Assembly: GCA_958295905.1 (NCBI GenBank)
Contig: OY282382.1
Location: 3,372,001-3,436,000 of the forward strand
Direction: 5' to 3'
From: an uncultured Vicinamibacterales bacterium
Lineage (GTDB): Bacteria; Acidobacteriota; Vicinamibacteria; Vicinamibacterales; UBA8438
Length of the DNA stretch: 64,000 nt
Shown: positions 1-64,000 of the stretch, in pieces
Layout: each line of letters starts with the position of its first letter
How positions within the stretch are numbered: position 1 is the stretch's first letter
Notes under the pieces: model-generated
Told to the model about the DNA's origin: nothing
Database searches by the model: none
The model's input: the letters and a program-made list of their open reading frames with translations, nothing else
Position numbers and translations under genes: made by a program

Positions 1-379
1 TGATCTCGTGAACGCGTACCTGAACAAGCTCCCACATGTGCCCTACCGCGTACTCGGGCTCAATTGCCGGGTGTCGACGTTGCAGTCCGATCCCCGGCGC
101 TGGCTGGTCGAGCGATTCGCGGTGGACTGGCTCCGTGACGACCCGCAGGTTAGCGGGATGAGGCCGGCATTCGCACTGGACGCGGGGGATGCCGTATGCA
201 ACATCACCTTCGATGAGGCCGCAAGTGACGCCGGTCCTTGTGTTGTCGCCGAGTGCAACATGCATCACCAGGGCCCCTTGAATGCGGATGGCCTGCGGGC
301 AGCCATCGGGCGTTGGCAGGAACGCCAGCGATTCATCGTTGCCGCGCTTGCCAAGCTGTTGGAGACTCAGCGCACATGA
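1..379 (+). CDS. Conserved protein of unknown function, 5' end probably outside window
   Basis: The frame is open from the window edge. The first start codon inside is GTG at position 8, giving 123 residues, but the gene may begin upstream. The product is soluble, with no signal peptide or membrane segment; an N-terminal segment reading LPHVPYRVLGLNC is its most distinctive stretch. The C-terminus is helical and charged. Its stop codon overlaps the ATG of the next gene (ATGA), so the three genes at this edge look translationally coupled. I do not recognise the family, and a role in a small conflict or toxin-antitoxin-like cassette is only a guess from the compact layout. Confidence 0.6.
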   Translation, partial: DLVNAYLNKLPHVPYRVLGLNCRVSTLQSDPRRWLVERFAVDWLRDDPQVSGMRPAFALDAGDAVCNITFDEAASDAGPCVVAECNMHHQGPLNADGLRAAIGRWQERQRFIVAALAKLLETQRT

Positions 380-1041
380 ACTCATCCGATGCGACCGTGA
401 GTGCGGCGGTCGAGGAGATCTGGCGGGACGGGCTTCTGGAAGCGCTTGCGCGCCCACCCGGCTCGACAACGGACGAACGTGTCATGACGTCATCGTCAGC
501 GACGATACCGCTCCCAGGCTGGCTCATTCAGAGGCTGCCTTGGCGCCTCCCGGGGGGCGGCGGGGGTTCAGGTGTTGACGGCCACTACCGGAACATCGCG
601 GCGGACCGGATTCTCGCGGCGCGGCAACCAGAGGAGATCGTCGCGGCCCTGATTCTAGGGGGTTGTCGCGCCGCTGCTGATCGCATCGAAGACCTCCACG
701 AGATGAATAGGGGCGGCTTTCCTGACGATCCCCCTATCGTCCTGTCCTCCCTGCGCGAGCTGGCTCTCTTCCTCCTGAGTCAGCGCCGGCTTGTCGATCC
801 GCAGATCGGCCTCAGTCCGAACGGTCTGCTGCTGGCCGAGTGGGCCTCGGCGGCACGCGGCGTTCTGGCCATGAAGTTCCTGCCGGACGGGATCATCCAG
901 TTCGCGGGTGTTTCGCCGGTCGGAAGTGCCGCCCACCGGCTCCGTGTCCACGGCGAGCTGCCGAAGGATCGCGCCCTGGACGCCGTGCGGGCGTTCCTTC
1001 CTGCAGTGGACGGTCCGGATACTCATCGTGTCGTTGCGTGA
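376..1041 (+). CDS. Conserved protein of unknown function (middle gene of three-gene operon)
   Basis: A 221-residue soluble protein. The start is ATG at 376, chosen because it overlaps the previous stop as ATGA; a longer in-frame reading from 238 would overlap the upstream gene. The N-terminal third is Ser/Thr/Gly-rich with a glycine stretch and is probably flexible. The C-terminal two thirds has regular helices and a strand-rich motif around MKFLPDGIIQFAGVS. No catalytic motif is evident. The next gene starts inside its last 14 bases, again indicating coupled translation. Function unknown. Confidence 0.65.
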   Translation: MNSSDATVSAAVEEIWRDGLLEALARPPGSTTDERVMTSSSATIPLPGWLIQRLPWRLPGGGGGSGVDGHYRNIAADRILAARQPEEIVAALILGGCRAAADRIEDLHEMNRGGFPDDPPIVLSSLRELALFLLSQRRLVDPQIGLSPNGLLLAEWASAARGVLAMKFLPDGIIQFAGVSPVGSAAHRLRVHGELPKDRALDAVRAFLPAVDGPDTHRVVA

Positions 1042-1453
1042 AGACGATCACCTGTCGCGATACTGCAAACCGACTGCCGTGGGTCGCGACGGGCTTCCGA
1101 CCGCGGCGGCGTTCGAACTCCGGCCGAACGAAGATCATCTGTCTGTCAACTGGCTCGAGTACTTCGGTTCACGGGACCTTGGCACCGCCGTCGAGCGTGT
1201 TCGGGAGGCGTTCCGCCGTAAGGGGTATCAACTCCGGCGCAACGGCAGATTCGCGGTGGTCGGTGTCGGCGCGGCCAAGACGGCGGTGGCGGAAGCCGTC
1301 GGACGCCCTGGCCGTGTCGAGCACCTGCCCCTCAGCGACGACGAATCGCACGCCGGTATCTTTGGGTACGCGGCGGACGATCTGGCTGTCGCCGTTGAGC
1401 TGCGGGCCCGGGTCCGGCGTGAACAGGTCTATCCAGCGGTTTTCGGCCCGTAA
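1028..1453 (+). CDS. Conserved protein with EDDHLSRYCKP / LSVNWLEYF motifs, unknown function
   Basis: A 141-residue protein read from GTG at 1028; a longer reading from 908 lies wholly inside the upstream gene. Two blocks look strongly constrained: EDDHLSRYCKP near the start and LSVNWLEYFG about 35 residues later. I believe I have seen this signature in other bacterial hypothetical proteins but cannot name the family. It overlaps the preceding gene by 14 bases, making it the last member of a three-gene operon. No signal peptide or membrane helix is seen. Confidence 0.65.
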   Translation: MSLREDDHLSRYCKPTAVGRDGLPTAAAFELRPNEDHLSVNWLEYFGSRDLGTAVERVREAFRRKGYQLRRNGRFAVVGVGAAKTAVAEAVGRPGRVEHLPLSDDESHAGIFGYAADDLAVAVELRARVRREQVYPAVFGP

Positions 1454-1722
1454 CGCACGGGACGGACGTTACCCCCTTGGTCTGATCGGCCCCGAACATC
1501 GTGGTGCGCACGTCGTCATCGGGTTCCAGTGCCGCTGGCGGCCAAAGAACGACGACCGCGCCCCACCTCCCGACATCTCGTGCGGCAACTTGGCCCCCCA
1601 CGTGTTGGGCCGGGCTACACGAAGCTGGCAACGGAAGTCAGGGTCGGGCGTAGAATCGGTGTCAGGCGCGGTCGGCGTCCTTGGCGGTTGGCGGCGTGGG
1701 CAGGGAGAGAGGATAGAGGGGC
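1454..1722. other. Intergenic region, no feature recognised
   Basis: About 270 bases between the opening operon and the Sel1-repeat gene. GC-rich, with no convincing coding frame, promoter or RNA gene that I can support. Confidence 0.4.
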
Positions 1723-2331
1723 GTGATACCTGGAACAGCCGCGCGCCGGCGACGCCGGCGCGCTGTCGGTGCCGCCGCGCGCCGACGCGCCGCCGTCGCG
1801 GCGGCAGTGCTTCTGGCGGCGGCGCCGCCGATGGCCGCCGCCCAGCTTCCGGACGGCCTGCGCGAGCGGGCCGAGCAGGGAGACGCGGCCGCCCAGGCTG
1901 ACTTGGGCCGCCGCCACTACGTCGGGGAGGGCGTGCCGCAGGACGACGGCGAGGCCGCCCGCTGGACCCGGCTCGCGGCCGAGCAGGGCTACGCGCCGGC
2001 CCAGTACAGCCTGGGCCTGCTCTACTTCCGGGGCCGCGGCGTCACCGGCGACGACGCGGCGGCGGGGCGTTGGTACCGGGCGGCGGCCGAGCAGGGCCTC
2101 CCGCCCGCCCAGGCCGCGCTCAGCGCCCTGTACCTCTACGGCGCCGGGGTCGAGGCAGACCCGGTGCTCGCCGCCATGTGGATGGAGCTGGCGTGGCAGG
2201 CCAGCGTCGGCGCCCCCGACTGGCGTCTCTACGCCGGCCAGCGCGCCGAGCTGGCGTCCTCGATTACCGCCGAGCAGGTTGCGGAGGGTCGCCGGCTCGC
2301 CCGCGGGTGGACGCCGGCGCCGGAACGCTGA
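1723..2331 (+). CDS. Secreted Sel1-like repeat (SLR) protein
   Basis: A 202-residue protein with an arginine-rich N-terminus, then a hydrophobic alanine-rich segment ending MAAAQ, which fits an export signal. The body has about three Sel1-like repeats, with periodic A-E-Q-G-[DYL] and Y-x-x-G-x-G-V signatures (for example YVGEGVPQDD, YFRGRGVTGDD, YLYGAGVEADP). These form alpha/alpha solenoids that bind other proteins. The product probably acts in the periplasm or at the envelope as an adaptor. Its last 45 bases are repeated almost exactly 188 bp downstream. The partner is unknown. Confidence 0.85.
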   Translation: MIPGTAARRRRRRAVGAAARRRAAVAAAVLLAAAPPMAAAQLPDGLRERAEQGDAAAQADLGRRHYVGEGVPQDDGEAARWTRLAAEQGYAPAQYSLGLLYFRGRGVTGDDAAAGRWYRAAAEQGLPPAQAALSALYLYGAGVEADPVLAAMWMELAWQASVGAPDWRLYAGQRAELASSITAEQVAEGRRLARGWTPAPER

Positions 2332-2663
2332 CCCACGGTTTCCTTGCCCCACGAAGGCTCCGCCGCGCGATCAGGGGTGCGCAACACCGAAGACGGCGGG
2401 GAGCGCCGCCGGGTCGCCTGCGCGTTATCGCAGCAGGATCGTGCTCTCATCGCCCGCGGGATGAGGTGCCGCGGGGTCGCCGGGTCGCCTACGGGTGGGC
2501 GCCGGCGCCGGAACGCTGACGCACCGGCTTCATTCCCAGCGAAAGACCCGCGACGCGATCAGGGTGCACGCGCCGAAGACGACGAGCAGCGCGGCGACGT
2601 CGCCCCCGTGGGCCGACCACGGGTCGCCCCGCCAGATGCCCGACAGCAGGGACACGGCATAGG
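2287..2663. repeat. Imperfect 188-bp tandem duplication joining two gene ends
   Basis: Two diverged copies lie head to tail (about 2287-2474 and 2475-2663). The offset is 188 in both matched blocks: the Sel1 gene tail including its stop (2287-2332 versus 2475-2520) and the permease 3' end (GCGATCAGGG at 2367 versus 2555). The unit therefore spans the 3' ends of both convergent genes. The first permease-tail copy and the second Sel1-tail copy are non-functional. Confidence 0.85.
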
Positions 2664-3294
2664 TCAGGGGAATCACCCGCGAGATCGCCTGCATGGCGGG
2701 CGGCAGCGCGTCTATCGGGACGAACAGCCCGCAGAACGGCAGCATCGAGTAGAGGGCGAGGCTGCCCAGCGGCGGCGCGAACCGCGCGGTGCGCACGAGG
2801 CTGGCGATGATGAAGCCGATCGACAGGATGCTCCACGTGCTGAACAGCAGGGCCGCCGTGAACGAGAGCAGGGGGACGTCGGCGCCGGCGGGGTAGTAGC
2901 GCCGCCCCGCGAGGACCATCAGGAGCACGGTGACCGCGGTCAGGACCAGCTTGACCAGCACGTGGGTCACGAGGATGGTCACCGGACTGAGGGGGGTCGC
3001 GCGCAGCCGCTTGAGGATGCCGCCCTCGCGGTAGATGGCGATGATCGCGACGAGCGACAGCACCGCGCTGATGGCGATGAACACCGCCACGAACACGGGG
3101 AGCCCGGTGCGGAGCAGGACCGTCGTCGGCGACGCGGCCTCGGCGAGCCGCGGGCCGAACGTGCGCCCGAGCACCAGGAACATCAGCACCGGGATGACCA
3201 CCGAGCCGATGAGGCCCATCGGCTCGCGCACGAAGATCTTCATCTCCAGCCAAGTGAGCTTGCCGAGGCCGCGCAGGGGAAGGTGTCGGGTCAT
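2530..3294 (-). CDS. ABC-2 type transporter permease
   Basis: A 254-residue integral membrane protein with six predicted hydrophobic segments and the layout of an ABC-2 permease. An N-terminal amphipathic stretch precedes TM1. A conserved REGGILKRLRATPLSP segment follows the second helix; this E-G-x-x-K-R-L-R-x-x-P motif is typical of the family's cytoplasmic coupling region. It lies 82 bp downstream of the ATPase gene on the same strand, so the two should form a homodimeric exporter. The substrate (lipid, polysaccharide or drug) cannot be told from sequence. Its 3' end lies in a 188-bp tandem duplication. Confidence 0.92.
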   Translation of the reverse strand: MTRHLPLRGLGKLTWLEMKIFVREPMGLIGSVVIPVLMFLVLGRTFGPRLAEAASPTTVLLRTGLPVFVAVFIAISAVLSLVAIIAIYREGGILKRLRATPLSPVTILVTHVLVKLVLTAVTVLLMVLAGRRYYPAGADVPLLSFTAALLFSTWSILSIGFIIASLVRTARFAPPLGSLALYSMLPFCGLFVPIDALPPAMQAISRVIPLTYAVSLLSGIWRGDPWSAHGGDVAALLVVFGACTLIASRVFRWE

Positions 3295-3376
3295 GGGCGC
3301 TCTCGTCCCGCTCCGCCGCGCGGGCGCCTCGGTGCGGTGCGCGGTCTGGCCACGGGCTCTTCGGTCTCCCGCCGCG

Positions 3377-4297
3377 TCAGTCGCGGATGGAATGGCCGGT
3401 CAGCGTGAGGAAGACGTCCTCGAGCGTCGGCTCCTCGGTGCGGAACGCGGTCACCCGCATGCGGTGCTCCGAGAGACAGTGGATGACCTCGGTCACGAGG
3501 TCGTCCCCGCGCCCGCGGATGGTGTGCCGCTCCCCGTCCCGCCTGACGGTGTCGGCCGAATCGAGCCCCGCGAACCGGGCCGCGGCGCCGTCGTGGGCGG
3601 TGGTCACCGTCACGGTGCGCTCGGGGCAGTGCCGGGCGACGAGGCCGGCCGGGGTGTCGTGGTCGACGATGCGCCCGTGCTCGATGATGGCGACGCGGTC
3701 GCACAGCCGTTCCGCCTCCTCCATCAGGTGGGTCGTCAGGAAGACGGTCTGGCCGCGGTCGCGGATGCCCCGCACGAGGTCCCAGATGGCCCGCCGCGCC
3801 TGCGGGTCGAGGCCGGTGGTGAGCTCGTCGAGGAACACCAGCTCGGGGGCGTTGATCAGGGCGAGGGCGATGAACAGCCGCTGCTTCTGTCCCCCCGAGA
3901 GGGTCATGAACCACGCGTCGCGCTTGTCGCTCAGCCCGAGCTGCTCCAGCAGCCGGTCTCCGTCGATGGACGTGTCGTAGAGGGCGGCCCACAGGTCCAC
4001 CGCCTCCCACACCTTGATCCGCTTCTGGAGCTGCGCCTCCTGGAGTTGCACGCCGATGCGGGGCTGGAGGGCGCCGGCGTCCCGGATGGGGTCGAGCCCG
4101 AGGACCTCGATGCGTCCCCGGTCCGGCCGCCGCAGCCCCTCGACGCACTCCAGGGTGGTGGTCTTGCCGGCCCCGTTCGGGCCGATCAGGCCGAAGATCT
4201 CGCCCGCCTGCACCGTGAACGAGACGTCGTCCACCGCCACCGTCGCGCCGTAGGCCTTCCGGATGCCGGAGACGCGGACCACCGGGGTGTCGGCCAT
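3377..4297 (-). CDS. ABC transporter ATP-binding protein (drug/lipid exporter type)
   Basis: A 306-residue ATPase. Visible motifs are Walker A GPNGAGKTT (about residue 38), a Q-loop region, signature LSGGQKQR (about 133), Walker B LVFLDELTTGLDP (about 150) and H-loop TTHLMEEAE (about 187). After the nucleotide-binding domain there is a C-terminal extension of about 90 residues ending in EEPTLEDVFLTLTG, characteristic of the CcmA/DrrA-like group. The ATG overlaps no other gene. It is the first gene of the two-gene exporter operon with the permease. Energises export; substrate unknown. Confidence 0.95.
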   Translation of the reverse strand: MADTPVVRVSGIRKAYGATVAVDDVSFTVQAGEIFGLIGPNGAGKTTTLECVEGLRRPDRGRIEVLGLDPIRDAGALQPRIGVQLQEAQLQKRIKVWEAVDLWAALYDTSIDGDRLLEQLGLSDKRDAWFMTLSGGQKQRLFIALALINAPELVFLDELTTGLDPQARRAIWDLVRGIRDRGQTVFLTTHLMEEAERLCDRVAIIEHGRIVDHDTPAGLVARHCPERTVTVTTAHDGAAARFAGLDSADTVRRDGERHTIRGRGDDLVTEVIHCLSEHRMRVTAFRTEEPTLEDVFLTLTGHSIRD

Positions 4298-4369
4298 GCG
4301 GGCGTCATCTTATCAGCCGGCGGCGGAACCCCGCGTCGAGCCGGGGCCGGCGGGGGCGCGAGCGCCCGC

Positions 4370-4735
4370 AGATGCGCCGGCGGGCTGAAGGGAGCCGTGC
4401 GACGAGGGTTGAGGAGCGGGCGTGTTGGGTCCGTGGATGCTGGCCGTGCGAAGTTCGCGGGCGATCCCACGTGCAGCGGGGGGATGAGGATCAGCGTATT
4501 GGGTCAGCTTCCGCCGGGTGGCGTTGGGCCGATCCCACGTGCGGCGAGGGTTGAGGAGCGGGCGTGTTGGGCCCGTGGATGCTGGATCGCACGAAGTTCG
4601 CGGGCGATCCCACGTGCGGCGAGGGATGAGGATCAGCGTATTGGGTCAGCTTCCGCCGGGTGGCGTTGCGGGCGATCCCACGTGCGGCGGGGGTTGAGGA
4701 TCGAGCGTGTTGGGCCGGCGTCGCCCGCGAAGCAG
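4370..4735. repeat. Composite direct-repeat block upstream of the NIPSNAP gene
   Basis: The intergenic region 4298-4937 carries interleaved repeats. A CGATCCCACGTGCGGCG-type unit followed by GGGTTGAGGA occurs about four times. A 48-bp block beginning GGGATGAGGATCAGCGTATT and running through GCTTCCGCCGGGTGGCGTTG occurs twice (about 4481 and 4624). A unit with GCGTGTTGGGCCCGTGGATGCTGG also occurs twice. No gene is supported here. Confidence 0.8.
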
Positions 4736-4937
4736 GGGGCGGCTCGGCGGGATGGCGCCGTCAGGCGGGACGCACTGCCGGTCGAATGCGGCGGGGACTT
4801 CGGCCGCGGGCTGTCGTCGTCTTGCGGGCCGGCTTGACACCGGCGGCGGAACCGTTTGCAATGGCGCAGCCCCGCGCCCGCGCCGGGAGCGGGCGGGAGG
4901 GGCTGGAATCGGACGGCACCAGACCGGGAGGTTCGCG

Positions 4938-5363
4938 ATGAGGACATGGAAGACGCTGGCCGCGGCGGGATGCGCATTCGGGGTGTTCGGGATGGCGTGG
5001 GGGCTCTCGGCCCAGCAGCCGGAGTCGCGGGTGTTCGAACTGCGCATCTACAAGGCGGTCGACGGCAAGCGCGGCGAGCTGTCCGACCGGTTCCGCGACC
5101 ACACCTCCGCCATGTTCGAGCAGGCGGGCATGGAGAACGTGGGATACTGGAACGCGGCCACCGGCGACGACACCGACGACACGTTCATCTACATGCTGGG
5201 GTATCCGACGCTCGAGTCGCGGGACGAGATGTGGGCCAGGCTCGCCGAGAACCCGGAGTTCCAGCGGATCATCATCTCGGCCGAGCGTTCCGAGGACCGG
5301 AAGCTGGTCGACACGATCGAGGCGCGGATGCTCGTGCCGACGGCGTTCTCGGCCATCCGGTAG
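4938..5363 (+). CDS. Secreted NIPSNAP family protein
   Basis: A 141-residue protein. The ATG at 4938 is preceded by GGGAGG at good spacing and begins a signal peptide (positively charged start, hydrophobic core, cleavage around LSAQQ). The mature part opens with VFELRIYKAVDGK, the hallmark of the NIPSNAP ferredoxin-like alpha/beta fold. It continues with a W-containing strand and FIYMLGYPTLESRDEMW, usual for the family. Secreted NIPSNAP proteins are common in Acidobacteria but their biochemical role is not settled. Its last codons are repeated twice more downstream. Confidence 0.9.
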   Translation: MRTWKTLAAAGCAFGVFGMAWGLSAQQPESRVFELRIYKAVDGKRGELSDRFRDHTSAMFEQAGMENVGYWNAATGDDTDDTFIYMLGYPTLESRDEMWARLAENPEFQRIIISAERSEDRKLVDTIEARMLVPTAFSAIR

Positions 5364-5582
5364 CGGTCCGCGCCGCAGGCGCGGTGCGGTTCGCCGGCAT
5401 GGTTGGGCGGCAATCGGAGGCCCCAGCCGGGCGCTCCGAGGACCGTGAGCTGGTCGACACGATCGAGGCGCGGATGCTCGTGCCGACCCCGGGGAGTCGG
5501 CCCCCGCCCCTGCGGCGGCCGAGGCGGTCGACACGATCGAGTCGCGGATGCTCGTGCCGACGGCGTTCTCGGCTCTTCGCCG
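5284..5582 (+). repeat. Threefold echo of the NIPSNAP gene 3' end
   Basis: The coding tail 5284-5362, peptide VDTIEARMLVPTAFSAIR, is followed by two decayed DNA copies at about 5436-5495 and 5526-5582. They retain GGTCGACACGATCGAG and CGGATGCTCGTGCCGAC, with few substitutions. Neither copy has a start codon of its own. Confidence 0.85.
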
Positions 5583-5772
5583 GAAGTCGGCGCCGTAGGC
5601 ACGCTGCGGCTGCCCGGCGTCGGGCGGCAATCGGAGGCCGCAGGCGGCGGTTTCCGGGCCCCGGCGTCTGCGCGGCGGAACGGTGCGGATTCCGGCAGGT
5701 TGGCTTGAGCCGGCGCCGGGCGGGCGGCGGTGCGCGAGCCGGCGGCGGTGTCAAGCAGGAAACGGGGAACCG

Positions 5773-7749
5773 ATGAGGAACAAGAGGACAGCGAGACCGG
5801 CCCGCGGCCGTCTGCCGGTGGCGGCCCTGCTGGGCGCACTCGCCACGGCGGGGACCGCGGCGGCCCAGCACGGGACCAGCGGCGAGTGGCGCGTCCACGG
5901 CGGCGACAGCGGTTTCACCCGCTACGCGCCGCTCGATCAGATCAATGCGGAGACCGTCCACGACCTGGATATCGTGTGGCGCCGCCCCGCCGTCGACGCC
6001 AGCCTGCACGCGCGCTGGGATGACCTGCGCTACTCGAACAACCTGCGGTCGACGCCGCTGATGGTCGACGGCGTGCTGTACGCGTCGAACGGCATCGGCG
6101 TCGTCGAGGCGTTCGACCCCGCGACCGGCGAGACCCGCTGGGTGCAGGACCTGCCGTTCCTCGCCGACGACGAGACCCCGCGGGGGGCCGCCAACCGCGG
6201 GGTCGGCTACTGGGAGGACGACGCCGGGGCCGGCCGGCGCATCCTGTCGGTGCGGCCGCCGTACCTCTTGGCCACCGATCCGGACACCGGCCGGTTGATC
6301 GGCGGCTTCGGCGACGGTGGCAGGGTCGACCTCCGGGTCTTCGAGGACACCCCGGAGCGGGTCGACTTCAACTACACGTCGCCGCCCCTCGTCGTGCGCG
6401 ACGTGATCGTGGTCGGACAGGCCATGGCCGACCATCCCCTGACGAAGGAGAACCGACCCGGCTACGTCCGCGCCTACGACGTCCGCACGGGGGCCCTGCG
6501 GTGGACCTGGAACCCGATTCCCCGGGCCGGCGAGCCGGGCGTCGAGACCTGGCTCGACGACTCGTGGGAGTACTCGGGCATGGGCAACGTGTGGACGATG
6601 ATGAGCGCCGACGAAGAGCTCGGGCTCGTCTATCTGCCGACGGGGGCCCCCAGCAACGACATGTACGGCGGGCACCGCCCCGGCAACAACCTCTACGCCA
6701 ACAGCCTCGTCTGCGTGCGGGCCGAGACCGGCGAGATGGTGTGGCACTTCCAGACCGTGCACCACGACCTGTGGGACTACGACAACAACGTGGCCCCGAT
6801 CCTGATGGACGTCGTCGTCGACGGCCGCGAAATCAAGGCGGTGGTTCAGCTCACCAAGCAGGCCATGGCCTACACGTTCGACCGCGTGACCGGCGAGCCG
6901 GTGTGGCCCATCGTCGAGCGCCCGGTGCCCGGCTCGGACACCCCCGGTGAGTGGATCTCGCCCACCCAGCCGTTCCCCACGAAGCCCGCTCCGTTTGACG
7001 TCCACGGCATCTCGGTCGACACCCTCGTCGACTTCACCCCCGAGCTGCGGGCCGAGGCCATCGAGATCGCCGAGCCGTTCGTGCTCGGGGAGATCTACAC
7101 CCCGCCGTCGATCCGCGGCGACGGGGACGGCGACCGCAAGGGCACCCTGCAGCTTCCCGGCTCGGTCGGCGGGGCCGAGTGGGGCGGGGCGGGCTTCGAC
7201 CCCGAGACCGGCATGCTCTACGTGCCGTCGGTGACCGGGACGTTCGCGGCCGACCTGACCCCCGGCAACCCCGACCGCATGAACGTACGCTACACCCGCG
7301 GCACCCGCGCGTTCCCCCAGGGGCCGCGCGGGCTGCCGCTGCTCAAGCCCCCCTACGGCCGCATCACCGCCATCGACATGAACACCGGCGAGCACGTCTG
7401 GATGGTCGCCAACGGCGACGGCCCGCGCGACCATCCGGAGATCGCCCATCTCGACCTGCCGCCCCTCGGCCAGCCGGGCCGGGCGATGACCCTGCTCACC
7501 AGGAGCCTGCTCTTCGTCAGCGAGGGCGACCCCATCATGGTCCGCACCCCGCCGGGGGCCGGCCCCGACGCCGGCAAGGGGTTCCGCGCCTTCGACAAGG
7601 AGACCGGCGACGTGGTGTGGGAGACCACTTTCCCGGCCGGCAACGTCGGCTCGCCCATCACTTACCTGCACGGGGACAAGCAGTACATCGTGCTGCCGAT
7701 CGGCTCGCTGGACCACCCCGGCGAGTGGCTCGCGCTGGCGTTGCCATAG
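5773..7749 (+). CDS. Secreted PQQ-dependent dehydrogenase (glucose/membrane-type quinoprotein-like)
   Basis: A 658-residue exported protein. The ATG at 5773 starts a signal peptide with an R-x-R-rich start and cleavage near TAAAQ. The mature chain is an eight-bladed propeller with repeated W/GE-TG-x-x-x-W blade motifs such as FDPATGETRW, VRAETGEMVW and FDKETGDVVW. The segment FQTVHHDLWDYDNN is the conserved active-site region of the glucose-dehydrogenase-like branch. It probably oxidises a sugar or alcohol in the periplasm with PQQ as cofactor, passing electrons to quinone or cytochrome. No PQQ biosynthesis gene is in the window. Confidence 0.9.
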   Translation: MRNKRTARPARGRLPVAALLGALATAGTAAAQHGTSGEWRVHGGDSGFTRYAPLDQINAETVHDLDIVWRRPAVDASLHARWDDLRYSNNLRSTPLMVDGVLYASNGIGVVEAFDPATGETRWVQDLPFLADDETPRGAANRGVGYWEDDAGAGRRILSVRPPYLLATDPDTGRLIGGFGDGGRVDLRVFEDTPERVDFNYTSPPLVVRDVIVVGQAMADHPLTKENRPGYVRAYDVRTGALRWTWNPIPRAGEPGVETWLDDSWEYSGMGNVWTMMSADEELGLVYLPTGAPSNDMYGGHRPGNNLYANSLVCVRAETGEMVWHFQTVHHDLWDYDNNVAPILMDVVVDGREIKAVVQLTKQAMAYTFDRVTGEPVWPIVERPVPGSDTPGEWISPTQPFPTKPAPFDVHGISVDTLVDFTPELRAEAIEIAEPFVLGEIYTPPSIRGDGDGDRKGTLQLPGSVGGAEWGGAGFDPETGMLYVPSVTGTFAADLTPGNPDRMNVRYTRGTRAFPQGPRGLPLLKPPYGRITAIDMNTGEHVWMVANGDGPRDHPEIAHLDLPPLGQPGRAMTLLTRSLLFVSEGDPIMVRTPPGAGPDAGKGFRAFDKETGDVVWETTFPAGNVGSPITYLHGDKQYIVLPIGSLDHPGEWLALALP

Positions 7750-8305
7750 CCGCCCGCGGCCAAACTTCGCGGCGTACCGGAACCGGCCGGTGGTGATGCG
7801 GGAACGCCTCCGATCGGCCCGATTTCGGCGACTTCGACCGCTGTACGACACGTTCTTGGGCCCGTTTACGGCCCCGGTCGGATGCAGCAAAGACTTCCAC
7901 CCCGGGCTGATAGCCGCCCGAAGTGAAACCCGCGTCGCACCGAGAGCGGCGCGGGCGTCGGCAGGCTGAAGAGCGCCCGTGCCTGACAAGGCGTGAGGAG
8001 GGCGTCTATGGGCTGTGAACATGTCCCGACGTTCGTGGCGTCGGGTGATCGGCGTTCCCGATCATGATCAGGCGGATGCATCGCCGCTCGAATGCAGCGG
8101 GGACTTTCGCCGCGGGCTGATAGGATAGATAGGAGGGCTACGGGAAGGTCACGTCAGTCGTTGCCGGAAGAGGGGATCTTCCGCGCCCCATGCCGACGGC
8201 GGCGATAGTGTGCAGCGTCGCTTCGAGGGTGTCGACGCGGCCGCTCAGGCGGTCGACCTTGCTGTTGACCACCAGCACCCCGAGCGGGACTCCCGCCACG
8301 GGCCG
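7750..8305. other. Intergenic region with dispersed-repeat fragments
   Basis: About 555 bp without a supported gene. It holds two fragments of a dispersed repeat (about 7885-7920 and 8089-8123) whose core resembles GAATGCAGCGGGGACTTTC followed by CGCCGCGGGCTG. Related copies lie near 4787 and, reversed, near 29880. Confidence 0.6.
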
Positions 8306-9085
8306 TCAGGCGTGTGCGCCGGTTCCCCGACGGTGGAGTTCCCCTGCGACGCGGCGCGCGAGGTGGCGCATCGCGGGCATGCGCGCGGACCGGGACGGCA
8401 GTCCGAACAGCTCTTCGAGCGCGTTCCGGGTCGCGCCCGGCAGCACTCGGCTGGCGGCAGCGCGGTCAACCGGCGGCGCCGACGCCTCCTCGCCGGGGAT
8501 CCAGATTGCCGCGCCGCCGCGGCGGCTCCAGGTCCACGCCTCGCGCACGCCCATCCGGAAGTAGGGAGCAAGCTTGCCGCTCGATGGGGTGCTGCGGTCG
8601 ATCTCGACCACCAGATCCGGTGCCGGATGACCGCGGCGGACGTCCAGCCAACCCCCGGCGCGTTCCGCGGCGGCGATCTTCTCCGTCCCGATGAACAGCC
8701 CTTCGTCCGGTTCGAACGCGCCGTCGTTGCTCAGCAACCGCGTCGCCCGCGACACCTGTATCTCGATCGGCGTCCCAAGGACCTCCAGGGCGACCGTGAT
8801 CCGCATGAACAGCTCGCTGGCAACGGCGGCCCGCGACTCGTGCGCGAACGTCGGCTCCGCCACGAACTCGGCGCGTCCGGTCGCCGTCTCGTAGCGGCAC
8901 GTCGGTGCCTCGTCGTGGTCGGTCAGGCGGTCGAACAGGTCGCGCGGCATCGCCACTTCGACGCGGGCCGGCACATCGGGACCGGCGCTTGGGACCTGCC
9001 CCGCGGACGGGCTGAAATCGGCGCCCGCCGCCGTCCGGTTCGGCGTCGACACCGTCGCCTTCTCCGATGTCATCGCCTCCGTCAT
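8306..9085 (-). CDS. Uma2 family endonuclease-fold protein (DUF820)
   Basis: A 259-residue protein of the Uma2/DUF820 family, which carries a PD-(D/E)XK nuclease-like fold. Visible hallmarks are a strand reading CRYETATGRAEFV, then EPDEGLFIG, PDLVVEIDRSTPSSGKL (the D-x-x-x-E-I-D catalytic region) and a YFRMGVREAWTW motif. The first 50 residues are a low-complexity extension. Uma2 genes are often multi-copy and their biological role is unclear. Nothing here shows what it cuts. It sits beside methyltransferase remnants, suggesting an eroded defence or mobile-DNA patch. Confidence 0.9.
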   Translation of the reverse strand: MTEAMTSEKATVSTPNRTAAGADFSPSAGQVPSAGPDVPARVEVAMPRDLFDRLTDHDEAPTCRYETATGRAEFVAEPTFAHESRAAVASELFMRITVALEVLGTPIEIQVSRATRLLSNDGAFEPDEGLFIGTEKIAAAERAGGWLDVRRGHPAPDLVVEIDRSTPSSGKLAPYFRMGVREAWTWSRRGGAAIWIPGEEASAPPVDRAAASRVLPGATRNALEELFGLPSRSARMPAMRHLARRVAGELHRRGTGAHA

Positions 9086-9313
9086 GCGCGATCTCCGCTG
9101 TCGTCGGTGATTCCGCCGACGTCAATCGGACGGCCAAGCGGCGCCGGCCGACTCCCGCTTCGGCCGCGCCACTTCACGCCATGTTACACCCGGGTCGTGA
9201 CGACGGGCTCCAGGGCGTGCGGTAGAGCGGGTGCGGGAAGGCGGCGCCACACCCACTTTCGGAGTCAATCAGGGGAACGATCTCGTCCAGGCCGGCCGCC
9301 TGCGGCGTCGAGA

Positions 9314-9783
9314 TCACGGGGCCCGGTCGATGGCCGTGATGAGCGGCGACGGGGGCCAAGCTTCACGACGGATGATGTCGGCGTACTTCGCGCTCTGGTC
9401 CACGCACATGACCTTGCGGCCTAGTGGTCCGTCACGTCATAAGCTTCCGACAGACGGACTTGAGTCGATGATGTGATTCTCCTGCATGGGAGACCGTTCT
9501 TGGTTCGAGAAGAGTTCCCCGATAGTCCTAATGTTTATTTGTGGCTATGCACTAGGGGGATGGCGGCTTCCGCGGTCGTGCCGGTACCGGCGAAGGGATC
9601 GAGAACGGTCTCGCCGTGCCAACTGAAGAGCTTGATGAGCCGGCGTGGGATATCGACCGGGAAGACGGCCGGATGCTGCTCGTGCGTCGTGTTCGCGATA
9701 TGCCAGACCGTCTTCGTGTATTCGCGCCACTCTTCCTTGGTCAGCTTGCTCTTCACCTTGATGGAGTCCGTTACTCGGGCCAT
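9314..9783 (-). pseudogene. Site-specific DNA methyltransferase remnant, interrupted by a small transposable element
   Basis: Reading leftward from ATG 9783, 81 residues carry EEWREYTKTVW, HPAVFPVDIPRRLIKLFS and SAM-binding motif I LDPFAGTGTTAEAA, typical of N4/N6 methyltransferases with motif IV placed before motif I. The frame then runs into an AT-rich element (about 9421-9556) and stops. On its far side the frame resumes as LGRKVMCVDQSAKYADIIRR and ends 36 codons later. Deleting the element with one CTAG copy restores a continuous reading. The usual N-terminal SPPY-containing half is absent, so the gene was also 5'-truncated or split. It overlaps the upstream methylase gene by 13 bases. 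Confidence 0.85.
9421..9556 (-). mobile_element. Small AT-rich transposable element (MITE-like), copy 1
   Basis: A roughly 135-bp AT-rich insertion flanked by CTAG on both sides, interpreted as target duplication. The sequence starting TAGTGGTCCGTCACGTCATAA is about 75% identical along its length to a second copy at 33158-33297. It carries no coding capacity. Ends show only weak inverted similarity (GTGGTCCGTCAC versus TGCATAGCCAC), so the parent family cannot be named. Confidence 0.75.
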
Positions 9784-11996
9784 GGATTACCTCCATCGTT
9801 GAAATGATCGGTGAAACGCCGGCGCGTGTCGTCGCGCTCGTCGACGAACAACAACGTCCGCGTGAACCTGCGCAGATAATCCAGGAACTCCACTTCCAGG
9901 CCGAGGGCTTCGAGCAGCAGCGTGTCGATTTCGCCTCGGAGATCTTCACTGGCGTGAGGACGATAGGAGACGGTCTGACGACCGCCGTTGATGCTGATGA
10001 TTCGTTGGGCCTGAACGTTCTCCCAGAGGCGGGAACCGAGATCTGCGAGCGCATGCTTCGCGGGCTCGGTGAACAATCGATCGTTGACGGGCAAGTCGGT
10101 GATGAAGGACCGTGTGACGTGGAATCCATCGCCGGTCACGTGCCACAGCCAGTACGCGATCCGGCTGCTGACGATTGCGAACACGCGATCCGCTTCGGCG
10201 GCGGTCGCCAGGCCCAGGCAGAGCAACTTGCTGGAGCTCCAGGGTACGCGGGGCTTCGGCAGGTCGCGATGAGATCGGAAGGCGTTGAGGAAATTGTAGG
10301 CGGTGCCGGCGACGAAGACGTGCCGATGGAACCGTTCGGCTGTCGCGTCTCGGGGCAGACAGGCGTCGACGGTAGCGCACATGTCGCGCAGGCGGACGGT
10401 CTGTCGCCGCAGGCGGCGGAACACTCGGGCGCACACGTTTCCGTCGAGCTTGGGTACGCCCGCGGCGATCGGGACGCCGGGCAGCGGCGTGAAATCCACG
10501 GTGTCGAACAGGGTGGCGCGCTGGCGGCTGGTCCAGCGCCTGAGCGGACCGGTCTCGATGGTGGTTTCCGTCGTTGGACGGCCGGAAGCATCGGCGCGGA
10601 AGACGATGGTGTTGCGGGTCTTGACGTCCTCTCCGAAGAGCGCATGGGGCTCGCGGTCGAAGAACGCGAAGCGCCAGCGGCCGCCGCTGCGCATGATCGC
10701 CCGGCGTGTGGCTGTCAGTTGAGCGCGGCGGCTGCAGGCGAGCGACAGCGGGACAACCATGCCGGACGAACCGCGGCCGGGAAGGGTCAGCCGCCACATC
10801 ATTTCGACGAATGCGGGGAAGTAGTCCCAGCCCGTGCGGTGACCGGCGGGCAGGGAGGCGAAACGCTGCGTGAGGGCTGCGGCGTCATCTCTGGGGCCGA
10901 TGGCCGCGTACGGGGGGTTCCCGATGACGACGTGCGCTCCGGCGGCGAGGTGCGGGAACGTGTTGCCGAGAAGCGACCCTTGGGAAAACAGGGCGGCCTC
11001 CGTGTCCGCACGCGCCGATGACGGTTGGACGTAGCGGTTGTCGAGCCGCGTCCTGAGGTCGGCCAGGACCTCGAGGGGGTTGGCGTCATGGGGGGCGGGC
11101 GCGGCTACTCGAAACGTGAGGGCGTCGGCAACGCGCAGGTTGCAGCGGATACGATGCCATTGGGACCACGGCGCCGCCTCTGTGGGGCGATCGGACGAGC
11201 GGAGGCATTCGTGGAGCAGGACGAAACAAGCCGCGTTCACCGCCAGTGGATCGACGTCGATTCCGTGGAGGTTGCGTTCGACGAAATCGAGGCGGTCCAG
11301 GCCGGGGCGTCGGCCGGCCGCGAGGTCGAGTACCGCCTTGAGGAACACCCCGGAGCCGCACGCCGGATCAAGGACGAGCGGCGTGTCGACCTCGCGCGAG
11401 ACCGCGTCCAAGGCCTCGCGCGCGATGTACTGGGCGACGTCTGCCGGCGTGTAGAACACCCCGGCGTCCTTTTTGGCGCGCCGGGCTTTCCCCGTACGGG
11501 GGTCCCGCATGACGCTGGCTCTGCTCCCGGGGCCGTGCGCATCGAGAACGTAGGGCAGGAGATCCCGGAGGTCGTCGTCGTGTTCGATGGTCTCGAGCTG
11601 TCGGGTGGCCTCGCGGTCGGCGAATTCGACGACACCGGCGGACAGGCGGCTCGGCGTGGGGATGGCTCCGATGAACCAAGCCTCGGCATCCCGCAACGAC
11701 GCGTTCCGGGACAGCGCTCCGACACAGCGCCCGACGATGCGCATGCTCACGAGGGCCCAGGCCGTCTGTAAGGCGGACAGAGCCGGGGGCCGGAGGGGTT
11801 CTTCGCGCCATCGGCTGGCCAGAACATGGGCTCGCGCCGCGTTGACGGACGGACCCTCCTCGAGACAGCGCCGCACGCGCTCCACGGCGGTCCGCACCGG
11901 ACCGGCGAACGTCTCGGTGGCGGCGGCGAGTGACGTGCCCGGAGCCGGCACGGAAGGGCGATGCCAGCGCGCCGGTGCGACGAGGGAGAGGCTCAT
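9771..11996 (-). CDS. Eco57I/TaqI-type N6-adenine DNA methylase
   Basis: A 741-residue methyltransferase. The start at 11996 is chosen because ATG overlaps the stop of the upstream small gene (ATGA). Motifs are GVFYTPADVAQYI before the SAM site, motif I VLDPACGSGVFL (about residue 208), and catalytic motif IV NPPY in VIGNPPYAAIG. A C-terminal region with WHVTGDGFHVTRSFITDLPV resembles the TaqI-like target-recognition part. This gamma-class layout is typical of type IIG or solitary methylases. No nuclease motif is obvious in the N-terminal 170 residues, so it may act as an orphan methylase. Any partner is the broken methylase downstream. Confidence 0.88.
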   Translation of the reverse strand: MSLSLVAPARWHRPSVPAPGTSLAAATETFAGPVRTAVERVRRCLEEGPSVNAARAHVLASRWREEPLRPPALSALQTAWALVSMRIVGRCVGALSRNASLRDAEAWFIGAIPTPSRLSAGVVEFADREATRQLETIEHDDDLRDLLPYVLDAHGPGSRASVMRDPRTGKARRAKKDAGVFYTPADVAQYIAREALDAVSREVDTPLVLDPACGSGVFLKAVLDLAAGRRPGLDRLDFVERNLHGIDVDPLAVNAACFVLLHECLRSSDRPTEAAPWSQWHRIRCNLRVADALTFRVAAPAPHDANPLEVLADLRTRLDNRYVQPSSARADTEAALFSQGSLLGNTFPHLAAGAHVVIGNPPYAAIGPRDDAAALTQRFASLPAGHRTGWDYFPAFVEMMWRLTLPGRGSSGMVVPLSLACSRRAQLTATRRAIMRSGGRWRFAFFDREPHALFGEDVKTRNTIVFRADASGRPTTETTIETGPLRRWTSRQRATLFDTVDFTPLPGVPIAAGVPKLDGNVCARVFRRLRRQTVRLRDMCATVDACLPRDATAERFHRHVFVAGTAYNFLNAFRSHRDLPKPRVPWSSSKLLCLGLATAAEADRVFAIVSSRIAYWLWHVTGDGFHVTRSFITDLPVNDRLFTEPAKHALADLGSRLWENVQAQRIISINGGRQTVSYRPHASEDLRGEIDTLLLEALGLEVEFLDYLRRFTRTLLFVDERDDTRRRFTDHFNDGGNPWPE

Positions 11997-12223
11997 GAGC
12001 CGGCGTCCGTGTTGTTGCGGGAGAACAAGGGGGTGCGGGCGTCGAGGTGGCGGGAGACCGCCTCGCGAACGACCCACGCGACGGACACCCGTCCCTTCCA
12101 GCCGATGTTCTTGACGTCGGCGTGGTCACCGGCGTCGGAAGACACGGTGACGCGCACGGGACCAGCCTGCCTCGTGGCGGTGCCGGGCTCTGGTTTCTCC
12201 ATTTGTTCGCTCCCGTTCTCCAT
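11993..12223 (-). CDS. Small putative DNA-binding protein upstream of methylase
   Basis: A 76-residue protein with a disordered charged N-terminus and a C-terminal half reading RVSVAWVVREAVSRHLDAR, which could be the helical part of a ribbon-helix-helix or similar regulator. It is joined to the methylase by an ATGA overlap, so both are made from one message. Roles as a controller protein or specificity helper are possible; the sequence does not decide. Confidence 0.6.
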   Translation of the reverse strand: MENGSEQMEKPEPGTATRQAGPVRVTVSSDAGDHADVKNIGWKGRVSVAWVVREAVSRHLDARTPLFSRNNTDAGS

Positions 12224-12382
12224 AGTTCACCACAATGCACCAGCTCGGTGCAAGATGCGATTCGCGCAGCGGTGCGGGAGCGCCTGTCGCGGCGTCGGTT
12301 TCGCCGCCGGTGGCGGACGAGGAACATGAAGCATGAGCTCCTGTCGGCTCAAGGGGTTATCCAGGAGGCTGAGGAGGCTGGC

Positions 12383-12611
12383 ATGGTGGCCGCCAAGTGG
12401 AATAACGGTCTTGGCGCGCGGCTGCCGCGGGGTGTTGGTAGACAACTTCAGCCTGAAGCCCGGCGACGAGTCGGAGGTCGTGGCGGCCACAATCGACGCG
12501 CATCGGGGGGTGAAGGATGTGCGCCGGGCGCAGGCCGTCGACCGCATGCGCGACCGCGGATGGCGTTTTCTGGAGGGCTATGCCTTCGACCGCGATGAGG
12601 CCGACGCTTGA
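12383..12611 (+). pseudogene. AbrB/MazE-type antitoxin, frameshifted
   Basis: The N-terminal reading from ATG 12383 gives MVAAKWNNGLGARLPRGV, the swapped-hairpin AbrB signature (A-K-W-x-N-x-x-x-x-R-L-P). It then leaves frame. Removing one G in the run at about 12431-12437 joins it to VDNFSLKPGDESEVV, the second half of the domain, and to a tail RGWRFLEGYAFDRDEADA. The stop overlaps the ATG of the toxin gene (TGATGA). A single-base insertion therefore appears to have killed an antitoxin that paired with the VapC remnant. Confidence 0.8.
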
Positions 12612-12775
12612 TGAGCGTCTTCATCAACACCAACGTAGGTGCTGAACGAGTTCGCGGCCGTCCTTCGCCGCGGGTTCCGCCCGGAGTGGGACGCGATCGC
12701 CGACGCTCCCGCCGATGTCCGCGCGGCGCTCGGCCCCGTGCGGCCCGTCGACGTCGAGATCCACATCTGCGCCGC
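12611..12775 (+). pseudogene. vapC: VapC-like PIN-domain toxin remnant
   Basis: The first nine codons, MSVFINTNV, match the start of a PIN domain (usually F-x-D-T-N; here the Asp is Asn). The frame then shifts by one base to VLNEFAAVLRRGFRPEWDAIADAPADVRAALGP, which belongs to the middle of the PIN fold. The intervening segment and the C-terminal catalytic part are gone. The remnant runs into the 3' end of the convergent PQQ gene. Clearly non-functional. Confidence 0.75.
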
Positions 12776-12814
12776 CCGAGCCGCTCGTCCCCGGCGGAGA
12801 CCGCTCCTCCCGCC

Positions 12815-14473
12815 TCACTCCGCGAGCGCGAACACGAACAGCGAGTGCCCCGCGGCCAGGGCCACATACTGCCGGCCGTCGACCATGTAGCTCATCGGGC
12901 CGTTGGCGATCATGCCGCCGAGCGGCTTCCGCCACAGGACGTCGCCGTTCTCGGCGTCGAGAATGTGGAAGTCGCCCTCGCGGTTGCCGGTGAACAGCAG
13001 GTTCGACGCGCTGGTGAGGATGCCGCTGCTCGTGACGTCGGTCATCGCCACGCGCCACCGCTGTTCGCCGGTGCGCGGGTCGATCGCGATCACCGCGCCG
13101 CCGCCGGCCGCGTCGGTCCAGTTGTTGATGTGCCCGCGGCGCAGGCTTGGCACGTTGGCCCCGGCCCCGAACGGGTTGGCGGGCCGGCCGCCGAGGAAGA
13201 CCCGGCCGGGCTGATACTCCGCCTCCTGGGCCTCGAACACCGACCCGTAGGCCTCCCACGCCGAGACGTAGAAGAGCCCCGTCTCGGGGCTGTAGGACGG
13301 CGAGTACCAGTTGGTGCCGCCCTGCACGCCGGGGAACGTCGTGGCCCCCGGCGGCTGCGGCGTCTGCACCGGCCGGCCGCTGTCGTCGAGCCCGCTCGCC
13401 CAGTTCACGGGCACGAAGTTCGTGCCGTTGAGGAAGCGGCCGTTCTCGCGGTCGAGCACGTAGAAGAAGCCGTTCCGGTTGGCCCAGAGCATGAGCTTCA
13501 GGGTGCCGCCGGCGCCGTCGGGGGCGTCGATGAGCACCGGTATCTGCACCGAGTCGTAGTCGTAGGGGTCGTTGGGGGTGAACTGGAAGTACCACTCGAG
13601 CTCGCCGGTGTCGGGGTCGAGGGCGACCACCGAGTCGGAGTAGAGGTTGTCGCCGGGCCGCTGCGCGGGGTTCCAGTCGGGGCCGGGGTTGCCGATGCCC
13701 CAGTAGGTCAGGTCGAGGTCGGGGTCGTACGAGCCGGTGAGCCACGCCGACGCGCCGCCGGTGCGCCACGCGTCGTTCTCCCACGTCTCGTGCCCCGGGT
13801 CGCCGGGACCGGGAATGGTGTAGAACCGCCACGCCTGCTCGCCGGTCGCGGCGTCGTAGGCGTCGATGTAGCCGCGGATGCCGAACTCGCCGCCCGCGAC
13901 CCCGACGATGACCTTGTCCTTGACCACGAGGGGGGCCAGGGTCAGGGCGTAGCCGGCGGCGGGGTCGGCGACGGTGGTCTTCCAGATGGGGGCGCCGCCG
14001 ATGGCGTCGATGGCGATGAGGTTGCCGTCGATGGTGGCGAGGAACAGCGTGTCCCCGAGCATGGCCACCCCCCGGTTGACGGCCCCGCAGCAGGGCCGGG
14101 CCAGCGGCGACGGGGTGTGCTCGTACTTCCAGAACACGCTGCCGCGCTTCGCGTCGAGGGCCACCACGTTGTTGACGGGCTCGGTCAGGTACATGATGCC
14201 GTCGACGACGAGGGGGGTGGCCTGGAACGGCTCGAGCGAGTTGGCCTGGAAGATCCACGCCAGCTCGAGCCGATCGACGTTGTCGGGCGCGATCTGGTCG
14301 AGCGTGGTGTGCCGGTTGCTCGAATACGTGCCCGAATAGGTCAGCCAGTTGTGGGGCTCGGCCTCGGCGTTCAGCAGGCGGTCGAACGTCACCTGCGCGG
14401 CGGCCCCGGCGGGCAGGGCGGCGGCGAGCAGCAGGGGAAGAAGGATGCGCCGGGCGCTGGTGGTGGTCGGCAT
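12815..14473 (-). CDS. Secreted PQQ alcohol-dehydrogenase-like quinoprotein with vicinal cysteine pair
   Basis: A 552-residue exported propeller protein. The ATG at 14473 begins a signal peptide ending PAGAAAQ. The W-L-T-Y-S-G-T-Y-S-S-x-R opening, adjacent cysteines in ARPCCGAVNRG (residues 128-129) and the active-site region FQFTPNDPYDYDSVQ match PQQ methanol/ethanol dehydrogenases. The vicinal disulfide there helps electron transfer from PQQ. Blade motifs such as LDPDTGELEWYF recur. It lies 5 bases after the cytochrome gene, so the pair should be an alcohol-oxidising complex with its electron acceptor. Substrate unknown. Confidence 0.92.
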   Translation of the reverse strand: MPTTTSARRILLPLLLAAALPAGAAAQVTFDRLLNAEAEPHNWLTYSGTYSSNRHTTLDQIAPDNVDRLELAWIFQANSLEPFQATPLVVDGIMYLTEPVNNVVALDAKRGSVFWKYEHTPSPLARPCCGAVNRGVAMLGDTLFLATIDGNLIAIDAIGGAPIWKTTVADPAAGYALTLAPLVVKDKVIVGVAGGEFGIRGYIDAYDAATGEQAWRFYTIPGPGDPGHETWENDAWRTGGASAWLTGSYDPDLDLTYWGIGNPGPDWNPAQRPGDNLYSDSVVALDPDTGELEWYFQFTPNDPYDYDSVQIPVLIDAPDGAGGTLKLMLWANRNGFFYVLDRENGRFLNGTNFVPVNWASGLDDSGRPVQTPQPPGATTFPGVQGGTNWYSPSYSPETGLFYVSAWEAYGSVFEAQEAEYQPGRVFLGGRPANPFGAGANVPSLRRGHINNWTDAAGGGAVIAIDPRTGEQRWRVAMTDVTSSGILTSASNLLFTGNREGDFHILDAENGDVLWRKPLGGMIANGPMSYMVDGRQYVALAAGHSLFVFALAE

Positions 14474-14478
14474 GGTGT

Positions 14479-15276
14479 TCACAGTCCCTTCAGCGTGAGC
14501 AGGTAGGCGAGCACATCGGCCACCTCCTGCTCGTCGAGGAGGTCGGTCGCGGGCGGCATCGGCGACTCCGCGGCCGCTGTCAGCTCGCGCAGGCCCGCCT
14601 TCTCGAGCGACCGCAGGCGCTCGTCCTGGTCGATCATCTGAATCGTGTAGGTGTCCTCGTTGAGCCGGCGTCCGGTCAGGACGGTGCCGTCCTCGAGCAC
14701 CGCGCGCACCGGCCGGTTCACCGGCAGCATCGAGCCGGTGGGGTCGAGCAGCGACCGCTGCAGGTACGCGGCGGTGCGGATCGCCCCGACGGCGCTCAGG
14801 TCGGGCGCCGTGCGCGACCCCTCGCCGAACACCCGGTGGCAGGACGCGCAGGCGCCCCGGCCGGTGAACAGCGCGCGGCCGCGGGCCTCGTCGCCCACCG
14901 CGACCGCGCTCAGGTCGACGTCGCGCATCGTGCGCAGATACGACACGAGGCCGGTGAGCTCGGACGCCGTGAACTCGTTCGGCGGCATCGCGGTGCCCGG
15001 GATGCCGGCCCGAAGCAGGCCCATCAGCTCGGCGTCCGAGCCGGCCCGGCTGTAGACCCCGGCGGCGAGATCGACCCCCGCGACGGCATCGCCGGTCTCG
15101 GCGTGGCACTGCACGCAGTTGGCGTCGTAGAGGCGCGCCCCGAACTCGATGTCCGCCTGCTCGTACTGGCCGGCGTGGTCCTGGGCCGCGGCGGCTTGCG
15201 CGCCCCCGGCGGCCAGAGCGGTCAGTACCGCGCGGGCCTTCCATCCGGCCGTCCTGCGTGTTGCGCTGTTCACCAT
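14479..15276 (-). CDS. Dihaem c-type cytochrome, partner of PQQ dehydrogenase
   Basis: A 265-residue periplasmic cytochrome. The ATG at 15276 has GAGGA 8-9 bases upstream and starts a signal peptide ending AAAAQ. Two haem attachment sites are visible: CVQCH near residue 57 and CASCH near residue 143. Likely methionine ligands are in GTAMPPNEF and ESPMPPATDLL. The C-terminal part has the LLDEQEVADVLAYLLTLKG helix typical of cytochrome c/PVC-type domains. It is first in the operon and should take electrons from the downstream PQQ dehydrogenase. Confidence 0.92.
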   Translation of the reverse strand: MVNSATRRTAGWKARAVLTALAAGGAQAAAAQDHAGQYEQADIEFGARLYDANCVQCHAETGDAVAGVDLAAGVYSRAGSDAELMGLLRAGIPGTAMPPNEFTASELTGLVSYLRTMRDVDLSAVAVGDEARGRALFTGRGACASCHRVFGEGSRTAPDLSAVGAIRTAAYLQRSLLDPTGSMLPVNRPVRAVLEDGTVLTGRRLNEDTYTIQMIDQDERLRSLEKAGLRELTAAAESPMPPATDLLDEQEVADVLAYLLTLKGL

Positions 15277-15394
15277 CAAATACGTCCTCAATCCCGGGCG
15301 TCCGCGCCGCGCTGCGGACGCCTGATTCCGTACGTCGAAGGCTCCGTGAAACCGCGGAGACAGACGCCAGTCTGTGGGTACGCGCGGACGTTGT

Positions 15395-15500
15395 CAATCG
15401 CCGCCCGGTCCGCGGGCAGGGGTATCTACGTTGAACTGGGCCGACGTCGAGAGGCCCTCAAGGAGTTGCCAATCGCCGCCGGTCCGCGGGCAGGGGTATC
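15395..15500 (+). repeat. Direct repeat with 74-bp spacing
   Basis: A 30-bp unit containing CAATCGCCGCC and GGTCCGCGGGCAGGGGTATC occurs at 15395-15425 and 15469-15500, immediately before the first copy of the 160-bp inverted-repeat element. Confidence 0.75.
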
Positions 15501-15649
15501 CCACGCTGAATGCACGTGACGGCTGGCCCCGATTCGAGGGGGCGCCACCGTTTTGCCGACCGGCCGTGCCGCGCGAGACCCGCGATGCCGCACGTCTGGA
15601 GCCCCAGCCAGGACCCCACCATGATTCCGCCTGCGCGGAGCGTGGGATG
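15497..15649 (+). mobile_element. 160-bp inverted-repeat element, copy A
   Basis: Non-coding element bounded by inverted ends ATCCCACGC and GCGTGGGAT, with an internal CCCGATTCGAGGGG block and a GATTCCGCCTGCGC block shared by five copies. This copy is diverged and about 10 bp shorter than the others. Confidence 0.75.
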
Positions 15650-15671
15650 GTCCTGCTGCCGCGGGCAGGGG

Positions 15672-15831
15672 CATCCCACGCCGACTGCGCGTGACGGCTG
15701 GCCCCCGATTCGAGGGGTCGCCACCGTCTTGCCGACCGGCCGGCGCCGCGTGAGACCCGCGATTCCGCACGTCCGGAGCCCATGACCCGCCACGATTCCG
15801 CCTGCGCACGGCGGTGGCGGAGCATGGGATG
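15672..15831 (+). mobile_element. 160-bp inverted-repeat element, copy B
   Basis: Same family as copy A, only about 20 bp downstream of it. Ends are CATCCCACGC and GCATGGGATG; the interior has CCGATTCGAGGGGTCGCCAC and CTTGCCGACCGGCCGGCGCC. Confidence 0.8.
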
Positions 15832-15951
15832 TCCGCGGGTGCGCGTCAAGAAAGCGAAACGCCGCCGCTCGAGGCATCCGGCGCGGCTGGCCCCCGCGGC
15901 GCCAGCCGCGCGTCCCCGTGCCGGTGCGGCGCGGCGTTCTGCCGAAGACGC

Positions 15952-16452
15952 CTACCGGAGCGGTATCCGGTTGTCCGGATCGGGCCGGAAGATCAGGTAC
16001 TCGATATCGGTCTCGAGCGCGCTCCACCAGTGCGGGGTGTGCCCCGGAATGATGACGACGTCTCCCTGGGTGACGCGCCGCGACACCCCGCCGCGGATGC
16101 CCGAGCCCCGGACGCTGGTGCTGTTGGGGGCCTGGGCGGGGTCGATCAGCTCGCCTCCGGTGACCAGCGTGCCGACGCCCTCCACCACGTAGTAGATCTC
16201 GGTCGTGTTCACCTGATGCAGGTTCGCGCCCCCGAGCGGCGACTGCGGGCGGAAGACGCCGTACACGCCGACCCGGTAGTCGCCGGTGACCTCGACGACC
16301 CGTATCGGCCGGTCGCTGACGGCGTCGCGGGGCAGCGCGTTGATGAACTTCTGAATGTCCGCCGACGTGACGTCCGTGGCTTGGGGGGCGTCCTGGGCCC
16401 CGGCGGTGAACGCCAGCAGGATGAGCAGCAGGGCGGGGGCGGCTTTGGGCAT
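15952..16452 (-). CDS. Secreted cupin-domain protein
   Basis: A 166-residue protein with a signal peptide (start at 16452, cleavage after FTAGAQ). It has one cupin fold: motif 1 around HQVNTTEIYYVVEGVGTLVTGG and motif 2 around GDVVIIPGHTPHWW. Metal-binding His/Glu/His residues are recognisable in H-x-x-x-x-x-E-I-Y-Y and P-G-x-x-P-H. Single-domain secreted cupins bind a metal and a small ligand, but the reaction cannot be told. It stands alone between repeat elements B and C. Confidence 0.9.
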   Translation of the reverse strand: MPKAAPALLLILLAFTAGAQDAPQATDVTSADIQKFINALPRDAVSDRPIRVVEVTGDYRVGVYGVFRPQSPLGGANLHQVNTTEIYYVVEGVGTLVTGGELIDPAQAPNSTSVRGSGIRGGVSRRVTQGDVVIIPGHTPHWWSALETDIEYLIFRPDPDNRIPLR

Positions 16453-16543
16453 CTGGCTCTCCTCCGAACGCGCGGGGGTTCGATGCCCGGGATTATGGCG
16501 ATCGCCCGCGCGCCGTTCAAGCGGGGGGCGGCGGCGCCAGGAG

Positions 16544-16704
16544 CATCCCACGCTGACTGCGTGTGACGGCCCGCCCCCGATTCGAGGGGCCGCCATCGTC
16601 TTGCCGACCGGCCGGCGCCGCGTGAGACCCGCGATTCCGTACGTCCGGAGCCCCAGGACCCGCCACGATGCTGCCTGCGCACGGCGGTGGCGGAGCGTGG
16701 GATG
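16544..16704 (+). mobile_element. 160-bp inverted-repeat element, copy C
   Basis: CATCCCACGC at the left end and GCGTGGGATG at the right end, with the same internal blocks as copies A, B, D and E. It lies between the divergent cupin gene and the next secreted-protein gene. Confidence 0.85.
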
Positions 16705-16975
16705 GTCCTGGGCGGTGCTTCCGCGGCCGGTTCCCCGGCAGCCCACGCGAGCATTGGCGGCGGCGTTCGGCCGGTCGTGCATCCCATCGGTCCATGGCGA
16801 AAGTCCGGGCTGCATTCGAGCGCGTGACTCTGGTCGCCTCGGAGTGCTATCGTGCATGAGAGTGTCACCCGTACGGCGTGCCGCCGGCCGGACGGCGCCG
16901 TCTGCGGAACGTAGGAATGGCCGGCGTTCGGCCGGTCGGCGTGCGGCCGGTCATTGCGACACAGGGAGAAACGAC

Positions 16976-17941
16976 ATGCGCAGGAGCGCTCTGGTGTTCG
17001 GGGTTCGGATCGCGGCGGTGTGGGCGCTCGCGGCGTCGGGGGCGGCGGCGCAGGCCGGCGGCGGGAACGCCGGGGCCGAGAGGGCGTGGCAGGTTCCCCG
17101 GACGGCGTGGGGCGCCCCCGATCTGCAGGGCGTCTGGGACTACCGCACGATGACCCCGCTCGAGCGCCCCGACGAGTTCGCAGGCAAGGCGGTGATGAGC
17201 GACGAGGAGGCCGCCGCCTACACCGCCCGCGTGCTCGAGGAGCAGGCGGATTACGACCGCGCCCCCAGCGTGCACGCGAAGTGGTGGCTCGACTACGGCA
17301 AGGAGCTGACCGAGGACCGGCGCACCTCGCTGATCGTCGACCCGCCGGACGGGCGCGTTCCCCCGCTGACCGACCGCGCACGGCGACGCAACGCCGAGCG
17401 GTCCGCCCGCCGGCGCGCGCATCCCGCCGACGGCGCCGACTATCGCGGGAACACCGAGCGGTGCCTCAGCTTCGGGACGCCCCGGTTGCCGGGCGCCTAC
17501 AACAACAACTACCAGATTCTCCAGACGCCGGACCATGTCGTCATCGTGTCCGAGATGATCCACGACGCGCGCATCGTGCCGCTGGACGAGCGCCCCTATG
17601 CCGGCATTCCCCAGTGGCACGGCGAGGCGCGCGGTCGGTGGGAGGGCGACACGCTGGTCGTCGAGTCGACCCACTACCGGGACACCGGCGCGTTTCGGGG
17701 CGCGACGGGGGCGGTGCGCTTGGCCGAGCGGTTCACGAGGGTTGGGCCCGACACCGTCCGCTACGAGATCACCGCCGACGACCCGTCCACCTGGGTGTCC
17801 CCCTGGACCCTGATGTTCCCCCTGAAGAAGACCGATCAGGCGATGTTCGAGTACGCCTGCCACGAGGGGAACTACGGGCTCGCCAACATCCTGCGGAACG
17901 CGCGGATCGAAGAGGCGGCGGCGCGCGCGGCCACCCAGTGA
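16976..17941 (+). CDS. Conserved secreted protein (W-G-x-P-D-L-Q-G-V-W family)
   Basis: A 321-residue protein with a signal peptide (ATG 16976, AGGGAG upstream; cleavage near AAAQAGG). Family hallmarks are [21 protein letters not shown] near the N-terminus, [14 protein letters not shown], a [16 protein letters not shown] segment, [13 protein letters not shown] and a C-terminal [14 protein letters not shown]. The same architecture recurs at 55956-56939. The family is abundant in Acidobacteria, but no activity is known to me. The polyphosphate kinase gene follows 29 bp downstream. Confidence 0.85.
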
Positions 17942-17970
17942 CCCCCGCCGCCGGCAGAACCTGCGAAGTC

Positions 17971-18993
17971 ATGACCGAGGAGACCGCTCCGCGGCAGTCC
18001 GGGCCCGGCGACGCCGGCAAGACGTCGGCGAAGAAGACCAAAAAGGCCAAGAACGAGGGGAAGAAGAAGGCGCGCGGGTCCCGCGCGCACCGCGCCGGGG
18101 CGGCCGTCGTCGAGGATCCGCCGGTGGCCTCGACGGCGGCGGACGCGCCCGCCGCGGGCTCGAGCCAAGACCCCGACGTCATCCGGCGCGTCTTCAAGGA
18201 GGGGGTCTATCCGTACGCGGACCGCATGAAGCGCGGCGCCTACGAGCGGCGCAAGGCCGAGCTGCAGTCGGAGCTGCTGAAGGTGCAGCACTGGGTCAAG
18301 GAGTCGGGGACCCGGGTCGTCGTCCTGTTCGAGGGGCGCGACGCGGCCGGCAAGGGCGGCACCATCAAGCGGTTCATGGAGCACCTGAACCCCCGCGGCG
18401 CCCGCGTCGTCGCCCTCGAGAAGCCCACCGAGCGCGAACGCGGCCAGTGGTACTTCCAGCGCTACATCGAGCATTTGCCGGCGGCGGGAGAGATCGTCCT
18501 GTTCGACCGGTCCTGGTACAACCGCGCCGGGGTCGAGCGGGTGATGGGCTTCTGCACCGGCTCGGAGTATCTGGAGTTCATGCGCCAGTGCCCCGAGCTC
18601 GAGCGCATGTTCGTCAACAGCGGCATCCGGCTCTTCAAGTACTGGTTCTCCGTCTCGCGGGACGAGCAGGCGCGCCGCTTCGGCCGGCGTCAGACCGACC
18701 CCCTGAAGCAGTGGAAGATCTCGCCCGTCGACCTCGCCTCCCTCGACAAGTGGGACGGCTACACCGAGGCCAAGGAGGCGATGTTCTTCTACACCGACAC
18801 CGCCGACGCGCCGTGGACGGTCATCAAGTCGGACGACAAGAAGCGCGCCCGCGTCGCCTGCCTGCGGCACTTCCTCTCGAAGATGCCCTACCCCGACAAG
18901 AATCCCGGCGTGGTGACCGGCCCCGACCCGTTGATCCTGGGCCCCGCAACCCGGGTCGTCGGGCGCGACGAGCCGATGGCGGCCGACGGGTAG
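17971..18993 (+). CDS. ppk2: Polyphosphate kinase 2 family protein
   Basis: A 340-residue kinase that transfers phosphate between polyphosphate and nucleotides. Core motifs are Walker [10 protein letters not shown] (about residue 117), the P-x-E-x-E-R-x-x-W-Y-F-Q-R-Y segment, Walker B DRSWYNR and the lid-region DEQ-x-x-R-F-x-x-R sequence followed by DPLKQWK. It is the single-domain PPK2 type. The first 60 residues are a lysine/alanine-rich disordered tail not needed for the fold. Direction of reaction (ATP/GTP synthesis versus polyP synthesis) cannot be told. Cytoplasmic. Confidence 0.95.
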
Positions 18994-19029
18994 GGACGCG
19001 CGGCCGGCCGCATCGCGGCCGTTCGGTTC

Positions 19030-19859
19030 CCGTCACGCGGGGCGCGGCGACGCTGCCGGCGGGGCTGGTCGAGTCGCTGCTTTTCGGCCACGTGCGGGGC
19101 GCTTTCTCCGGCGCCGCCGGCGCCCGCGCCGGCCACTTCGAAGCGGCGGACGGTGGCACGCTGTTTCTCGACGAGATCGGCGACCTGCCCCTCGACGCCC
19201 AGGTCAAGCTGCTGCGCACGCTGCAGGAAAAGACCGTCCGGCGTCTCGGCGCCGAGCGGACGGTCGCGGTCGACGTCCGGGTGATCGCGGCCACCAACCG
19301 CGATCTCGCGGCCGAGGTGGCGGCGGGCCGGTTCCGCGAAGACCTGTACTACCGGCTGGCGACCGGCGTCATCCGGCTGCCCCCGCTCCGCGAGCGCCAG
19401 GGCGACCTGACGCCGCTCGTCGATCACTTCCTGGCCGCCGCGAATCGCAAGTTCGCCGACCAGCCCGGTGTCGAACAGAAGACCCTTTCTCCAAAGGCAA
19501 GGAACCTTCTGTTGCGGCACCCGTGGCCCGGCAACGTCCGAGAGCTGCAGGCGACGATGGATCGGCTCGTGCTCTGGTCGCCGCGCGCCGGCGTCGGCGC
19601 GGAGGACGTGCAGGAAGAGCTGCTCCGCACGGTGACGGACCCGCCCGCCGATCTGGTCGGCCGGCCGCTGGGCGGGGGGCTCCATCTGCCCGAGCTGATG
19701 GCGGACCTGGCTCGGCACTATCTCGGTCGCGCGCTCGACGAGGCGGGCGGCAACAAGACGCGTGCGGCGGAGCTCGTGGGGCTGCCGAGCTACCAGACGT
19801 TCACCAACTGGCTGGAACGCTATGGCGTGGCCCCGCCGGGAAGAGGGCGGCGGCGATGA
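19030..19859 (+). pseudogene. 5'-truncated sigma-54-dependent transcriptional activator
   Basis: The reading frame contains the second half of an NtrC-type AAA+ domain: [17 protein letters not shown] (a GAFTGA-loop variant), Walker [14 protein letters not shown], sensor region [27 protein letters not shown] and [12 protein letters not shown] Fis-type helix-turn-helix near [12 protein letters not shown] follows. The Walker A segment and the whole sensory N-terminus are missing, and no start codon precedes the fragment. It begins about 35 bp after the ppk2 stop, so a deletion probably removed the front. Its 3' end is repeated downstream. Confidence 0.85.
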
Positions 19860-20165
19860 AGATACACCGGGCGCTGTTTGCCGGAGGCTCCCACGCGCGG
19901 CCCGGCCCCCGGTCGCGGCGGCGGCGTTGAAAGGGCGTGGCCCCGCCGGGAAGAGGACGGCGGCGATGAAGATACCCGTTGGCGATGTTGCCGGAGGCTC
20001 CGGCGCGTGTGGCCCGGCCGCGGTCGGAGCGGCGGCGATGAAACACGATGTAGCCGCGACGTGAAAGCAACACCGAGGTCGATCAAAGGCCGCGGTCGGG
20101 AGCGGCGGCGATGAACACGAGCGAGGTCGATCGAAGGCCGCGGTCGGAGCGGCGGCGATGAACAC
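19824..20165 (+). repeat. Tandem copies of the sigma-54 activator gene tail
   Basis: The gene end (19824-19862, GGCGTGGCCCCGCCGGGAAG then GCGGCGGCGATGAAGATAC) is repeated at 19934 with a 110-bp offset, followed in both by a TTGCCGGAGGCTCC block. Three further short copies of GCGGCGGCGATGAA lie at about 20030, 20101 and 20147, the last two within a 45-bp repeat containing GGTCGATC and AAGGCCGCGGTCGG. No gene is seen between the activator and the ATPase gene. Confidence 0.85.
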
Positions 20166-20260
20166 CAGGTAGTCGGCAGTCCCGTGTGCGTCGTCGATGG
20201 CATGATTGTTGCTTCCTCAACTGAACATCAATGGCTGACTTGCGAAGAACGGACTTGACC

Positions 20261-22297
20261 ATGCTGCGTGAACACGATCGCCGCGACGACGACACTACGG
20301 CGCCCGCAGGCGACGAAAAGATGGGTGGTGCGCCGGCGCCGCGGCTGGCCGGGTCGAACGTACCGGAAGACGTTGCGTTCGACGGGGCGCCCGGCGGCGC
20401 ATCCCCGCCGCGGTCCGTCCAGACGGGGCCGCCCGGGGCGGACGCAAGCCAGCCTTCGGAAACACGGCGCGGGGGAGAGTCGCCGCTGATCACCGCCGTC
20501 GAGATCGAGAACTTCAAGGGGATCGGCCGGCCCGTCCGCATCGAGCTGCGGCCCATCACGCTGCTGTTCGGCCGCAACAGCGCCGGCAAGAGCACGGTGC
20601 TGCACGCGCTCTGCTACGCGCACGAGATCCTGAGCCACCGCAAGGTCGATGCGCGCAAGACCCGTCTCGGCGGCGACCAGATCGACCTCGGCGGGTTCCG
20701 CCGGTTCGTCCACGGGCATGACCTGAAGCGCTCCGTGCGGCTTCGTTTCGAGCTGAACCTGCGGGATCGGGAGCTGCCGGAACTCGCGGGAGCGCGTCGC
20801 ATTGCGTCGTATCCGGGCGAAGTCGATCTGGGTAATATCCAAACCGGGTGGATCGAGCTGACCGTTCGGTGGTCGGCAGAGCGGAACGAACCGATTCTCA
20901 GCGGTTACGAGGTCGGTGTGGACGGAGAGATCGTCGGTCGCATCACGGCATCGGCCGGCGATGCCGAGCCGGAGCTGTCGGCCAACCTGGAGCATCCCAT
21001 GCTCGACTATTACTGTCGTGAGGGCACCGTGGCGGAGCTCGAAGCGAGCATCAAAGCGCAGCGTGACGCGCTAGCGAAAATGGCCCGGGCGGAGTCTCAG
21101 GCGTCGGAGAAAGTCGCTCCATCGCCGGAGATCGGACGAGTACGGGAGACTTCCGATCCGCAGTCGTTCGGCGAGACGCTCCATCACATGCCGGTACGCC
21201 AAGCGGGTTCATCCAGTGCTCTTGCTCTGCCGTCCTTAGGACACCATCTCGATATGGAACTGGAGGAGGGCGACGATCACGAGTACCAACAAGGAGAGTA
21301 CCAAGAGATCTGCTATTCGGTGTCGGCGCTGCTGGTTGGGATCGGTGGCCTCTTGCGTGATGCGCTGGCCCGGTACAGGTATGTCGGGCCCCTGCGCGAC
21401 CTGCATCCGGCCACCAGCGGCGATCGGGGCCGGTCCGTTTCCCGACGTTGGGCCGATGGGTCTGCAGCGTGGGATCTGTTGAATCGACACGCCCGCACGG
21501 GTATCGACATGTATCTTGACGACTGGATAGCAAGGGGACCCATTCGACCATACCTTATTGCTGACGTGAGCAAGTGGCTGTCACAGGAGGATCGACTGGA
21601 CACCGGCTACGCACTCCGAGTCCGGTCGGACGTACGGCTCTCGGGTGGCTCACCGTTGGTGAGCGTGCTGAACAGGGAACTGAGGCAGTATCGGGGCATC
21701 CTGGGAGAAATGTCGGCACAGCGCGTCGGCCAGTCGTTGGAAGAGATCGGCGGCAAGTCACCGCATGACATCCTGAAAGCGGCGCCTTCGGACGAGCTCG
21801 CGGCATTGGCCGATGAGATTGCCGACGCCCCTGTGCAGCAGGAGGTTCAGCTCCAGACCGTCGGCTCGAAACTGCCCGTGCGGACGTCGGACGTCGGTGT
21901 CGGCATTTCCCAGATCCTGCCGGTGGTGGTTGCCGCCCTCGATCCCGACCGACCCTCGATCACGGCGATCGAACAGCCGGAACTGCACGTCCATCCGCGG
22001 CTGCAGGTCGAGCTGGGCGACCTCTTCGCGCAGGGGGTCGACCAGGGAGGCGCTTTCCTGGTCGAGACCCACAGCGAGCACCTGATGCTGCGCCTGCTGC
22101 GCCGCATCGAGGAAACGAGCAGCAAAGAGCTGCCGGAGGGGAAGCCTGCGCTCAAGCCCGATCAGGTCTCCGTGGTCTATGTTGAGCAGGTCGACGGCGA
22201 GGTCAGGGCGACGCGGCTTCGGATCGACGAGACCGGCGAGTTCATCGACCGCTGGCCGCAGGGATTCTTCGATGAGCGCGGCGACGAGCTCTTCTGA
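20261..22297 (+). CDS. AAA ATPase with DUF3696-like C-terminus, module 1
   Basis: Start ATG 20261 is preferred over 20231 because it aligns with the only shared start in the module-2 paralogue; length is then 678 residues. The first 70 are low-complexity. The SMC/ABC-type ATPase follows: IENFKGIGRPVRIEL, Walker A FGRNSAGKST, a large variable middle, signature-like RTSDVGVGISQILPVV, Walker B SITAIEQPELHVHP and H-loop VETHSEHLMLR. The end, WPQGFFDERGDELF, matches DUF3696. No Toprim or HNH domain is fused. The stop overlaps the start of the partner gene. Likely the sensor/motor of a two-gene defence cassette. Confidence 0.9.
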   Translation: MLREHDRRDDDTTAPAGDEKMGGAPAPRLAGSNVPEDVAFDGAPGGASPPRSVQTGPPGADASQPSETRRGGESPLITAVEIENFKGIGRPVRIELRPITLLFGRNSAGKSTVLHALCYAHEILSHRKVDARKTRLGGDQIDLGGFRRFVHGHDLKRSVRLRFELNLRDRELPELAGARRIASYPGEVDLGNIQTGWIELTVRWSAERNEPILSGYEVGVDGEIVGRITASAGDAEPELSANLEHPMLDYYCREGTVAELEASIKAQRDALAKMARAESQASEKVAPSPEIGRVRETSDPQSFGETLHHMPVRQAGSSSALALPSLGHHLDMELEEGDDHEYQQGEYQEICYSVSALLVGIGGLLRDALARYRYVGPLRDLHPATSGDRGRSVSRRWADGSAAWDLLNRHARTGIDMYLDDWIARGPIRPYLIADVSKWLSQEDRLDTGYALRVRSDVRLSGGSPLVSVLNRELRQYRGILGEMSAQRVGQSLEEIGGKSPHDILKAAPSDELAALADEIADAPVQQEVQLQTVGSKLPVRTSDVGVGISQILPVVVAALDPDRPSITAIEQPELHVHPRLQVELGDLFAQGVDQGGAFLVETHSEHLMLRLLRRIEETSSKELPEGKPALKPDQVSVVYVEQVDGEVRATRLRIDETGEFIDRWPQGFFDERGDELF

Positions 22298-23250
22298 TGC
22301 TCTACATGTACGCCATCGAGCCCGATGCGCTCGCCACGTGGCTGAAGTGCCGGCATATCCTCGGCCTGATGGGCTTCCAGCATGGACGAGCGATCGCCGC
22401 CTATCCGAACCGGGATCGCTGGCGGTCGCTGGTTTGGGAGGCGTGCCGTGAGAATGCGGATCTGCGCGACCGCGAGCGGAAGCGGATTGAGGAAAAGCTG
22501 GCTGGTTTGGATGCGAAGCTGGTTCGGTCGGGCGGACTGGACGGCTATGATGACACGGTTGCGCCTGCGGAGGAATGCTGGATTCGCAATGCGGTTGCCC
22601 GACAGACCGCCGCGCGGCCTTTCCACGCCATCCTGGCGACGCGCAATCCCGAGAGTGATCCGGAAGTGGTGCTTGAGGAACACATCGACGAATCGCACCC
22701 GAAGCTTGACGTTGCGCGCGAGTTGCCGGTTCTCCGAGAACCAGAGGCGCTGGCGAAGCACATCGGAACGCTCGTCCGCAACAGCCGCGAGCTGATACTG
22801 ATCGATCCGCACTTCGATCCCAGCTTCTACCGTTGGCGTCCCGTCGTGCGCGCCTGCATTGCGTTGGCCGCGTACGCGGTGTCCGGTGATCCGCAAGTGG
22901 AGATCCACACGCTGAGTGCAGATCGGAAGCCGACTCTGGATAGCTTTCGACGCGCCTGCCGGAAGTGGATTCCGGGCATGCTTTCGGGGAGGGTTACGTC
23001 CGTTCGCATCTGTCGCTGGCGCATTCGCGACGATGGCGCACACGACTTCCATGCGCGGTACGTCTTGACTGATCGTGGCGGCTACAAACTGGACAAGGGA
23101 CTGGACGAAGAGCACGGCGTGACACAGTCCGTCGGTTTACTCGCCGATCAGGAATGGAGGCGCATTCGGGACGGGTTTCGCGACACCAGTTCGTTCTTCG
23201 ACATGGAAGACGGTGCATTCACGGTGACTGGAGGCGGGTCGGCCCGATAG
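22297..23250 (+). CDS. PLD/MIT_C-like putative effector, module 1
   Basis: A 317-residue protein starting at the ATG that overlaps the ATPase stop (TGATG). Two blocks match the module-2 partner: LILIDPHFDP (about residue 167) and a C-terminal FHARYVLTDRGGYKLDKGLD (about 249). The latter, H-x-R-x4-D followed by G and G-L-D, resembles the single phospholipase-D-like motif of the MITD1 C-terminal domain, with Arg in place of the usual Lys. Sequence elsewhere differs from its counterpart. I infer a nuclease or phospholipid-binding effector controlled by the ATPase; no activity is proven. Its tail is duplicated downstream. Confidence 0.7.
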   Translation: MLYMYAIEPDALATWLKCRHILGLMGFQHGRAIAAYPNRDRWRSLVWEACRENADLRDRERKRIEEKLAGLDAKLVRSGGLDGYDDTVAPAEECWIRNAVARQTAARPFHAILATRNPESDPEVVLEEHIDESHPKLDVARELPVLREPEALAKHIGTLVRNSRELILIDPHFDPSFYRWRPVVRACIALAAYAVSGDPQVEIHTLSADRKPTLDSFRRACRKWIPGMLSGRVTSVRICRWRIRDDGAHDFHARYVLTDRGGYKLDKGLDEEHGVTQSVGLLADQEWRRIRDGFRDTSSFFDMEDGAFTVTGGGSAR

Positions 23251-23341
23251 GTGGGTGGTGGACATTGCGCGCGCCTGGACGCCCACGGCGTCACCATCCG
23301 CCGCGGGGGGGTCGGCCCGATAGGTGGGTGGTGGACATTGC
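23236..23341 (+). repeat. Tandem copy of the module-1 effector tail
   Basis: A 33-bp unit, GGGTCGGCCCGATAGGTGGG plus TGGTGGACATTGC, occurs at 23236-23268 (including the effector stop TAG) and again at 23309-23341, offset 73 bp. It fills the space before module 2. Confidence 0.9.
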
Positions 23342-23372
23342 CCGGGTTGACTTGCGAGGAATGGACTTGACC

Positions 23373-25334
23373 ATGGCGCGTGAACACGATCACCGCGACG
23401 ACGACACGAGGGCGCCGGCCGGCGGGGAAACGATGGGTGCTGTGCCGGCGCCGCGGCTGGCCGGGTCGAACGTACCGGAAGACGTTGCGTTCGACGGGTC
23501 GCCCGGCGGCGCATCCCCGCCGCGGTCCGTCCCGGCGGGTCCGTCCGGGGCGGACGCAAGCCAGCCTTCGGAAACACCGCGCGGGGGAGAGTCGCCGCTG
23601 ATCACCGCCGTCGAGATCGAGAACTTCAAGGGTATCGGCCGTCCCGTCCGCATCGAGCTGCGGCCCATCACGCTGCTGTTCGGCCGCAACAGCGCCGGCA
23701 AAAGCACGGTGCTGCACGCGCTCTGCTACGCGCACGAGATCCTGAGCCACGGCAACGTCGATGCGCGCAAGACCCGTCTCGGCGGCGACCAGATCGACCT
23801 CGGCGGGTTCCGGCGCTTCGTCCACCGGCATGATCTTGCGCGTTCGGTGCGGCTCCGCTTCGAGTTGAACCTGCGGGATCGGGTGTTGCCCGATCTTACG
23901 GGATGGGGTACGCACGTGCCGGTCATGTCGCCGATGGGCGAGATGCCCCTATTGGAGGACCGCGACGTACTGAGCGGCGCGGAAGCGGGGTGGCTGGAGC
24001 TTGCCGTCGAATGGAATGGAGAATGGAACGAGCCGATTGTCAGTCGCTACGAGGTCGGCGTGGACGGACAGCTTGTCGGTCGCATCACCAGACCGGCCCG
24101 CACCGGGGAGGCGTCCCTGTCGGTCAACCTGTCGCATCCGTTGCTCGGATATGAAGTTGACGGCCAGGGCAACGGCCTTGCGTTCGGGGAGGTCGGACAG
24201 GTGCGTGAGGCGGGCGGATCGGCGGGGTATGGCCAGGGACTCCGTCGCATGGCGGTGCGCTCGGCACCTTCTTCCGCCCTGCCGCCATTGGGGCAGATGC
24301 TCTGGATCACGAGAGACGACGCTTTCGGCGACTTCGGCCAGGATTCCCGTTACCGCTTGTCGGCGCTGCTCCCCGGCATCGGGAGTCTCCTGCACGGTCA
24401 ATTGGCCGGACTCAGATACCTCGGCCCGTTGCGCGATCTGCATCCGGGCTCCGGTGTCGAGCGGCGGGGTCCGGGTCCCGGGCGTTGGGCCGACGGATCC
24501 GCAGCCTGGGATCTCTTGAACGGTCATGCCCGCGTCAACCTGGATCAGGATACCCAGAACCTGATCGACGCGCCACGGCCGGACACCAACGTCACCATGA
24601 GCGCCGCGGTCGTAAGCAACGTAAGCGACTGGCTGTCGCGGGAGGATCGGCTGGACACCGGTTACAAGCTGCACGTGGAGAGGGTGGTCCATCTTCCCGC
24701 GAACGCGCCGTTGGTGGGAGTACTGAACAAGGGTATGGAAGGTGAGAAGTGGGGGGTGCCCTTTCTCGCAAGGCTGGCGGGCATGTCAGGCGCTGAATCA
24801 CCGGATGACCTCATGAGGGAGGTGCCGGACAAGGTCGGAGCCCTGCTCGATCGGATTGCGAACGCCCCCGTTCACCGCGAGATCCGGCTCGTCGCGACCA
24901 GAGCCGACCTGCCGGTGAGGACGTCTGACATCGGCGTCGGCATTTCGCAAGTCCTCCCCGTGGTGGTCGCGGCCCTCGATCCCGACCGCCCTGGAATCAC
25001 CGCGATCGAGCAGCCGGAACTGCACGTCCATCCGCGGCTCCAGGTAGAGCTCGGCGATCTCTTCGCGGACCAGGCCGCCGCCGGCAGCGTGTTCCTGGTC
25101 GAGACCCACAGCGAGCACCTGCTCTTGCGCATCATGCGGCGCATGCGGGAAACCGGCGCGGGGACGTTGCCCGAAGGTGCGCCCGAGGTGCGGCCCGAGG
25201 ACGTCAACGTGCTGTTCGTCGAGCCGGACGGCGCGCAGACGCTGATTCGAGAGATGCCGCTCAACGAACGCGGAGAGCTGGTGAAGGCGTGGCCGGGGGG
25301 CTTCTTCGAAGAAGACCTGCGGGAGATTTTCTGA
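23373..25334 (+). CDS. AAA ATPase with DUF3696-like C-terminus, module 2
   Basis: A 653-residue paralogue of the module-1 ATPase (start ATG 23373; 23361 also possible). DNA identity is very high from the start through about codon 160 (Walker A FGRNSAGKST), low through the middle, and high again over RTSDIGVGISQVLPVVVAAL, Walker B GITAIEQPELHVHP, VETHSEHLLLR and the DUF3696-type end WPGGFFEEDLREIF. The mosaic pattern suggests recombination keeps the ATP-binding parts alike while the middle, perhaps the target- or partner-recognition part, diverges. The stop overlaps the partner gene ATG. Confidence 0.9.
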   Translation: MAREHDHRDDDTRAPAGGETMGAVPAPRLAGSNVPEDVAFDGSPGGASPPRSVPAGPSGADASQPSETPRGGESPLITAVEIENFKGIGRPVRIELRPITLLFGRNSAGKSTVLHALCYAHEILSHGNVDARKTRLGGDQIDLGGFRRFVHRHDLARSVRLRFELNLRDRVLPDLTGWGTHVPVMSPMGEMPLLEDRDVLSGAEAGWLELAVEWNGEWNEPIVSRYEVGVDGQLVGRITRPARTGEASLSVNLSHPLLGYEVDGQGNGLAFGEVGQVREAGGSAGYGQGLRRMAVRSAPSSALPPLGQMLWITRDDAFGDFGQDSRYRLSALLPGIGSLLHGQLAGLRYLGPLRDLHPGSGVERRGPGPGRWADGSAAWDLLNGHARVNLDQDTQNLIDAPRPDTNVTMSAAVVSNVSDWLSREDRLDTGYKLHVERVVHLPANAPLVGVLNKGMEGEKWGVPFLARLAGMSGAESPDDLMREVPDKVGALLDRIANAPVHREIRLVATRADLPVRTSDIGVGISQVLPVVVAALDPDRPGITAIEQPELHVHPRLQVELGDLFADQAAAGSVFLVETHSEHLLLRIMRRMRETGAGTLPEGAPEVRPEDVNVLFVEPDGAQTLIREMPLNERGELVKAWPGGFFEEDLREIF

Positions 25335-26284
25335 TGGCGCTTCTGGCCGATTACGCCATCACGCCGGACGTGTTCGACGTGACCTCGTACTCGACGGCGG
25401 GAGAGTGCGACGCCCGCCTCGACACCATCCGCGAAGCGATGCTCACCGAGGGGCTGGTACGTGACCTGCGCAACGGGGCGTGGAGCGGTCTCTTCCGTTC
25501 CGGCCCGCGGCCATGGCATCGTCGGGGACAGGAACTGCTCAAGAAAATGAAGACGCAGGGACGTTTCCTGCGCGTCGAACCGGCGTTGCCCGACTCGCCA
25601 GTCGACGACCGGGCTTGGTGTGCGGAAGCGCTGGCGACGGACGACGGGCGGCCGTTCCAGGGCGGCGTGATCACCACGAACTCCGTCAAGGAGGCGTATG
25701 CCGGGGACCGGCGGGTAGCTCGTATCGACCGGTTGTCGAGCGCACAATGGTGGACGTCCCGCAGCCCCTCAGTGCGGCTGGAACGCACGCTTGCCGACTA
25801 CAAAGAGCACCTCGATCTGGTGCTGAGATTCTCCAACTCCCTCATGTTCATTGATCCGCATTTGGATCCCGGGAAGCGACGATACGATTCCTTCGGAACG
25901 CTCTTGCAGGGAGCAGGGAACAGGACGCCGGCGCCGCGGATCGAGATTCACCGCGTCTGCTACGAGGGATCAGGGCGCGCACGACGGTGGCCGATGACAG
26001 AAGATCCCAAATACTTCGAGCGCCGGTTTCGTGATGCGCTATCCCATTCGCTGAGCATCGCCGGGTTGCATGCCGCGGTGTTCATCTGGAGGCACCTTCA
26101 CGATCGCTACCTGATCAGCAACGTGGTCGGGATTTCGTTGCCGAACGGTTTCGACGTCTCCAGAGCGGGTGATTCTACGACGTGGACTCGCCTTGGACGA
26201 GACGACCGCGACAAGATCCAGCGCGAGTTCGATCCGAATGCCCGACGGGGCGAGCTGGTGGACAGTTTCGAAGTCGGAACGTAG
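25334..26284 (+). CDS. PLD/MIT_C-like putative effector, module 2
   Basis: A 316-residue protein starting at the ATG that overlaps the ATPase stop. The N-terminal half has LADYAITPDVFDVTSYS and MLTEGLVRDLRNGAW; the C-terminal half has LMFIDPHLDP, IEIHRVCYEGS and HLHDRYLISNVVGISLPNGFD. The H-x-R-x4-N motif replaces the H-x-R-x4-D of module 1, so a catalytic Asp may be lost or supplied elsewhere. Overall similarity to the module-1 effector is limited to these blocks. Probably the working partner of the module-2 ATPase. Confidence 0.72.
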   Translation: MALLADYAITPDVFDVTSYSTAGECDARLDTIREAMLTEGLVRDLRNGAWSGLFRSGPRPWHRRGQELLKKMKTQGRFLRVEPALPDSPVDDRAWCAEALATDDGRPFQGGVITTNSVKEAYAGDRRVARIDRLSSAQWWTSRSPSVRLERTLADYKEHLDLVLRFSNSLMFIDPHLDPGKRRYDSFGTLLQGAGNRTPAPRIEIHRVCYEGSGRARRWPMTEDPKYFERRFRDALSHSLSIAGLHAAVFIWRHLHDRYLISNVVGISLPNGFDVSRAGDSTTWTRLGRDDRDKIQREFDPNARRGELVDSFEVGT

Positions 26285-26608
26285 CCGTTCGCTGATATCG
26301 GCTCGACGCATCACGCCGCGAGCACGGCGACCGCGGCGCGAGGCGCGACGACGGATGCGAATCGCGGCGGTCGCGCGATCAACCGGCGATCGCCCGTTGG
26401 GTGTCGATGACGAGCGGCCGCTGTTGCGGCGCGCCGCCGCCTCCTTGGCGCTCGTCCGAGAGTGTGAAGGTTAATCGTGACACGGCGATTCCCGGGCTTG
26501 GTGTGAACGCACCAATACACCAGGTCACGGTCGATGGTTGCGGAGCGGCGGAGCGGCATTCCGGCCGGTGTCCGCGCAGCGCCGGAACGGCGTATCATTT
26601 CGCCAGAC
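26285..26608. other. Intergenic region, no gene supported
   Basis: About 325 bp between the defence-like modules and the transporter gene. A short reverse-strand stretch reading TIDRDLVYWCVHTKPGNRR looks protein-like but has no bounded frame, and may be a gene relic. Confidence 0.4.
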
Positions 26609-27889
26609 ATGCCGAGCACATCCGACTCTTCTCCCGGCGGCGGCCTGTGGGCCGCGTTCGGCCCCGGCGTGCTGTGGGCGGCGACGGCCATCGGGGTGTC
26701 GCATCTGGTGCAGTCGACCCGCGCCGGAGCGTCGGCCGGCTTCGGGCTGGCCGGGGTGATCCTGCTCGCCCTCGTGCTGAAGTATCCCTTCTTCGAGTAC
26801 GGGCCGCGCTATGCGGCGGCCACCGGCCAGAGTCTGGTCGAGGGGTATGCGCGCACCGGCCGGTGGGCGCTCTGGCTGTATCTGGTCATCACGGTGCTGA
26901 CCGGCGGCGTCATCCAGGCCACGGTGGTGATGTTCACCGCTTATCTGGTGGGGTTTGCGCTGGGGGTCGACTGGCCGCTGCCGCTGTTGGCGGCGGCGGT
27001 GATGGCGCCGGGCTGCGCGCTGCTGTGGTGGGGCCGCTTTCGAGGGCTGGATCTGTCCATCAAGGTCATCGTGCTGCTGCTCGCGGTGTCCACGGTGCTG
27101 GCGGCGGCGGTCAGCCTGCCGCGGGCCGATTTCTCGACGCTGGCGGCGTGGCCGGGCGATTCGATCGGGGCGGCGGTGCCGTTCCTGTTCCTGCTGGCCC
27201 TCGCGGGGTGGATGCCGTCGGCGATCGACATCTCGGTGTGGAGCTCGTTGTGGACCCTCGCCAAGAACGAGGCGTCGGGGCGGCGGTGCTCGGTGGAGAC
27301 GGCGCGGCAGGACTTCCTGATCGGCTACGTCGGCGCCGCCGGGCTCGCTTTCGCCTTTGTCATCCTCGGCGCCGCGGTGATGTTCCCGTCCGGGGAGACG
27401 TTCGCGGCGCAGGGGACGGTGTTCTCGACGCAACTGGTGGACCTGTACTCCGCGACCCTGGGGGCCTGGACCCGGCCGGTGGTGCTGGTGGCGGTGGTGA
27501 CGACCATGCTGTCGACGACCTTGACGGTGCTCGACGGCGGTCCCCGCGCGATCGAGCGTTCCCTCCTGATCCTGCGCCCGACCGGGACCCGCGCGGCGCC
27601 GCCGGCGTGCGGTCCGGTCTACTGGTGGAGCCTCGCGGCGCTGGTCGCCCTGACCCTGGTTGTGATGGGCCTGTTCATCGGCAACTTGACGACGATGATC
27701 GACTTCGCCACCACGCTGGCGTTTTTGACCGGTCCGGTGCTCGGCTATCTCAATCTGCGTGCGGTGACATCCGCCGAGATGCCGGCCGAACATCGGCCGG
27801 GTCCGGCGATGCTGGCGTTGTCCTGGGTCGGCATCGTGCTGCTGGGCGGGACGGGACTCTTCTACTTGATCACCCTCGTCTCTACTTGA
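26609..27889 (+). CDS. Nramp-family-related membrane transporter
   Basis: A 426-residue membrane protein with about eleven helices and the Nramp opening FGPGVLWAATAIGVSHLVQST. The canonical D-P-G-N metal-binding motif of helix 1 is replaced by G-V-S-H. Helix 6 reads WMPSAIDISVW rather than the usual M-P-H-N, so this belongs to the divergent Nramp-related group, and manganese/iron transport cannot be assumed. The ATG at 26609 is chosen because it directly precedes the first helix region. A 20-bp tandem duplication at the 3' end creates the present stop. Confidence 0.85.
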   Translation: MPSTSDSSPGGGLWAAFGPGVLWAATAIGVSHLVQSTRAGASAGFGLAGVILLALVLKYPFFEYGPRYAAATGQSLVEGYARTGRWALWLYLVITVLTGGVIQATVVMFTAYLVGFALGVDWPLPLLAAAVMAPGCALLWWGRFRGLDLSIKVIVLLLAVSTVLAAAVSLPRADFSTLAAWPGDSIGAAVPFLFLLALAGWMPSAIDISVWSSLWTLAKNEASGRRCSVETARQDFLIGYVGAAGLAFAFVILGAAVMFPSGETFAAQGTVFSTQLVDLYSATLGAWTRPVVLVAVVTTMLSTTLTVLDGGPRAIERSLLILRPTGTRAAPPACGPVYWWSLAALVALTLVVMGLFIGNLTTMIDFATTLAFLTGPVLGYLNLRAVTSAEMPAEHRPGPAMLALSWVGIVLLGGTGLFYLITLVST

Positions 27890-27899
27890 TCACCCTCGT
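27861..27899 (+). repeat. 20-bp tandem duplication at the transporter stop
   Basis: CTACTTGATCACCCTCGTCT is present at 27861-27880 and again (19 of 20 bases) at 27881-27899. The second copy shifts frame and supplies the TGA stop. Without it the frame would continue into the repeat array downstream. Confidence 0.9.
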
Positions 27900-27956
27900 C
27901 GGCCGACGGCGCACGCCGGCATGGTGTCCGGCCGGGACAGGCCGGCGGCGGAGGCG

Positions 27957-28250
27957 GTACGGGTCGTGCGCACGCGTGTGCCGGCCGGTTCCCCGGCACC
28001 GTGAAGAACTGGCCGGTGCCGGGCGCGGGTCGCGCGCACGCGTGTGCCGGCCGCTACCGCCACGGCGGCTGGATTCCGGCCGCGGCGGGGGTGCGGGTCG
28101 CGCGCACGCGTGAGCCGGCCGCCGGGCGAGCCACGCCCGGTGAGCGCCGCCCTTTCCGGGTGCGGGTCGCGCGCAGGCGTGTGCCGGCCGACCGCGGTGG
28201 CGAACCGGTACGCGGACGCGGCGCGGGGCGTCCGCACGTGTGCGCCGGCC
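27957..28250 (+). repeat. Array of five ~28-bp GC-rich repeats at 65-68 bp spacing
   Basis: Five copies of a unit close to GCGGGTCGCGCGCACGCGTG plus TGCCGGCC begin near 27961, 28026, 28093, 28161 and 28226. The interval DNA differs each time, and at least two intervals fold into hairpins (CCGGCACC...GGTGCCGG and CCGGGCG...CGCCCGG). The outer copies are degenerate, and there are no cas genes. It fills the space between convergent genes. Confidence 0.8.
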
Positions 28251-29156
28251 TCAGTCGAGATCCACCGGGTAGATGAGCAGGCGATTGTTGTCGAGCTGCG
28301 GAATCAGCACGCGGCTGCGGCCGAGGTCGAAGCCGATGTCGGCGGCCGGGGTATCGGAGATGATTTCGGTCACCGCGCCCGACGGCGGGACGTGATAGAC
28401 GGCGTTGGCGCCGAAGCTCGAGACCACCAGCGAGCCGTCTTCCAGCACCACGACGCCGTCGAGCTGTCCCTGGGGCAGCTCGGCCAGGACCGTCAGCTCC
28501 CCGTCCGGGGCGACGCCGACGACCGTGTTCCCGCCGACCGGGACCATCACGAGGCCCCGCGGGGTGTCGATGATGCCGTTGGGCAGGGCCAGCGCATCGC
28601 CTTGCGCGATCGCCCGGGCCTCGCCGCCGGCGTCGAACCGGTAGATGGCGGCGGTGCCGGTCGGCGCGAACCCCTGCGCGGTGATGGCGATGCCGGTATC
28701 GGTGATGTAGACGGTCCCGTCGGCGCCCACGGCGACGTCGTTCAGGAAGCCGGCGTTGGGCACGGCCCACGCGCCGAGCGGTGCGCCAGTGGTCCGGTCG
28801 AACCGGCGGACGACGTCGATGTCCGCCACGTAGAAGCGGTTCCCGTAGACGGCGCTGCCCTTGGGGGCGTGCAGCGTCACACCCGGATCGGCGCCGTCTA
28901 TCCACTTCAGGTCAAGGACCTGCCCGTCCGGCGACACGCGCGAGATGAACCCGTTGTCGTCCCGGTCGCCCGGCCCCCCGTTGATGTTCGACACCAGGTA
29001 GACGTCCGCCTCCGGGTCGTGGAGGGCCGACTCCGGCGTGCTCATATCGCCGACGGGGATGGGTTCCTGACCGTACAGCGGATTGGCGGTGCACAGGATC
29101 GCTGCGATCAGGAGCGCCCGGCGCCCAGGTGCGCGGTTCTCTCGGTGGCGTGTCAT
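28251..29156 (-). CDS. Secreted SMP-30/NHL-like beta-propeller protein
   Basis: A 301-residue protein with a signal peptide (start 29156, RRALLIAAILC core, cleavage near NPLYGQ). The mature region has propeller strands such as GFLNDVAVGADGTVYITDTG, ALPNGIIDTPRG and QLDGVVVLEDGSLVVSSFG, typical of SMP-30/gluconolactonase-like or NHL proteins. Acidic metal ligands are suggested by N-D-V-A-V and T-D-T-G. It may hydrolyse lactones or only bind ligands; the sequence does not decide. No operon partners. Confidence 0.85.
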   Translation of the reverse strand: MTRHRENRAPGRRALLIAAILCTANPLYGQEPIPVGDMSTPESALHDPEADVYLVSNINGGPGDRDDNGFISRVSPDGQVLDLKWIDGADPGVTLHAPKGSAVYGNRFYVADIDVVRRFDRTTGAPLGAWAVPNAGFLNDVAVGADGTVYITDTGIAITAQGFAPTGTAAIYRFDAGGEARAIAQGDALALPNGIIDTPRGLVMVPVGGNTVVGVAPDGELTVLAELPQGQLDGVVVLEDGSLVVSSFGANAVYHVPPSGAVTEIISDTPAADIGFDLGRSRVLIPQLDNNRLLIYPVDLD

Positions 29157-29969
29157 GTCAAGCTCCCAGGGGCGACCCCGGCGGGGCGCCGTTACGTCCT
29201 CGTTCGTGGGTGACCGGCAGAAAGCAGGCCTATTATCGCATGGCGTCGCCCCCCGCGCCGGTGCGGTAACGCGCCGTCGCGCTCCAGATCAACGGTTGTA
29301 TTCCGTATCGAACTTGAGGGACACCGTACGTGCTCCGCGAGCTCGGGCAAGCCCCTGCATTCGGCCGGTCATGTATCCCCGCCGGGCACCGCGGGCCGCC
29401 TTTTCCTCAACGTTGTCAACAGTCGCCCGATAGTGCGTCATCTGAACAGGTTGTCGACCACAAGATGTAGGGGGTCAGGGTTGGGCATCGTCCGATAAAT
29501 GCTCGGTCTGGACAGGCGTGCGCGGAGCCGCCGTCCAGGCCGAGAGCCCCGCGAAGCGGGGGCGGAGCGAAGCGACGAGCCTTGACGGCGGCGAGCACAC
29601 GCCGAAGCCGTCGGTCGGACGATGCTCCGGCCACCACAACATCTTGGGGTCGGCACCGGGCTCGAATCGATCGCTTTCACGCGTTCGGCAACAACGTAGA
29701 TGCGTCGGGGTCGGTCCTCCGGCCCGAAACGAAGTTTGGATCGGTGCCGGCGTTGGAGTAGGGCGGCGAGGGCTCGGCCGCCGGCGCAGTTGGCGGGCCG
29801 GGTGACGATGGGGTGGGAGCGGGCCCCCGCCGGAGACGGCGAGCCCACTCCCCAAGCGTGCCGGCGCGACCTGACCAGCCGCGGCGGAAGTCCCCGCTAC
29901 ATTCGAGCGGCTCCGATTACCGCCCAACCAACCCTCCAGGCGTCCGCGCCGTTTCTACGGCGCAGACTC
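29157..29969. other. Long intergenic region with one possible small gene and repeat fragments
   Basis: About 810 bp without a firm gene. Its right end (29895-29969) contains, reversed, the dispersed repeat used as the prophage attachment unit (GGAGGGTTGGTTGGGCGG) and the GCGGGGACTTCCGCCGCGG repeat. The middle has only composition-driven open frames. Confidence 0.55.
29289..29441 (-). CDS. Possible small basic protein, 50 residues
   Basis: An ATG at 29441 opens a 50-residue frame with regular codon use: MTHYRATVDNVEEKAARG, then RRGYMTGRMQGLARARG and a C-terminal TVSLKFDTEYNR. Its ATG overlaps, as ATGA, the stop of a short upstream frame ending PDPLHLVVDNLFR. The charge pattern resembles a small nucleic-acid-binding protein or a relic of a larger gene. 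No family recognised. Confidence 0.35.
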   Translation of the reverse strand: MTHYRATVDNVEEKAARGARRGYMTGRMQGLARARGARTVSLKFDTEYNR

Positions 29970-31109
29970 CTAGCGGTAGGTGTCGATGGGAGGCAGTTGC
30001 GCGCCGGTCAGATCGTCCGGCGGCATCTCGCCGGCCACCGCCGGCATGCGCAGGGTGCCGATGCCGTCGATGCTGGCCTCGATGACCTCTCCGGGCTGCA
30101 GATAGCGGCTGCCGGTCCGGGTCTCGGCCGAGCCGGCCGCGGTGCCGCCGGACGTGCCGTTGTTGATGACGTCACCGGGGTACAGGGTGATGATCGACGA
30201 CGCGTACTCCACGATCTCCCACAGCGAGTGGATCATGTCGCCGGCCTGCGCGTCCTGCAAAACCGTGCCCCCGACGCTGAGGGTCTGGCGCAGGTTCTGC
30301 ATCGGATCGCCGTAGAACTCCTTTGGCACGATCCACGGGCCCTGCGGCGCGAAGCTGTCGTGGCCCTTGCCGACGAACCAGTCCGAGCGGGTGGCGTTGC
30401 CGCCGGGGGGGCGCCCGCCGCGGTCGGAGACGTCAATCGAGACCATGTAGCCGAAGATGTAGTCCTGCGCCTTGGTGGCCGGCACGTACTTCGCGGTCCG
30501 GCCCACCACCGCGCCCAGCTCGACCTCCCAGTCGGTGCGGTTGCGGCCGTACGGGATCACGACGGGGTCGCCGTCGCCGACGACGGCGCCGCGGCTGGGC
30601 TTGAGGAACAGATAGGGCACGCCGCGCTGCTCCTGCCGCCGTCGAATCTCGGCCGCCCGCTCCTCGGCGCCGGCACCCTCGTTCACGTGGCTGTAGAAGT
30701 TGACGGCGGCGTTCAGGATCTTGCCCGGATACATGATCGGGGGCCGGGTCCTCAGCTCGTCGACGTCGTAGACGAAATCGGCGCGGTTGCCGCCCAGCCG
30801 GTTGGCGACGACGTCGTTGACGATCTCGTACAGCCGGTACTTCAGGCCGTACTCGTAGCGCCCGATCAGCTCCAGCATGTCCTCGGGCATCGGGACCGTC
30901 GGGTAGTCCGGGTTCGCCTCGAGCGCCAGGTTCGCGACCTCGATGTCGATCACGAGGCTGTCCCGCAGGACCAAGCCGACGTGGGGCACGTCATGGATGT
31001 CGAAGGTGCCGACCTTGAACGGCTCGACCGGGGTGACGTCGGTTTGGGCGGAGGCCGCTCCGGCGCTGGCGAACGCCGCGAGCAGGCCGACGATCAGGAT
31101 TCGTCGCAT
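29970..31109 (-). CDS. Secreted fumarylacetoacetate hydrolase (FAH) fold enzyme
   Basis: A 379-residue protein with a signal peptide (start 31109, cleavage near SAGAASAQ). It has the FAH catalytic domain: PPIMYPGKILNAAVNFYSHVNE, the metal-binding DWEVELGAVVG segment (E-x-E type), YMVSIDVSDR, WFVGKGHDSFAPQGPWIVP and GDVINNGTSGG near the end. Such enzymes cleave or decarboxylate 2-oxo acids and beta-diketones using Mg or Mn. Export is unusual for the family but is clear from the leader. Substrate unknown. Confidence 0.9.
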   Translation of the reverse strand: MRRILIVGLLAAFASAGAASAQTDVTPVEPFKVGTFDIHDVPHVGLVLRDSLVIDIEVANLALEANPDYPTVPMPEDMLELIGRYEYGLKYRLYEIVNDVVANRLGGNRADFVYDVDELRTRPPIMYPGKILNAAVNFYSHVNEGAGAEERAAEIRRRQEQRGVPYLFLKPSRGAVVGDGDPVVIPYGRNRTDWEVELGAVVGRTAKYVPATKAQDYIFGYMVSIDVSDRGGRPPGGNATRSDWFVGKGHDSFAPQGPWIVPKEFYGDPMQNLRQTLSVGGTVLQDAQAGDMIHSLWEIVEYASSIITLYPGDVINNGTSGGTAAGSAETRTGSRYLQPGEVIEASIDGIGTLRMPAVAGEMPPDDLTGAQLPPIDTYR

Positions 31110-31883
31110 GCAAGACTCCTCTTTTGTCCTCGAATCGGGGGGTGTGTCCAACGGTTGGTGCAAACCTTCCTTGTACTAGGCGAGCCGGGGGCTGTCAAGG
31201 TTCGGGGCGCGCCCGCGCAGGACCATCCCACGCTCCGCCATCGCCGTGCGCAGGCGGAATCGTGGCGGGTCTTGGGGCTCCGGACGGGCGGAATCGTGGG
31301 TCTCACGCGGCGCCGGCCCGGCCGGCAAGACGGTGGCGACCCCTCGAATCGGGGGCGAAGCCGTCACGCGCAGCCAGCGTGGGATGCTCCTGCGCGCCGG
31401 CGCCCGTCCAGAAAGTGAGGCGCCGCCGCCGGAGGTATTCGGTTCGGCCGGCCCCCGAGGCGCCCCTTGGCGCCACAGCTCCGAAGGCCCGTTCAGAGCG
31501 CCTCGATGTAGAAAACGGGACCGAAATCACCAACTCCGAACAGTGTCCGGGGCAGTCGTCTCACGAATCTGACGTGCACCCGGCGCGCCGTGACGGCGGG
31601 GTGCGCGTCAGGTTCGTGAAGGGCCAACGTCATCATCGCCCTGCGCTGCCGCAAGCTCAGCGGCCGCTTCGAGGATTTTCCGGGAACGACGAGCCGCAAA
31701 GGCCGCCTGAGAGTCGTCTCACGAATCTGACGCGCCCGGCGCGCCGGCGCGCCGTATACTGATTCGGGCTCGGGCCGGCGGCCGGGGAGCCGCGTTGCGG
31801 AACGGTGGACCCCTGGAAGGTCCGCCGGGCGGGAAGCGGAGCCGCGGACGGCGATTCCCGGGCGGGTTCTGCGAGCCGGGGAG
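31110..31883. other. Intergenic region holding element copy D and short direct repeats
   Basis: Apart from the 160-bp element at 31224-31386, this stretch has a direct repeat GTCGTCTCACGAATCTGACG at about 31554 and 31709, each followed by a CCCGGCGCGCC-like run. No gene is supported. Confidence 0.6.
31224..31386 (-). mobile_element. 160-bp inverted-repeat element, copy D (reverse orientation)
   Basis: The reverse complement of copies A-C and E: CATCCCACGC at the left and GCGTGGGATG at the right, with GCGCAGGCGGAATCGTGGCG and GACCCCTCGAATCGGGGGCG inside. It lies upstream of the FAH-fold gene. Confidence 0.85.
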
Positions 31884-33161
31884 GTGGTGTTGGGTCGGCG
31901 GCTGGGGTTGGTCCTCTGGGTCCTCTGCGTCGGGGCGGGCGCCGGCGACGCGCAGGACGCCGCCCGGGGCGCGGCCGCGCTCCGGGTGTTCCTCGACTGC
32001 AACCGGTGCGACTTCGACTTTCTGCGACGCGAGATCACCTTCGTGAACTACGTGCGCGATCGCTACGACGCCCAGGTGCACGTGCTGGTCACGACCGAGA
32101 ACAGCGGCGGCGGCCGCCTCTACACCCTGGACTTCATCGGTCTCGAAGAGTTCGCCGACCGGGGCGTCAGCTACACCTATTCGGAGAGCCGCACCGACAC
32201 CGACAACGAGACGCGCGAGGGGCTCGCCCAGGTGCTGCGGGTCGGTTTTCTCCACTACATCATCGACACCCCGATGGCCTACGACATCCGGATCGGGGCC
32301 GGAGGAGGGGGCGGGGTCGGGACGGGTTTCGCAGGTGGGGGGCGCCGGCCGGTGATGGCCCAGCCCGACGACGATCCGTGGGACTTCTGGGTGTTTCGCC
32401 TCAGCACCAACGCCCGGGTGTCGGGGGAGGCGTCGCGGCGCCAGCGCAACTTCAACGGGTCGGCGTCGGCCAACCGCACGACCGAGGACTGGATCGTCAG
32501 GGCGGAGTTCGACGGCTCGTACCGGGAGACGGTGACCCGGCTCAGCACCGGCGACTTCACCAACGTCCGGACCAGTTATCAACTGGACGGACAGCTCGTG
32601 AAGAGCCTCGGCGAACACTGGGGGGCCTCGATCCGGGGGGGATCGAGCGCGTCGACGTTCCTGAACCAGGACCAGCGGATTCGCGTGCTCCCGGGCGTCG
32701 AGTTCAACGTGTTTCCGTACTCCGAATCGTCCCGCCGCAGCCTGACGTTCGCTTACGAGCTGGGGGTGGAGTCCTACGACTACCTGGAGGAGACGATCTT
32801 CGGGAAGGTGGAGGAGACCCTGGCCGCGCAGGAGGTCGAGGTGACCTTCGACGTGGAGCAGCCGTGGGGCGACAGCCGGGTCCGGCTGCGCTACAACAGC
32901 TACGTCAACGACCTGAGCAAGTACAGCACGTCGGTGTTCGGGAACCTGTCGTTCCGGGTTGTTCGGGGGCTGTCGGTGTTCGCGAGCGCGAGCGGCGCGC
33001 TGGTGCGGGATCAGGTCTATCTCTCCGGGAAGAAGCTGACCGACGAGGAGATCCTGGTCGAGCGGCGGCAGCTCGCCACCGATTCGCGGTATCGTGTCTC
33101 GTTCGGGTTCAGCTATACGTTCGGGTCCATCTTCAACAACGTGGTGAATCCGCGGTTCTAG
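31884..33161 (+). CDS. Outer-membrane beta-barrel protein (DUF481-like)
   Basis: A 425-residue protein with a signal peptide ending near GDAQD. Possible starts are GTG 31884, GTG 31887 and TTG 31890; GGGAGG just upstream favours 31887 or 31890. After about 170 residues, including a Cys-x-x-Cys (CNRC) and a Gly-rich loop, the chain becomes alternating hydrophobic/polar strands (for example RSLTFAYELGVESYDY, VRLRYNSYVNDL, YRVSFGFSYTFGS). It ends in NPRF, a terminal Phe as expected for BAM-inserted barrels. The stop codon lies exactly at the edge of a small transposable element. Confidence 0.78.
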   Translation: MVLGRRLGLVLWVLCVGAGAGDAQDAARGAAALRVFLDCNRCDFDFLRREITFVNYVRDRYDAQVHVLVTTENSGGGRLYTLDFIGLEEFADRGVSYTYSESRTDTDNETREGLAQVLRVGFLHYIIDTPMAYDIRIGAGGGGGVGTGFAGGGRRPVMAQPDDDPWDFWVFRLSTNARVSGEASRRQRNFNGSASANRTTEDWIVRAEFDGSYRETVTRLSTGDFTNVRTSYQLDGQLVKSLGEHWGASIRGGSSASTFLNQDQRIRVLPGVEFNVFPYSESSRRSLTFAYELGVESYDYLEETIFGKVEETLAAQEVEVTFDVEQPWGDSRVRLRYNSYVNDLSKYSTSVFGNLSFRVVRGLSVFASASGALVRDQVYLSGKKLTDEEILVERRQLATDSRYRVSFGFSYTFGSIFNNVVNPRF

Positions 33162-33297
33162 TGGTTCGTCACGTCATAATTTTAGGATAAACGGACTTGG
33201 GTCGAATGATGTGATTCGCCTGCATGGGGACTCTTCCTGGTCCGAGGTGAGTTCCCCTATGGCCCTAACTAATATTTAATCGTGTCGACGCACTGGG
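33158..33297 (+). mobile_element. Small AT-rich transposable element (MITE-like), copy 2
   Basis: About 138 bp, homologous along its length to the element in the broken methyltransferase (shared blocks GTCACGTCATAA, ACGGACTTG, GATGTGATTC, CCTGCATGGG, GAGTTCCCC). The left boundary CTAG contains the TAG stop of the barrel gene; the right boundary is CTGG. Confidence 0.7.
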
Positions 33298-33390
33298 CGT
33301 CCGCGCGGCAGCGGCGTTGCGGACGCCCGGCAGGGTTGGTTGGAGCGGCGGGCGGAGCCGCAGGCAGCGATTTCCGGGGCAGGCAGCGGC

Positions 33391-34332
33391 ATGAGCCGAA
33401 TCTACGTCCTCCACGAGAACGACGACTGGGTCGAGCCGTTGCGCACGGCCCTCGACGCGCGCCGGCTGCCGTTCGACGAGTGGTTCCTCGACACCGGCAC
33501 GGTCGACTTCGGGACGCCGCCGCCCGACGGGGTGTTCTACAACCGCATGAGCGCCTCGTCCCATACCCGGGACCACCGGTTCGGGCCGGAGTACACGGCG
33601 GCGGTGCTCGCGTGGCTCGAACGCCACGGCCGGCGGGTGCTCAACGGCAGCCGGGCGCTGCAGCTCGAGGTCAGCAAGGTGGTCCAGTACGCGGCCCTCG
33701 ATGCGCACGGCGTACGCACCCCCCGCACCGTGGCGGTGGTGGGGCGCGAAGAGATCGTCGCGGCGGCGGCGTCCCTGCCGCCGCCGTTCATCACCAAGCA
33801 CAACCGCGCCGGGAAGGGGCTCGGGGTTCGGCTGTTCCATGACGTCGAGGCCCTGGCGCAGTACGTCCGCGGCCCCGGGTTCGAGCCGTCGGTGGACGGC
33901 GTGACCCTGCTGCAGGAGTACATCGAGTCTCCCGACGCCGTCATCACGCGGGTGGAGTTCGTCGGGGGCCGTTTCCTCTACGCCGTCGAGGTCGACACGA
34001 GCCGGGGGTTCGAGCTGTGTCCGGCCGACGCATGCCGGATCGACGACGCCTTCTGTCCGGCCGGCGGGGCGGGGGCGTCGCGGTTCCGCATCGTGGGCGG
34101 GTTCGAGCATCCGTTCGTGGAGTCCTTCGGTCGGGTGCTGGCCGCCAACGACATTCACATCGCCGGCGTCGAGTTCATCGTCGACCGGGACGGGACGGCG
34201 TATGCCTACGACATCAACACGAACACGAACTACAACAGCGGGGCGGAACTGGCCGCCGGGGTGTCCGGCATGGGCGCCATCGCCGACTGTCTGGGGCGCG
34301 AGCTGCAGGCGCTGCAGCGGGCCGCCTCCTAG
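33391..34332 (+). CDS. ATP-grasp domain protein (RimK-like)
   Basis: A 313-residue cytoplasmic enzyme. The ATG at 33391 is preferred to an upstream reading through a dispersed repeat. An N-terminal Rossmann-like domain (MSRIYVLHENDDWVEPL) is followed by the ATP-grasp core: GVRTPRTVAVVG, FITKHNRAGKGLGVRLF (ATP-binding Lys and Gly-rich loop), LLQEYIES, and metal/active-site GVEFIVDRDGTAYAYDINTNTNYN. The family joins an acid to an amine with ATP. The downstream PepSY protein gene is 15 bp away. Substrate unknown. Confidence 0.9.
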   Translation: MSRIYVLHENDDWVEPLRTALDARRLPFDEWFLDTGTVDFGTPPPDGVFYNRMSASSHTRDHRFGPEYTAAVLAWLERHGRRVLNGSRALQLEVSKVVQYAALDAHGVRTPRTVAVVGREEIVAAAASLPPPFITKHNRAGKGLGVRLFHDVEALAQYVRGPGFEPSVDGVTLLQEYIESPDAVITRVEFVGGRFLYAVEVDTSRGFELCPADACRIDDAFCPAGGAGASRFRIVGGFEHPFVESFGRVLAANDIHIAGVEFIVDRDGTAYAYDINTNTNYNSGAELAAGVSGMGAIADCLGRELQALQRAAS

Positions 34333-34347
34333 CGGACCGGGAGCGTC

Positions 34348-35247
34348 ATGACCGGTTCCTGGATGCGGCATCCGCAGCAGATGCGGCTCCGGCGGGCCGT
34401 CTTTCAGATCCACCTGTGGACCGGACTCGCGATCGGGCTCTACGTGGCGGTGATCAGCCTGAGCGGCACCGTGCTGATCTACCGGAGCGAGCTCCGGCAG
34501 CACTTCGACCCGCAACCCCGCCCGGTCGCGGTGTCGGGAACGAGGCTGAGCGGGGAGGAGCTGATCGAGATCACCCAGGGACGTTTCCCCGAGCACGAGG
34601 TCGAGGTGTGGACGAATCCGGAGGACCCGTCCCTTGCCGTCACGATGTCGACCCTGCGCGGGGGCGGCGCCCGGCAGCAGCACTTCCTCGATCCGTACAC
34701 CGGCGACTACCTCGGGAACGCCCTGCCGGCGGGCTGGCGGTTCACCACGTGGCTGCTCGATCTGCACGACAATCTGCTGGCGGCGGGCGGCGGGCGCGCC
34801 GTCAACGGCATCGGGGCCATCCTGCTGACCCTTCTCGGTCTGACCGGCGCCGTCGTCTGGTGGCCGGGCGTCGCGGGCTGGCGCCGCGCCTTCCTCGTCG
34901 ACTGGCGCGCCCCCTGGCGCCGGTTCAACTTCAGTCTCCACGGCGCGCTCGGCATCTGGACGGTGCTGTTCCTGCTGATGTGGGGCGCCACCGGCATCTA
35001 CCTGGCGTTCCCCGCCCCCTTCGGCGCGGTCGTCGACTACCTGGAGCCGTTCGACGAGGACTTCAACCCCCGCCTCGGCGACACCATCCTGTACTGGTTC
35101 ACGGCGCTGCACTTCGGCCGGTTCGGGGGCTGGCCGACGAAGCTGGCGTGGACCGCGGCGGGGCTGGCGCCGCCGGTGATTTTCGCGACGGGGGTGGCGA
35201 TGTGGTGGACCCGCGTTATCCGGCCCCGACGGGCTCCGAATCGCTGA
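34348..35247 (+). CDS. PepSY-associated transmembrane protein
   Basis: A 299-residue inner-membrane protein with the PepSY-TM layout. The first helix follows IHLWTGLAIGLYV, then comes a periplasmic PepSY-like domain (about 60-130, ending FLDPYTGDYLG), then TM segments with LLDLHDNLL, FNFSLHGALGIWTVLFLLMWGATGIYL and a final helix. Conserved His residues (LHDN, LHGALG, LHFGRFGG) are those that bind haem or cofactor in this family. Such proteins often serve iron/siderophore reduction. Follows the ATP-grasp gene closely. Confidence 0.9.
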   Translation: MTGSWMRHPQQMRLRRAVFQIHLWTGLAIGLYVAVISLSGTVLIYRSELRQHFDPQPRPVAVSGTRLSGEELIEITQGRFPEHEVEVWTNPEDPSLAVTMSTLRGGGARQQHFLDPYTGDYLGNALPAGWRFTTWLLDLHDNLLAAGGGRAVNGIGAILLTLLGLTGAVVWWPGVAGWRRAFLVDWRAPWRRFNFSLHGALGIWTVLFLLMWGATGIYLAFPAPFGAVVDYLEPFDEDFNPRLGDTILYWFTALHFGRFGGWPTKLAWTAAGLAPPVIFATGVAMWWTRVIRPRRAPNR

Positions 35248-35348
35248 TACGCGGGTGACGGTGTAGAATCAACAGGTTTCGAACGTCGCGGCGCGTGTCC
35301 CGCGTGCGGATGCGAGGCGATGCGGCGAGGAGACGGGGGAGGAAAGAC

Positions 35349-36110
35349 ATGATCGTGACCAATACCCGCGGCCGGGGAACGGCAGGCCGGTTCCTGCGGC
35401 TGGCGGCCGGTGCGGCGTTGGCGGCCGTCTGCGCGGGTTCGCCGGCGTCCGCCCAGTCCGGCGGGGACTCGTCGGAGGTGCCCGATTTCGACGGCGTGTG
35501 GAACGGCGGCGGCGGGGTGCGGCCCGTGAACGGCCCCAACATGCCGTGGGTGCCGGGCGAGAACTTCCCGGTGCTGAACGAACGCGCGCTGGCCTTTCAG
35601 TCGATATTCGACGAGGCGATCGCCCCGAAGTACGACTGCGTCCCCTCGGCGTCGCCGGCGCTGCAGTACGACCCCTACATGATGGAGGTCACGCAGTGGC
35701 CCGACCGGGTGCTGTTCCGCTACGAGAAGGACGACCAGATTCGCACCGTCTGGCTCGACGGCCGCGAGCCGCCGGCCAACGAGTTCACGGTCCAGGGCTT
35801 CTCGGTGGGTCACTACGAGGAGGGCTCCCTGCACGTCGAGACGACGAACTTCGTGTTCGACATCACCGGCTTCGACGACTACAACGGCATTCCGTCGTCG
35901 CAGCAGAAGCGGGTGACGGAGCGCTATTGGCGGGAGGGCGACGAGCTGCGGATGACCCTGACCGTCGAGGACCCCATGTTCCTCCGCGAGCCGACCTCCT
36001 ACACCACCCGATGGTTGCCGGCGCCGGAGGGCTACAAGCTGCAGCTCTACGGCTGCGACGCGGAGCAGGCGGGCCACCCCCGCCGTTTCCTGATTCCGAA
36101 GTACCGGTGA
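35349..36110 (+). CDS. Conserved secreted protein (GDTLVVETTNF-type family)
   Basis: A 253-residue exported protein (ATG 35349; signal peptide ending SPASAQ). It resembles the larger secreted family at 16976 and 55956 in a DFDGVWNGGG opening, FRYEKDDQIRTVWLDG, a GSLHVETTNFVFD core and a beta-rich C-terminus. It lacks the CLS...AYNNN segment, so it is a shorter relative. Function unknown. An 11-bp duplication covers its stop codon. The DUF6152 gene follows. Confidence 0.82.
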   Translation: MIVTNTRGRGTAGRFLRLAAGAALAAVCAGSPASAQSGGDSSEVPDFDGVWNGGGGVRPVNGPNMPWVPGENFPVLNERALAFQSIFDEAIAPKYDCVPSASPALQYDPYMMEVTQWPDRVLFRYEKDDQIRTVWLDGREPPANEFTVQGFSVGHYEEGSLHVETTNFVFDITGFDDYNGIPSSQQKRVTERYWREGDELRMTLTVEDPMFLREPTSYTTRWLPAPEGYKLQLYGCDAEQAGHPRRFLIPKYR

Positions 36111-36119
36111 AGTACCGGT
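36098..36119 (+). repeat. 11-bp tandem duplication over a stop codon
   Basis: GAAGTACCGGT at 36098-36108 is repeated at 36109-36119. The junction makes the TGA stop of the preceding gene; the second copy carries its own TAG. Confidence 0.9.
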
Positions 36120-36224
36120 AGAACGCCCGTTGTCGATGGAGGTGGCGCGGCCTTGCGGTCGCGTTGAAGGTTTCGCTGGCGCGAAACGTCTACGGCGCAA
36201 GCTCCCAGTTCCGAGGAGGACGTT

Positions 36225-36599
36225 GTGAAGGCTATCTTGTGGATTGCAGCGGCGGCGTTGCTGGTCGCGATGGCGGTGCCGACCATCGCCCACCATGCGA
36301 GCGCACCTTTCTACGACCCGGAGAAGCGGGTCGAGGCGACCGGAACGGTGACCCGGTTCGTGTTCCGGAACCCGCATTCGTTTCTTTATGTCGACGCGCC
36401 GGGCGACAACGGCGAGACGATTCACTGGGAGATCGAGATGGGGGCCGCGGTCTCCATGAGCCGGCGGGGCTGGACGCCGGCGACGATCCAGGCCGGCGAC
36501 GAGATCAAGGCGGTGGGGCAGCCCTCGCGCGCGCCGGGCACGTTCGGCATGTGCTGCGCGGAGCTGACGAATCCGGACGGCACGCCGCTCCGGCCGTAG
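36225..36599 (+). CDS. DUF6152 family secreted protein
   Basis: A 124-residue exported protein starting at GTG 36225 with GAGGAGGA just upstream. Signal peptide ending TIAHHA. The mature domain has AHHASAPFYDPEKRVEATGTVTRF and FRNPHSFLYVDAPGDNGE, the N-P-H motif of the DUF6152 family, then GWTPATIQAGDEIKAVGQPSR. A small OB-like secreted domain of unknown role, often found next to the secreted family of the preceding gene in Acidobacteria-type genomes (from memory). Confidence 0.85.
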   Translation: MKAILWIAAAALLVAMAVPTIAHHASAPFYDPEKRVEATGTVTRFVFRNPHSFLYVDAPGDNGETIHWEIEMGAAVSMSRRGWTPATIQAGDEIKAVGQPSRAPGTFGMCCAELTNPDGTPLRP

Positions 36600-36750
36600 C
36601 CGCGAATGTAATGACGGTTCCGCGCCGCCCCGGCCGACCGCCGGCGCGGTGCGGAACCGCCCCCTTTCGTCGCTGATCTGAGACCGACCTGCGCTCTCCA
36701 GGGTTGTTGCCGCTCCGATCCGCGGGCCGGCTCGGGACTAGCAGTCTGCG

Positions 36751-36849
36751 CCGTAGAACGGCGCGGACTCCTGGAGGGTTGGTTGGGCGGTGAGCGGAGC
36801 CGCAGGCGACGCTCACCGGGGCAGGCGTCTGCGCCGTAGAACGGCGCGA
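36751..36849 (+). repeat. Dispersed repeat unit forming the left attachment region
   Basis: One full unit (CGTAGAACGGCGCG, then ACTCCTGGAGGGTTGGTTGG and GAGCGGAGCCGCAGGCGACG) at 36752-36820 is followed by the first 15 bases of a second unit at 36835, where the integrated element begins. Diverged copies of the same repeat lie at 29900-29975 (reversed) and about 33300-33390. Confidence 0.85.
36835..36849 (+). other. attL core
   Basis: The 15-bp sequence CGTAGAACGGCGCGA is identical to 54457-54471. To its left is host repeat sequence; to its right is integrase-proximal phage DNA. Confidence 0.85.
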
Positions 36850-36873
36850 ACTACGCACACTCTGTTTCCTGCC

Positions 36874-36917
36874 GTCCGTCCGTGCTCGCCAACGTCCGTT
36901 GACGTGCACGGACGGAC
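36874..36917. promoter_or_regulatory. Putative integrase arm-type sites, left
   Basis: The 11-mer GTCCGTCCGTG occurs at 36874-36884 and inverted at 36907-36917, between attL and the integrase gene. A third copy lies at 54335-54345 close to attR. Placement on both attachment arms fits integrase or excisionase binding sites. Confidence 0.5.
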
Positions 36918-37014
36918 ACCGTAACATCTTCATTCCCTTGGGTTTACCCGGACAGTCCGCACGTCTACGAACGCCCGCGAACATTCCTGAAAAAATGTTG
37001 GCATTCTCCGAATA

Positions 37015-38199
37015 ATGTGCAATACTATGGTTACGTCGAACGGGACACGGAACGCGGGAGACACGACCATGGCCACCAAAAAGCACACAGCGCGCGACAT
37101 TCCCAAGCTGCCCACGGGCATCCACTGCTTCGATCCTACCCTTTACCTGCGCGTGCAGCCGACCGGCGCGCGTTCATGGATTCAGAGAATCACGATCACC
37201 CGCGGCGGCAAGCCGGTTGACCGCGGGCTCGGCGGATGGCCCGTTGTGACTCTGGAAGATGCAAGGCTGCAAGCGCTGTCGAACCGGCGCGCCGTCCGGG
37301 CCGGCCGCAATCCGTTTGCGGACCGCGACGTTGTGAACCGTCGGATCGTGGTCCGCACCTTCGGCGCGGCGGCCGATTCGCTCATGGATACGCTCGCGGG
37401 CAAGGCGGCGACCACCATCAAAACCTACCGCAGCGTGATCGCGAGCCTGCGCCGGCTGTCGGCCCGGCCGGTTGCGTCAATCACGCGGTCCGAAGTGATC
37501 GACGCCTTGAAGGGGATCGCCAGCGTTTCCAGCCGCGCAAAGGCACTGAAGATCGCGCGGCGGGTGCTCGACCACGCAGTGACCCTCGACTGGGTAGACG
37601 GCAACGTTGCACAGAACGGCGGGATCGCCGCCGCCGTCGGCATCGAAGCAGCCCAGCCCGGACACCACGCGGCCGCGGCATGGCGCGACTGCCCCGGCAT
37701 CTTCGCGGCCGTGTCGGCCGTCGGAAGCGCCGCCGCCGATTGCCTGACATTCATCATGCTGACGGCGGCGCGGCTGTCGGAAGCGGCCGGCGCAAGGTGG
37801 GATGAGATCAACCTTGACGACGCCACGTGGACCGTCCCGGCCGGCCGCATGAAGACCAAGCGCGAGCACGTGGTACCGCTGTCGAGTGCGGCCGTGGCCC
37901 TTCTCAAGCGCCGTCAGGGGCAGCATGAGGATCTGGTATTCGCCGGCCGCGCCGGCAAGGTGCCGAGTCAACGCAATGTCGGCCGGATCATCAAGGATCA
38001 CGGTTCCACCACGCACGGACTGCGGTCAAGCTTCCGGGACTGGGCGAGTGACACCGGGCAGTCGAGAGAAGCGGCCGAGCACGCGCTAGCACACGCCGTC
38101 GGCAACAGCGTTGAACGCTGCTACGCCCGGTCAACCATGATCGACGCCCGCCGGCCCTTGATGGATGCGTGGTGCCGGTTCTTGACCGGCGGCGAGTAG
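37015..38199 (+). CDS. int: P4-type tyrosine integrase
   Basis: A 394-residue tyrosine recombinase. An N-terminal arm-binding domain (YLRVQPTGARSWIQRITITRGGK, the DUF4102-like beta part) is followed by a core-binding domain. The catalytic domain has TAARLSEAAGARWDEI (Arg I), HGLRSSFRDWA (His-x-x-Arg), HALAHAVG and the nucleophile Tyr in ERCYARS. Start ATG 37015; ATG 37069 is an alternative. A hairpin terminator follows. It catalyses integration and excision between the two 15-bp att cores. Confidence 0.95.
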   Translation: MCNTMVTSNGTRNAGDTTMATKKHTARDIPKLPTGIHCFDPTLYLRVQPTGARSWIQRITITRGGKPVDRGLGGWPVVTLEDARLQALSNRRAVRAGRNPFADRDVVNRRIVVRTFGAAADSLMDTLAGKAATTIKTYRSVIASLRRLSARPVASITRSEVIDALKGIASVSSRAKALKIARRVLDHAVTLDWVDGNVAQNGGIAAAVGIEAAQPGHHAAAAWRDCPGIFAAVSAVGSAAADCLTFIMLTAARLSEAAGARWDEINLDDATWTVPAGRMKTKREHVVPLSSAAVALLKRRQGQHEDLVFAGRAGKVPSQRNVGRIIKDHGSTTHGLRSSFRDWASDTGQSREAAEHALAHAVGNSVERCYARSTMIDARRPLMDAWCRFLTGGE

Positions 38200-38221
38200 C
38201 GCCGGCCCGCCCCGGACGATG

Positions 38222-38249
38222 AACGGCCCGGACATGTCCGGGCCGTTTT
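38222..38249 (+). terminator. Rho-independent terminator after int
   Basis: A perfect 12-bp stem, AACGGCCCGGAC / GTCCGGGCCGTT, with a 2-base AT turn (38222-38247) followed by TT. It lies 23 bp after the integrase stop. Confidence 0.8.
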
Positions 38250-38365
38250 CATGTACGGCTGGAAGCATGCCGTTCAAGGACGATAAACGGCTTTCTGTTC
38301 AAGGCCAATTAACGGCTGTGAACCGTGGCGAACACTGGCAGGATACGCGCCTTGTGCGTCTTCAC

Positions 38366-38408
38366 ACGCTGTTGACATCGATAAATTTTCACCTTACGCT
38401 GTTGACAT
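38366..38408 (+). promoter_or_regulatory. Promoter with flanking direct repeats before alpA-like gene
   Basis: TTGACA at 38372-38377, 17-bp spacer, TACGCT at 38395-38400. The expected start of transcription falls on or near the ATG at 38407, so the message would be leaderless. The 13-mer ACGCTGTTGACAT occurs at 38366-38378 and 38396-38408, covering the -35 box and the start region, as an operator pair would. Confidence 0.55.
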
Positions 38409-38592
38409 GACAGACACACTTTTGACGTGCGCCGACCTATGCAGAATCTTTTCGTGTTCCAGAACAACGATCTGGAAGATGGCAAGGGACGGGAAGCTGC
38501 CCCCGCCGATCAGACTCGGGCGGACCATCCGGTACCGCGAGAGCGACATCAACGCCTTGCTGGAACAGCTACAGAAGGGAGAGCCGGCGTAG
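38407..38592 (+). CDS. AlpA-like excisionase/regulator
   Basis: A 61-residue winged helix-turn-helix protein with the MerR/AlpA pattern LTCADLCRIFSCSRTTIWKMARDGKLPPPIRLG followed by IRYRESDINALLE. AlpA-type proteins in P4-like satellites activate int and promote excision. Its position right after the integrase and its own promoter fit that role. The start ATG overlaps a promoter-associated direct repeat, which suggests autoregulation. Confidence 0.85.
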   Translation: MTDTLLTCADLCRIFSCSRTTIWKMARDGKLPPPIRLGRTIRYRESDINALLEQLQKGEPA

Positions 38593-38638
38593 GATTGCGT
38601 TTCGGCGCGCGCTGTGTGTGTGAACGGAAAGTGACACC

Positions 38639-38875
38639 ATGACTGCCGAAGACAAACAGGCACTCGAAGTACTGGATGAGATTCGGGATTGGGTCAACCG
38701 GACGGCGGCGCGCAATCCCGCCGGTTTCAATCTCGCAGAAGCCGCCGCCGCAGAGATTGCGCGCAATCCGAAGTGGATGCAGACTTACCGCCGTTTCAGG
38801 GACAACCCGCGGCTGATGCAGGCGTACTACAAGCACATACGGCTGTCCCGGAACATGCCGGGAACGCTGCACTGA
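38639..38875 (+). CDS. Small helical protein of unknown function
   Basis: A 78-residue acidic-to-basic protein, mainly helical, containing NLAEAAAAEIARNPKWMQTYRRF and a tyrosine-rich end YYKHIRLSRN. No motif recognised. It lies between the AlpA-like gene and the primase, where P4-like elements often carry small regulators or primase accessories. Confidence 0.6.
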   Translation: MTAEDKQALEVLDEIRDWVNRTAARNPAGFNLAEAAAAEIARNPKWMQTYRRFRDNPRLMQAYYKHIRLSRNMPGTLH

Positions 38876-38932
38876 AGGAAAGCGCCCCGACCGGATTGGT
38901 GAGATCCGGAAGGGGCAAAGGACGGAAGGTGA

Positions 38933-41557
38933 ATGCCCAGAGTAGCACGTTCTCCGGCGGATTGGGAAGCCCCCGCCACCCGGCCCGGCTGGAAGAAAGT
39001 AGGCGGCGAATGGTGCGGAGGCTGCCCGATCACGGGGCAGGGTGACGACCGCTGCCACGTCAAGCCGGGCATGATCATATGCCGCGATGAAGCATGCGGC
39101 GGGCGTCCGAGCGGCGGATTGACCAAAGAGCAATACGGCGAGCATGGTAGGGCGCTCGGCATCTTCCAGAGCAACCGTTGGGACGGCGGCGGCCCGGTAG
39201 ATACATGGACCTTCGTAACAGCCGACGGCAGGACCCGCGAACAATACCGATGGGACGCCGGCAACAAGACATGGGAACGGACCGGACCGAACCCCGAAGT
39301 CTCATCCACCAACGATCCGCCGCCGGCCGCTCTGCTCTACATCCCGCGTGCTCTGGAATCGATGGATCCCGGCCGGCGCGTGCTCGCCACTGAAGGGGCG
39401 TCAGACTGCGATGCAGCAATCGCCGCGGGTCTGCAAGCCTTCGCCCGGCCGGCCGCGCGGCCGTCGCCCGAATCGCTCGCACGGCTGCCCAAGCACCTAC
39501 ATTACGCCGTAGTGCCCGACCATGATACGGCCGGCTACGATCAGGCGGCGGATTGGCAAGGCCGCATGCTGGCGGCGGGACTGGACGCCTGCATCGTCGA
39601 TACCGCCGCGCTGCACCCGGACGGCAGGCCGCCCCTGAAATACGATCTCAAGGATTACCTGTCGGCCCGGCCGGCCGACTGCGCCGCCGCGCTGGAAGCG
39701 GCAATCCTTGACCCGCAGGAATGCGAACGCCGTTGTGTCAAGACGGCATGGCTCGCCAACAAAGCCGGGAAGCCGGTAACGCTGCTCCCGGAACCACACG
39801 GAATCGACGAACGGAACATCCGCATCTTGGGCCGCGGGCCGCGCGGGACGTGGACGGACGGCAAGCTGAAACAAGACCGCGCCGACGGCGGGCACGTCCC
39901 GACCGAATCCGCCAGTCTCATCAGCCTTGACGACTGCCCGACCATCACCGAACCGGTCAAGTACATATGGCGGAACCGGATCGCACGGGGGGCACTGAAT
40001 CTGATCGGCGGCCCGCCCGACTCCGGCAAGTCACTTATCGGATACGGAATCGCCGCCGCCGTGGCGAACGGATTGGCGCTGCCCGACAGCGAACCGATCG
40101 AATCCGGTAACGTCGTCGTCATCGGTTCCGAAGACGAAGACGGTTTCAGCATGTCAGTGGCCCGATTGCGCGCCGCCGGGGCGGGCGGGAAAGGCAACGT
40201 CTACGTGCTCGAAGCGCTGCCGATCGATGCCGACATCGAAATGAACATCATGTCGGTATGCCGCGAAGCGGCGGCGCTTGATCCCGTCTTCGTGCTCATC
40301 GATTCCTTCGTTTCGTGGTACGACGGCGGCAGCGCGGTAGAAGTCAGGCGGGCGCTGCGCCTGTCAACCGGAATGCTGCGCCGGCAGGGTGCGGCCGTCG
40401 CGTTGATCGCCCACCACCGCAAGGCGGCGGTCGAGCTCGGCCCCGCCCACGACCGGGTATCCGGCGAATCGGCCGGGCTGGTCGGCGGCGCAAGGTTCGT
40501 GCTCGATGTCCAAAAAAACGGGGACGGCGGCATCGTCTCATGCACCAAGCACAACGCGGCCCCGCAAGCCGACGACGTACGGTTCCGGATCGTAACAGCC
40601 CCCAACAGCATCGTCGGCATCGTCGAATGGGAAGGCGTCGAACAGCATGTACCGGCCCGCGCGGCCGGTCCGGGAATCGACGATGAAGCCGTCTGCCGGG
40701 CCGTCGCCGCCGCCGCCGAAACGCCCAGTGCAAACGCAGTCATGGTGCAGCTCGGCATCAAGTCAGAACCCCAACGGATCGCTCTCAAGGCCAGTCTTGC
40801 CCGGCTGAAAGCGGCCGGCCGCCTGTCCACTGTCAAGCGTAAAATTAACGGTAGGGACCGCGACACATACCAGATTCCCCCGAGCAACCGTCAGCAACCG
40901 TCAGCAACCGTCGGCAACCGTCAGACGGTTGCTCCCGAGCAACCGTCAGCAGCAGCAGCAGATCTATATGCTGCTGCAGACGGTTGCTCGGGTGGTGGTG
41001 GAGAGAATCAAGCGGCGCCGTCAGAACAGACGGTTGCTCCAGCCAGACCCCTAGACGCCCGACAGGAAGCGCCGGCGCTGCCCATCGGACAGCCGGCCGG
41101 AGACTTTGATCCGGGCGGCGCGTTCGATCAAGGTGCCGGGGGGGGTACGGCCGGACCGGAATCCTACGGGGCTGATCCGGACATGCCCCCGGAGACGCTG
41201 CGCCGGGACATCCTTGAACGAATCGAAAAGATGGAGAAGTACGGTGTAGCCCACGATGAGATCGCGCGGCGCATGAACGCCCGGCTGGAGAGTGAACATG
41301 TCACGGGCTGGAAAGCTCACGTGTGGTTCGACGGGCGGACCGGACGGCCGCACGTCCAGATCGACCGATACCCGCAGCTAAGCGATCTGATGGTCGAATT
41401 CGGGGCGGACCCGACCGAACAGACGGCGGCGAAGCTGGCGGAGTACGTCTACGATGCGGGCGTTCAATGCGGGACGCTGCCGGACGGATGGACGGTCGAG
41501 ACGTTGACCGGCCGGATACTGGCGAGCGTGCAACAGCATCAGCCGGGCGTGCAGTAG
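38933..41557 (+). CDS. Primase-helicase replication protein (TOPRIM plus RepA/RecA-like ATPase)
   Basis: An 874-residue protein. Residues about 20-65 have a Cys/His zinc-binding region (C-x2-C-x8-C, then C-R-D-E-A-C). A TOPRIM-like domain follows, with LATEGASDCDAAIAAG and VVPDHDTAG. Then a RecA-fold ATPase with Walker A GGPPDSGKS (about 360), VVVIGSEDEDG, Walker B VFVLIDSF and ALIAHHRK. Next comes a winged-helix-like stretch and a Gln/Ala/Ser-rich linker encoded by an iteron-like DNA cluster. The C-terminal 150 residues are conserved-looking but unassigned. It should prime and unwind the element's own origin. Confidence 0.88.
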   Translation: MPRVARSPADWEAPATRPGWKKVGGEWCGGCPITGQGDDRCHVKPGMIICRDEACGGRPSGGLTKEQYGEHGRALGIFQSNRWDGGGPVDTWTFVTADGRTREQYRWDAGNKTWERTGPNPEVSSTNDPPPAALLYIPRALESMDPGRRVLATEGASDCDAAIAAGLQAFARPAARPSPESLARLPKHLHYAVVPDHDTAGYDQAADWQGRMLAAGLDACIVDTAALHPDGRPPLKYDLKDYLSARPADCAAALEAAILDPQECERRCVKTAWLANKAGKPVTLLPEPHGIDERNIRILGRGPRGTWTDGKLKQDRADGGHVPTESASLISLDDCPTITEPVKYIWRNRIARGALNLIGGPPDSGKSLIGYGIAAAVANGLALPDSEPIESGNVVVIGSEDEDGFSMSVARLRAAGAGGKGNVYVLEALPIDADIEMNIMSVCREAAALDPVFVLIDSFVSWYDGGSAVEVRRALRLSTGMLRRQGAAVALIAHHRKAAVELGPAHDRVSGESAGLVGGARFVLDVQKNGDGGIVSCTKHNAAPQADDVRFRIVTAPNSIVGIVEWEGVEQHVPARAAGPGIDDEAVCRAVAAAAETPSANAVMVQLGIKSEPQRIALKASLARLKAAGRLSTVKRKINGRDRDTYQIPPSNRQQPSATVGNRQTVAPEQPSAAAADLYAAADGCSGGGGENQAAPSEQTVAPARPLDARQEAPALPIGQPAGDFDPGGAFDQGAGGGTAGPESYGADPDMPPETLRRDILERIEKMEKYGVAHDEIARRMNARLESEHVTGWKAHVWFDGRTGRPHVQIDRYPQLSDLMVEFGADPTEQTAAKLAEYVYDAGVQCGTLPDGWTVETLTGRILASVQQHQPGVQ
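40885..41036. repeat. Iteron-like cluster inside the primase gene (candidate origin)
   Basis: The octamer CAACCGTC occurs at 40885, 40895, 40905, 40915 and 40940 on the plus strand and, inverted, at 40924, 40978 and 41029. The first four are exactly 10 bp apart, one helical turn. A CAGCAGCAG...CTGCTGCTG hairpin and an AT-rich GATCTATATG lie between them. Confidence 0.7.
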
Positions 41558-41569
41558 GGAGACGACGCC

Positions 41570-41659
41570 ATGAAGTGCAAGACATGCGAACGGCGCTACC
41601 CATCCGCCGGCGACGGCTGGAACGGTGAATGCCCGGACTGCGCCGATCGACGCGCTTGA
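41570..41659 (+). CDS. Micro zinc-ribbon protein (29 residues)
   Basis: ATG 41570 follows an AGGGAG ribosome site 13 bases after the primase stop. The 29-residue product has two C-x-x-C pairs, CKTC and CPDC, enough to bind one zinc. Similar tiny zinc-ribbon genes occur at 49583 and elsewhere in this element. Confidence 0.6.
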   Translation: MKCKTCERRYPSAGDGWNGECPDCADRRA

Positions 41660-41677
41660 CGCTGCGCCCACGCCACG

Positions 41678-41719
41678 AACGCGGCCCGTCAGGTATTCAG
41701 CTACCTGACGGGCCGCGTT
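41678..41719. terminator. Strong hairpin terminator (18-bp stem)
   Basis: A perfect inverted repeat, 18-bp stem AACGCGGCCCGTCAGGTA with a 6-base loop TTCAGC, just after the early operon. No T-run, but stem strength and position suit an insulator between operons. Confidence 0.7.
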
Positions 41720-41825
41720 GCGCGTACGGCGCATCCTTGCTTGCATCCGCCGCCCGATGGCGGTAGATCTGTTTGCAGTACCGCCGCATGAATGCGTTTT
41801 TGTATCAGTATCAGAGTATCTCTGC

Positions 41826-41831
41826 TACAAT
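41826..41831 (+). promoter_or_regulatory. Possible -10 box of the insulated gene
   Basis: TACAAT at 41826-41831 lies 9 bases before the ATG at 41841, within an AT-richer stretch carrying repeated GTATCAG. A -35 at the right distance is not clear. The message would be leaderless or nearly so. Confidence 0.35.
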
Positions 41832-41840
41832 AGCTCCATC

Positions 41841-42275
41841 ATGGAACGTCAACGGACGATCACGGCCGCGGGCCGGGGGGGCACGGTGTCAGCAACAGAA
41901 CGGTCCGGACGGTACGCTTGGGGGGGCACTGCTGCGGCGATTGCCGCGGCGGTGCTGTCGGTGTACGGGTGGGCTGTTGCCGTTGCCGTGGCAACGGCAA
42001 CAGCGGCTGTTGCTGCGTTGCAGGCGTTCAGACTGGCCAATCGAGAGGCGAAAGCGGACCGCGCCCTTATCCGGACCGACATGGACGCAGGGTTCGCCCG
42101 CATGGACGCAGGGTTCGCCCGCATGGACGCAGGGTTCAAGGCCATCAAGGACGCGGCCAAACCAGCCGCCCGTACCGCCGCCGCCAAACCCAACCAGCCG
42201 TCGATTCCCGCCGCCGCTTCACAAGCGCCGCAACAACCGTTGCCGCGGGCGGCGAAGCCGGACGGGAACAACTGA
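41841..42275 (+). CDS. Moron-like single-gene unit: membrane protein with MDAGFAR repeats
   Basis: A 144-residue protein starting at ATG 41841. Residues about 25-65 form an Ala/Val-rich hydrophobic segment (one or two membrane helices). A coiled-coil-like stretch with three MDAGFAR/MDAGFK repeats follows, then a Pro/Ala-rich tail. It is flanked on both sides by strong hairpin terminators and has its own -10 box, the arrangement of a phage moron. Base composition and codon use resemble neighbours. Could be a superinfection-exclusion or membrane-anchored host-modifying protein; no homologue recognised. Confidence 0.65.
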   Translation: MERQRTITAAGRGGTVSATERSGRYAWGGTAAAIAAAVLSVYGWAVAVAVATATAAVAALQAFRLANREAKADRALIRTDMDAGFARMDAGFARMDAGFKAIKDAAKPAARTAAAKPNQPSIPAAASQAPQQPLPRAAKPDGNN

Positions 42276-42305
42276 CCGTCTGACGTTGCGCCCAGTGGAC
42301 GAACC

Positions 42306-42339
42306 CGGCCCGACTGGTAGTTCACTACCAGTCGGGCCG
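42306..42339. terminator. Hairpin terminator after moron gene
   Basis: A perfect 15-bp stem CGGCCCGACTGGTAG with a 4-base loop, followed by CTTT. Its sequence parallels the terminator at 41678, so the intervening gene is insulated on both sides. Confidence 0.75.
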
Positions 42340-42656
42340 CTTTGCGCGTACGGCTCATCCTCGCGCCACCTTCGCCTTTGGTTCGGCGCGCTCAAAATTC
42401 GTGCCAAGCTATTTTGTTTCGTCTCAAACGTCCCGTTCGCGTCTCGACTGTCAACACTAATCCTGCACGGTAGGGAACCCTGCCCGCAAAAGCGAAAGTG
42501 TTCGGGCAGGATTGGGCCTTTCTGCGCGTATAGGGGTTACAATACCCCCGTTTTCATTGAGTTTTTCGGTTGCGACACTTGAAAACCGCCGCTTCTGAAC
42601 GCCCGTACTTTCGCTTTTCAGTGCCGTGATTGCGAAAAAGTGATACGATAGCCGGC
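42340..42656. ncRNA. Structured non-coding region before terminase (possible leader RNA or packaging site)
   Basis: About 315 bp, more AT-rich than its surroundings, with no gene. CCTGCCCG (42479) pairs with CGGGCAGG (42503). AATCCTGC (42459) can instead pair with GCAGGATT (42506); the two are mutually exclusive. AAAAGCGAAAGT (42488) is repeated inverted as ACTTTCGCTTTT (42607). A TACAAT at 42538 sits in the loop of a GGGGT/ACCCC hairpin. It could be an attenuator, a small RNA, or the cos/pac site next to terL. Confidence 0.4.
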
Positions 42657-44243
42657 ATGGGCCGGCCGCGAATCTACGCCAGCAACGCGGATCGACAACG
42701 CGCCTACAGGGTGCGGGTCAAGGCTCGCAGCGCTGCGCCGCCGCCGCGCCGCCCCCGCCGGTCGGAAGCGGTATCGACGCTGGTTGCGTGGGTGCGTAGC
42801 ACGCTCATCGTGCCGTCCGGGCATCCCCGCGAAGGGAAGCGCTGGAGCATGCCGCAGTGGCAGCGCGACGTGCTTGGAGACGCCTTGACGCACCATGAAA
42901 CGCTGCTCTGTGTCGCCCGCAAAAACGGCAAGTCTGCACTGATCGCCGTTTACCTGCTCGCCCACCTTGCCGGGCCGCTGCGCCGTCCGGGCTGGCGGGC
43001 GGGAGTCTTGAGCGTGACTCGGCAGAAAGCCGGGGAGCTGCTCGACCAGTGCGAGCAGATCGCGGCGGCGAGCGGCATCACAGGGTTGACGTTCAGACGT
43101 GCCCCCAAGCGCATCCTGTCGGACACCGGCATGGTCGAGATCGAATCCGCCACGGATTCGGCCGGGCATGCCGCGGGGTACGACGCGGCCGTGATCGATG
43201 AGCTCGGGCTACTGGTTGAACGCCAACGTCCGCTTGTCGCCGGCATGCGTTCGTCCGTCAGTGCCCGCAACGGCCGGTTCATAGCTCTGACGATAGCCGG
43301 GCCGGGGCCGTTCGTGCCGGAGATTATCGACCGGCGCGGCGAGCGTGGGCTAGCGCTGCACGTCTACCGGACCGCGCAGGATGCGGCTGTGGACGATGAG
43401 ACGGGCTGGCGGCAGTCGAATCCCGGACTGGCGAGCGGCATCAAGTCACTGGCCTACATGCGCCGCGAATCGGGCCGCGTGCTTCATTCGGTGTCGGATC
43501 AAAACTATTTCCGGGCGCATGATCTGAATCAAGCGGTGTCGCCGTCGGCCGAAATGCTGGCAACGGTCGGGCAGTGGAAGCGCTGCGAGTGTCCCGCCGT
43601 CGATCTGCCGCCCCGGACCGGGAGAGTCTGTGTCGGGCTCGACCTTGGCGCCCATGCATCGTTTACAAGCGCCGCCTGCTATTGGCCCGACAGCGGCCGT
43701 TTCGAATCCTACACGGCATGCCCCGATCAGCCGTCCTTGGCGAAACGGGCGAAGACTGACGGCGCAGGCAGCGTCTATGAAGCTGCCTACCAAGCGGGCG
43801 ATCTGTGGACCCTGGGCGGCGAAGTGACGCCCGTCAAGCCGTTTCTGGAACGGCTGGCCGGCGAGCTGGCCGGCGAGCGGATCGCCGCCATCGGGGCGGA
43901 TAGGTTCAGATACCATGAGCTGCTGCGCATCCTGCATGAGCTGGGGTTGGTATGGCGTCCCGTCTGGAGGGGCGGCGGAGTCAAAGCCGAGCAGCATATG
44001 GATCAGGATTGCCGGGCGTTCCAACGGGCCGTGGCGACGGCTGCTCTGAAGGTGGCGCCGAATGTCATGCTGACTCACTCGGTGTCCGAATGTAAAACGA
44101 TACGGGACGGACAGGGGCATGTTACGCACCTTGCCGGCGTCCGCATCCGAAGCCGGATAGACGCTGTGCAGGCGGCGGTGATCGCAGTCGGGCAGGCTGA
44201 AGGAATGCCGAAGAAACGGAAAGGCAGACATTGGATCGTGTAG
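42657..44243 (+). CDS. terL: Phage terminase large subunit
   Basis: A 528-residue packaging motor (start ATG 42657; ATG 42630 is possible). The ATPase half has Walker A CVARKNGKSAL (about residue 92) and Walker B AAVIDELGLL (about 180), with an S/T-x-x coupling region after it. The nuclease half has acidic catalytic positions in VGLDLGAHASFTSAA, AIGADRFRYHEL and RSRIDAVQAAVIA. It is a Terminase_1/HK97-like large subunit. No small terminase is recognisable upstream; the nearby HNH protein may assist cos cleavage. Confidence 0.93.
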   Translation: MGRPRIYASNADRQRAYRVRVKARSAAPPPRRPRRSEAVSTLVAWVRSTLIVPSGHPREGKRWSMPQWQRDVLGDALTHHETLLCVARKNGKSALIAVYLLAHLAGPLRRPGWRAGVLSVTRQKAGELLDQCEQIAAASGITGLTFRRAPKRILSDTGMVEIESATDSAGHAAGYDAAVIDELGLLVERQRPLVAGMRSSVSARNGRFIALTIAGPGPFVPEIIDRRGERGLALHVYRTAQDAAVDDETGWRQSNPGLASGIKSLAYMRRESGRVLHSVSDQNYFRAHDLNQAVSPSAEMLATVGQWKRCECPAVDLPPRTGRVCVGLDLGAHASFTSAACYWPDSGRFESYTACPDQPSLAKRAKTDGAGSVYEAAYQAGDLWTLGGEVTPVKPFLERLAGELAGERIAAIGADRFRYHELLRILHELGLVWRPVWRGGGVKAEQHMDQDCRAFQRAVATAALKVAPNVMLTHSVSECKTIRDGQGHVTHLAGVRIRSRIDAVQAAVIAVGQAEGMPKKRKGRHWIV

Positions 44244-44269
44244 TTTTCATGTCGCAAGGACGCGCAGCT

Positions 44270-45046
44270 ATGAAACGGAAAAGGAAGTGCGGCAACGTCC
44301 AGTGCAGGCGATTGTTCAATCCGCCCGAGCGTGGACGGCCGCCGCGCTACTGCTCGCCCACGTGCCGGGTGGCCGCCTGGCGCGATATCAACAAGGTAGG
44401 CGGTAGCCGGGTGGTGGCCGCGCTGTACGTCGAGGATGGCGGGCATTACTTCGGTGTCCGGGGAGTGAGGCCGTGGGCGCAGGAAAGGGACGCACGGCGG
44501 TACCCCGGCCCGCATCCTGTGATCGCTCATCCGCCTTGCGCGCGCTGGAGCATGTTGGCCACCATCGTGCAGCATACCCACGGGCACAAGCTCGGAGACG
44601 ACGGCGGGTGCTTCCAGTCGGCGCTTGACGCAGTGAGACGGTGGGGCGGAGTGCTTGAACATCCGCTAGGTTCCCATGCATGGCGCCACCACGGCATAGA
44701 GAAGCCGCCGCCGTCCGGTGGATGGGTACCTGCCGGAGACGGCATGGGTTGGACGTGCAGCGTTGATCAACACTTTTACGGGCATCCCGCCCGTAAAAGG
44801 ACGTGGCTGTACGCTGCCCATACTGATCTGCCCATGCTGCGGTGGGGTGCTATCGACCCCGACGATGCGCCCTTCATGGTCCACAGTCCGTCTACCCGGC
44901 GACCGGGATCGGAAGCGAACCGGACGGTCAACAAGAAAGTGCGGGAAGTCAACATCGTGCGGGGTGCCGACGCGAGCCGTACTCCCGCCGCGTTCATGGA
45001 TGTCTTGATCGACATGGCGCGTTCGGTGAACCGACGGAGACGATGA
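44270..45046 (+). CDS. Phage protein with N-terminal zinc finger and HPPC motif
   Basis: A 258-residue protein; ATG 44270 is preferred over TTG 44231 because AAGGA lies upstream. The N-terminus is a small zinc finger (CGNVQC ... PPRYCSPTC). The main domain has ALYVEDGGHYFGVRGV, VIAHPPCARWSMLA, GGVLEHPLGSHAW and YGHPARKRTWLYA. The P-P-C and E-H-P segments recall DNA cytosine methylase-like proteins of phages. I cannot assign catalysis. The last four bases overlap the HNH gene start (ATGA). Confidence 0.65.
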   Translation: MKRKRKCGNVQCRRLFNPPERGRPPRYCSPTCRVAAWRDINKVGGSRVVAALYVEDGGHYFGVRGVRPWAQERDARRYPGPHPVIAHPPCARWSMLATIVQHTHGHKLGDDGGCFQSALDAVRRWGGVLEHPLGSHAWRHHGIEKPPPSGGWVPAGDGMGWTCSVDQHFYGHPARKRTWLYAAHTDLPMLRWGAIDPDDAPFMVHSPSTRRPGSEANRTVNKKVREVNIVRGADASRTPAAFMDVLIDMARSVNRRRR

Positions 45047-45333
45047 GACGACGCCATCAGCCGCGCGGGCATGCTTGGCGGAGACTTCGCAGGCGAATCC
45101 TTGACGCGGCCGGGTGGCGTTGTCAGGAATGCGGTATCCATGCTGCACGGCTGGAGCTGCATCATATCGTCGCCATCGAAGACGGCGGCGGAGACTTCGC
45201 GGACAATCTCATGCCGCTCTGCCGAGGGTGCCATCATGCCGTCCACAAGCGCGGTCCGGGACTGGGGGCGGCGCGCCGCGAATGGCGGGATGAGCTAGAT
45301 AGACGCCTACGAACATACACGGACATCGATTAG
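45043..45333 (+). CDS. HNH endonuclease
   Basis: A 96-residue HNH nuclease with the full motif: zinc-binding CQECG, then LELHHIVAIEDGGGDFADNLMPLCRGCHHAVH. The H-H / N-L / H-x-x-x-H catalytic residues are all present. Phages and cf-PICIs that package from cos sites carry an HNH gene beside terL (HK97 gp74 type), where it is needed for cos cutting. Placement between terminase and capsid genes fits that role. Confidence 0.93.
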   Translation: MRRRHQPRGHAWRRLRRRILDAAGWRCQECGIHAARLELHHIVAIEDGGGDFADNLMPLCRGCHHAVHKRGPGLGAARREWRDELDRRLRTYTDID

Positions 45334-45357
45334 GACGATGGTTGCGGACCCGGTAAA

Positions 45358-46647
45358 ATGCCGGGCATGACTAACTCTCAACGGATCACGATCGCGCTGT
45401 CGAAAGTGCGCGAACGTCTGAACACGATCGCCGGCATGGACCCGTCCGAATTGACCGCCGAGCTGCGAAGTGAGCGGGACCAGCTTGTAACCGACTACGG
45501 CGAGCAGGAAGCGCAGTTACGCGCCGCAGTAACGGCCGAGGATGCAGAGGCCAAGGCGGCGGCCGAAACGCTCGGAGACGGGGACGGCGGCGGCGACAAC
45601 GCAGACTCGGAGACGGTCGAGTTACGAAGTCTCATCGGCCGTGCAACCCTGTCGGGATACCTGATGTCCTTTGCGGCCGATCGGCCCTTGGTAGGTGCTG
45701 AAAGGGAGCTCTACGAACATCGGGAGCTGTCTCCCTTCGGCCGTATGATTCCGTGGGATGTCTTGCAGCCCGTCGAATCGCCCGAGCTGCGAGCCGACGT
45801 GGTTACCCCGGTTCCGTCAACGGGGATCGCCACCAATCAGGCGGCGGTGCTTCAACGGGTCTTTGCGCCGAGTGTCGCGTTGAGACTCGGAGTAGCCATG
45901 CCGCAGGTGGCCAGCGGGGAGGGTTCGTTTCCTGTTCTGACGGGCGGCGCCACCCCGTCTTACGTCGCGCAGGGTGCGGCGAAGGATGCGGCGGCGGCGA
46001 CGATTACTCCAAACACGGTCAAGCCCGTGCGTATGCAGGCGCGCTTCCTATTCGAAATGGAGAGTGCGATTGCCATTGCGGGGTTGGAAGAAACCCTGCG
46101 GGGCGATCTTGCGATGGCAATGTCGGATCGGTTGGACGCCCAAGTGATCGGCGCAGGGGACGCCCAAGTGCGGGGTTTCTTGGCAACCCAAGCGAACGGC
46201 GGACTGACTACCCGGACCGGGCAACAGAACGCCGTAACCTTCGCTACGGCGGCGGCTGAAACGGCCGTCGGAGTGGATGGCAAATTCGCTCAGAACGAGA
46301 ACGCCTGTACGTGGTGCGTAGGTGTCGCCACCTACCAGAAGCTCGCGGGGCTGATTGCCGGCAACACTGCCGTTTCTGCCACGGAACGCGCGGGGCGGGT
46401 ACTGCGTGGTTTCTTCTGTTCGTCTCATATTCCGGCTGTGGCATCCAACCGTCAGCAAGGCATCATGGCGAAGCTCGGGGCCGGCGGTGCGAACGCGATC
46501 GCGCCCATGTGGAGGGGTTTGGAATTCGTGCGCGATCCTTACTCCAACACGAACGAAGCGAAGATCTCGATCACGTGCACGATGTTTTCCAATTTCGCCA
46601 TCCTGCGCCGGGATGCCTATGTGCGTACCGGATTGGAAGTGGCCTAG
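45358..46647 (+). CDS. Major capsid protein (HK97 fold)
   Basis: A 429-residue phage head protein. The first 100 residues are charged and helical (scaffold-like delta domain, cleaved by the protease in HK97-type phages). The capsid core follows: PSTGIATNQAAVLQRVF, a GEGSFPVLTGG strand, MQARFLFEMESAIAIAGLEE, LDAQVIGAGDAQVRGFL and a C-terminal WRGLEFVRDPYSN and SNFAILRRDAYVRTGL. This pattern is typical of HK97-fold major capsid proteins. Not in the usual portal-protease-capsid order. Confidence 0.9.
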   Translation: MPGMTNSQRITIALSKVRERLNTIAGMDPSELTAELRSERDQLVTDYGEQEAQLRAAVTAEDAEAKAAAETLGDGDGGGDNADSETVELRSLIGRATLSGYLMSFAADRPLVGAERELYEHRELSPFGRMIPWDVLQPVESPELRADVVTPVPSTGIATNQAAVLQRVFAPSVALRLGVAMPQVASGEGSFPVLTGGATPSYVAQGAAKDAAAATITPNTVKPVRMQARFLFEMESAIAIAGLEETLRGDLAMAMSDRLDAQVIGAGDAQVRGFLATQANGGLTTRTGQQNAVTFATAAAETAVGVDGKFAQNENACTWCVGVATYQKLAGLIAGNTAVSATERAGRVLRGFFCSSHIPAVASNRQQGIMAKLGAGGANAIAPMWRGLEFVRDPYSNTNEAKISITCTMFSNFAILRRDAYVRTGLEVA

Positions 46648-46777
46648 AAAGGACCCGACATGTTCATTCGCATTCAGACAGTCAACGTGACTCCGCCGGC
46701 CGACGAAACCGGCCCGCTGACGTTCACAACGGACATTGACCCGTTCGCGGTTCCCATATCGCGCATCGTCGAAGTCT

Positions 46778-48529
46778 GAATCTCCTCAAATGCGTGTGGG
46801 TAGGGGCGGCGCCAGTTCGATGCCTCCGCAGCACAGGAACAGCATCGAGATGAGCGCACCGGCCGAGTGGAAACCGTACGCGCGCCGCGCAATCACACGC
46901 AGCTTGTTGTTGATACCCTCTACCGGACCGTTCGTCATCCGGGTGTCCAGATACGCCAGGATGCCTTCCGCGTGTTTCCGAATCGTGCGCCCCAGCTTCA
47001 CGAACGGCGCCAAGCGGGACCGCGCAGCCCACTCCAGCCACTCCTCCAGCAGCTCCGGCGCATCCCCGGGCGTCGCCTGACCCAGGATCGTCGCCAGATA
47101 CTCCTTCAGTTCGTAGGCCCGGTCCAGCGCCCGGTTCTCACGACGCAACGTCTCCAGACGCCGGGCCTCGCCGGGCTTCAGCCGCCCCGGGTGCTTCAGC
47201 AACGCATAACGCGTCCCCTTCAGCGCCTTCGCATCCGCCGGGTCCAGGCGCCGCTGCTCCGAACGCCGCACCTCGTCAACCGCATCCGACGCAAGCCGCT
47301 CAACGTGAAATCGGTCGAACACCACCCGCGCATGCGGAACCCAAGCCGCCAACGCCTTCTGCCAGCTCGACGCCAAGTCCGCCGTCACCAACTCGATCCG
47401 CGCGCACCGGCCCGGTCCCAACTGCTTGAAGAAGGCCCCCAACGTCTCCGCGCTGCGACCCTTCCCGGCCCACACCACCCGACGCGTGTCATGGTCAACC
47501 ACGAGCGTCAGATACCGGTGACGCTTCCGGTAGCTGAACTCGTCGATGCCGATTCGCTTCAGCTTGCCGAACCGAGCCCCGTCCAGCCGCCGCGCCACCA
47601 CCCGTTCCACGATGTTGCCCACCGTCACCCACGATATCCCCAGCAGGCGGCTCACCGCCGTCCGGTCCATCACCTGCGACAGATACGCCGCCAACTCCTC
47701 GAACCCCGACGTGAACACGCTGCCGCCGTCCGCCCACGGCACCTGCTCCACCTTCACCCCGCAACGCGGGCACGACACCCGCCACGGCGCGTACTGCAGC
47801 CACGCCGCCATCCGGCCCCACGACAGATGCCGCCACTCCCGAACCGGCTGCCGGTCATACCGCGGCGCCCGCTCCCCGCACGTTCCGCACCGGGAACGCC
47901 GCCACGACGGCTCCACCGACACCGTCAACGGGCCGGCGGCGGCCATCTCCACCTGCTTGACGTACATTTGCGTGACACCCAACAGCCGCCGTAGTAACGT
48001 AGTCAGACGCATGGGGCTCTCCTCCTCGCGGGTCGTGGTGGTGCACACTCATGAGACCAGGAAGCCCCTGCGTTTGCAACCGCTTCGGCAGAACGAGACG
48101 ACGCACGCGGCCCCGGCCCCGCGCCCAACGGGTGTCCCCGGGCCGGCACCGGGCCCCGGGGTGGCCGTTGGGCCAATCAGCCGGCACCTATCCCCAACCG
48201 CCGGTCGTCGCGCCGGCCGCGTCGTCGTGGACGGCCGGGACGCCCCCGTCCAGGCCGGGCCGCAAGGCCCATAACTGCTGTCTGAGCGGCGGGACGGACG
48301 GTGTGTCACCCGCAGGGCCGCAGCGCAGCGGAGGACGCGCGTAGCGCGTTGACACGCCGGCCGGCCCGGAGCTACTCCGCTCCGACCCGACCCGCCACTT
48401 GTCCGCCCGTCCGCCGCCGGATCAGGTGAACACCATGACCGCTCAATCCCGAGGCCGCCTGCGCCGCCAGCACCCCTCGCCGACCCGCTGATCGGCGCCG
48501 CCCCTACCCACACTCGTTTGAGGAGAGCC
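46778..48529 (-). mobile_element. ISL3-family insertion sequence, 1752 bp
   Basis: Inverted ends are about 30 bp: left GAATCTCCTCAAATGCGTGT, right (reverse complement) GGCTCTCCTCAAACGAGTGT, both continuing GGGTAGGGGCGGCGCC. Flanked by an 8-bp duplication CGAAGTCT (46770-46777 and 48530-48537), as expected for ISL3. The transposase occupies 46786-48012. About 500 bp at the other end (48013-48529) have no supported gene. Confidence 0.93.
46786..48012 (-). CDS. ISL3-family transposase
   Basis: A 408-residue transposase (start ATG 48012). An N-terminal zinc-binding part (CGTCG, then CPRCG), a helix-turn-helix around DRTAVSRLLGISWVTVGNIVE, then the DDE domain with IGIDEFSYRKRHRYLTLVVD, a VTADLASSW acidic segment and the C-terminal RMTNGPVEGINNKLRVIARRAYGF typical of DDE_Tnp_ISL3. 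Complete and probably active when inserted. Confidence 0.95.
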   Translation of the reverse strand: MRLTTLLRRLLGVTQMYVKQVEMAAAGPLTVSVEPSWRRSRCGTCGERAPRYDRQPVREWRHLSWGRMAAWLQYAPWRVSCPRCGVKVEQVPWADGGSVFTSGFEELAAYLSQVMDRTAVSRLLGISWVTVGNIVERVVARRLDGARFGKLKRIGIDEFSYRKRHRYLTLVVDHDTRRVVWAGKGRSAETLGAFFKQLGPGRCARIELVTADLASSWQKALAAWVPHARVVFDRFHVERLASDAVDEVRRSEQRRLDPADAKALKGTRYALLKHPGRLKPGEARRLETLRRENRALDRAYELKEYLATILGQATPGDAPELLEEWLEWAARSRLAPFVKLGRTIRKHAEGILAYLDTRMTNGPVEGINNKLRVIARRAYGFHSAGALISMLFLCCGGIELAPPLPTRI

Positions 48530-48738
48530 CGAAGTCTGCCCCTACAACATCGATCAGAAGGCATCGAATCGGCGGGAGTTTTCGCATGTTGTTGTGGAGC
48601 ATACGACCGGCACACTGACGACCTACACGGTCCATGAAACGATGGATGCGTTCCTTGCCCGCGTCCAATTGGTTCTGGGCGCATGGCGGGCCGTGTTGCC
48701 GCCCCCGCCCGCCGAGCGGCCGACCGGCGACTAGAACG

Positions 48739-49239
48739 ATGGCGACCATCCGAGCGGACATTGAGATTCGCGGCGGCGCTGAAGGTGCGCCGCCGCGTCT
48801 GCAAGGCGTTCTGATGCGCTATGGTGCCCGTGGTATGGACGGCCGCGAAACGTTCGCTGCGGGCTCGCTGGAGTGGCCTACGGACGGCATCAGGGTTGAT
48901 ATCGACCACGGCAGCTCCCCGGCGCTTGGTGCGTCCCAAATGCCCCTTCTGCGCGCCGTCCCGATCCTGTCGGATGATGGCGCCGAGGTACGGATCGACG
49001 CCCCGTTGCCCGACACTTCGGTATGCCGCGATCTGATGGTCTTGATGAGATCCGATCCGCCGATGTATCGCTCAATGTCGGTCGAGTTTCTGCCCAAGCT
49101 TTCGACCTACTCAAACGGCATCAGAACGATCACGAAAGCGCGGCTGCTCGGGGCGGCGCTTACCAGCTCCCCGCGGTATGAGGGGACAAGCGCCGAAGTG
49201 CGGGCCGACCAACCTACCCGGCGGCGGATATGGCTGTAA
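48739..49239 (+). CDS. HK97-type prohead protease
   Basis: A 166-residue serine protease (peptidase U35 type). The chain starts LQGVLMRYGARGMDGRETFAAGSLE; the catalytic His is in VDIDHG and the Ser in YRSMSVEF, followed by LGAALTSSPRYEGT. It matures the capsid by cleaving the delta domain. Start ATG 48739 lies 4 bases after the preceding TAG, and the 3' end overlaps the connector gene by 10 bases, so translation is coupled. Confidence 0.9.
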   Translation: MATIRADIEIRGGAEGAPPRLQGVLMRYGARGMDGRETFAAGSLEWPTDGIRVDIDHGSSPALGASQMPLLRAVPILSDDGAEVRIDAPLPDTSVCRDLMVLMRSDPPMYRSMSVEFLPKLSTYSNGIRTITKARLLGAALTSSPRYEGTSAEVRADQPTRRRIWL

Positions 49240-49583
49240 CAGCCGCTTCACTCGCCGCCGCCCTTGGAATCACGGTAACCAATTCTCAGGACCCGACCGA
49301 TCCGGGATTGGTCGAAGCCCAACGGCTGCTCAATATCGCCGCCGCGCTGGTTAACAAGTGGCGCCATGATCCGGACGATACGATGCAGTGCCCGGAAGAT
49401 GTCACGGATGAGGCGGTGATCCGAACGGCCGGCCACCTACGGACCCGTACGGGATACGGCAAAGCGGACGGGAAGGTGAAAGTCGGACATATCGAAATGT
49501 CTTTCACACCGCCCGCAGCATCAGCCGTCAGGCAAAGCGGGGCGGCGGCGATTCTAGCGCCGTGGGTCAAACGGGGGGCATAA
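49230..49583 (+). CDS. Head-tail connector protein (gp6-like)
   Basis: A 117-residue protein with the all-helical pattern of phage gp6/gp15 connectors: LVEAQRLLNIAAALVNKW near residue 30, DVTDEAVIRTAGHLRTRTGYG, and a C-terminal SAVRQSGAAAILAPW. Such proteins sit under the portal and receive the tail. In a tail-less satellite this interface would have to match the tails of a helper phage. Stop and next start overlap (TAATG). Confidence 0.8.
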   Translation: MAVTAASLAAALGITVTNSQDPTDPGLVEAQRLLNIAAALVNKWRHDPDDTMQCPEDVTDEAVIRTAGHLRTRTGYGKADGKVKVGHIEMSFTPPAASAVRQSGAAAILAPWVKRGA

Positions 49584-49711
49584 TGCTACAGGGTGAGTGC
49601 CGTAACTGCGGGTCCATCGAACGGCTGTACCGCACCACGCACGATGTCAGACTGTGCTTGCCTTGTTCTTATCGGTTATGGTTGTGCGTGCAGGCGGAGC
49701 GGGGCGAATGA
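49583..49711 (+). CDS. Small zinc-ribbon protein (42 residues)
   Basis: ATG 49583 overlaps the connector stop (TAATG). The product has CRNCGS and CLPCSYR, a four-cysteine zinc ribbon. Its stop overlaps the portal start (ATGA), so it is embedded in a coupled connector-ribbon-portal string. Role unknown; too small to be an enzyme. Confidence 0.7.
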   Translation: MLQGECRNCGSIERLYRTTHDVRLCLPCSYRLWLCVQAERGE

Positions 49712-50745
49712 TAGAGCTCGGAGTGTCCAACGGTCCGAACGTCGAGCTGCGGTCCGATGTAGCGGATTCGTACATCGCTCTGTTGCAGGGTGCCTTGTCG
49801 TCGCCGGCCGTTACCGCCGCCGCCAGTGCAGCCGTTGAGATCGCGGCCGGGCTGTGGGGTAGGACGCTGGCGACGGCCGAAGTTTCAGGCGCCCCCGTAG
49901 GACCGCGCATGCTGCACGAGATTGGACGTTCGTTGGCCCGGCAGGGGCAGTGCACCTACCTATTCGACGTGCGGCCAGACGGCACGGAGACGCTGCTACG
50001 CGCGTCCATGTCGGATGTCTGGGGCGGTGTCGATCCGGGCTCATGGCATTACCGGTTGACTCTGCAAGGTGCGCGTGCAACCACTGACACCGTGGTAGCG
50101 CCGGCGAGCCGGGTTTGTCATTTCAGATACGACACCGAACCGAACGCCCCCGCCCGCGGGCTGTCTCCCCTGGCGCTCGCCAACATGAGCGGCGAGCTGA
50201 TGAGAAACTTGGAGCGTTCCCTTGGGTATGAAACCAGCGCGCCGGTGGGGCAATTGATCCCGATCCCGGATGGGAATGAGCCGGACGAAAGCCTACTGTC
50301 GGACATCAAGAACGCCAAGGGCCGCGTTCTCATGCCGGAGACGCTGCGATCCGGAAGGGGCGACAGTGACAACCGGCCGGCCCGCGATTGGGAACCGATC
50401 AGACTCGGCAGCAATCCGCCGCAGTCCTTGGTGCAGCTACGCGCCGCCGTCGAGAACAGCATCCTGGGCGCGTTCGGTGTCCCGTCTTCGCTCGGCCCTT
50501 CGGGACTGTCCGACGGCACGATGGCCCGCGAATCAATACGAAGGTTCTGGGCCACCACCATCCAACCCATCGGCGCGATGGTGGCCGAAGAGCTGGAGCG
50601 TGTATTGGAACGCCCCGTAAGTCTCGACCACGCACAGCCGAGCGGCGCGGCCGACGTGGCCAGCCGTGCACGCGCGCTGCATGTCAGTGTGCAGGCCGGC
50701 CTTGACTTGGTTGAAGCGAAACGCCTTGTCGGATGGGGCGATTGA
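49708..50745 (+). CDS. Phage portal protein (HK97 type)
   Basis: A 345-residue portal starting at ATG 49708, overlapping the zinc-ribbon stop. Segments typical of HK97-like portals are an N-terminal PAVTAAASAAVEIAAGLWGRTL, SWHYRLTLQGARATT, the conserved HFRYDTEPNAPARGLSPLALA, LIPIPDGNEPDES, and LRAAVENSILGAFGVPSSLG with a long C-terminal helix. It is shorter than the usual 380-450 residues. Forms the DNA entry channel. Placed after protease and capsid rather than before them. Confidence 0.9.
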   Translation: MIELGVSNGPNVELRSDVADSYIALLQGALSSPAVTAAASAAVEIAAGLWGRTLATAEVSGAPVGPRMLHEIGRSLARQGQCTYLFDVRPDGTETLLRASMSDVWGGVDPGSWHYRLTLQGARATTDTVVAPASRVCHFRYDTEPNAPARGLSPLALANMSGELMRNLERSLGYETSAPVGQLIPIPDGNEPDESLLSDIKNAKGRVLMPETLRSGRGDSDNRPARDWEPIRLGSNPPQSLVQLRAAVENSILGAFGVPSSLGPSGLSDGTMARESIRRFWATTIQPIGAMVAEELERVLERPVSLDHAQPSGAADVASRARALHVSVQAGLDLVEAKRLVGWGD

Positions 50746-51317
50746 GTTACATCCTTGACCGGCAGCATGAAACGGAAAGCGGTATGTTCCTGTCGCGCTT
50801 TCCCGCCCATGAGATAGAAGCCGTCAGACTTCTAGTCATTCTGGAAGCCCGCCGCATCACCGGTCAACTCCACCACAAAGCAACGCCGTCCGAATGGAAC
50901 GGATGGCAATGCTTCCTTCCCGAACGCGACAAGCACCTATACCACGCAAGACGGGTAGAGGGTTCCTGCACAAGGTGCGGCGGTACCCCGCGGCAGGGTA
51001 AGAAACTCTGCTCTCCATGTTCTGAGAAAGCAAAAGCAAACTCGGCAGCTCTCCGTGCTCGGCGCAAGGCAAACGGTATCTGCTCCCAGTGCGGCGCGCC
51101 CGCCACTGCATACCGTTTCGACACATGCAAACGCGGCTACCGCGCCGGCGGTAGGTGGGGCCGGGCCGGCAGTCCCGACCCGACCCGACAAGACTTGACT
51201 CGACCCGACAGGACCCGACAGGACAGGACGGGACACGACCCGGCACGTCAGCATGGCACACTTGCACGCTGGCGTCCACTGATGTATGGTGGCGTCCGCC
51301 GTCCGCTTCCACCTTGA
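50733..51317 (+). CDS. Zinc-ribbon protein with C-terminal repeat tail
   Basis: A 194-residue reading that overlaps the portal end by 13 bases; ATG 50784 is an alternative start. The N-terminal 75 residues have a QHETESGMFLSRFPAHEIEAVRLLVILEARR helix. Then come two zinc-ribbon pairs (CTRCGG ... CSPC; CSQCGA ... C). The last 50 residues are encoded by a CCGACN/AGGAC-type simple repeat (51175-51245) and read TRQDLTRPDRTRQDRTGHD; this tail may not be functional. No family recognised. Confidence 0.5.
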   Translation: MGRLSYILDRQHETESGMFLSRFPAHEIEAVRLLVILEARRITGQLHHKATPSEWNGWQCFLPERDKHLYHARRVEGSCTRCGGTPRQGKKLCSPCSEKAKANSAALRARRKANGICSQCGAPATAYRFDTCKRGYRAGGRWGRAGSPDPTRQDLTRPDRTRQDRTGHDPARQHGTLARWRPLMYGGVRRPLPP

Positions 51318-51462
51318 CGACCGGACCATCGTCTGCGCCGATTCGGAGATCGCCGGCGGATCGTTGACGCGCTGTTCCGGGAGGATGCTGATGCCCGGCA
51401 AGCTGGAACCGAAGTACCCTGACGTGGTGGTGCCGATCATCGAAACCGACGGCAACGCCTAC

Positions 51463-52919
51463 CAGCCCGAGGTAGAAGTCCCCGGTGTTCAGATGGCTGG
51501 CTGAAGGGGCCGGTGGCTCGATAGCGCGGCGACCCGCGCCGAATTGGGCCGGAATCGCGTCAAGAGCCGCTCCAGACCGCTCCACAGGCCCACAAACCGC
51601 CCAATCAGCCCGCAGACGGCGGATACCACCCCGCCCCGCAGGCCGCGGGGCGTGCCGGCGCCGATCGCCTGACGCAGAAGCAGCCCGAGGTTGAGGCCCG
51701 CGACGTGCACCAGCAGGCGCTTCAGGATGTTCGAATGCCCCCGAAGGTGCACCCGGCGCATCCCGCCGGTCTCAAACAGGTGCGCAAACGGACGCTCCAC
51801 CAGCTCGCCACGACGCCGCAGCAAACGCCGGCCCCGCTTGCCCCGGATCCGGCGCCGGTTCCCATACACCGCGTCCCGAGCCTCCGGCGCGTTCTTCCAG
51901 CTCCGCCGGCCCCGGTCCGGCTCCGCAATGTAGCTCCGAACCTCCACCGCCGCCAAATCCACCATCGTCTCGTTGCTGTGGTAGCCCTTGTCCGCAACCA
52001 CCTCCGAAACCCCCGCCGCCTCCGGCAACACCGTCTCCACCTGCTCCGTCGCCGTCACGAGGGTCTCGGCCATCGTCGCCGTATCCCCCTTGTCCGCCCC
52101 CTGGATCGTCACACCCACCACCGCACCCGTCTCCAGATCCACCGCATGCTCCACCTTGTGGGCCAGGTGGGTGCTGCCGTCCTTCATCTTCGCGACCTTC
52201 GCGTCCGGGTCGTGGGGGTGGGTCCAATCCTTGTTCGACGTCTTCTTCTTCCGCTTCCGGTCAAAACGCGCCAACTCCTCCGCCGTCGGCGTCTCGATGC
52301 CGGAAGCTTTCGCCAAACGGGTCAGGAACGCCGTGTAATCCTCGCCCGTGTCACGCCGAACGATGCTCCGCATCGCCGCGTTCGCCTCCAGCGTCGTCGC
52401 ATCGACGCCCAACGTCTTCCCCGCAACCAAGCCCGCCCCCGCCAACTGCTCCAGCACCCAAGTGAACACCGCCTGATGGGTCTCCACCGGGAACAGCCGA
52501 CGCGTCCGCGAAATCGTCGAATGGTCCGGGGGCGCCGCCGGCGCCGCCAAACGCAGAAACGCCCGCATGCTCAGCGAATCCTCCGCGCGCCACGCGATGC
52601 CCCGCTCCGAGTCCAGCCCTTCGAAGTACCCGATGAGCAGCAATCGGAAGTACCGTCCGGGAGCCAGACTCGGCCGGCCCATCACCGCGTAGAACGGCGC
52701 GCACAGGCCTTCGACGAACGCGTCGAACCCTGCCGCCTCCAGAATCCGGTTCAGTCGCTCGTAGAACGGATGCCCCGCACTCTGCGACAGATCCGCCGTC
52801 GCGACCCACATCGACTGCTGCGACCCGTCGTCGCGCACCGTGCCCATTGCCATGCCCGCCAGTGTAGTACATGGGGGCCGCCCTGTCGATCCCTGGACGC
52901 CGACTTTCACCACGGGCTG
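51463..52919 (-). mobile_element. IS1182-like insertion sequence, 1457 bp
   Basis: Imperfect inverted ends: left CAGCCCGAGGTAGAAGTCC, right (reverse complement) CAGCCCGTGGTGAAAGTCG. Flanked by CTAC at 51459-51462 and 52920-52923. One transposase gene fills the element. Confidence 0.9.
51489..52853 (-). CDS. IS1182-like transposase (DUF772 + DDE domain)
   Basis: A 454-residue transposase; ATG 52853 is chosen over an upstream reading because it begins just before SMWVATADLSQSAGHPFYERLN. The N-terminal DUF772 part has YFRLLLIGYFEGLDSERGIAWR, and the DDE core has GVDATTLEAN (first Asp), ADKGYHSNETMVD (second Asp) and RGELVERPFAHLFETGGMRRVHLRG (Glu region). Intact. Family assignment between IS1182 and related IS5-like groups is from memory of motif style. 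Confidence 0.9.
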   Translation of the reverse strand: MAMGTVRDDGSQQSMWVATADLSQSAGHPFYERLNRILEAAGFDAFVEGLCAPFYAVMGRPSLAPGRYFRLLLIGYFEGLDSERGIAWRAEDSLSMRAFLRLAAPAAPPDHSTISRTRRLFPVETHQAVFTWVLEQLAGAGLVAGKTLGVDATTLEANAAMRSIVRRDTGEDYTAFLTRLAKASGIETPTAEELARFDRKRKKKTSNKDWTHPHDPDAKVAKMKDGSTHLAHKVEHAVDLETGAVVGVTIQGADKGDTATMAETLVTATEQVETVLPEAAGVSEVVADKGYHSNETMVDLAAVEVRSYIAEPDRGRRSWKNAPEARDAVYGNRRRIRGKRGRRLLRRRGELVERPFAHLFETGGMRRVHLRGHSNILKRLLVHVAGLNLGLLLRQAIGAGTPRGLRGGVVSAVCGLIGRFVGLWSGLERLLTRFRPNSARVAALSSHRPLQPAI

Positions 52920-53088
52920 CTACGGTGTCATCGGCAAGGTGGGAAAGGCGTTGATTGCAGCCGGACACAGAGACGCGGCGGCGCGGTGGGTTGACGACGC
53001 CACGAGCAGCGGCAGCTATGACAACATGCTGCGGATCGCGCTGGCAACCGTCCGCTTCGAATGACTTCACAAGGTAAGGAAGGACCGC

Positions 53089-54318
53089 ATGAGAAGACTA
53101 ATCGCGTTCATGGCGGCGGTGGCGTTCGCCGTTCCTGTTTCGGCGCAGACGTTCGCCGAACGGCAGGCGTGGGCGGCGCTGGAACGGGCGGTGTCGGGTG
53201 CACGCAACATCCGGAACGCACAGGACGCGGCGAACACGCTTACGGATATCGGCGGTACCCTGTCCGATGCCTATTCGACGTTCTTGGAAAACGAAAGGGA
53301 GCGGGATTCGCCAGTAGGGCCGCTTAACAACATAATCGATAGACTAACTGACACAGGTTGGGTTTGCAACGAAGGGTTCATAAATCATCTCCGTCAATAT
53401 GTAAGGGCCATAGGTTTGAGTGGTACGGCGGTGAATGGCTTTACGCAAGCGTGCAGGCGGTATGAAGCGTTTGAGCATGGCGGCACGGATAGCGCAGTTT
53501 GTGCTGTCCACGCATCGGGTGAGATCAACGTAGAGGAGTATGAATGCAGGACCGGCGATTGTTTGGGGTTCATGGCTGTTTGTTCTGCGGTAGCAAGCAC
53601 GTACGGACGCCTGTCGGATGAATACATGCAAGCAGTCGCCGCGCATAGAGAAGCGAACCGAGCGGCGATGCGGGCGGCGGTGTCGGCCGTTGACACCATC
53701 GTTGCAGTGTCGGCCGACTGGACGGCGGCGATCGACGATCCGGCTTTCTTCCGTGGCGTTCAGAACGTGCAACGGTTGTTGTCCGAAGGGCGGGCGCAGA
53801 TGAGCGGCGATTGGTCCGCTGCTTTTGATCCTGCCTTGCGCCGGCTGGCGCAGCGCGGATCGGCACTGGCGGATACCGGGTTCGACGCCATATGGCGCAG
53901 CGTCCGGGCGCAGGCGGCGGAACAGGAACGGACCGCGCAGCAACGGACCGGACCCGGAACCGGACCCGGAACCGGACCCGGCGCGCCGCTTCCGAACCGG
54001 CCGGCCGAACCGGCGGAAACGGACGGATCGATTGCCGACCAATGGCAAAGCGCCGTAGCCGCGGCCGTGCAGGAAGTGGACCGCGAAACGGCCGCGTTCC
54101 TGGGGCGGACGTGCGGCGGGATGCTCGCCCATGTGGACGCCTTGAATGCGGTAGCCCGCGCAAGAGACTTGATCGGCGGACGTTTTCAAGCGCCCAACGG
54201 GCAAGCCTACAGCATTCCCGTTAACAGGAACGAAACCCGCGCAGTGTCGGATCACGTTGATGCACAGGGTAGGCGGGTGCTCGACCACTACCGCGAATTC
54301 GAACCTTGCCAGCGTTGA
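53089..54318 (+). CDS. Secreted cargo protein of the satellite, unknown function
   Basis: A 409-residue protein with a clear signal peptide (MRRLIAFMAAVAFAVPVSAQ). The mature chain is mostly helical, with at least six cysteines (for example WVCNEGF, ACRRYE, CAVHASG, ECRTGDCLGFMAVC) likely forming disulfides in the periplasm. A GTGPGTGPG hinge lies at about residue 295, followed by a second helical part. It sits at the right end next to attR, the usual place for cargo genes. It could exclude other phages or modify the envelope; there is no recognised domain. Confidence 0.7.
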   Translation: MRRLIAFMAAVAFAVPVSAQTFAERQAWAALERAVSGARNIRNAQDAANTLTDIGGTLSDAYSTFLENERERDSPVGPLNNIIDRLTDTGWVCNEGFINHLRQYVRAIGLSGTAVNGFTQACRRYEAFEHGGTDSAVCAVHASGEINVEEYECRTGDCLGFMAVCSAVASTYGRLSDEYMQAVAAHREANRAAMRAAVSAVDTIVAVSADWTAAIDDPAFFRGVQNVQRLLSEGRAQMSGDWSAAFDPALRRLAQRGSALADTGFDAIWRSVRAQAAEQERTAQQRTGPGTGPGTGPGAPLPNRPAEPAETDGSIADQWQSAVAAAVQEVDRETAAFLGRTCGGMLAHVDALNAVARARDLIGGRFQAPNGQAYSIPVNRNETRAVSDHVDAQGRRVLDHYREFEPCQR

Positions 54319-54334
54319 GTACCGCCGAGTAGCT

Positions 54335-54345
54335 GTCCGTCCGTG
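54335..54345 (+). promoter_or_regulatory. Putative integrase arm-type site, right
   Basis: GTCCGTCCGTG, identical to the pair beside attL, 112 bp inside attR. Confidence 0.45.
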
Positions 54346-54456
54346 TCCGTAGGCGTTCGCGGCCGTGCATGGGACACTCATGGTAGCTGTCATGTGCACG
54401 GCCGCGTTCCGTGGTGCGAAAAACGCCCGGAATCATTGGGTTTTTCGCGTTTCGTG

Positions 54457-54524
54457 CGTAGAACGGCGCGACTCCTGGAGGGTTGGTTGGGCGGTGAGCG
54501 GAGCCGCAGGCGACGCTCACCGGG
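54457..54524 (+). repeat. Right attachment region: attR core plus rest of the host repeat unit
   Basis: The 15-bp core CGTAGAACGGCGCGA (54457-54471) is followed by CTCCTGGAGGGTTGGTTGGG and GAGCGGAGCCGCAGGCGACG, continuing the dispersed host repeat that breaks off at 36849. The full unit is therefore split by the element. Confidence 0.88.
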
Positions 54525-54593
54525 CTAAGCCGAAAGCCGTTGCCTCCGGCGCCGGTTTGCCGCCGGACCGGATCTGTCGGGCCGCCCGCGCCG

Positions 54594-55226
54594 CTACGGC
54601 GCGGGCGGCTGGTTCGATCCCGCCGCTGCCTCCGCCGCGTCCGGCGGGTACCAGAAGCGGGAATGGCAGCTCTCGCACGCCGCGTCGAGACGGTCTCCCG
54701 ATTCGAGGAGCGCGTCGACGCTGCGGGCCCTCACCGCGTTCAAAACCACCACGCCGGCGTCGTGCAGCTCGCGGCCCGACCGCAGCCAGGCGTCGTACTG
54801 CCCGGCGACCCGTACCGCGATGTCGGCCGGCTCGAGGTCGATGCCGGGCAGCTCCGATACGGAGTCGGCCGCGGCGATCGGCCGGCCCTCGATCCGCAGC
54901 AGGTTCCCCGCCTCGAGCAGCCGCACCGCATGGTGCTCCAGGGCCAGCCAGTCGTCGTCGCTGTTCGGCGCCTCCCGCTCGATCCCGTCCGGGGTCGAGG
55001 TGATGACCACCGAGTCCCAGACCGCGTCGGCGGCGGGATCGACCACCGAGCGCATCAGCTCTTCGACGGTGGCCGTCGGCTGGAAGTTCGGCCGCGGGCC
55101 GGGGTCGGGCTCGGGGCCGCCGCCCGCGCAGCCGGCAAGGCCGGTCAGAGCCAGCACCAGCGCAATGCGCCGTCGCGGTCTGTGTGGCGGTGGTGTCGAA
55201 CGAGAGAACGCTGTCGGCGGCGTCAT
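54594..55226 (-). CDS. Cytochrome-like lipoprotein with single C-terminal CxxCH
   Basis: A 210-residue protein (start 55226 chosen as the closest ATG to the leader). Lipobox LTGLAGC follows a hydrophobic leader, so the mature protein should be lipid-anchored. The helical body has ATVEELMRSVVDPAADAVW and DIAVRVAGQYDAWLRSGRELHDAG, and near the end CESCHSRFWYPP, one haem-binding CxxCH. The layout (four helices, haem site near the C-terminus) resembles cytochrome c-prime. Role in electron transfer or gas binding is inferred. Confidence 0.82.
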   Translation of the reverse strand: MTPPTAFSRSTPPPHRPRRRIALVLALTGLAGCAGGGPEPDPGPRPNFQPTATVEELMRSVVDPAADAVWDSVVITSTPDGIEREAPNSDDDWLALEHHAVRLLEAGNLLRIEGRPIAAADSVSELPGIDLEPADIAVRVAGQYDAWLRSGRELHDAGVVVLNAVRARSVDALLESGDRLDAACESCHSRFWYPPDAAEAAAGSNQPPAP

Positions 55227-55428
55227 CACGGTTCCGCGGGGGTTACAGGTGGGCTTCCGGCGGTTCGACATCAGCCCAGTGTAGCCCACGTCCCGTTTCC
55301 GTGCGCCGCCCGGGCGAACGCTCGGGAGCTCGACCCTGTCGCCGGTGTGCGCAAGTTGATCGAGTCGTGCCCCGATCAGGGAGATCCGGTCCCGTTCCGG
55401 CCGTCTCGGGAGCCGGAACGGTCGGATT

Positions 55429-55830
55429 CTACGGGCAGCGGAACCGGTCCTCCAGCGCCCGCAGCACGATCTCGACGTCCAGCTCGCCGCGTTCCCGGGG
55501 GTGCTCTTCGAGATAGAGGAGCACCCTGCGGACGACTTGGGCGATGCTGGTGCCGCGCGGGACGCAGACCCGCTCCGGCATGAACGACTGGGCCGCGATC
55601 ACGACGCCGCGCACGAGGCCGGCGCAGTAGCCCATGCCGAACGGGTCCTGGTTGAACGTGTCCTCGCGGCCCGCCCCGGTGCGCCCGAGGAACTCGAAGT
55701 AGAGCTGGCAACGCGCGTGGAGCAGGGCGCCGGTCCCCGTGCGGGGCGGCGGTTCCTGCCCCGCACGGACCGGTGGCGGGGCGAGCAGCAGCAGTACGAC
55801 GACGATGACGAGGCAGCCTGCGCGCGGCAT
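55429..55830 (-). CDS. Secreted Rap1a/Tai-like protein
   Basis: A 133-residue exported protein (start 55830; leader LVIVVVLLLLAPPPVRAGQ). The mature domain has FGMGYCAGLVRGVV, RVCVPRGTSIAQVVRRVLLYLEEHPRERG and a final LEDRFRCP. The four cysteines and helical spacing match the Rap1a/Tai immunity-type fold, in which secreted proteins neutralise type VI effectors. No effector gene is adjacent, so it may be an orphan or have another role. Its leader region and upstream DNA are tandemly duplicated. Confidence 0.78.
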   Translation of the reverse strand: MPRAGCLVIVVVLLLLAPPPVRAGQEPPPRTGTGALLHARCQLYFEFLGRTGAGREDTFNQDPFGMGYCAGLVRGVVIAAQSFMPERVCVPRGTSIAQVVRRVLLYLEEHPRERGELDVEIVLRALEDRFRCP

Positions 55831-55982
55831 GACGCACCTACCTTGCCTTCGCCGCCTCCATCTGCGGCGGTTCCTGCCCCGCACGGACCGGTGGCGGGGC
55901 GAGCAGCAGCAGTACGACGACGATGACGAGGCAGCCTGCGCGCGGCATGACGCACCTACCTTGCCTTCGCCGCCTCCATCTC
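55747..55982 (-). repeat. 118-bp tandem duplication across a gene junction
   Basis: Two nearly identical 118-bp copies, 55747-55864 and 55865-55982. The unit holds the 3' end and stop of the upstream secreted-protein gene, the spacer, and the start codon and leader of the Rap1a-like gene. As 118 is not a multiple of three, the outer leader copy is out of frame and non-functional. Confidence 0.92.
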
Positions 55983-56939
55983 CTGCACGCGGGCCCCCCG
56001 CAGCAGGTTCTCCATCCCGTAGTTGCGTTCGTGGCAGGCGTACTCGTAGAGCAGGCCGTTGGTCTTCGGCATGTCGAGGGCGGCCGTCCACTCGCGCTCC
56101 CATGTCGTCGGGTCGCGGAACGTCACCTCGTAACGCAGGGTGTTGGCGTCGGGGCGGGAGAAACGCTCGACGAGATGCAGGTTCTCGCCGGAGCCCCGCC
56201 ACGGGGCCTGTCCGGAGAAGCCGTCGGTCTCGACGACGAGGGTGTCGCCCTCCCAGCGGCCGTGCGGGAGGCCGAGCCACTGCGGCGGCAGGCGCCCGGG
56301 CGCCGGGCCGGTACCGAGGGGGATGATGCGCATCTCGTGGACCATCTCCAGCAGAATCGCGACGTGGTCCGCGGTCTGGAAGATCTGGAGGTTGTTGTTG
56401 TAGGCGCCGCCGAGCCGGACCGCGCCGCGCGAGAGGCAGCGTTCCCACAGGCCCCGGTCCTCGGGGTTCTCCGACCGCGCGCGCGGGCGCGCGGCGGCGC
56501 GCCGCGCCTCGGCGCGCGCTTCGGCCTCGGCGGTTCTCGCCGGGATCCGGCCGTCGGGGGGGTCGATGATGAGCGCGGTCCGGCCGTCCGACAGCCCGCG
56601 GTCCCACCAGAACTGGTTGTAGGCGAGACCGACGTCACGCTCCGGGCTCAGCTCGGCGCGGCGCTCGGAGCTGGCGAACGTCGTGGCCTGGATGTTCGCC
56701 TCCGCGACTTCCTCCGCGGTCAGGAACTCGCGTCCCTCATGTTCGTCGCGTCTCTCGAGGGGGGTGACGGTGGCGTGGCTCCACACGCCCTGGAGGTCCG
56801 GCGCGCCCCAGGGCATCCGGGGCGCGGGGGATCCGGCCGGCGCCCGTCCCGCGGAGGCGGGTTGACCCGCCCGCGCCGGCGCCGCCAGACCGGCGATCAC
56901 GAGCACGGTCGACAAGACGGCGAACGTCCGATGCGTCAT
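55956..56939 (-). CDS. Conserved secreted protein (W-G-x-P-D-L-Q-G-V-W family)
   Basis: A 327-residue paralogue of the protein at 16976. It has a signal peptide (start 56939, cleavage near APARAGQ), then [50 protein letters not shown], a QTADHVAILLEMVHEMR strand pair, [17 protein letters not shown] and the C-terminal YACHERNYGMENLL. All family hallmarks are conserved. Periplasmic; activity unknown. Upstream of the Rap1a-like gene on the same strand. Confidence 0.87.
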   Translation of the reverse strand: MTHRTFAVLSTVLVIAGLAAPARAGQPASAGRAPAGSPAPRMPWGAPDLQGVWSHATVTPLERRDEHEGREFLTAEEVAEANIQATTFASSERRAELSPERDVGLAYNQFWWDRGLSDGRTALIIDPPDGRIPARTAEAEARAEARRAAARPRARSENPEDRGLWERCLSRGAVRLGGAYNNNLQIFQTADHVAILLEMVHEMRIIPLGTGPAPGRLPPQWLGLPHGRWEGDTLVVETDGFSGQAPWRGSGENLHLVERFSRPDANTLRYEVTFRDPTTWEREWTAALDMPKTNGLLYEYACHERNYGMENLLRGARVQEMEAAKAR

Positions 56940-57045
56940 GGTTTCCCTTTCGTTGCGTTGGCGTGCCGACAGTATACGTCCGGGACGAACCTGCCGAGCG
57001 GGATCGGCGGGCCGGCCGGCAATGGCGGCCGGCCCGCCGAGATCG

Positions 57046-57441
57046 TCAGGCGTCGCGCGGTCCGGCGAGCTCCGCCCGCAAGCCCCTCATGCGTTCGTCT
57101 ATCGCGCGCCGAATCTCCTCCACCACCGACATCACCCGCCGGCCGACCGCTCCCTCGAGGTCGGCGTCGGCCGACGCGTCGACGTCGGCGCGCAACGCGT
57201 CCAACCGATCGAGCGTCGGGAGCGCCTCGTCGAGGCGGCGTCGCCAGACCGGTCGGAGGGTTGGCCGGTTGGGTTGCCCGAGCAACTCCTCCAGGATCTC
57301 GATTTCATCCCGGGCGATCTGCTCGATGTCGTCGAGCATGGCGTGCAGCGCGCCTCGCAGATCGTCCGGTTCACGCTGACACGCGAGCGTGGCCAGGGCC
57401 ACGAGTGCGATGCCGGCGACGGCCAGTGTGCGCCCGATCAT
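57046..57441 (-). CDS. Small helical lipoprotein
   Basis: A 131-residue protein (start 57441; ATG 57450 possible). Lipobox LATLAC follows a short leader. The mature part is almost wholly helical and charged (LRGALHAMLDDIEQIARDEIEILEELLG, then DLEGAVGRRVMSVVEEIRRAIDERMRGL), suggesting a coiled-coil or helical bundle on the membrane surface. No family recognised. Confidence 0.65.
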   Translation of the reverse strand: MIGRTLAVAGIALVALATLACQREPDDLRGALHAMLDDIEQIARDEIEILEELLGQPNRPTLRPVWRRRLDEALPTLDRLDALRADVDASADADLEGAVGRRVMSVVEEIRRAIDERMRGLRAELAGPRDA

Positions 57442-57450
57442 CGGTCCCAT

Positions 57451-58031
57451 GCTCCGTTCTCGCCGCCGGCGCCGCTGGCCGCCGTCCCGGCGCAGACGAC
57501 CCGGTTCGCGGGGGTCGCCGCGCAGGCCGTCGCGAACGGGGGCGGCAAGACGGCGGTTCTTCCGAGGCGGCATTCGGGTCCCGTTCTTCGTGTGGCGGCA
57601 CCGATAGTATACGTTTCCGGCCGTGCCGGGCGGCGGGCGGCGGCGGGCGGCTCCGGGCCGGGGCATCCGACGCCGACAGCGCGTGACGGCCCGCCCCCGA
57701 TTCGAGGGGTCGCGACCGTCTTGCCGACCGGCCGGCGCCGCGTGAGACCCACGATTCCGCGCGTCCGGAGCCCCGGGACCCGCCACGATTCCGCCTGCGC
57801 ACGGCGGTGGCGGAGCGTGGGATGGCCCTGCGGCTCCGGGCGTCCGCCGTGACGGCCCGTCTTCCAGACTGGTAGTATGCCCGGGAGAAGCGTATGCCGC
57901 GCAACGCCGGACCCTGGGCCGGTTCGACGACGCCGCGGTCGTCGCAGCGGCGGTCGGGGCGCTCGACCGGGCCGGCGTCGAATCGGCTGCCGCTGGAGTG
58001 CGGGGCCTCGGGCGTGAAGGGGGAGTTGGCG
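57451..58031. other. Intergenic region containing element copy E
   Basis: About 580 bp between divergent genes. The 160-bp inverted-repeat element occupies 57664-57824. The rest shows no supported gene; the reading 57894-58031 in frame with the creatininase gene is treated as untranslated. Confidence 0.5.
57664..57824 (+). mobile_element. 160-bp inverted-repeat element, copy E
   Basis: Left end CATCCGACGC (one change from CATCCCACGC), right end GCGTGGGATG, same interior as copies B and C with few substitutions. Confidence 0.83.
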
Positions 58032-58826
58032 ATGCGATCGGTTGTCCTGTGCGTCGGCGTCTGTCTGGCCGGGACCGCCTTCGGGCAGGCGCCGGACACG
58101 GTGTTTCTCGAGGAACTGACCTGGACCGAGGTGCGCGACGCGGTCGCGGCGGGGACGACCACGATCATCATCCCGACCGGCGGCACCGAGCAGAACGGGC
58201 CGCACATGGTGCTGGGGAAGCACAACTACTTGGTGCGGCACAAGGCGGGGGAGACGGCGCGCCGGCTCGGGGACACGCTGGTGGCGCCGGTGATGGCCTA
58301 CGTGCCCGAGGGGAACGTCGACCCGCCGAGCGGGCACATGCGCTTTCCCGGCACCATCACCACCCCGCCCGCAGTGTTCGAGCAGGTGCTGGAGTACGCC
58401 GCCCGCAGCCTCGCCGGGCACGGGTTTCTGGACATCGCGCTCATGGGCGACAGCGGCGGCAACCAGCGGTCTCAGGCCGCGGTGGCGGAGCGGCTGAACG
58501 CGGAGTGGGCCGACGGGCCGGCGCGGGCGCATCATCTGACCGACTACTATCCGGGGCGCGGGGACGAGTGGCTGGTCGAGCAGGGAGAGCGGGCGGAGGA
58601 CGTGGGCACGCACGCCGGCATGCACGACACGTCGACCCTGCTGTTTCTCGACCCCGCGATGATCCGGCTCGACCGGATGGAGACGGGTACCGGCGGCGCC
58701 GGCAACGGGGTCAATGGAACGCCGTCGCGGTCGAGGGCCGAGTACGGCGAGCAGATTCTCGAGATGCAGATCGAAGCGGCGGTGAATCAGATTCGGCGCC
58801 TGCGCGCGTCGAGCCGTGGGCGGTGA
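58032..58826 (+). CDS. Secreted creatininase-family amidohydrolase
   Basis: A 264-residue protein. ATG 58032 begins a signal peptide (SVVLCVGVCLAGTAFGQ); a longer reading from 57894 is less likely. Creatininase-fold motifs: FLEELTWTEVRDAVAAG, IIPTGGTEQNGPHMVLGKHN (metal-binding Glu and His), VMAYVPEGN, GHMRFPGTIT, ALMGDSGGNQ and GTHAGMHDTS (Glu is replaced in the usual H-A-G-E motif by M-H-D). Members hydrolyse cyclic amides or act in cofactor pathways; export suggests degradation of an external amide. Confidence 0.92.
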   Translation: MRSVVLCVGVCLAGTAFGQAPDTVFLEELTWTEVRDAVAAGTTTIIIPTGGTEQNGPHMVLGKHNYLVRHKAGETARRLGDTLVAPVMAYVPEGNVDPPSGHMRFPGTITTPPAVFEQVLEYAARSLAGHGFLDIALMGDSGGNQRSQAAVAERLNAEWADGPARAHHLTDYYPGRGDEWLVEQGERAEDVGTHAGMHDTSTLLFLDPAMIRLDRMETGTGGAGNGVNGTPSRSRAEYGEQILEMQIEAAVNQIRRLRASSRGR

Positions 58827-58856
58827 CGAACCCCTGAAGAGATCGCGGAGGAAACC

Positions 58857-61022
58857 ATGAGACGCCAAGCACGGCTCGTTTCGCTGGCGGCCGCAGGAAC
58901 GGCCCTGGTCACCCCGCTGCTCGCCGGGCCGGTGCCGGCCGGCGGGGACGATCTGCGGGGCACGGTGCGGAGCCCGGCCGGCGCTGAGGCGGGGGTGTGG
59001 GTGATCGCCGAGACCGACGATCTGGACACCGGCTTCCGCAAGATCGTGGTGACCGACGGCGAGGGGCGCTTTCTCGTTCCCGACCTCCCCGACGCGTCAT
59101 ACCGGGTCTGGGTCCGCGGCTACGGCCTCGTCGACGCCGACCCGGTGACGGCGGAGCCGGGGCAGACCCTGACCCTCGAAGCGGCGCCCGCCGGCTCGCC
59201 GCAGGAAGCGGCGCAGGTCTATCCCGCCAACTACTGGTACTCGCTGCTCGAGCCGCCGGCCGCCGACGAGTTCCCCGGCACCGGTCCCGCCGGCAACGGT
59301 ATCGCGCGCGGTCTGCGGAGCCAGGCCGCCTGGGTCGACGTCGCCAAGCAGGGCTGCCAGCTCTGTCACCAGATGGGCAACCGGTTCACGTTCGATCTCG
59401 GTCACCTCGACGGGTTCGACTCGTCGGCCGACGCTTGGGCCCACCGGCTGACCTTCGGCCAGCGCGGGCGGCAGATGAGCGGGGTCCTCAACCGGTTCGG
59501 CCGCGAACGGGGGCTCGCGATGTTCGCCGACTGGAGCGAACGGATCGCCGCCGGCGAGACGCCCGAGGCGCCGCCGCGTCCCCGCGGGGTCGAGCGCAAC
59601 CTGGTGCTGACGATGTGGGACTGGGCCGGCGGGACGTCGTACGTCCACGACGAGGTGACGACCGACAAGCGCGACCCCACCGTCAACGCCGACGGGCTGG
59701 TGTACGGCGTGTCCATCACCACCGACAAGCTCGTCGTCACCGACATCGTGCGGCACCGGTCGATAGAGCTGGACGTGCCGCTGCGGGAGCCGCGGGAGAT
59801 GGTGCCGTCGATGTTCCCGACCGCCCCCGGGTTCGAGCCGTCGCCGTACTGGGGAGACGAGATCATCTTCGACGCCCCCGCCAACCCCCACAACCCCATG
59901 ATGGACGCGCGGGGGCGGGTGTGGCTGACCTCCACCGTGCGCCGCCGGGAGAACCCCGACTGGTGCCGCGACGGGTCGGACCACCCCTCGGCCCGTTACT
60001 TTCCCATCGACCGCAGCGGGCGGCAGATCTCGGTGTACGACCCCGCGGCGGAGGCTTGGCAGCTCATCGACAGTTGCTACGGCACCCATCACCTGCAGTT
60101 CGGGGAGGACGAACAGGACACCCTCTGGTTCAGCGGCGACCCCAGCGTCGTCGGCTGGCTCGACACCAGGCTCTACGACGAGACCGGCGACGAGCAGATG
60201 TCGCAGGGGTGGTGCCCGACGGTCGTCGACACCAACGGCGACGGGGTGATCACGCGGCCCTGGAACGAGCCGGGCGGCGGGGTCGACGCGGGGCGCGACA
60301 CCCGCATCGCCGGCTTCGCCTACGGCATCATCGCCAATCCCGTCGACGACACCGCGTGGGTCGCCCGCACCGGGCCGTTCCCCGGCCGCCTCGTCCGCCT
60401 CGACCGCGGCGACAACCCGCCGGAGACGTGCATCGCCGAGGTCTACGAGCCGCCGTCCGTCGAGAACCCCGCGGTGGACCCGGGGCAGACGGGGCACGCC
60501 CCCCGTGGCGTGGACGTCGACCGCACCGGGGTCATCTGGACCGCGCTTTCGGGCAGCGGCCACATGGCCAGCTTCGATCGCCGCAAATGCGGGGTGCTGA
60601 ACGGGCCGGCCGCGACCGGCCGGCACTGCCCGGAGGGCTGGACCCTGTATCCGACCCCCGGTCCGCAGATGAAGGGGGTCACCGACCCCGGCAGCGCCGA
60701 CTATCACTACTACAACTGGGTCGACCAGTTCGACACGCTGGGGCTCGGCCCCAACGTCCCGATAGCGCCGGGATCGGGATCGGACTCGCTGCTCGCGTTG
60801 CTGCCCGACACCGGCGAGTGGGTGGTTCTGCGGGTGCCCTATCCGCTCGGGTTCTTCGCCCGCGGGCTCGACGGCCGCATCGACGATCCCGACGCCGGCT
60901 GGAAGGGCCGCGGGCTGTGGGCCAACTACGGGTCGAACCTGAACTGGCACATCGAAGGCGGCCCGGGGAGGCGCAGCGCCATCATTCACTTCCAGCTTCG
61001 GCCGGATCCGCTGGCGGAGTGA
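58857..61022 (+). CDS. Large exported beta-propeller protein with one haem motif and carboxypeptidase-like domain
   Basis: A 721-residue secreted protein (GGAGGAAACC before ATG 58857). After the leader, residues about 32-110 form a carboxypeptidase-regulatory-like domain (LRGTVRSPAGAEAGVWVIAE, DGEGRFLVPDLPDASYRVWVRG). A CQLCHQMGNRF segment (about 170) carries a single CxxCH. The rest is propeller-like: DARGRVWLTSTVR, EDEQDTLWFSGDPS, GVDVDRTGVIWTALSGSGHM and SLLALLPDTGEWVVLRVPYPLGF, similar to virginiamycin-B-lyase-type propellers. Possibly an electron-transferring oxidoreductase; function not established. Follows the creatininase gene by 30 bp. Confidence 0.82.
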   Translation: MRRQARLVSLAAAGTALVTPLLAGPVPAGGDDLRGTVRSPAGAEAGVWVIAETDDLDTGFRKIVVTDGEGRFLVPDLPDASYRVWVRGYGLVDADPVTAEPGQTLTLEAAPAGSPQEAAQVYPANYWYSLLEPPAADEFPGTGPAGNGIARGLRSQAAWVDVAKQGCQLCHQMGNRFTFDLGHLDGFDSSADAWAHRLTFGQRGRQMSGVLNRFGRERGLAMFADWSERIAAGETPEAPPRPRGVERNLVLTMWDWAGGTSYVHDEVTTDKRDPTVNADGLVYGVSITTDKLVVTDIVRHRSIELDVPLREPREMVPSMFPTAPGFEPSPYWGDEIIFDAPANPHNPMMDARGRVWLTSTVRRRENPDWCRDGSDHPSARYFPIDRSGRQISVYDPAAEAWQLIDSCYGTHHLQFGEDEQDTLWFSGDPSVVGWLDTRLYDETGDEQMSQGWCPTVVDTNGDGVITRPWNEPGGGVDAGRDTRIAGFAYGIIANPVDDTAWVARTGPFPGRLVRLDRGDNPPETCIAEVYEPPSVENPAVDPGQTGHAPRGVDVDRTGVIWTALSGSGHMASFDRRKCGVLNGPAATGRHCPEGWTLYPTPGPQMKGVTDPGSADYHYYNWVDQFDTLGLGPNVPIAPGSGSDSLLALLPDTGEWVVLRVPYPLGFFARGLDGRIDDPDAGWKGRGLWANYGSNLNWHIEGGPGRRSAIIHFQLRPDPLAE

Positions 61023-61171
61023 GGGCCGCGTGCTACGGCGCGGACTCCTGGACCGGATGAAGCCGGATGCGGGCGGCTCGGGCAACGCGGCGATGAACCC
61101 GCGGGGACAGACCGCCGCTGAAGCGGCTGTTCAAGCAGCCCGAGGTCGACTTCGTGCCGCAACCCGGCCCT

Positions 61172-61200
61172 CGGCTCGTCGCCGTCGAGGCGACGAGCCG
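61172..61200. terminator. Bidirectional hairpin terminator
   Basis: A perfect 12-bp stem CGGCTCGTCGCC / GGCGACGAGCCG with a 5-base loop GTCGA, between the two convergent genes ending at 61022 and 61265. A second smaller palindrome GCCGCTGAAGCGGC lies just upstream. Confidence 0.65.
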
Positions 61201-61264
61201 ACCGAGACGAGGCGCGCTGGCCGGCCTGGAGATGTTCGCGGGCCGGTGACGGAACGCGTGCCCG

Positions 61265-62614
61265 TCAGGCGGTGGCCAGCGCGTTCGCCATGTTGCCGAG
61301 CGCCCGCTCGACGAGTTGGCGCGAGGTGGCGATGTTCATCCGCATGCGGCCGTCGCTGCCCAGCCCGTAATCGGACCCCGGGTTCAGGTGGATGTGGGCG
61401 TGGTCCACCAAGTAGCGCTGGAACTCCCGTTCCGGGGTGGTGGATCCGTCCGCTTCGTCCGCCGCCTTCCGCATGCCGACCGCTGCCATAGCCGCGGCGG
61501 CGTCGAGCCAGGCCAGATAGGTGCCCTCCGGCTTGACCGTCTCCACGCCCGGCACGTTCGCGTTGACGTAAGACTCGACGAGGTCCTGGGTCCCGTCGAT
61601 GTACTCCAGGAGCTGATCGAGCCAGTCCTCGCACTCGTTGTAGGCGGCCTCGGCCGCGATGATTCCGAGGGTGTTCATCGACTGCCGGTGCTGTCCGGCC
61701 CCCCCGATCCGGTCCAGATAGTCGGGGTTGGTCGAGAACAGGTAGGCGCACTTCAGCATCGACAGGTTGAAGGACTTGCTGACCGACTTGTAGGTGACGC
61801 TGTTGCGGACGACGGCCTCGTCGTCGAGGGTCGCGTACGGCGTGTAGGTATGGCCCTTCGTGACGAAGTCGCAGTGGATCTCGTCGGAGAGCACCACCAC
61901 CCGCCGGCGCGTGCAGATCTCGCCGAGGGTCGTCAGGTCCGACCGCGACCACACGTTCCCGGTGGGATTGTGCGGGTTGCACAGGATGAACGCCTGGGTG
62001 TCGTGGTCGATGCGCCGCTCGAGGTCCTCGAAGTCCATCTGGTAGCGGCCGTTCACGAGCCGCAGCGGGCTCTCCTCGGCGACGCAGCCGACGACCCGGA
62101 TGTCGGTGTAGAACCCGTTGTAGCCCGGCGTCTGCAGGAGGACCTTGCTGCCGGGCGGGCAGAAGGCGCGCAGGGTGCTGATGATGCCGGGGTGGACACC
62201 GGCCGCGTGCCGGATGGTGTCGGGGTCGATGGCGAGCCCGTAGCGCCGCTGGTTCCAGTCGACGATCGAGGCCTTGTAGGAGGCCGGAATCGACAGGTAA
62301 CCATAGTTCTCATGCCCGATGCGGTCGCGGAGGGCGCGGGTGATGGCCGGCGCGATCCGGAAGTCCTGGTCGGCGGTGCCCATGCCGACCTCGATCTTGT
62401 CGCGGCCGTAGCGGGCGATCTGGGCGTCCCACTTCGACGAATCGGTTCCGATGCGGTTGTAGATGGTGTCGAAGTCGTAGCGGCCGCCCTGCCGCCGGGC
62501 CGCGCCGCCGGCTTCCGCCGCCAGGGGGACCGCGGCGCCGACGGTCCCCGCGACCGCGGTCATGCCGGTGCTGCGCAGGAAGGCGCGCCGGTCGAGCCGA
62601 CTGGGCTTGAGCAT
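61265..62614 (-). CDS. Tat-exported PLP-dependent aminotransferase / C-S lyase (MalY/PatB-like)
   Basis: A 449-residue fold-type I PLP enzyme. Start ATG 62614 (GAGGAG upstream) begins a twin-arginine leader, LDRRAFLRSTGMTA. Catalytic region: YGYLSIPASYKASIVDW, CNPHNPTGNVWSR (PLP-ring Asn region), LSDEIHCDFVTKGH (Asp pairing with pyridine N) and the Schiff-base Lys in YKSVSKSFNLSMLKCAY. The C-terminal substrate Arg is in GSDGRMRMNIATSR. Sequence is closest to MalY/PatB cystathionine beta-lyase-like enzymes; export through Tat is unusual and implies a periplasmic role. Confidence 0.9.
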   Translation of the reverse strand: MLKPSRLDRRAFLRSTGMTAVAGTVGAAVPLAAEAGGAARRQGGRYDFDTIYNRIGTDSSKWDAQIARYGRDKIEVGMGTADQDFRIAPAITRALRDRIGHENYGYLSIPASYKASIVDWNQRRYGLAIDPDTIRHAAGVHPGIISTLRAFCPPGSKVLLQTPGYNGFYTDIRVVGCVAEESPLRLVNGRYQMDFEDLERRIDHDTQAFILCNPHNPTGNVWSRSDLTTLGEICTRRRVVVLSDEIHCDFVTKGHTYTPYATLDDEAVVRNSVTYKSVSKSFNLSMLKCAYLFSTNPDYLDRIGGAGQHRQSMNTLGIIAAEAAYNECEDWLDQLLEYIDGTQDLVESYVNANVPGVETVKPEGTYLAWLDAAAAMAAVGMRKAADEADGSTTPEREFQRYLVDHAHIHLNPGSDYGLGSDGRMRMNIATSRQLVERALGNMANALATA

Positions 62615-62748
62615 TGTGGACTCCTCTCGTATTGCCTCGACGTTCGTCGTCGTCGGCCGCCGCCGTTCCGGGCCGCGCCGCCGTCCCCCGCGGGAGCGCG
62701 CGTACGCTCTGGAGCACAGCATAGTCCACCCGGCCGCAGAGTCAACTC

Positions 62749-63054
62749 CGGGTTCGTGCGGACGCCGCGCCGTCCGGGACCGAAGCGTGAAGACCTGCCC
62801 GCGTCGAGAGCGGCCTGTCGCAGCACCGCCGCGAACCGCTGTCGCGCTCCCGGGTTCGTGCGGACGCGGCGCCGTCCGGGACCGAAGCGTGAAGACCTGC
62901 CCGCGTCGAGAGCGGCCTGTCGCAGCACCGCCGCGAACCGCTGTCGCGCTTCCGGGTTCGTGCGGACGCGGCGCCGTCCGGGACCGAAGCGTGAAGACCT
63001 GCCCGCGTCGAGAGCGGCCTGTCGCAGCACCGCCGCGAACCGCTGTCGCGCTTT
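62749..63054. repeat. Three tandem copies of a 102-bp unit
   Basis: Copies start at 62749, 62851 and 62953, each beginning CGGGTTCGTGCGGACG and containing GGGACCGAAGCGTGAAGACC and GTCGCAGCACCGCCGCGAAC. Near-identical (one to three changes). As 102 is a multiple of three, all frames stay open across it. It lies between the divergent PLP-enzyme and helicase genes. Confidence 0.93.
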
Positions 63055-63136
63055 TCGGATTACGGCTCCCTTCCCGGGCCGGGCCCGGCCCCGCGTATGA
63101 TGCGCGGCAGCACCCGGTCCGATACGTCGCGGGGAG

Positions 63137-64000
63137 ATGACTGTCCGCCTTCACTTCGCCGCCGGCACGTTGGACATCAGCGGGTTCGACGCGGCGTCGG
63201 ACCCGCCGTTGCCGGCCGGGTGTCGGTGGGACCCTCGAACCGGCCGGTTCCGGGCGCCGGCCGCCGTCTATGCGCCGGTCGTCCGGGCCCTCGTCCGCGG
63301 CCGGATCGCGTACGAGGACGAGGCCCGGCGCTACGGCGTCCTGGACGGCGGCCTGCGGGTCCGTCGGGAGCCCCGGCCCTTTCAGACCGAGGCGGTGGAG
63401 GCTTGGCGGGCCGCGCAGGGGCGGGGCGTGGTCGTCCTGCCGACCGGCGCGGGCAAGACCGAAGCGGCGTTGCTGGCCATCGACGCCGTGCGCCGCGACA
63501 CCATCGTGGTGGCGCCCACCCTCGATCTGGTCGCGCAATGGCACCGGCTGCTGCGCGAGCGCTTTCGGTCGGAGATCGGCATCCTCGGCGGCGGCGACCA
63601 TCTCGTGGAGGCGATCACCGTCTCGACCTACGACTCCGCCTTTCTTCACATGGAGCACCTCGGCGCCCGCTTCGGCCTCGCGGTGTTCGACGAATGTCAT
63701 CATCTGCCCGGCCCCGCCTATGCGCTCGCGGCCGAGCGCTGCCTCGCGCCCTACCGGCTCGGCCTGACCGCGACTCCGGACCGCGCGGACGGACGCCATG
63801 CGGACCTCGAGTCGCTGGTCGGACCCGTCGTCTACCGCAAGCGGGTCCGCGATCTCGCCGGCGAGTACCTCGCCGACTACGCCGTCGAACGGATTCTCGT
63901 CGAGCTGACCGGCGACGAGCGCCGAGCCTACGACGAGGCGCGCGGCGTCTATCGGGCGTTCGTCGTGGGTCAGGGCATCCGGATGTCGAGTCCGGACGGC
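63137..64000 (+). CDS. XPB/Ssl2-like DEAD/DEAH-box helicase, 3' end outside window
   Basis: ATG 63137, directly after GGGGAG, opens a frame of 288 codons running off the window. An N-terminal damage-recognition-like domain (ALVRGRIAYEDEARRYGVLD) is followed by helicase motifs: REPRPFQTEAVEAW (Q-like), Walker A VLPTGAGKTEAAL, motif Ia VVAPTLDLVAQW, Walker B AVFDECHHLPG (DECH) and motif III LGLTATPDRADGRH. The layout matches bacterial XPB-type superfamily 2 helicases, usually paired with a Bax1-like nuclease gene; that neighbour would lie beyond the window. Confidence 0.88.
   Translation, partial: MTVRLHFAAGTLDISGFDAASDPPLPAGCRWDPRTGRFRAPAAVYAPVVRALVRGRIAYEDEARRYGVLDGGLRVRREPRPFQTEAVEAWRAAQGRGVVVLPTGAGKTEAALLAIDAVRRDTIVVAPTLDLVAQWHRLLRERFRSEIGILGGGDHLVEAITVSTYDSAFLHMEHLGARFGLAVFDECHHLPGPAYALAAERCLAPYRLGLTATPDRADGRHADLESLVGPVVYRKRVRDLAGEYLADYAVERILVELTGDERRAYDEARGVYRAFVVGQGIRMSSPDG

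Follow-up and report, generated by a model that had tools for sequence, protein, structure and literature searches.

Why should a gene for a replication protein carry, inside its own coding sequence, a dense cluster of short exact repeats in both orientations? The question is raised by a primase-helicase (initiator) gene encoding 874 amino acids (aa) at 38933..41557 on the + strand of the window, the window being the whole 64-kb stretch of DNA that was analysed. Eight exact copies of CAACCGTC lie at 40885-41036, five of them direct and three inverted, and the array ends inside the coding sequence, 172 codons before the stop of the gene. An initial annotation had located these copies, had described the first four as phased at exactly 10 bp and had proposed an iteron origin within the primase gene. 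The positions and the phasing were confirmed, and the proposal of an origin candidate is supported, as the array exceeds chance and recurs in relatives of the gene.

The copies of CAACCGTC start at 40885, 40895, 40905, 40915 and 40940 on the + strand and at 40924, 40979 and 41029 on the - strand, which gives an orientation of ++++-+-- and start-to-start steps of 10, 10, 10, 9, 16, 39 and 50 bp. The full iteron unit is longer than the octamer, as AGCAACCGTC(A/G)G is common to the copies, and the candidate intragenic replication origin formed by the eight units extends over 40883..41038 and is assigned to neither strand. It begins with four exact head-to-tail iterons at 10-bp spacing (40885..40922, +), which are followed by an exact inverted copy (40924..40931, -) and by a hairpin that is a candidate melting site (40934..40992, no strand assigned); the outermost inverted iteron, also exact, closes the array (41029..41036, -). 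The hairpin has 24-nt arms (40934-40957 and 40969-40992) that are 96% complementary and contain one iteron each (40940 on the + strand, 40979 on the - strand), separated by the 11-nt loop GCAGATCTATA. It had been annotated as AT-rich; the hairpin is real, but this description fits only its loop, since the largest gap between iterons has an AT content of 38%, compared with 32% in the window. The iterons thus sit as two sets, ++++-+ and --, around a hairpin spacer whose AT enrichment is weak. The GC-skew peak that had been expected at the array did not appear: there is no clean switch at 41 kb and no origin signal.

The array does not arise by chance. No other 8-mer cluster of the window is as dense, the runner-up having four copies against its eight, and 300 synonymous-codon shuffles of the primase-helicase gene never produced more than four copies. 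When the shuffling was confined to the 120 codons around the array, none of the 300 shuffles reached the observed score. A dispersed genomic repeat was rejected as the source, as the tandem pair GCAACCGTCNGCAACCGTC occurs once in the 6.3-Mb genome, in the array itself; the two further matches, with 2 mismatches each, are about what chance would give. A peptide repeat was rejected as well. The 10-bp step and the inverted copies cause the iterons to be read in all three phases, so that the copies are translated as SNRQ, QPSA, ATVG, QTVA and DGCS, and copies in three reading phases and both orientations mean that the repeated object is the DNA and not the peptide. The initial annotation had likewise held that the DNA rather than the protein appears to be under selection, and the relatives agree with this, in that they keep an array while iteron and peptide differ.

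The encoded protein gives the array its context. A Toprim-like primase segment (aa 135-226; 39335..39610, +) was recognised from a match to the DNA primase family phrog_6088 (aa 139-226, E 0.0018) and from Toprim motifs read in the sequence. It precedes a RecA-fold helicase of the AAA_25 type (aa 333-499; 39929..40429, +), which matches PF13481 with an E value of 4.6e-16 (59.5 bits against a cut-off of 27) and has an RSF1010 RepA-like fold, its best single-domain structural relatives being structures of RSF1010 RepA (1nlf, 1olo and 1g8y; TMt 0.66-0.68). The protein had been annotated as a P4-type primase; its helicase, however, is not the SF3 enzyme of P4 alpha. An antisense tRNA-Gly (GCC) called by ARAGORN within the primase gene (39627-39702, -) is probably spurious. 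The AlphaFold2 model of the whole protein has a modest mean pLDDT of 64.7, but its pattern of order and disorder is clear. It contains a winged helix with an HHH-beta-beta arrangement (aa 582-647; 40676..40873, +), which is the proposed iteron reader, and then a disordered linker with pLDDT below 50 (aa 654-742; 40892..41158, +). The iterons encode aa ~651-702, that is, about the first half of this linker, and the peptide is of low complexity, as had been noted, and also predicted to be disordered. According to the model, the array does not mark the end of the protein, as a folded C-terminal domain is predicted after it (aa 753-869; 41189..41539, +), a block with pLDDT values mostly of 75-92. 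This domain gave no Pfam match above cut-off, no PHROG match and no convincing PDB fold match, and no relatives in viral contigs; its genome matches, in six genomes, reach only E ~1e-4, which is near chance level for the 396 genomes searched.

The gene belongs to a segment that appears to have been inserted into the chromosome. About 17.8 kb of DNA are bounded by a perfect 55-bp direct repeat, the left copy of which (36766..36820, +) is a probable attL and the right copy (54470..54524, +) a probable attR. In two congeners the host flanks are separated by ~0.45 kb, and compared with these genomes the segment is therefore an insertion. The att-like repeat (36730-36853) is part of a dispersed repeat for which two congeneric genomes each gave over 60 matches. 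As copies of this family occur by the dozen in the genus, the 55-bp repeat is a probable rather than a proven att site: either a REP-like family may be the target of the integrase, or the insertion may be younger than the direct repeat. A tyrosine integrase gene (37015..38199, +) adjoins the left copy and is followed by one for a small AlpA/excisionase-like HTH protein, identified by eye from sequence (38407..38592, +). Downstream of the primase-helicase gene are genes for a terminase large subunit (42630..44243, +), an HNH endonuclease of the packaging type (44842..45333, +) and an HK97-like major capsid protein (MCP; 45358..46647, +), the last with weak profile matches to phrog_617 and phrog_10 (E ~1e-5). 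Candidates for the prohead protease (48634..49239, +; Peptidase_S78, E 0.0036, below cut-off) and the portal protein (49654..50745, +; Phage_portal, E 5e-9, 36.2 bits against a cut-off of 39.1) complete a capsid gene order of MCP-protease-portal. No tail genes were recognised among the ORFs profiled, and neither TerS nor head-tail connectors gave a profile match among the ORFs tested. Two IS copies, one of the ISL3 family (46789-48048) and one of the DDE_Tnp_1 type (51492-52913), fall in this gene module, and their presence makes the present activity of the element uncertain. A further repeat, ATGGACGCAGGGTTC threefold in tandem at 42080-42140, lies within a small membrane-protein-like ORF (41718-42275). 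Judged by these genes, the segment 36766-54524 resembles a capsid-forming satellite of the cf-PICI kind in an acidobacterial host.

A single-protein search found no close homologues of the whole protein in collections of viral contigs, genome contigs, phages and plasmids; the sole match, on a plasmid, had 26% identity and was to the helicase. Distant homologues of the combined helicase and winged helix were therefore used to test the iterons. Three of these from Acidobacteriota (L010, L011 and L012) carry differing arrays in coding sequence just past the winged helix. L010 has AAGCGACCCT as 2 + 2 inverted copies with 10-bp steps and a 73-bp centre, L011 has six copies of CCGAAGAA, and L012 has GTGTGCCAA as 2 + 2 inverted copies with 9-bp steps around a spacer with 70% AT against 36%. 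The gene of L010 (1054-4014, -) is a mosaic in which the shared Toprim N-terminus, with 41% identity, is joined to a D5/SF3-like helicase (DUF5906), which suggests that the type of helicase can be exchanged while the intragenic array stays. In L013 the array, four copies of GATGATCA, lies past the stop codon. The expectation that homologues would share the octamer itself did not hold in that form: the iteron changes from element to element, and the array and its position are kept. The converse case, a homologue that keeps the peptide and has lost the octamers, was not encountered among the relatives found. In six other genes (L120, L123, L148, L163, L182 and L186), a CxxC-containing zinc-ribbon-like tail comes directly past the iteron-encoded stretch, in the position that the folded domain has in the window protein.

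To survey the position of such arrays, the sequences were divided into bins of 500 bp, and the highest-scoring cluster of exact repeats in each bin (k = 8-10, both strands, span of 200 bp) was compared with 60 dinucleotide shuffles of that bin. Among 55 dereplicated helicase genes from viral contigs (survey 1), the bin centred on the stop codon (within 250 bp) was significant in 18, compared with 13 of 712 control bins (Fisher p 1.5e-14). Survey 2 comprised 72 genes from named genomes, two that the first step had already yielded having been left out (L154, identical to L012, and L161, identical to L011), and gave 20 significant stop-codon bins compared with 16 of 1035 control bins (Fisher p 4e-16). 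Arrays thus recur where the homologous helicase genes end. In survey 1, three lie inside the coding sequence, five straddle the stop codon and ten come after it; the corresponding figures for survey 2, relative to the true stop, are 13, five and two. When both surveys are pooled, 16 of the 38 genes with an array contain it wholly and a further 10 have it across the stop, although the query of survey 2 was built from genes with intragenic arrays, which may bias the intragenic share but not the position effect. Most of the intragenic arrays also stood out against synonymous shuffling: when 22 of them were compared with 300 synonymous shuffles each, 17 beat all shuffles and two all but one, and another two were matched by 3 and 9 of the 300. 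The coding part of L066 was not significant in this comparison, its array lying mostly beyond the coding end. About two thirds of the homologues have no exact-repeat array detected near the stop; they possibly have degenerate iterons, an origin elsewhere or none. A second group of AAA_25 helicase genes (L035, L039, L044, L049, L058 and L060) has an array about 1.1-2.3 kb before the helicase end, around or before the 5' end of the gene and not at its 3' end.

Apart from a few related pairs, the iteron sequence is specific to each element, and it is the layout that is shared. In the relatives the steps measure 8-10 bp or roughly double, and the copies fall into at least two sets, which frequently point in opposite directions. 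One or two gaps of 39-73 bp interrupt them, and the AT content of these gaps usually exceeds that of the locus, as in L044, where the spacer has 76% AT against 49%. The steps can be nearly mirror-symmetric (9,9,43,20,13,27,12,20,43,9,9 in L045; 9,42,20,42,9 in L048). The window array, with the steps and orientations given above, fits this layout. Iteron similarity was associated with winged-helix identity (Mantel Pearson r 0.22, p 0.0015; Spearman p 0.05), weakly and with close pairs carrying much of the signal; the same comparison with helicase identity gave a Mantel r of 0.08 (p 0.16). This hints, faintly, that the winged helix may be the part that reads the iterons.

The best reading of the locus is a candidate iteron origin that would be read by the protein's own winged helix, as if a rep-ori module of the PICI/SaPI type had been absorbed into rep, so that the tail of the gene seems to double as protein code and origin. 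As far as sequence can tell, it is highly probable that the array is the replication origin of the cf-PICI-like element, placed inside the gene of its own initiator, a fusion of Toprim primase and AAA_25 helicase. It is proposed to work as follows. Once the element has excised, the protein would bind its own iterons through the winged helix, which is encoded just upstream of them. The two iteron sets, mainly opposed, would seat two helicase assemblies face to face on either side of the short hairpin spacer, which is AT-richer and where the duplex would open; the helicase would then load itself and the Toprim domain would prime synthesis. The same ~150 bp, when translated, would serve as a disordered tether between the winged helix and the C-terminal domain, and since such a tether tolerates almost any sequence, the DNA sites can be kept.

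Other functions of the array have to be weighed against an origin. Iteron arrays in iteron plasmids can double as incompatibility or control sites, and the array could likewise be an operator for the initiator or for another DNA-binding protein, acting in autoregulation, in copy control or handcuffing, or in partition, with replication starting elsewhere; a site within the gene, ~2 kb past its start, could also act as a roadblock to transcription. An operator would, however, be expected near the promoter, an 8-mer cluster scan found no second array elsewhere in the element, and an origin agrees better with the adjacent winged helix, with the arrangement of the iterons in two sets with AT-richer spacers and with the likeness to characterised PICI/SaPI origins, which makes an operator improbable. 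Still less probable is another cis-acting site of the satellite, for packaging (cos/pac) or transfer. Terminase and HNH endonuclease genes of the element do lie 1-4 kb downstream, but the normal place of a packaging site is beside terS/terL, and the arrays of the homologues are tied to the end of the helicase gene and not to terminase genes.

Little credence can be given to an RNA element in the primase mRNA, in which the inverted repeats would form an attenuator- or terminator-like hairpin. The predicted fold is strong (z = -10.3 for the array folded as single-strand DNA), but the inverted iterons themselves would produce such folding, the four direct copies are left unexplained by RNA pairing, and no Rfam match was found across the element. 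The orientations also differ among the relatives, which include arrays with few inverted partners. A low-complexity or simple-repeat expansion in the protein linker, devoid of any DNA function, is just as hard to credit. It would suit a low-complexity linker with (CAG)n-like runs and no constraint at the protein level, yet the 10-bp phasing breaks the frame, some copies are inverted, synonymous shuffles never reproduced the array, and independent, element-specific arrays occur at the same place in unrelated tails, so that this explanation is largely refuted.

Beyond the origin proposed for the window, the homologues would, on balance, probably represent a widespread class of replicons, as yet undescribed, whose initiator-helicase gene serves as its own origin, encoding a winged helix, then the sites of this winged helix within ~200 bp as a disordered tether and, in some lineages, a further domain. 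This class would span prophages, satellites and islands of Acidobacteriota, Actinomycetota, Chloroflexota, Planctomycetota and others, the further domain being the CxxC zinc-ribbon-like tail in six genes of the actinobacterial type and a candidate new fold in the window protein. If so, the position and sequence of an origin could be read from the 3' end of an AAA_25 primase-helicase gene in phyla that have no mapped origins, and dozens of natural reader-site pairs would make the recognition code between winged helix and iteron testable. It would also suggest why these modules travel as units, as recombination can hardly part a reader from its sites when both lie within ~200 bp of one gene. Capsid-forming-satellite-like elements would, moreover, extend to Acidobacteriota.

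Among known systems, the closest in organisation are the PICI/SaPI origins, in which iterons are as a rule 3'-adjacent to rep (PMC6092414, PMC7581432). Origins next to rep are likewise reported for SCC elements. The C-terminal domain of SaPI Rep reads the iterons directly downstream of its gene, and that of Cch2 binds its ori (PMC7581432). The window locus resembles them in having a self-recognising initiator helicase with a C-terminal DNA-binding domain, here proposed from sequence, in its two sets of short iterons around a spacer, here only slightly AT-richer, in a candidate origin placed towards the 3' end of its initiator gene and in an iteron private to each element. It differs from the published cases, where the origin is immediately downstream of the gene, in that the array is in coding sequence and ~170 codons follow it, which makes it a variant of this organisation in that respect and not a member of it. 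The helicases differ too, as those of SaPI Rep are of the DUF927 and D5 types (PMC7581432) and that of the window is AAA_25/RSF1010-RepA-like. In gene content, the element resembles cf-PICIs (PMC10690885), with integrase, primase/rep, TerL, HNH endonuclease, major capsid protein, candidate protease and portal and no recognised tail genes, and its size of ~15 kb without the two IS copies is close to their mean of 14 kb (PMC10803314). This likeness is one of gene content, and the acidobacterial host, the MCP-protease-portal order and the two IS insertions set the element apart from known cf-PICIs.

In satellite P4, alpha has an SF3 helicase and the origin (ori1/crr) is non-coding. The window protein shares with P4 alpha the fusion of primase and helicase, short iterons of either orientation and, as proposed here, a domain in its C-terminal part that binds the origin, whereas it has a RecA-fold AAA_25 helicase in place of SF3; only L010 pairs the same N-terminus with a D5/SF3-like helicase. 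Origins within initiator genes are already known from lambda O (PMC3985674) and repC (PMC3155836). As in the lambda ori, iterons in the middle of a gene would be recognised by the protein of that gene; lambda O, however, is neither helicase nor primase and has four direct iterons of ~19 bp, compared with ~10-bp units in both orientations and a helicase in the same polypeptide here, and homology of the window protein to lambda O is not expected. The oriV of repABC replicons also lies within the coding sequence of its initiator, repC, and was shown to be sufficient in R. etli p42d; it was located by means of a large A+T-rich region, and RepC is not a helicase fusion (PMC3155836). A search of the open-licence literature found intragenic iterons reported for no AAA_25 primase-helicase. 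What appears to be new is therefore a recurrent array in the coding tail of AAA_25 primase-helicases from many phyla, situated between a winged helix and, in some of them, a further domain.
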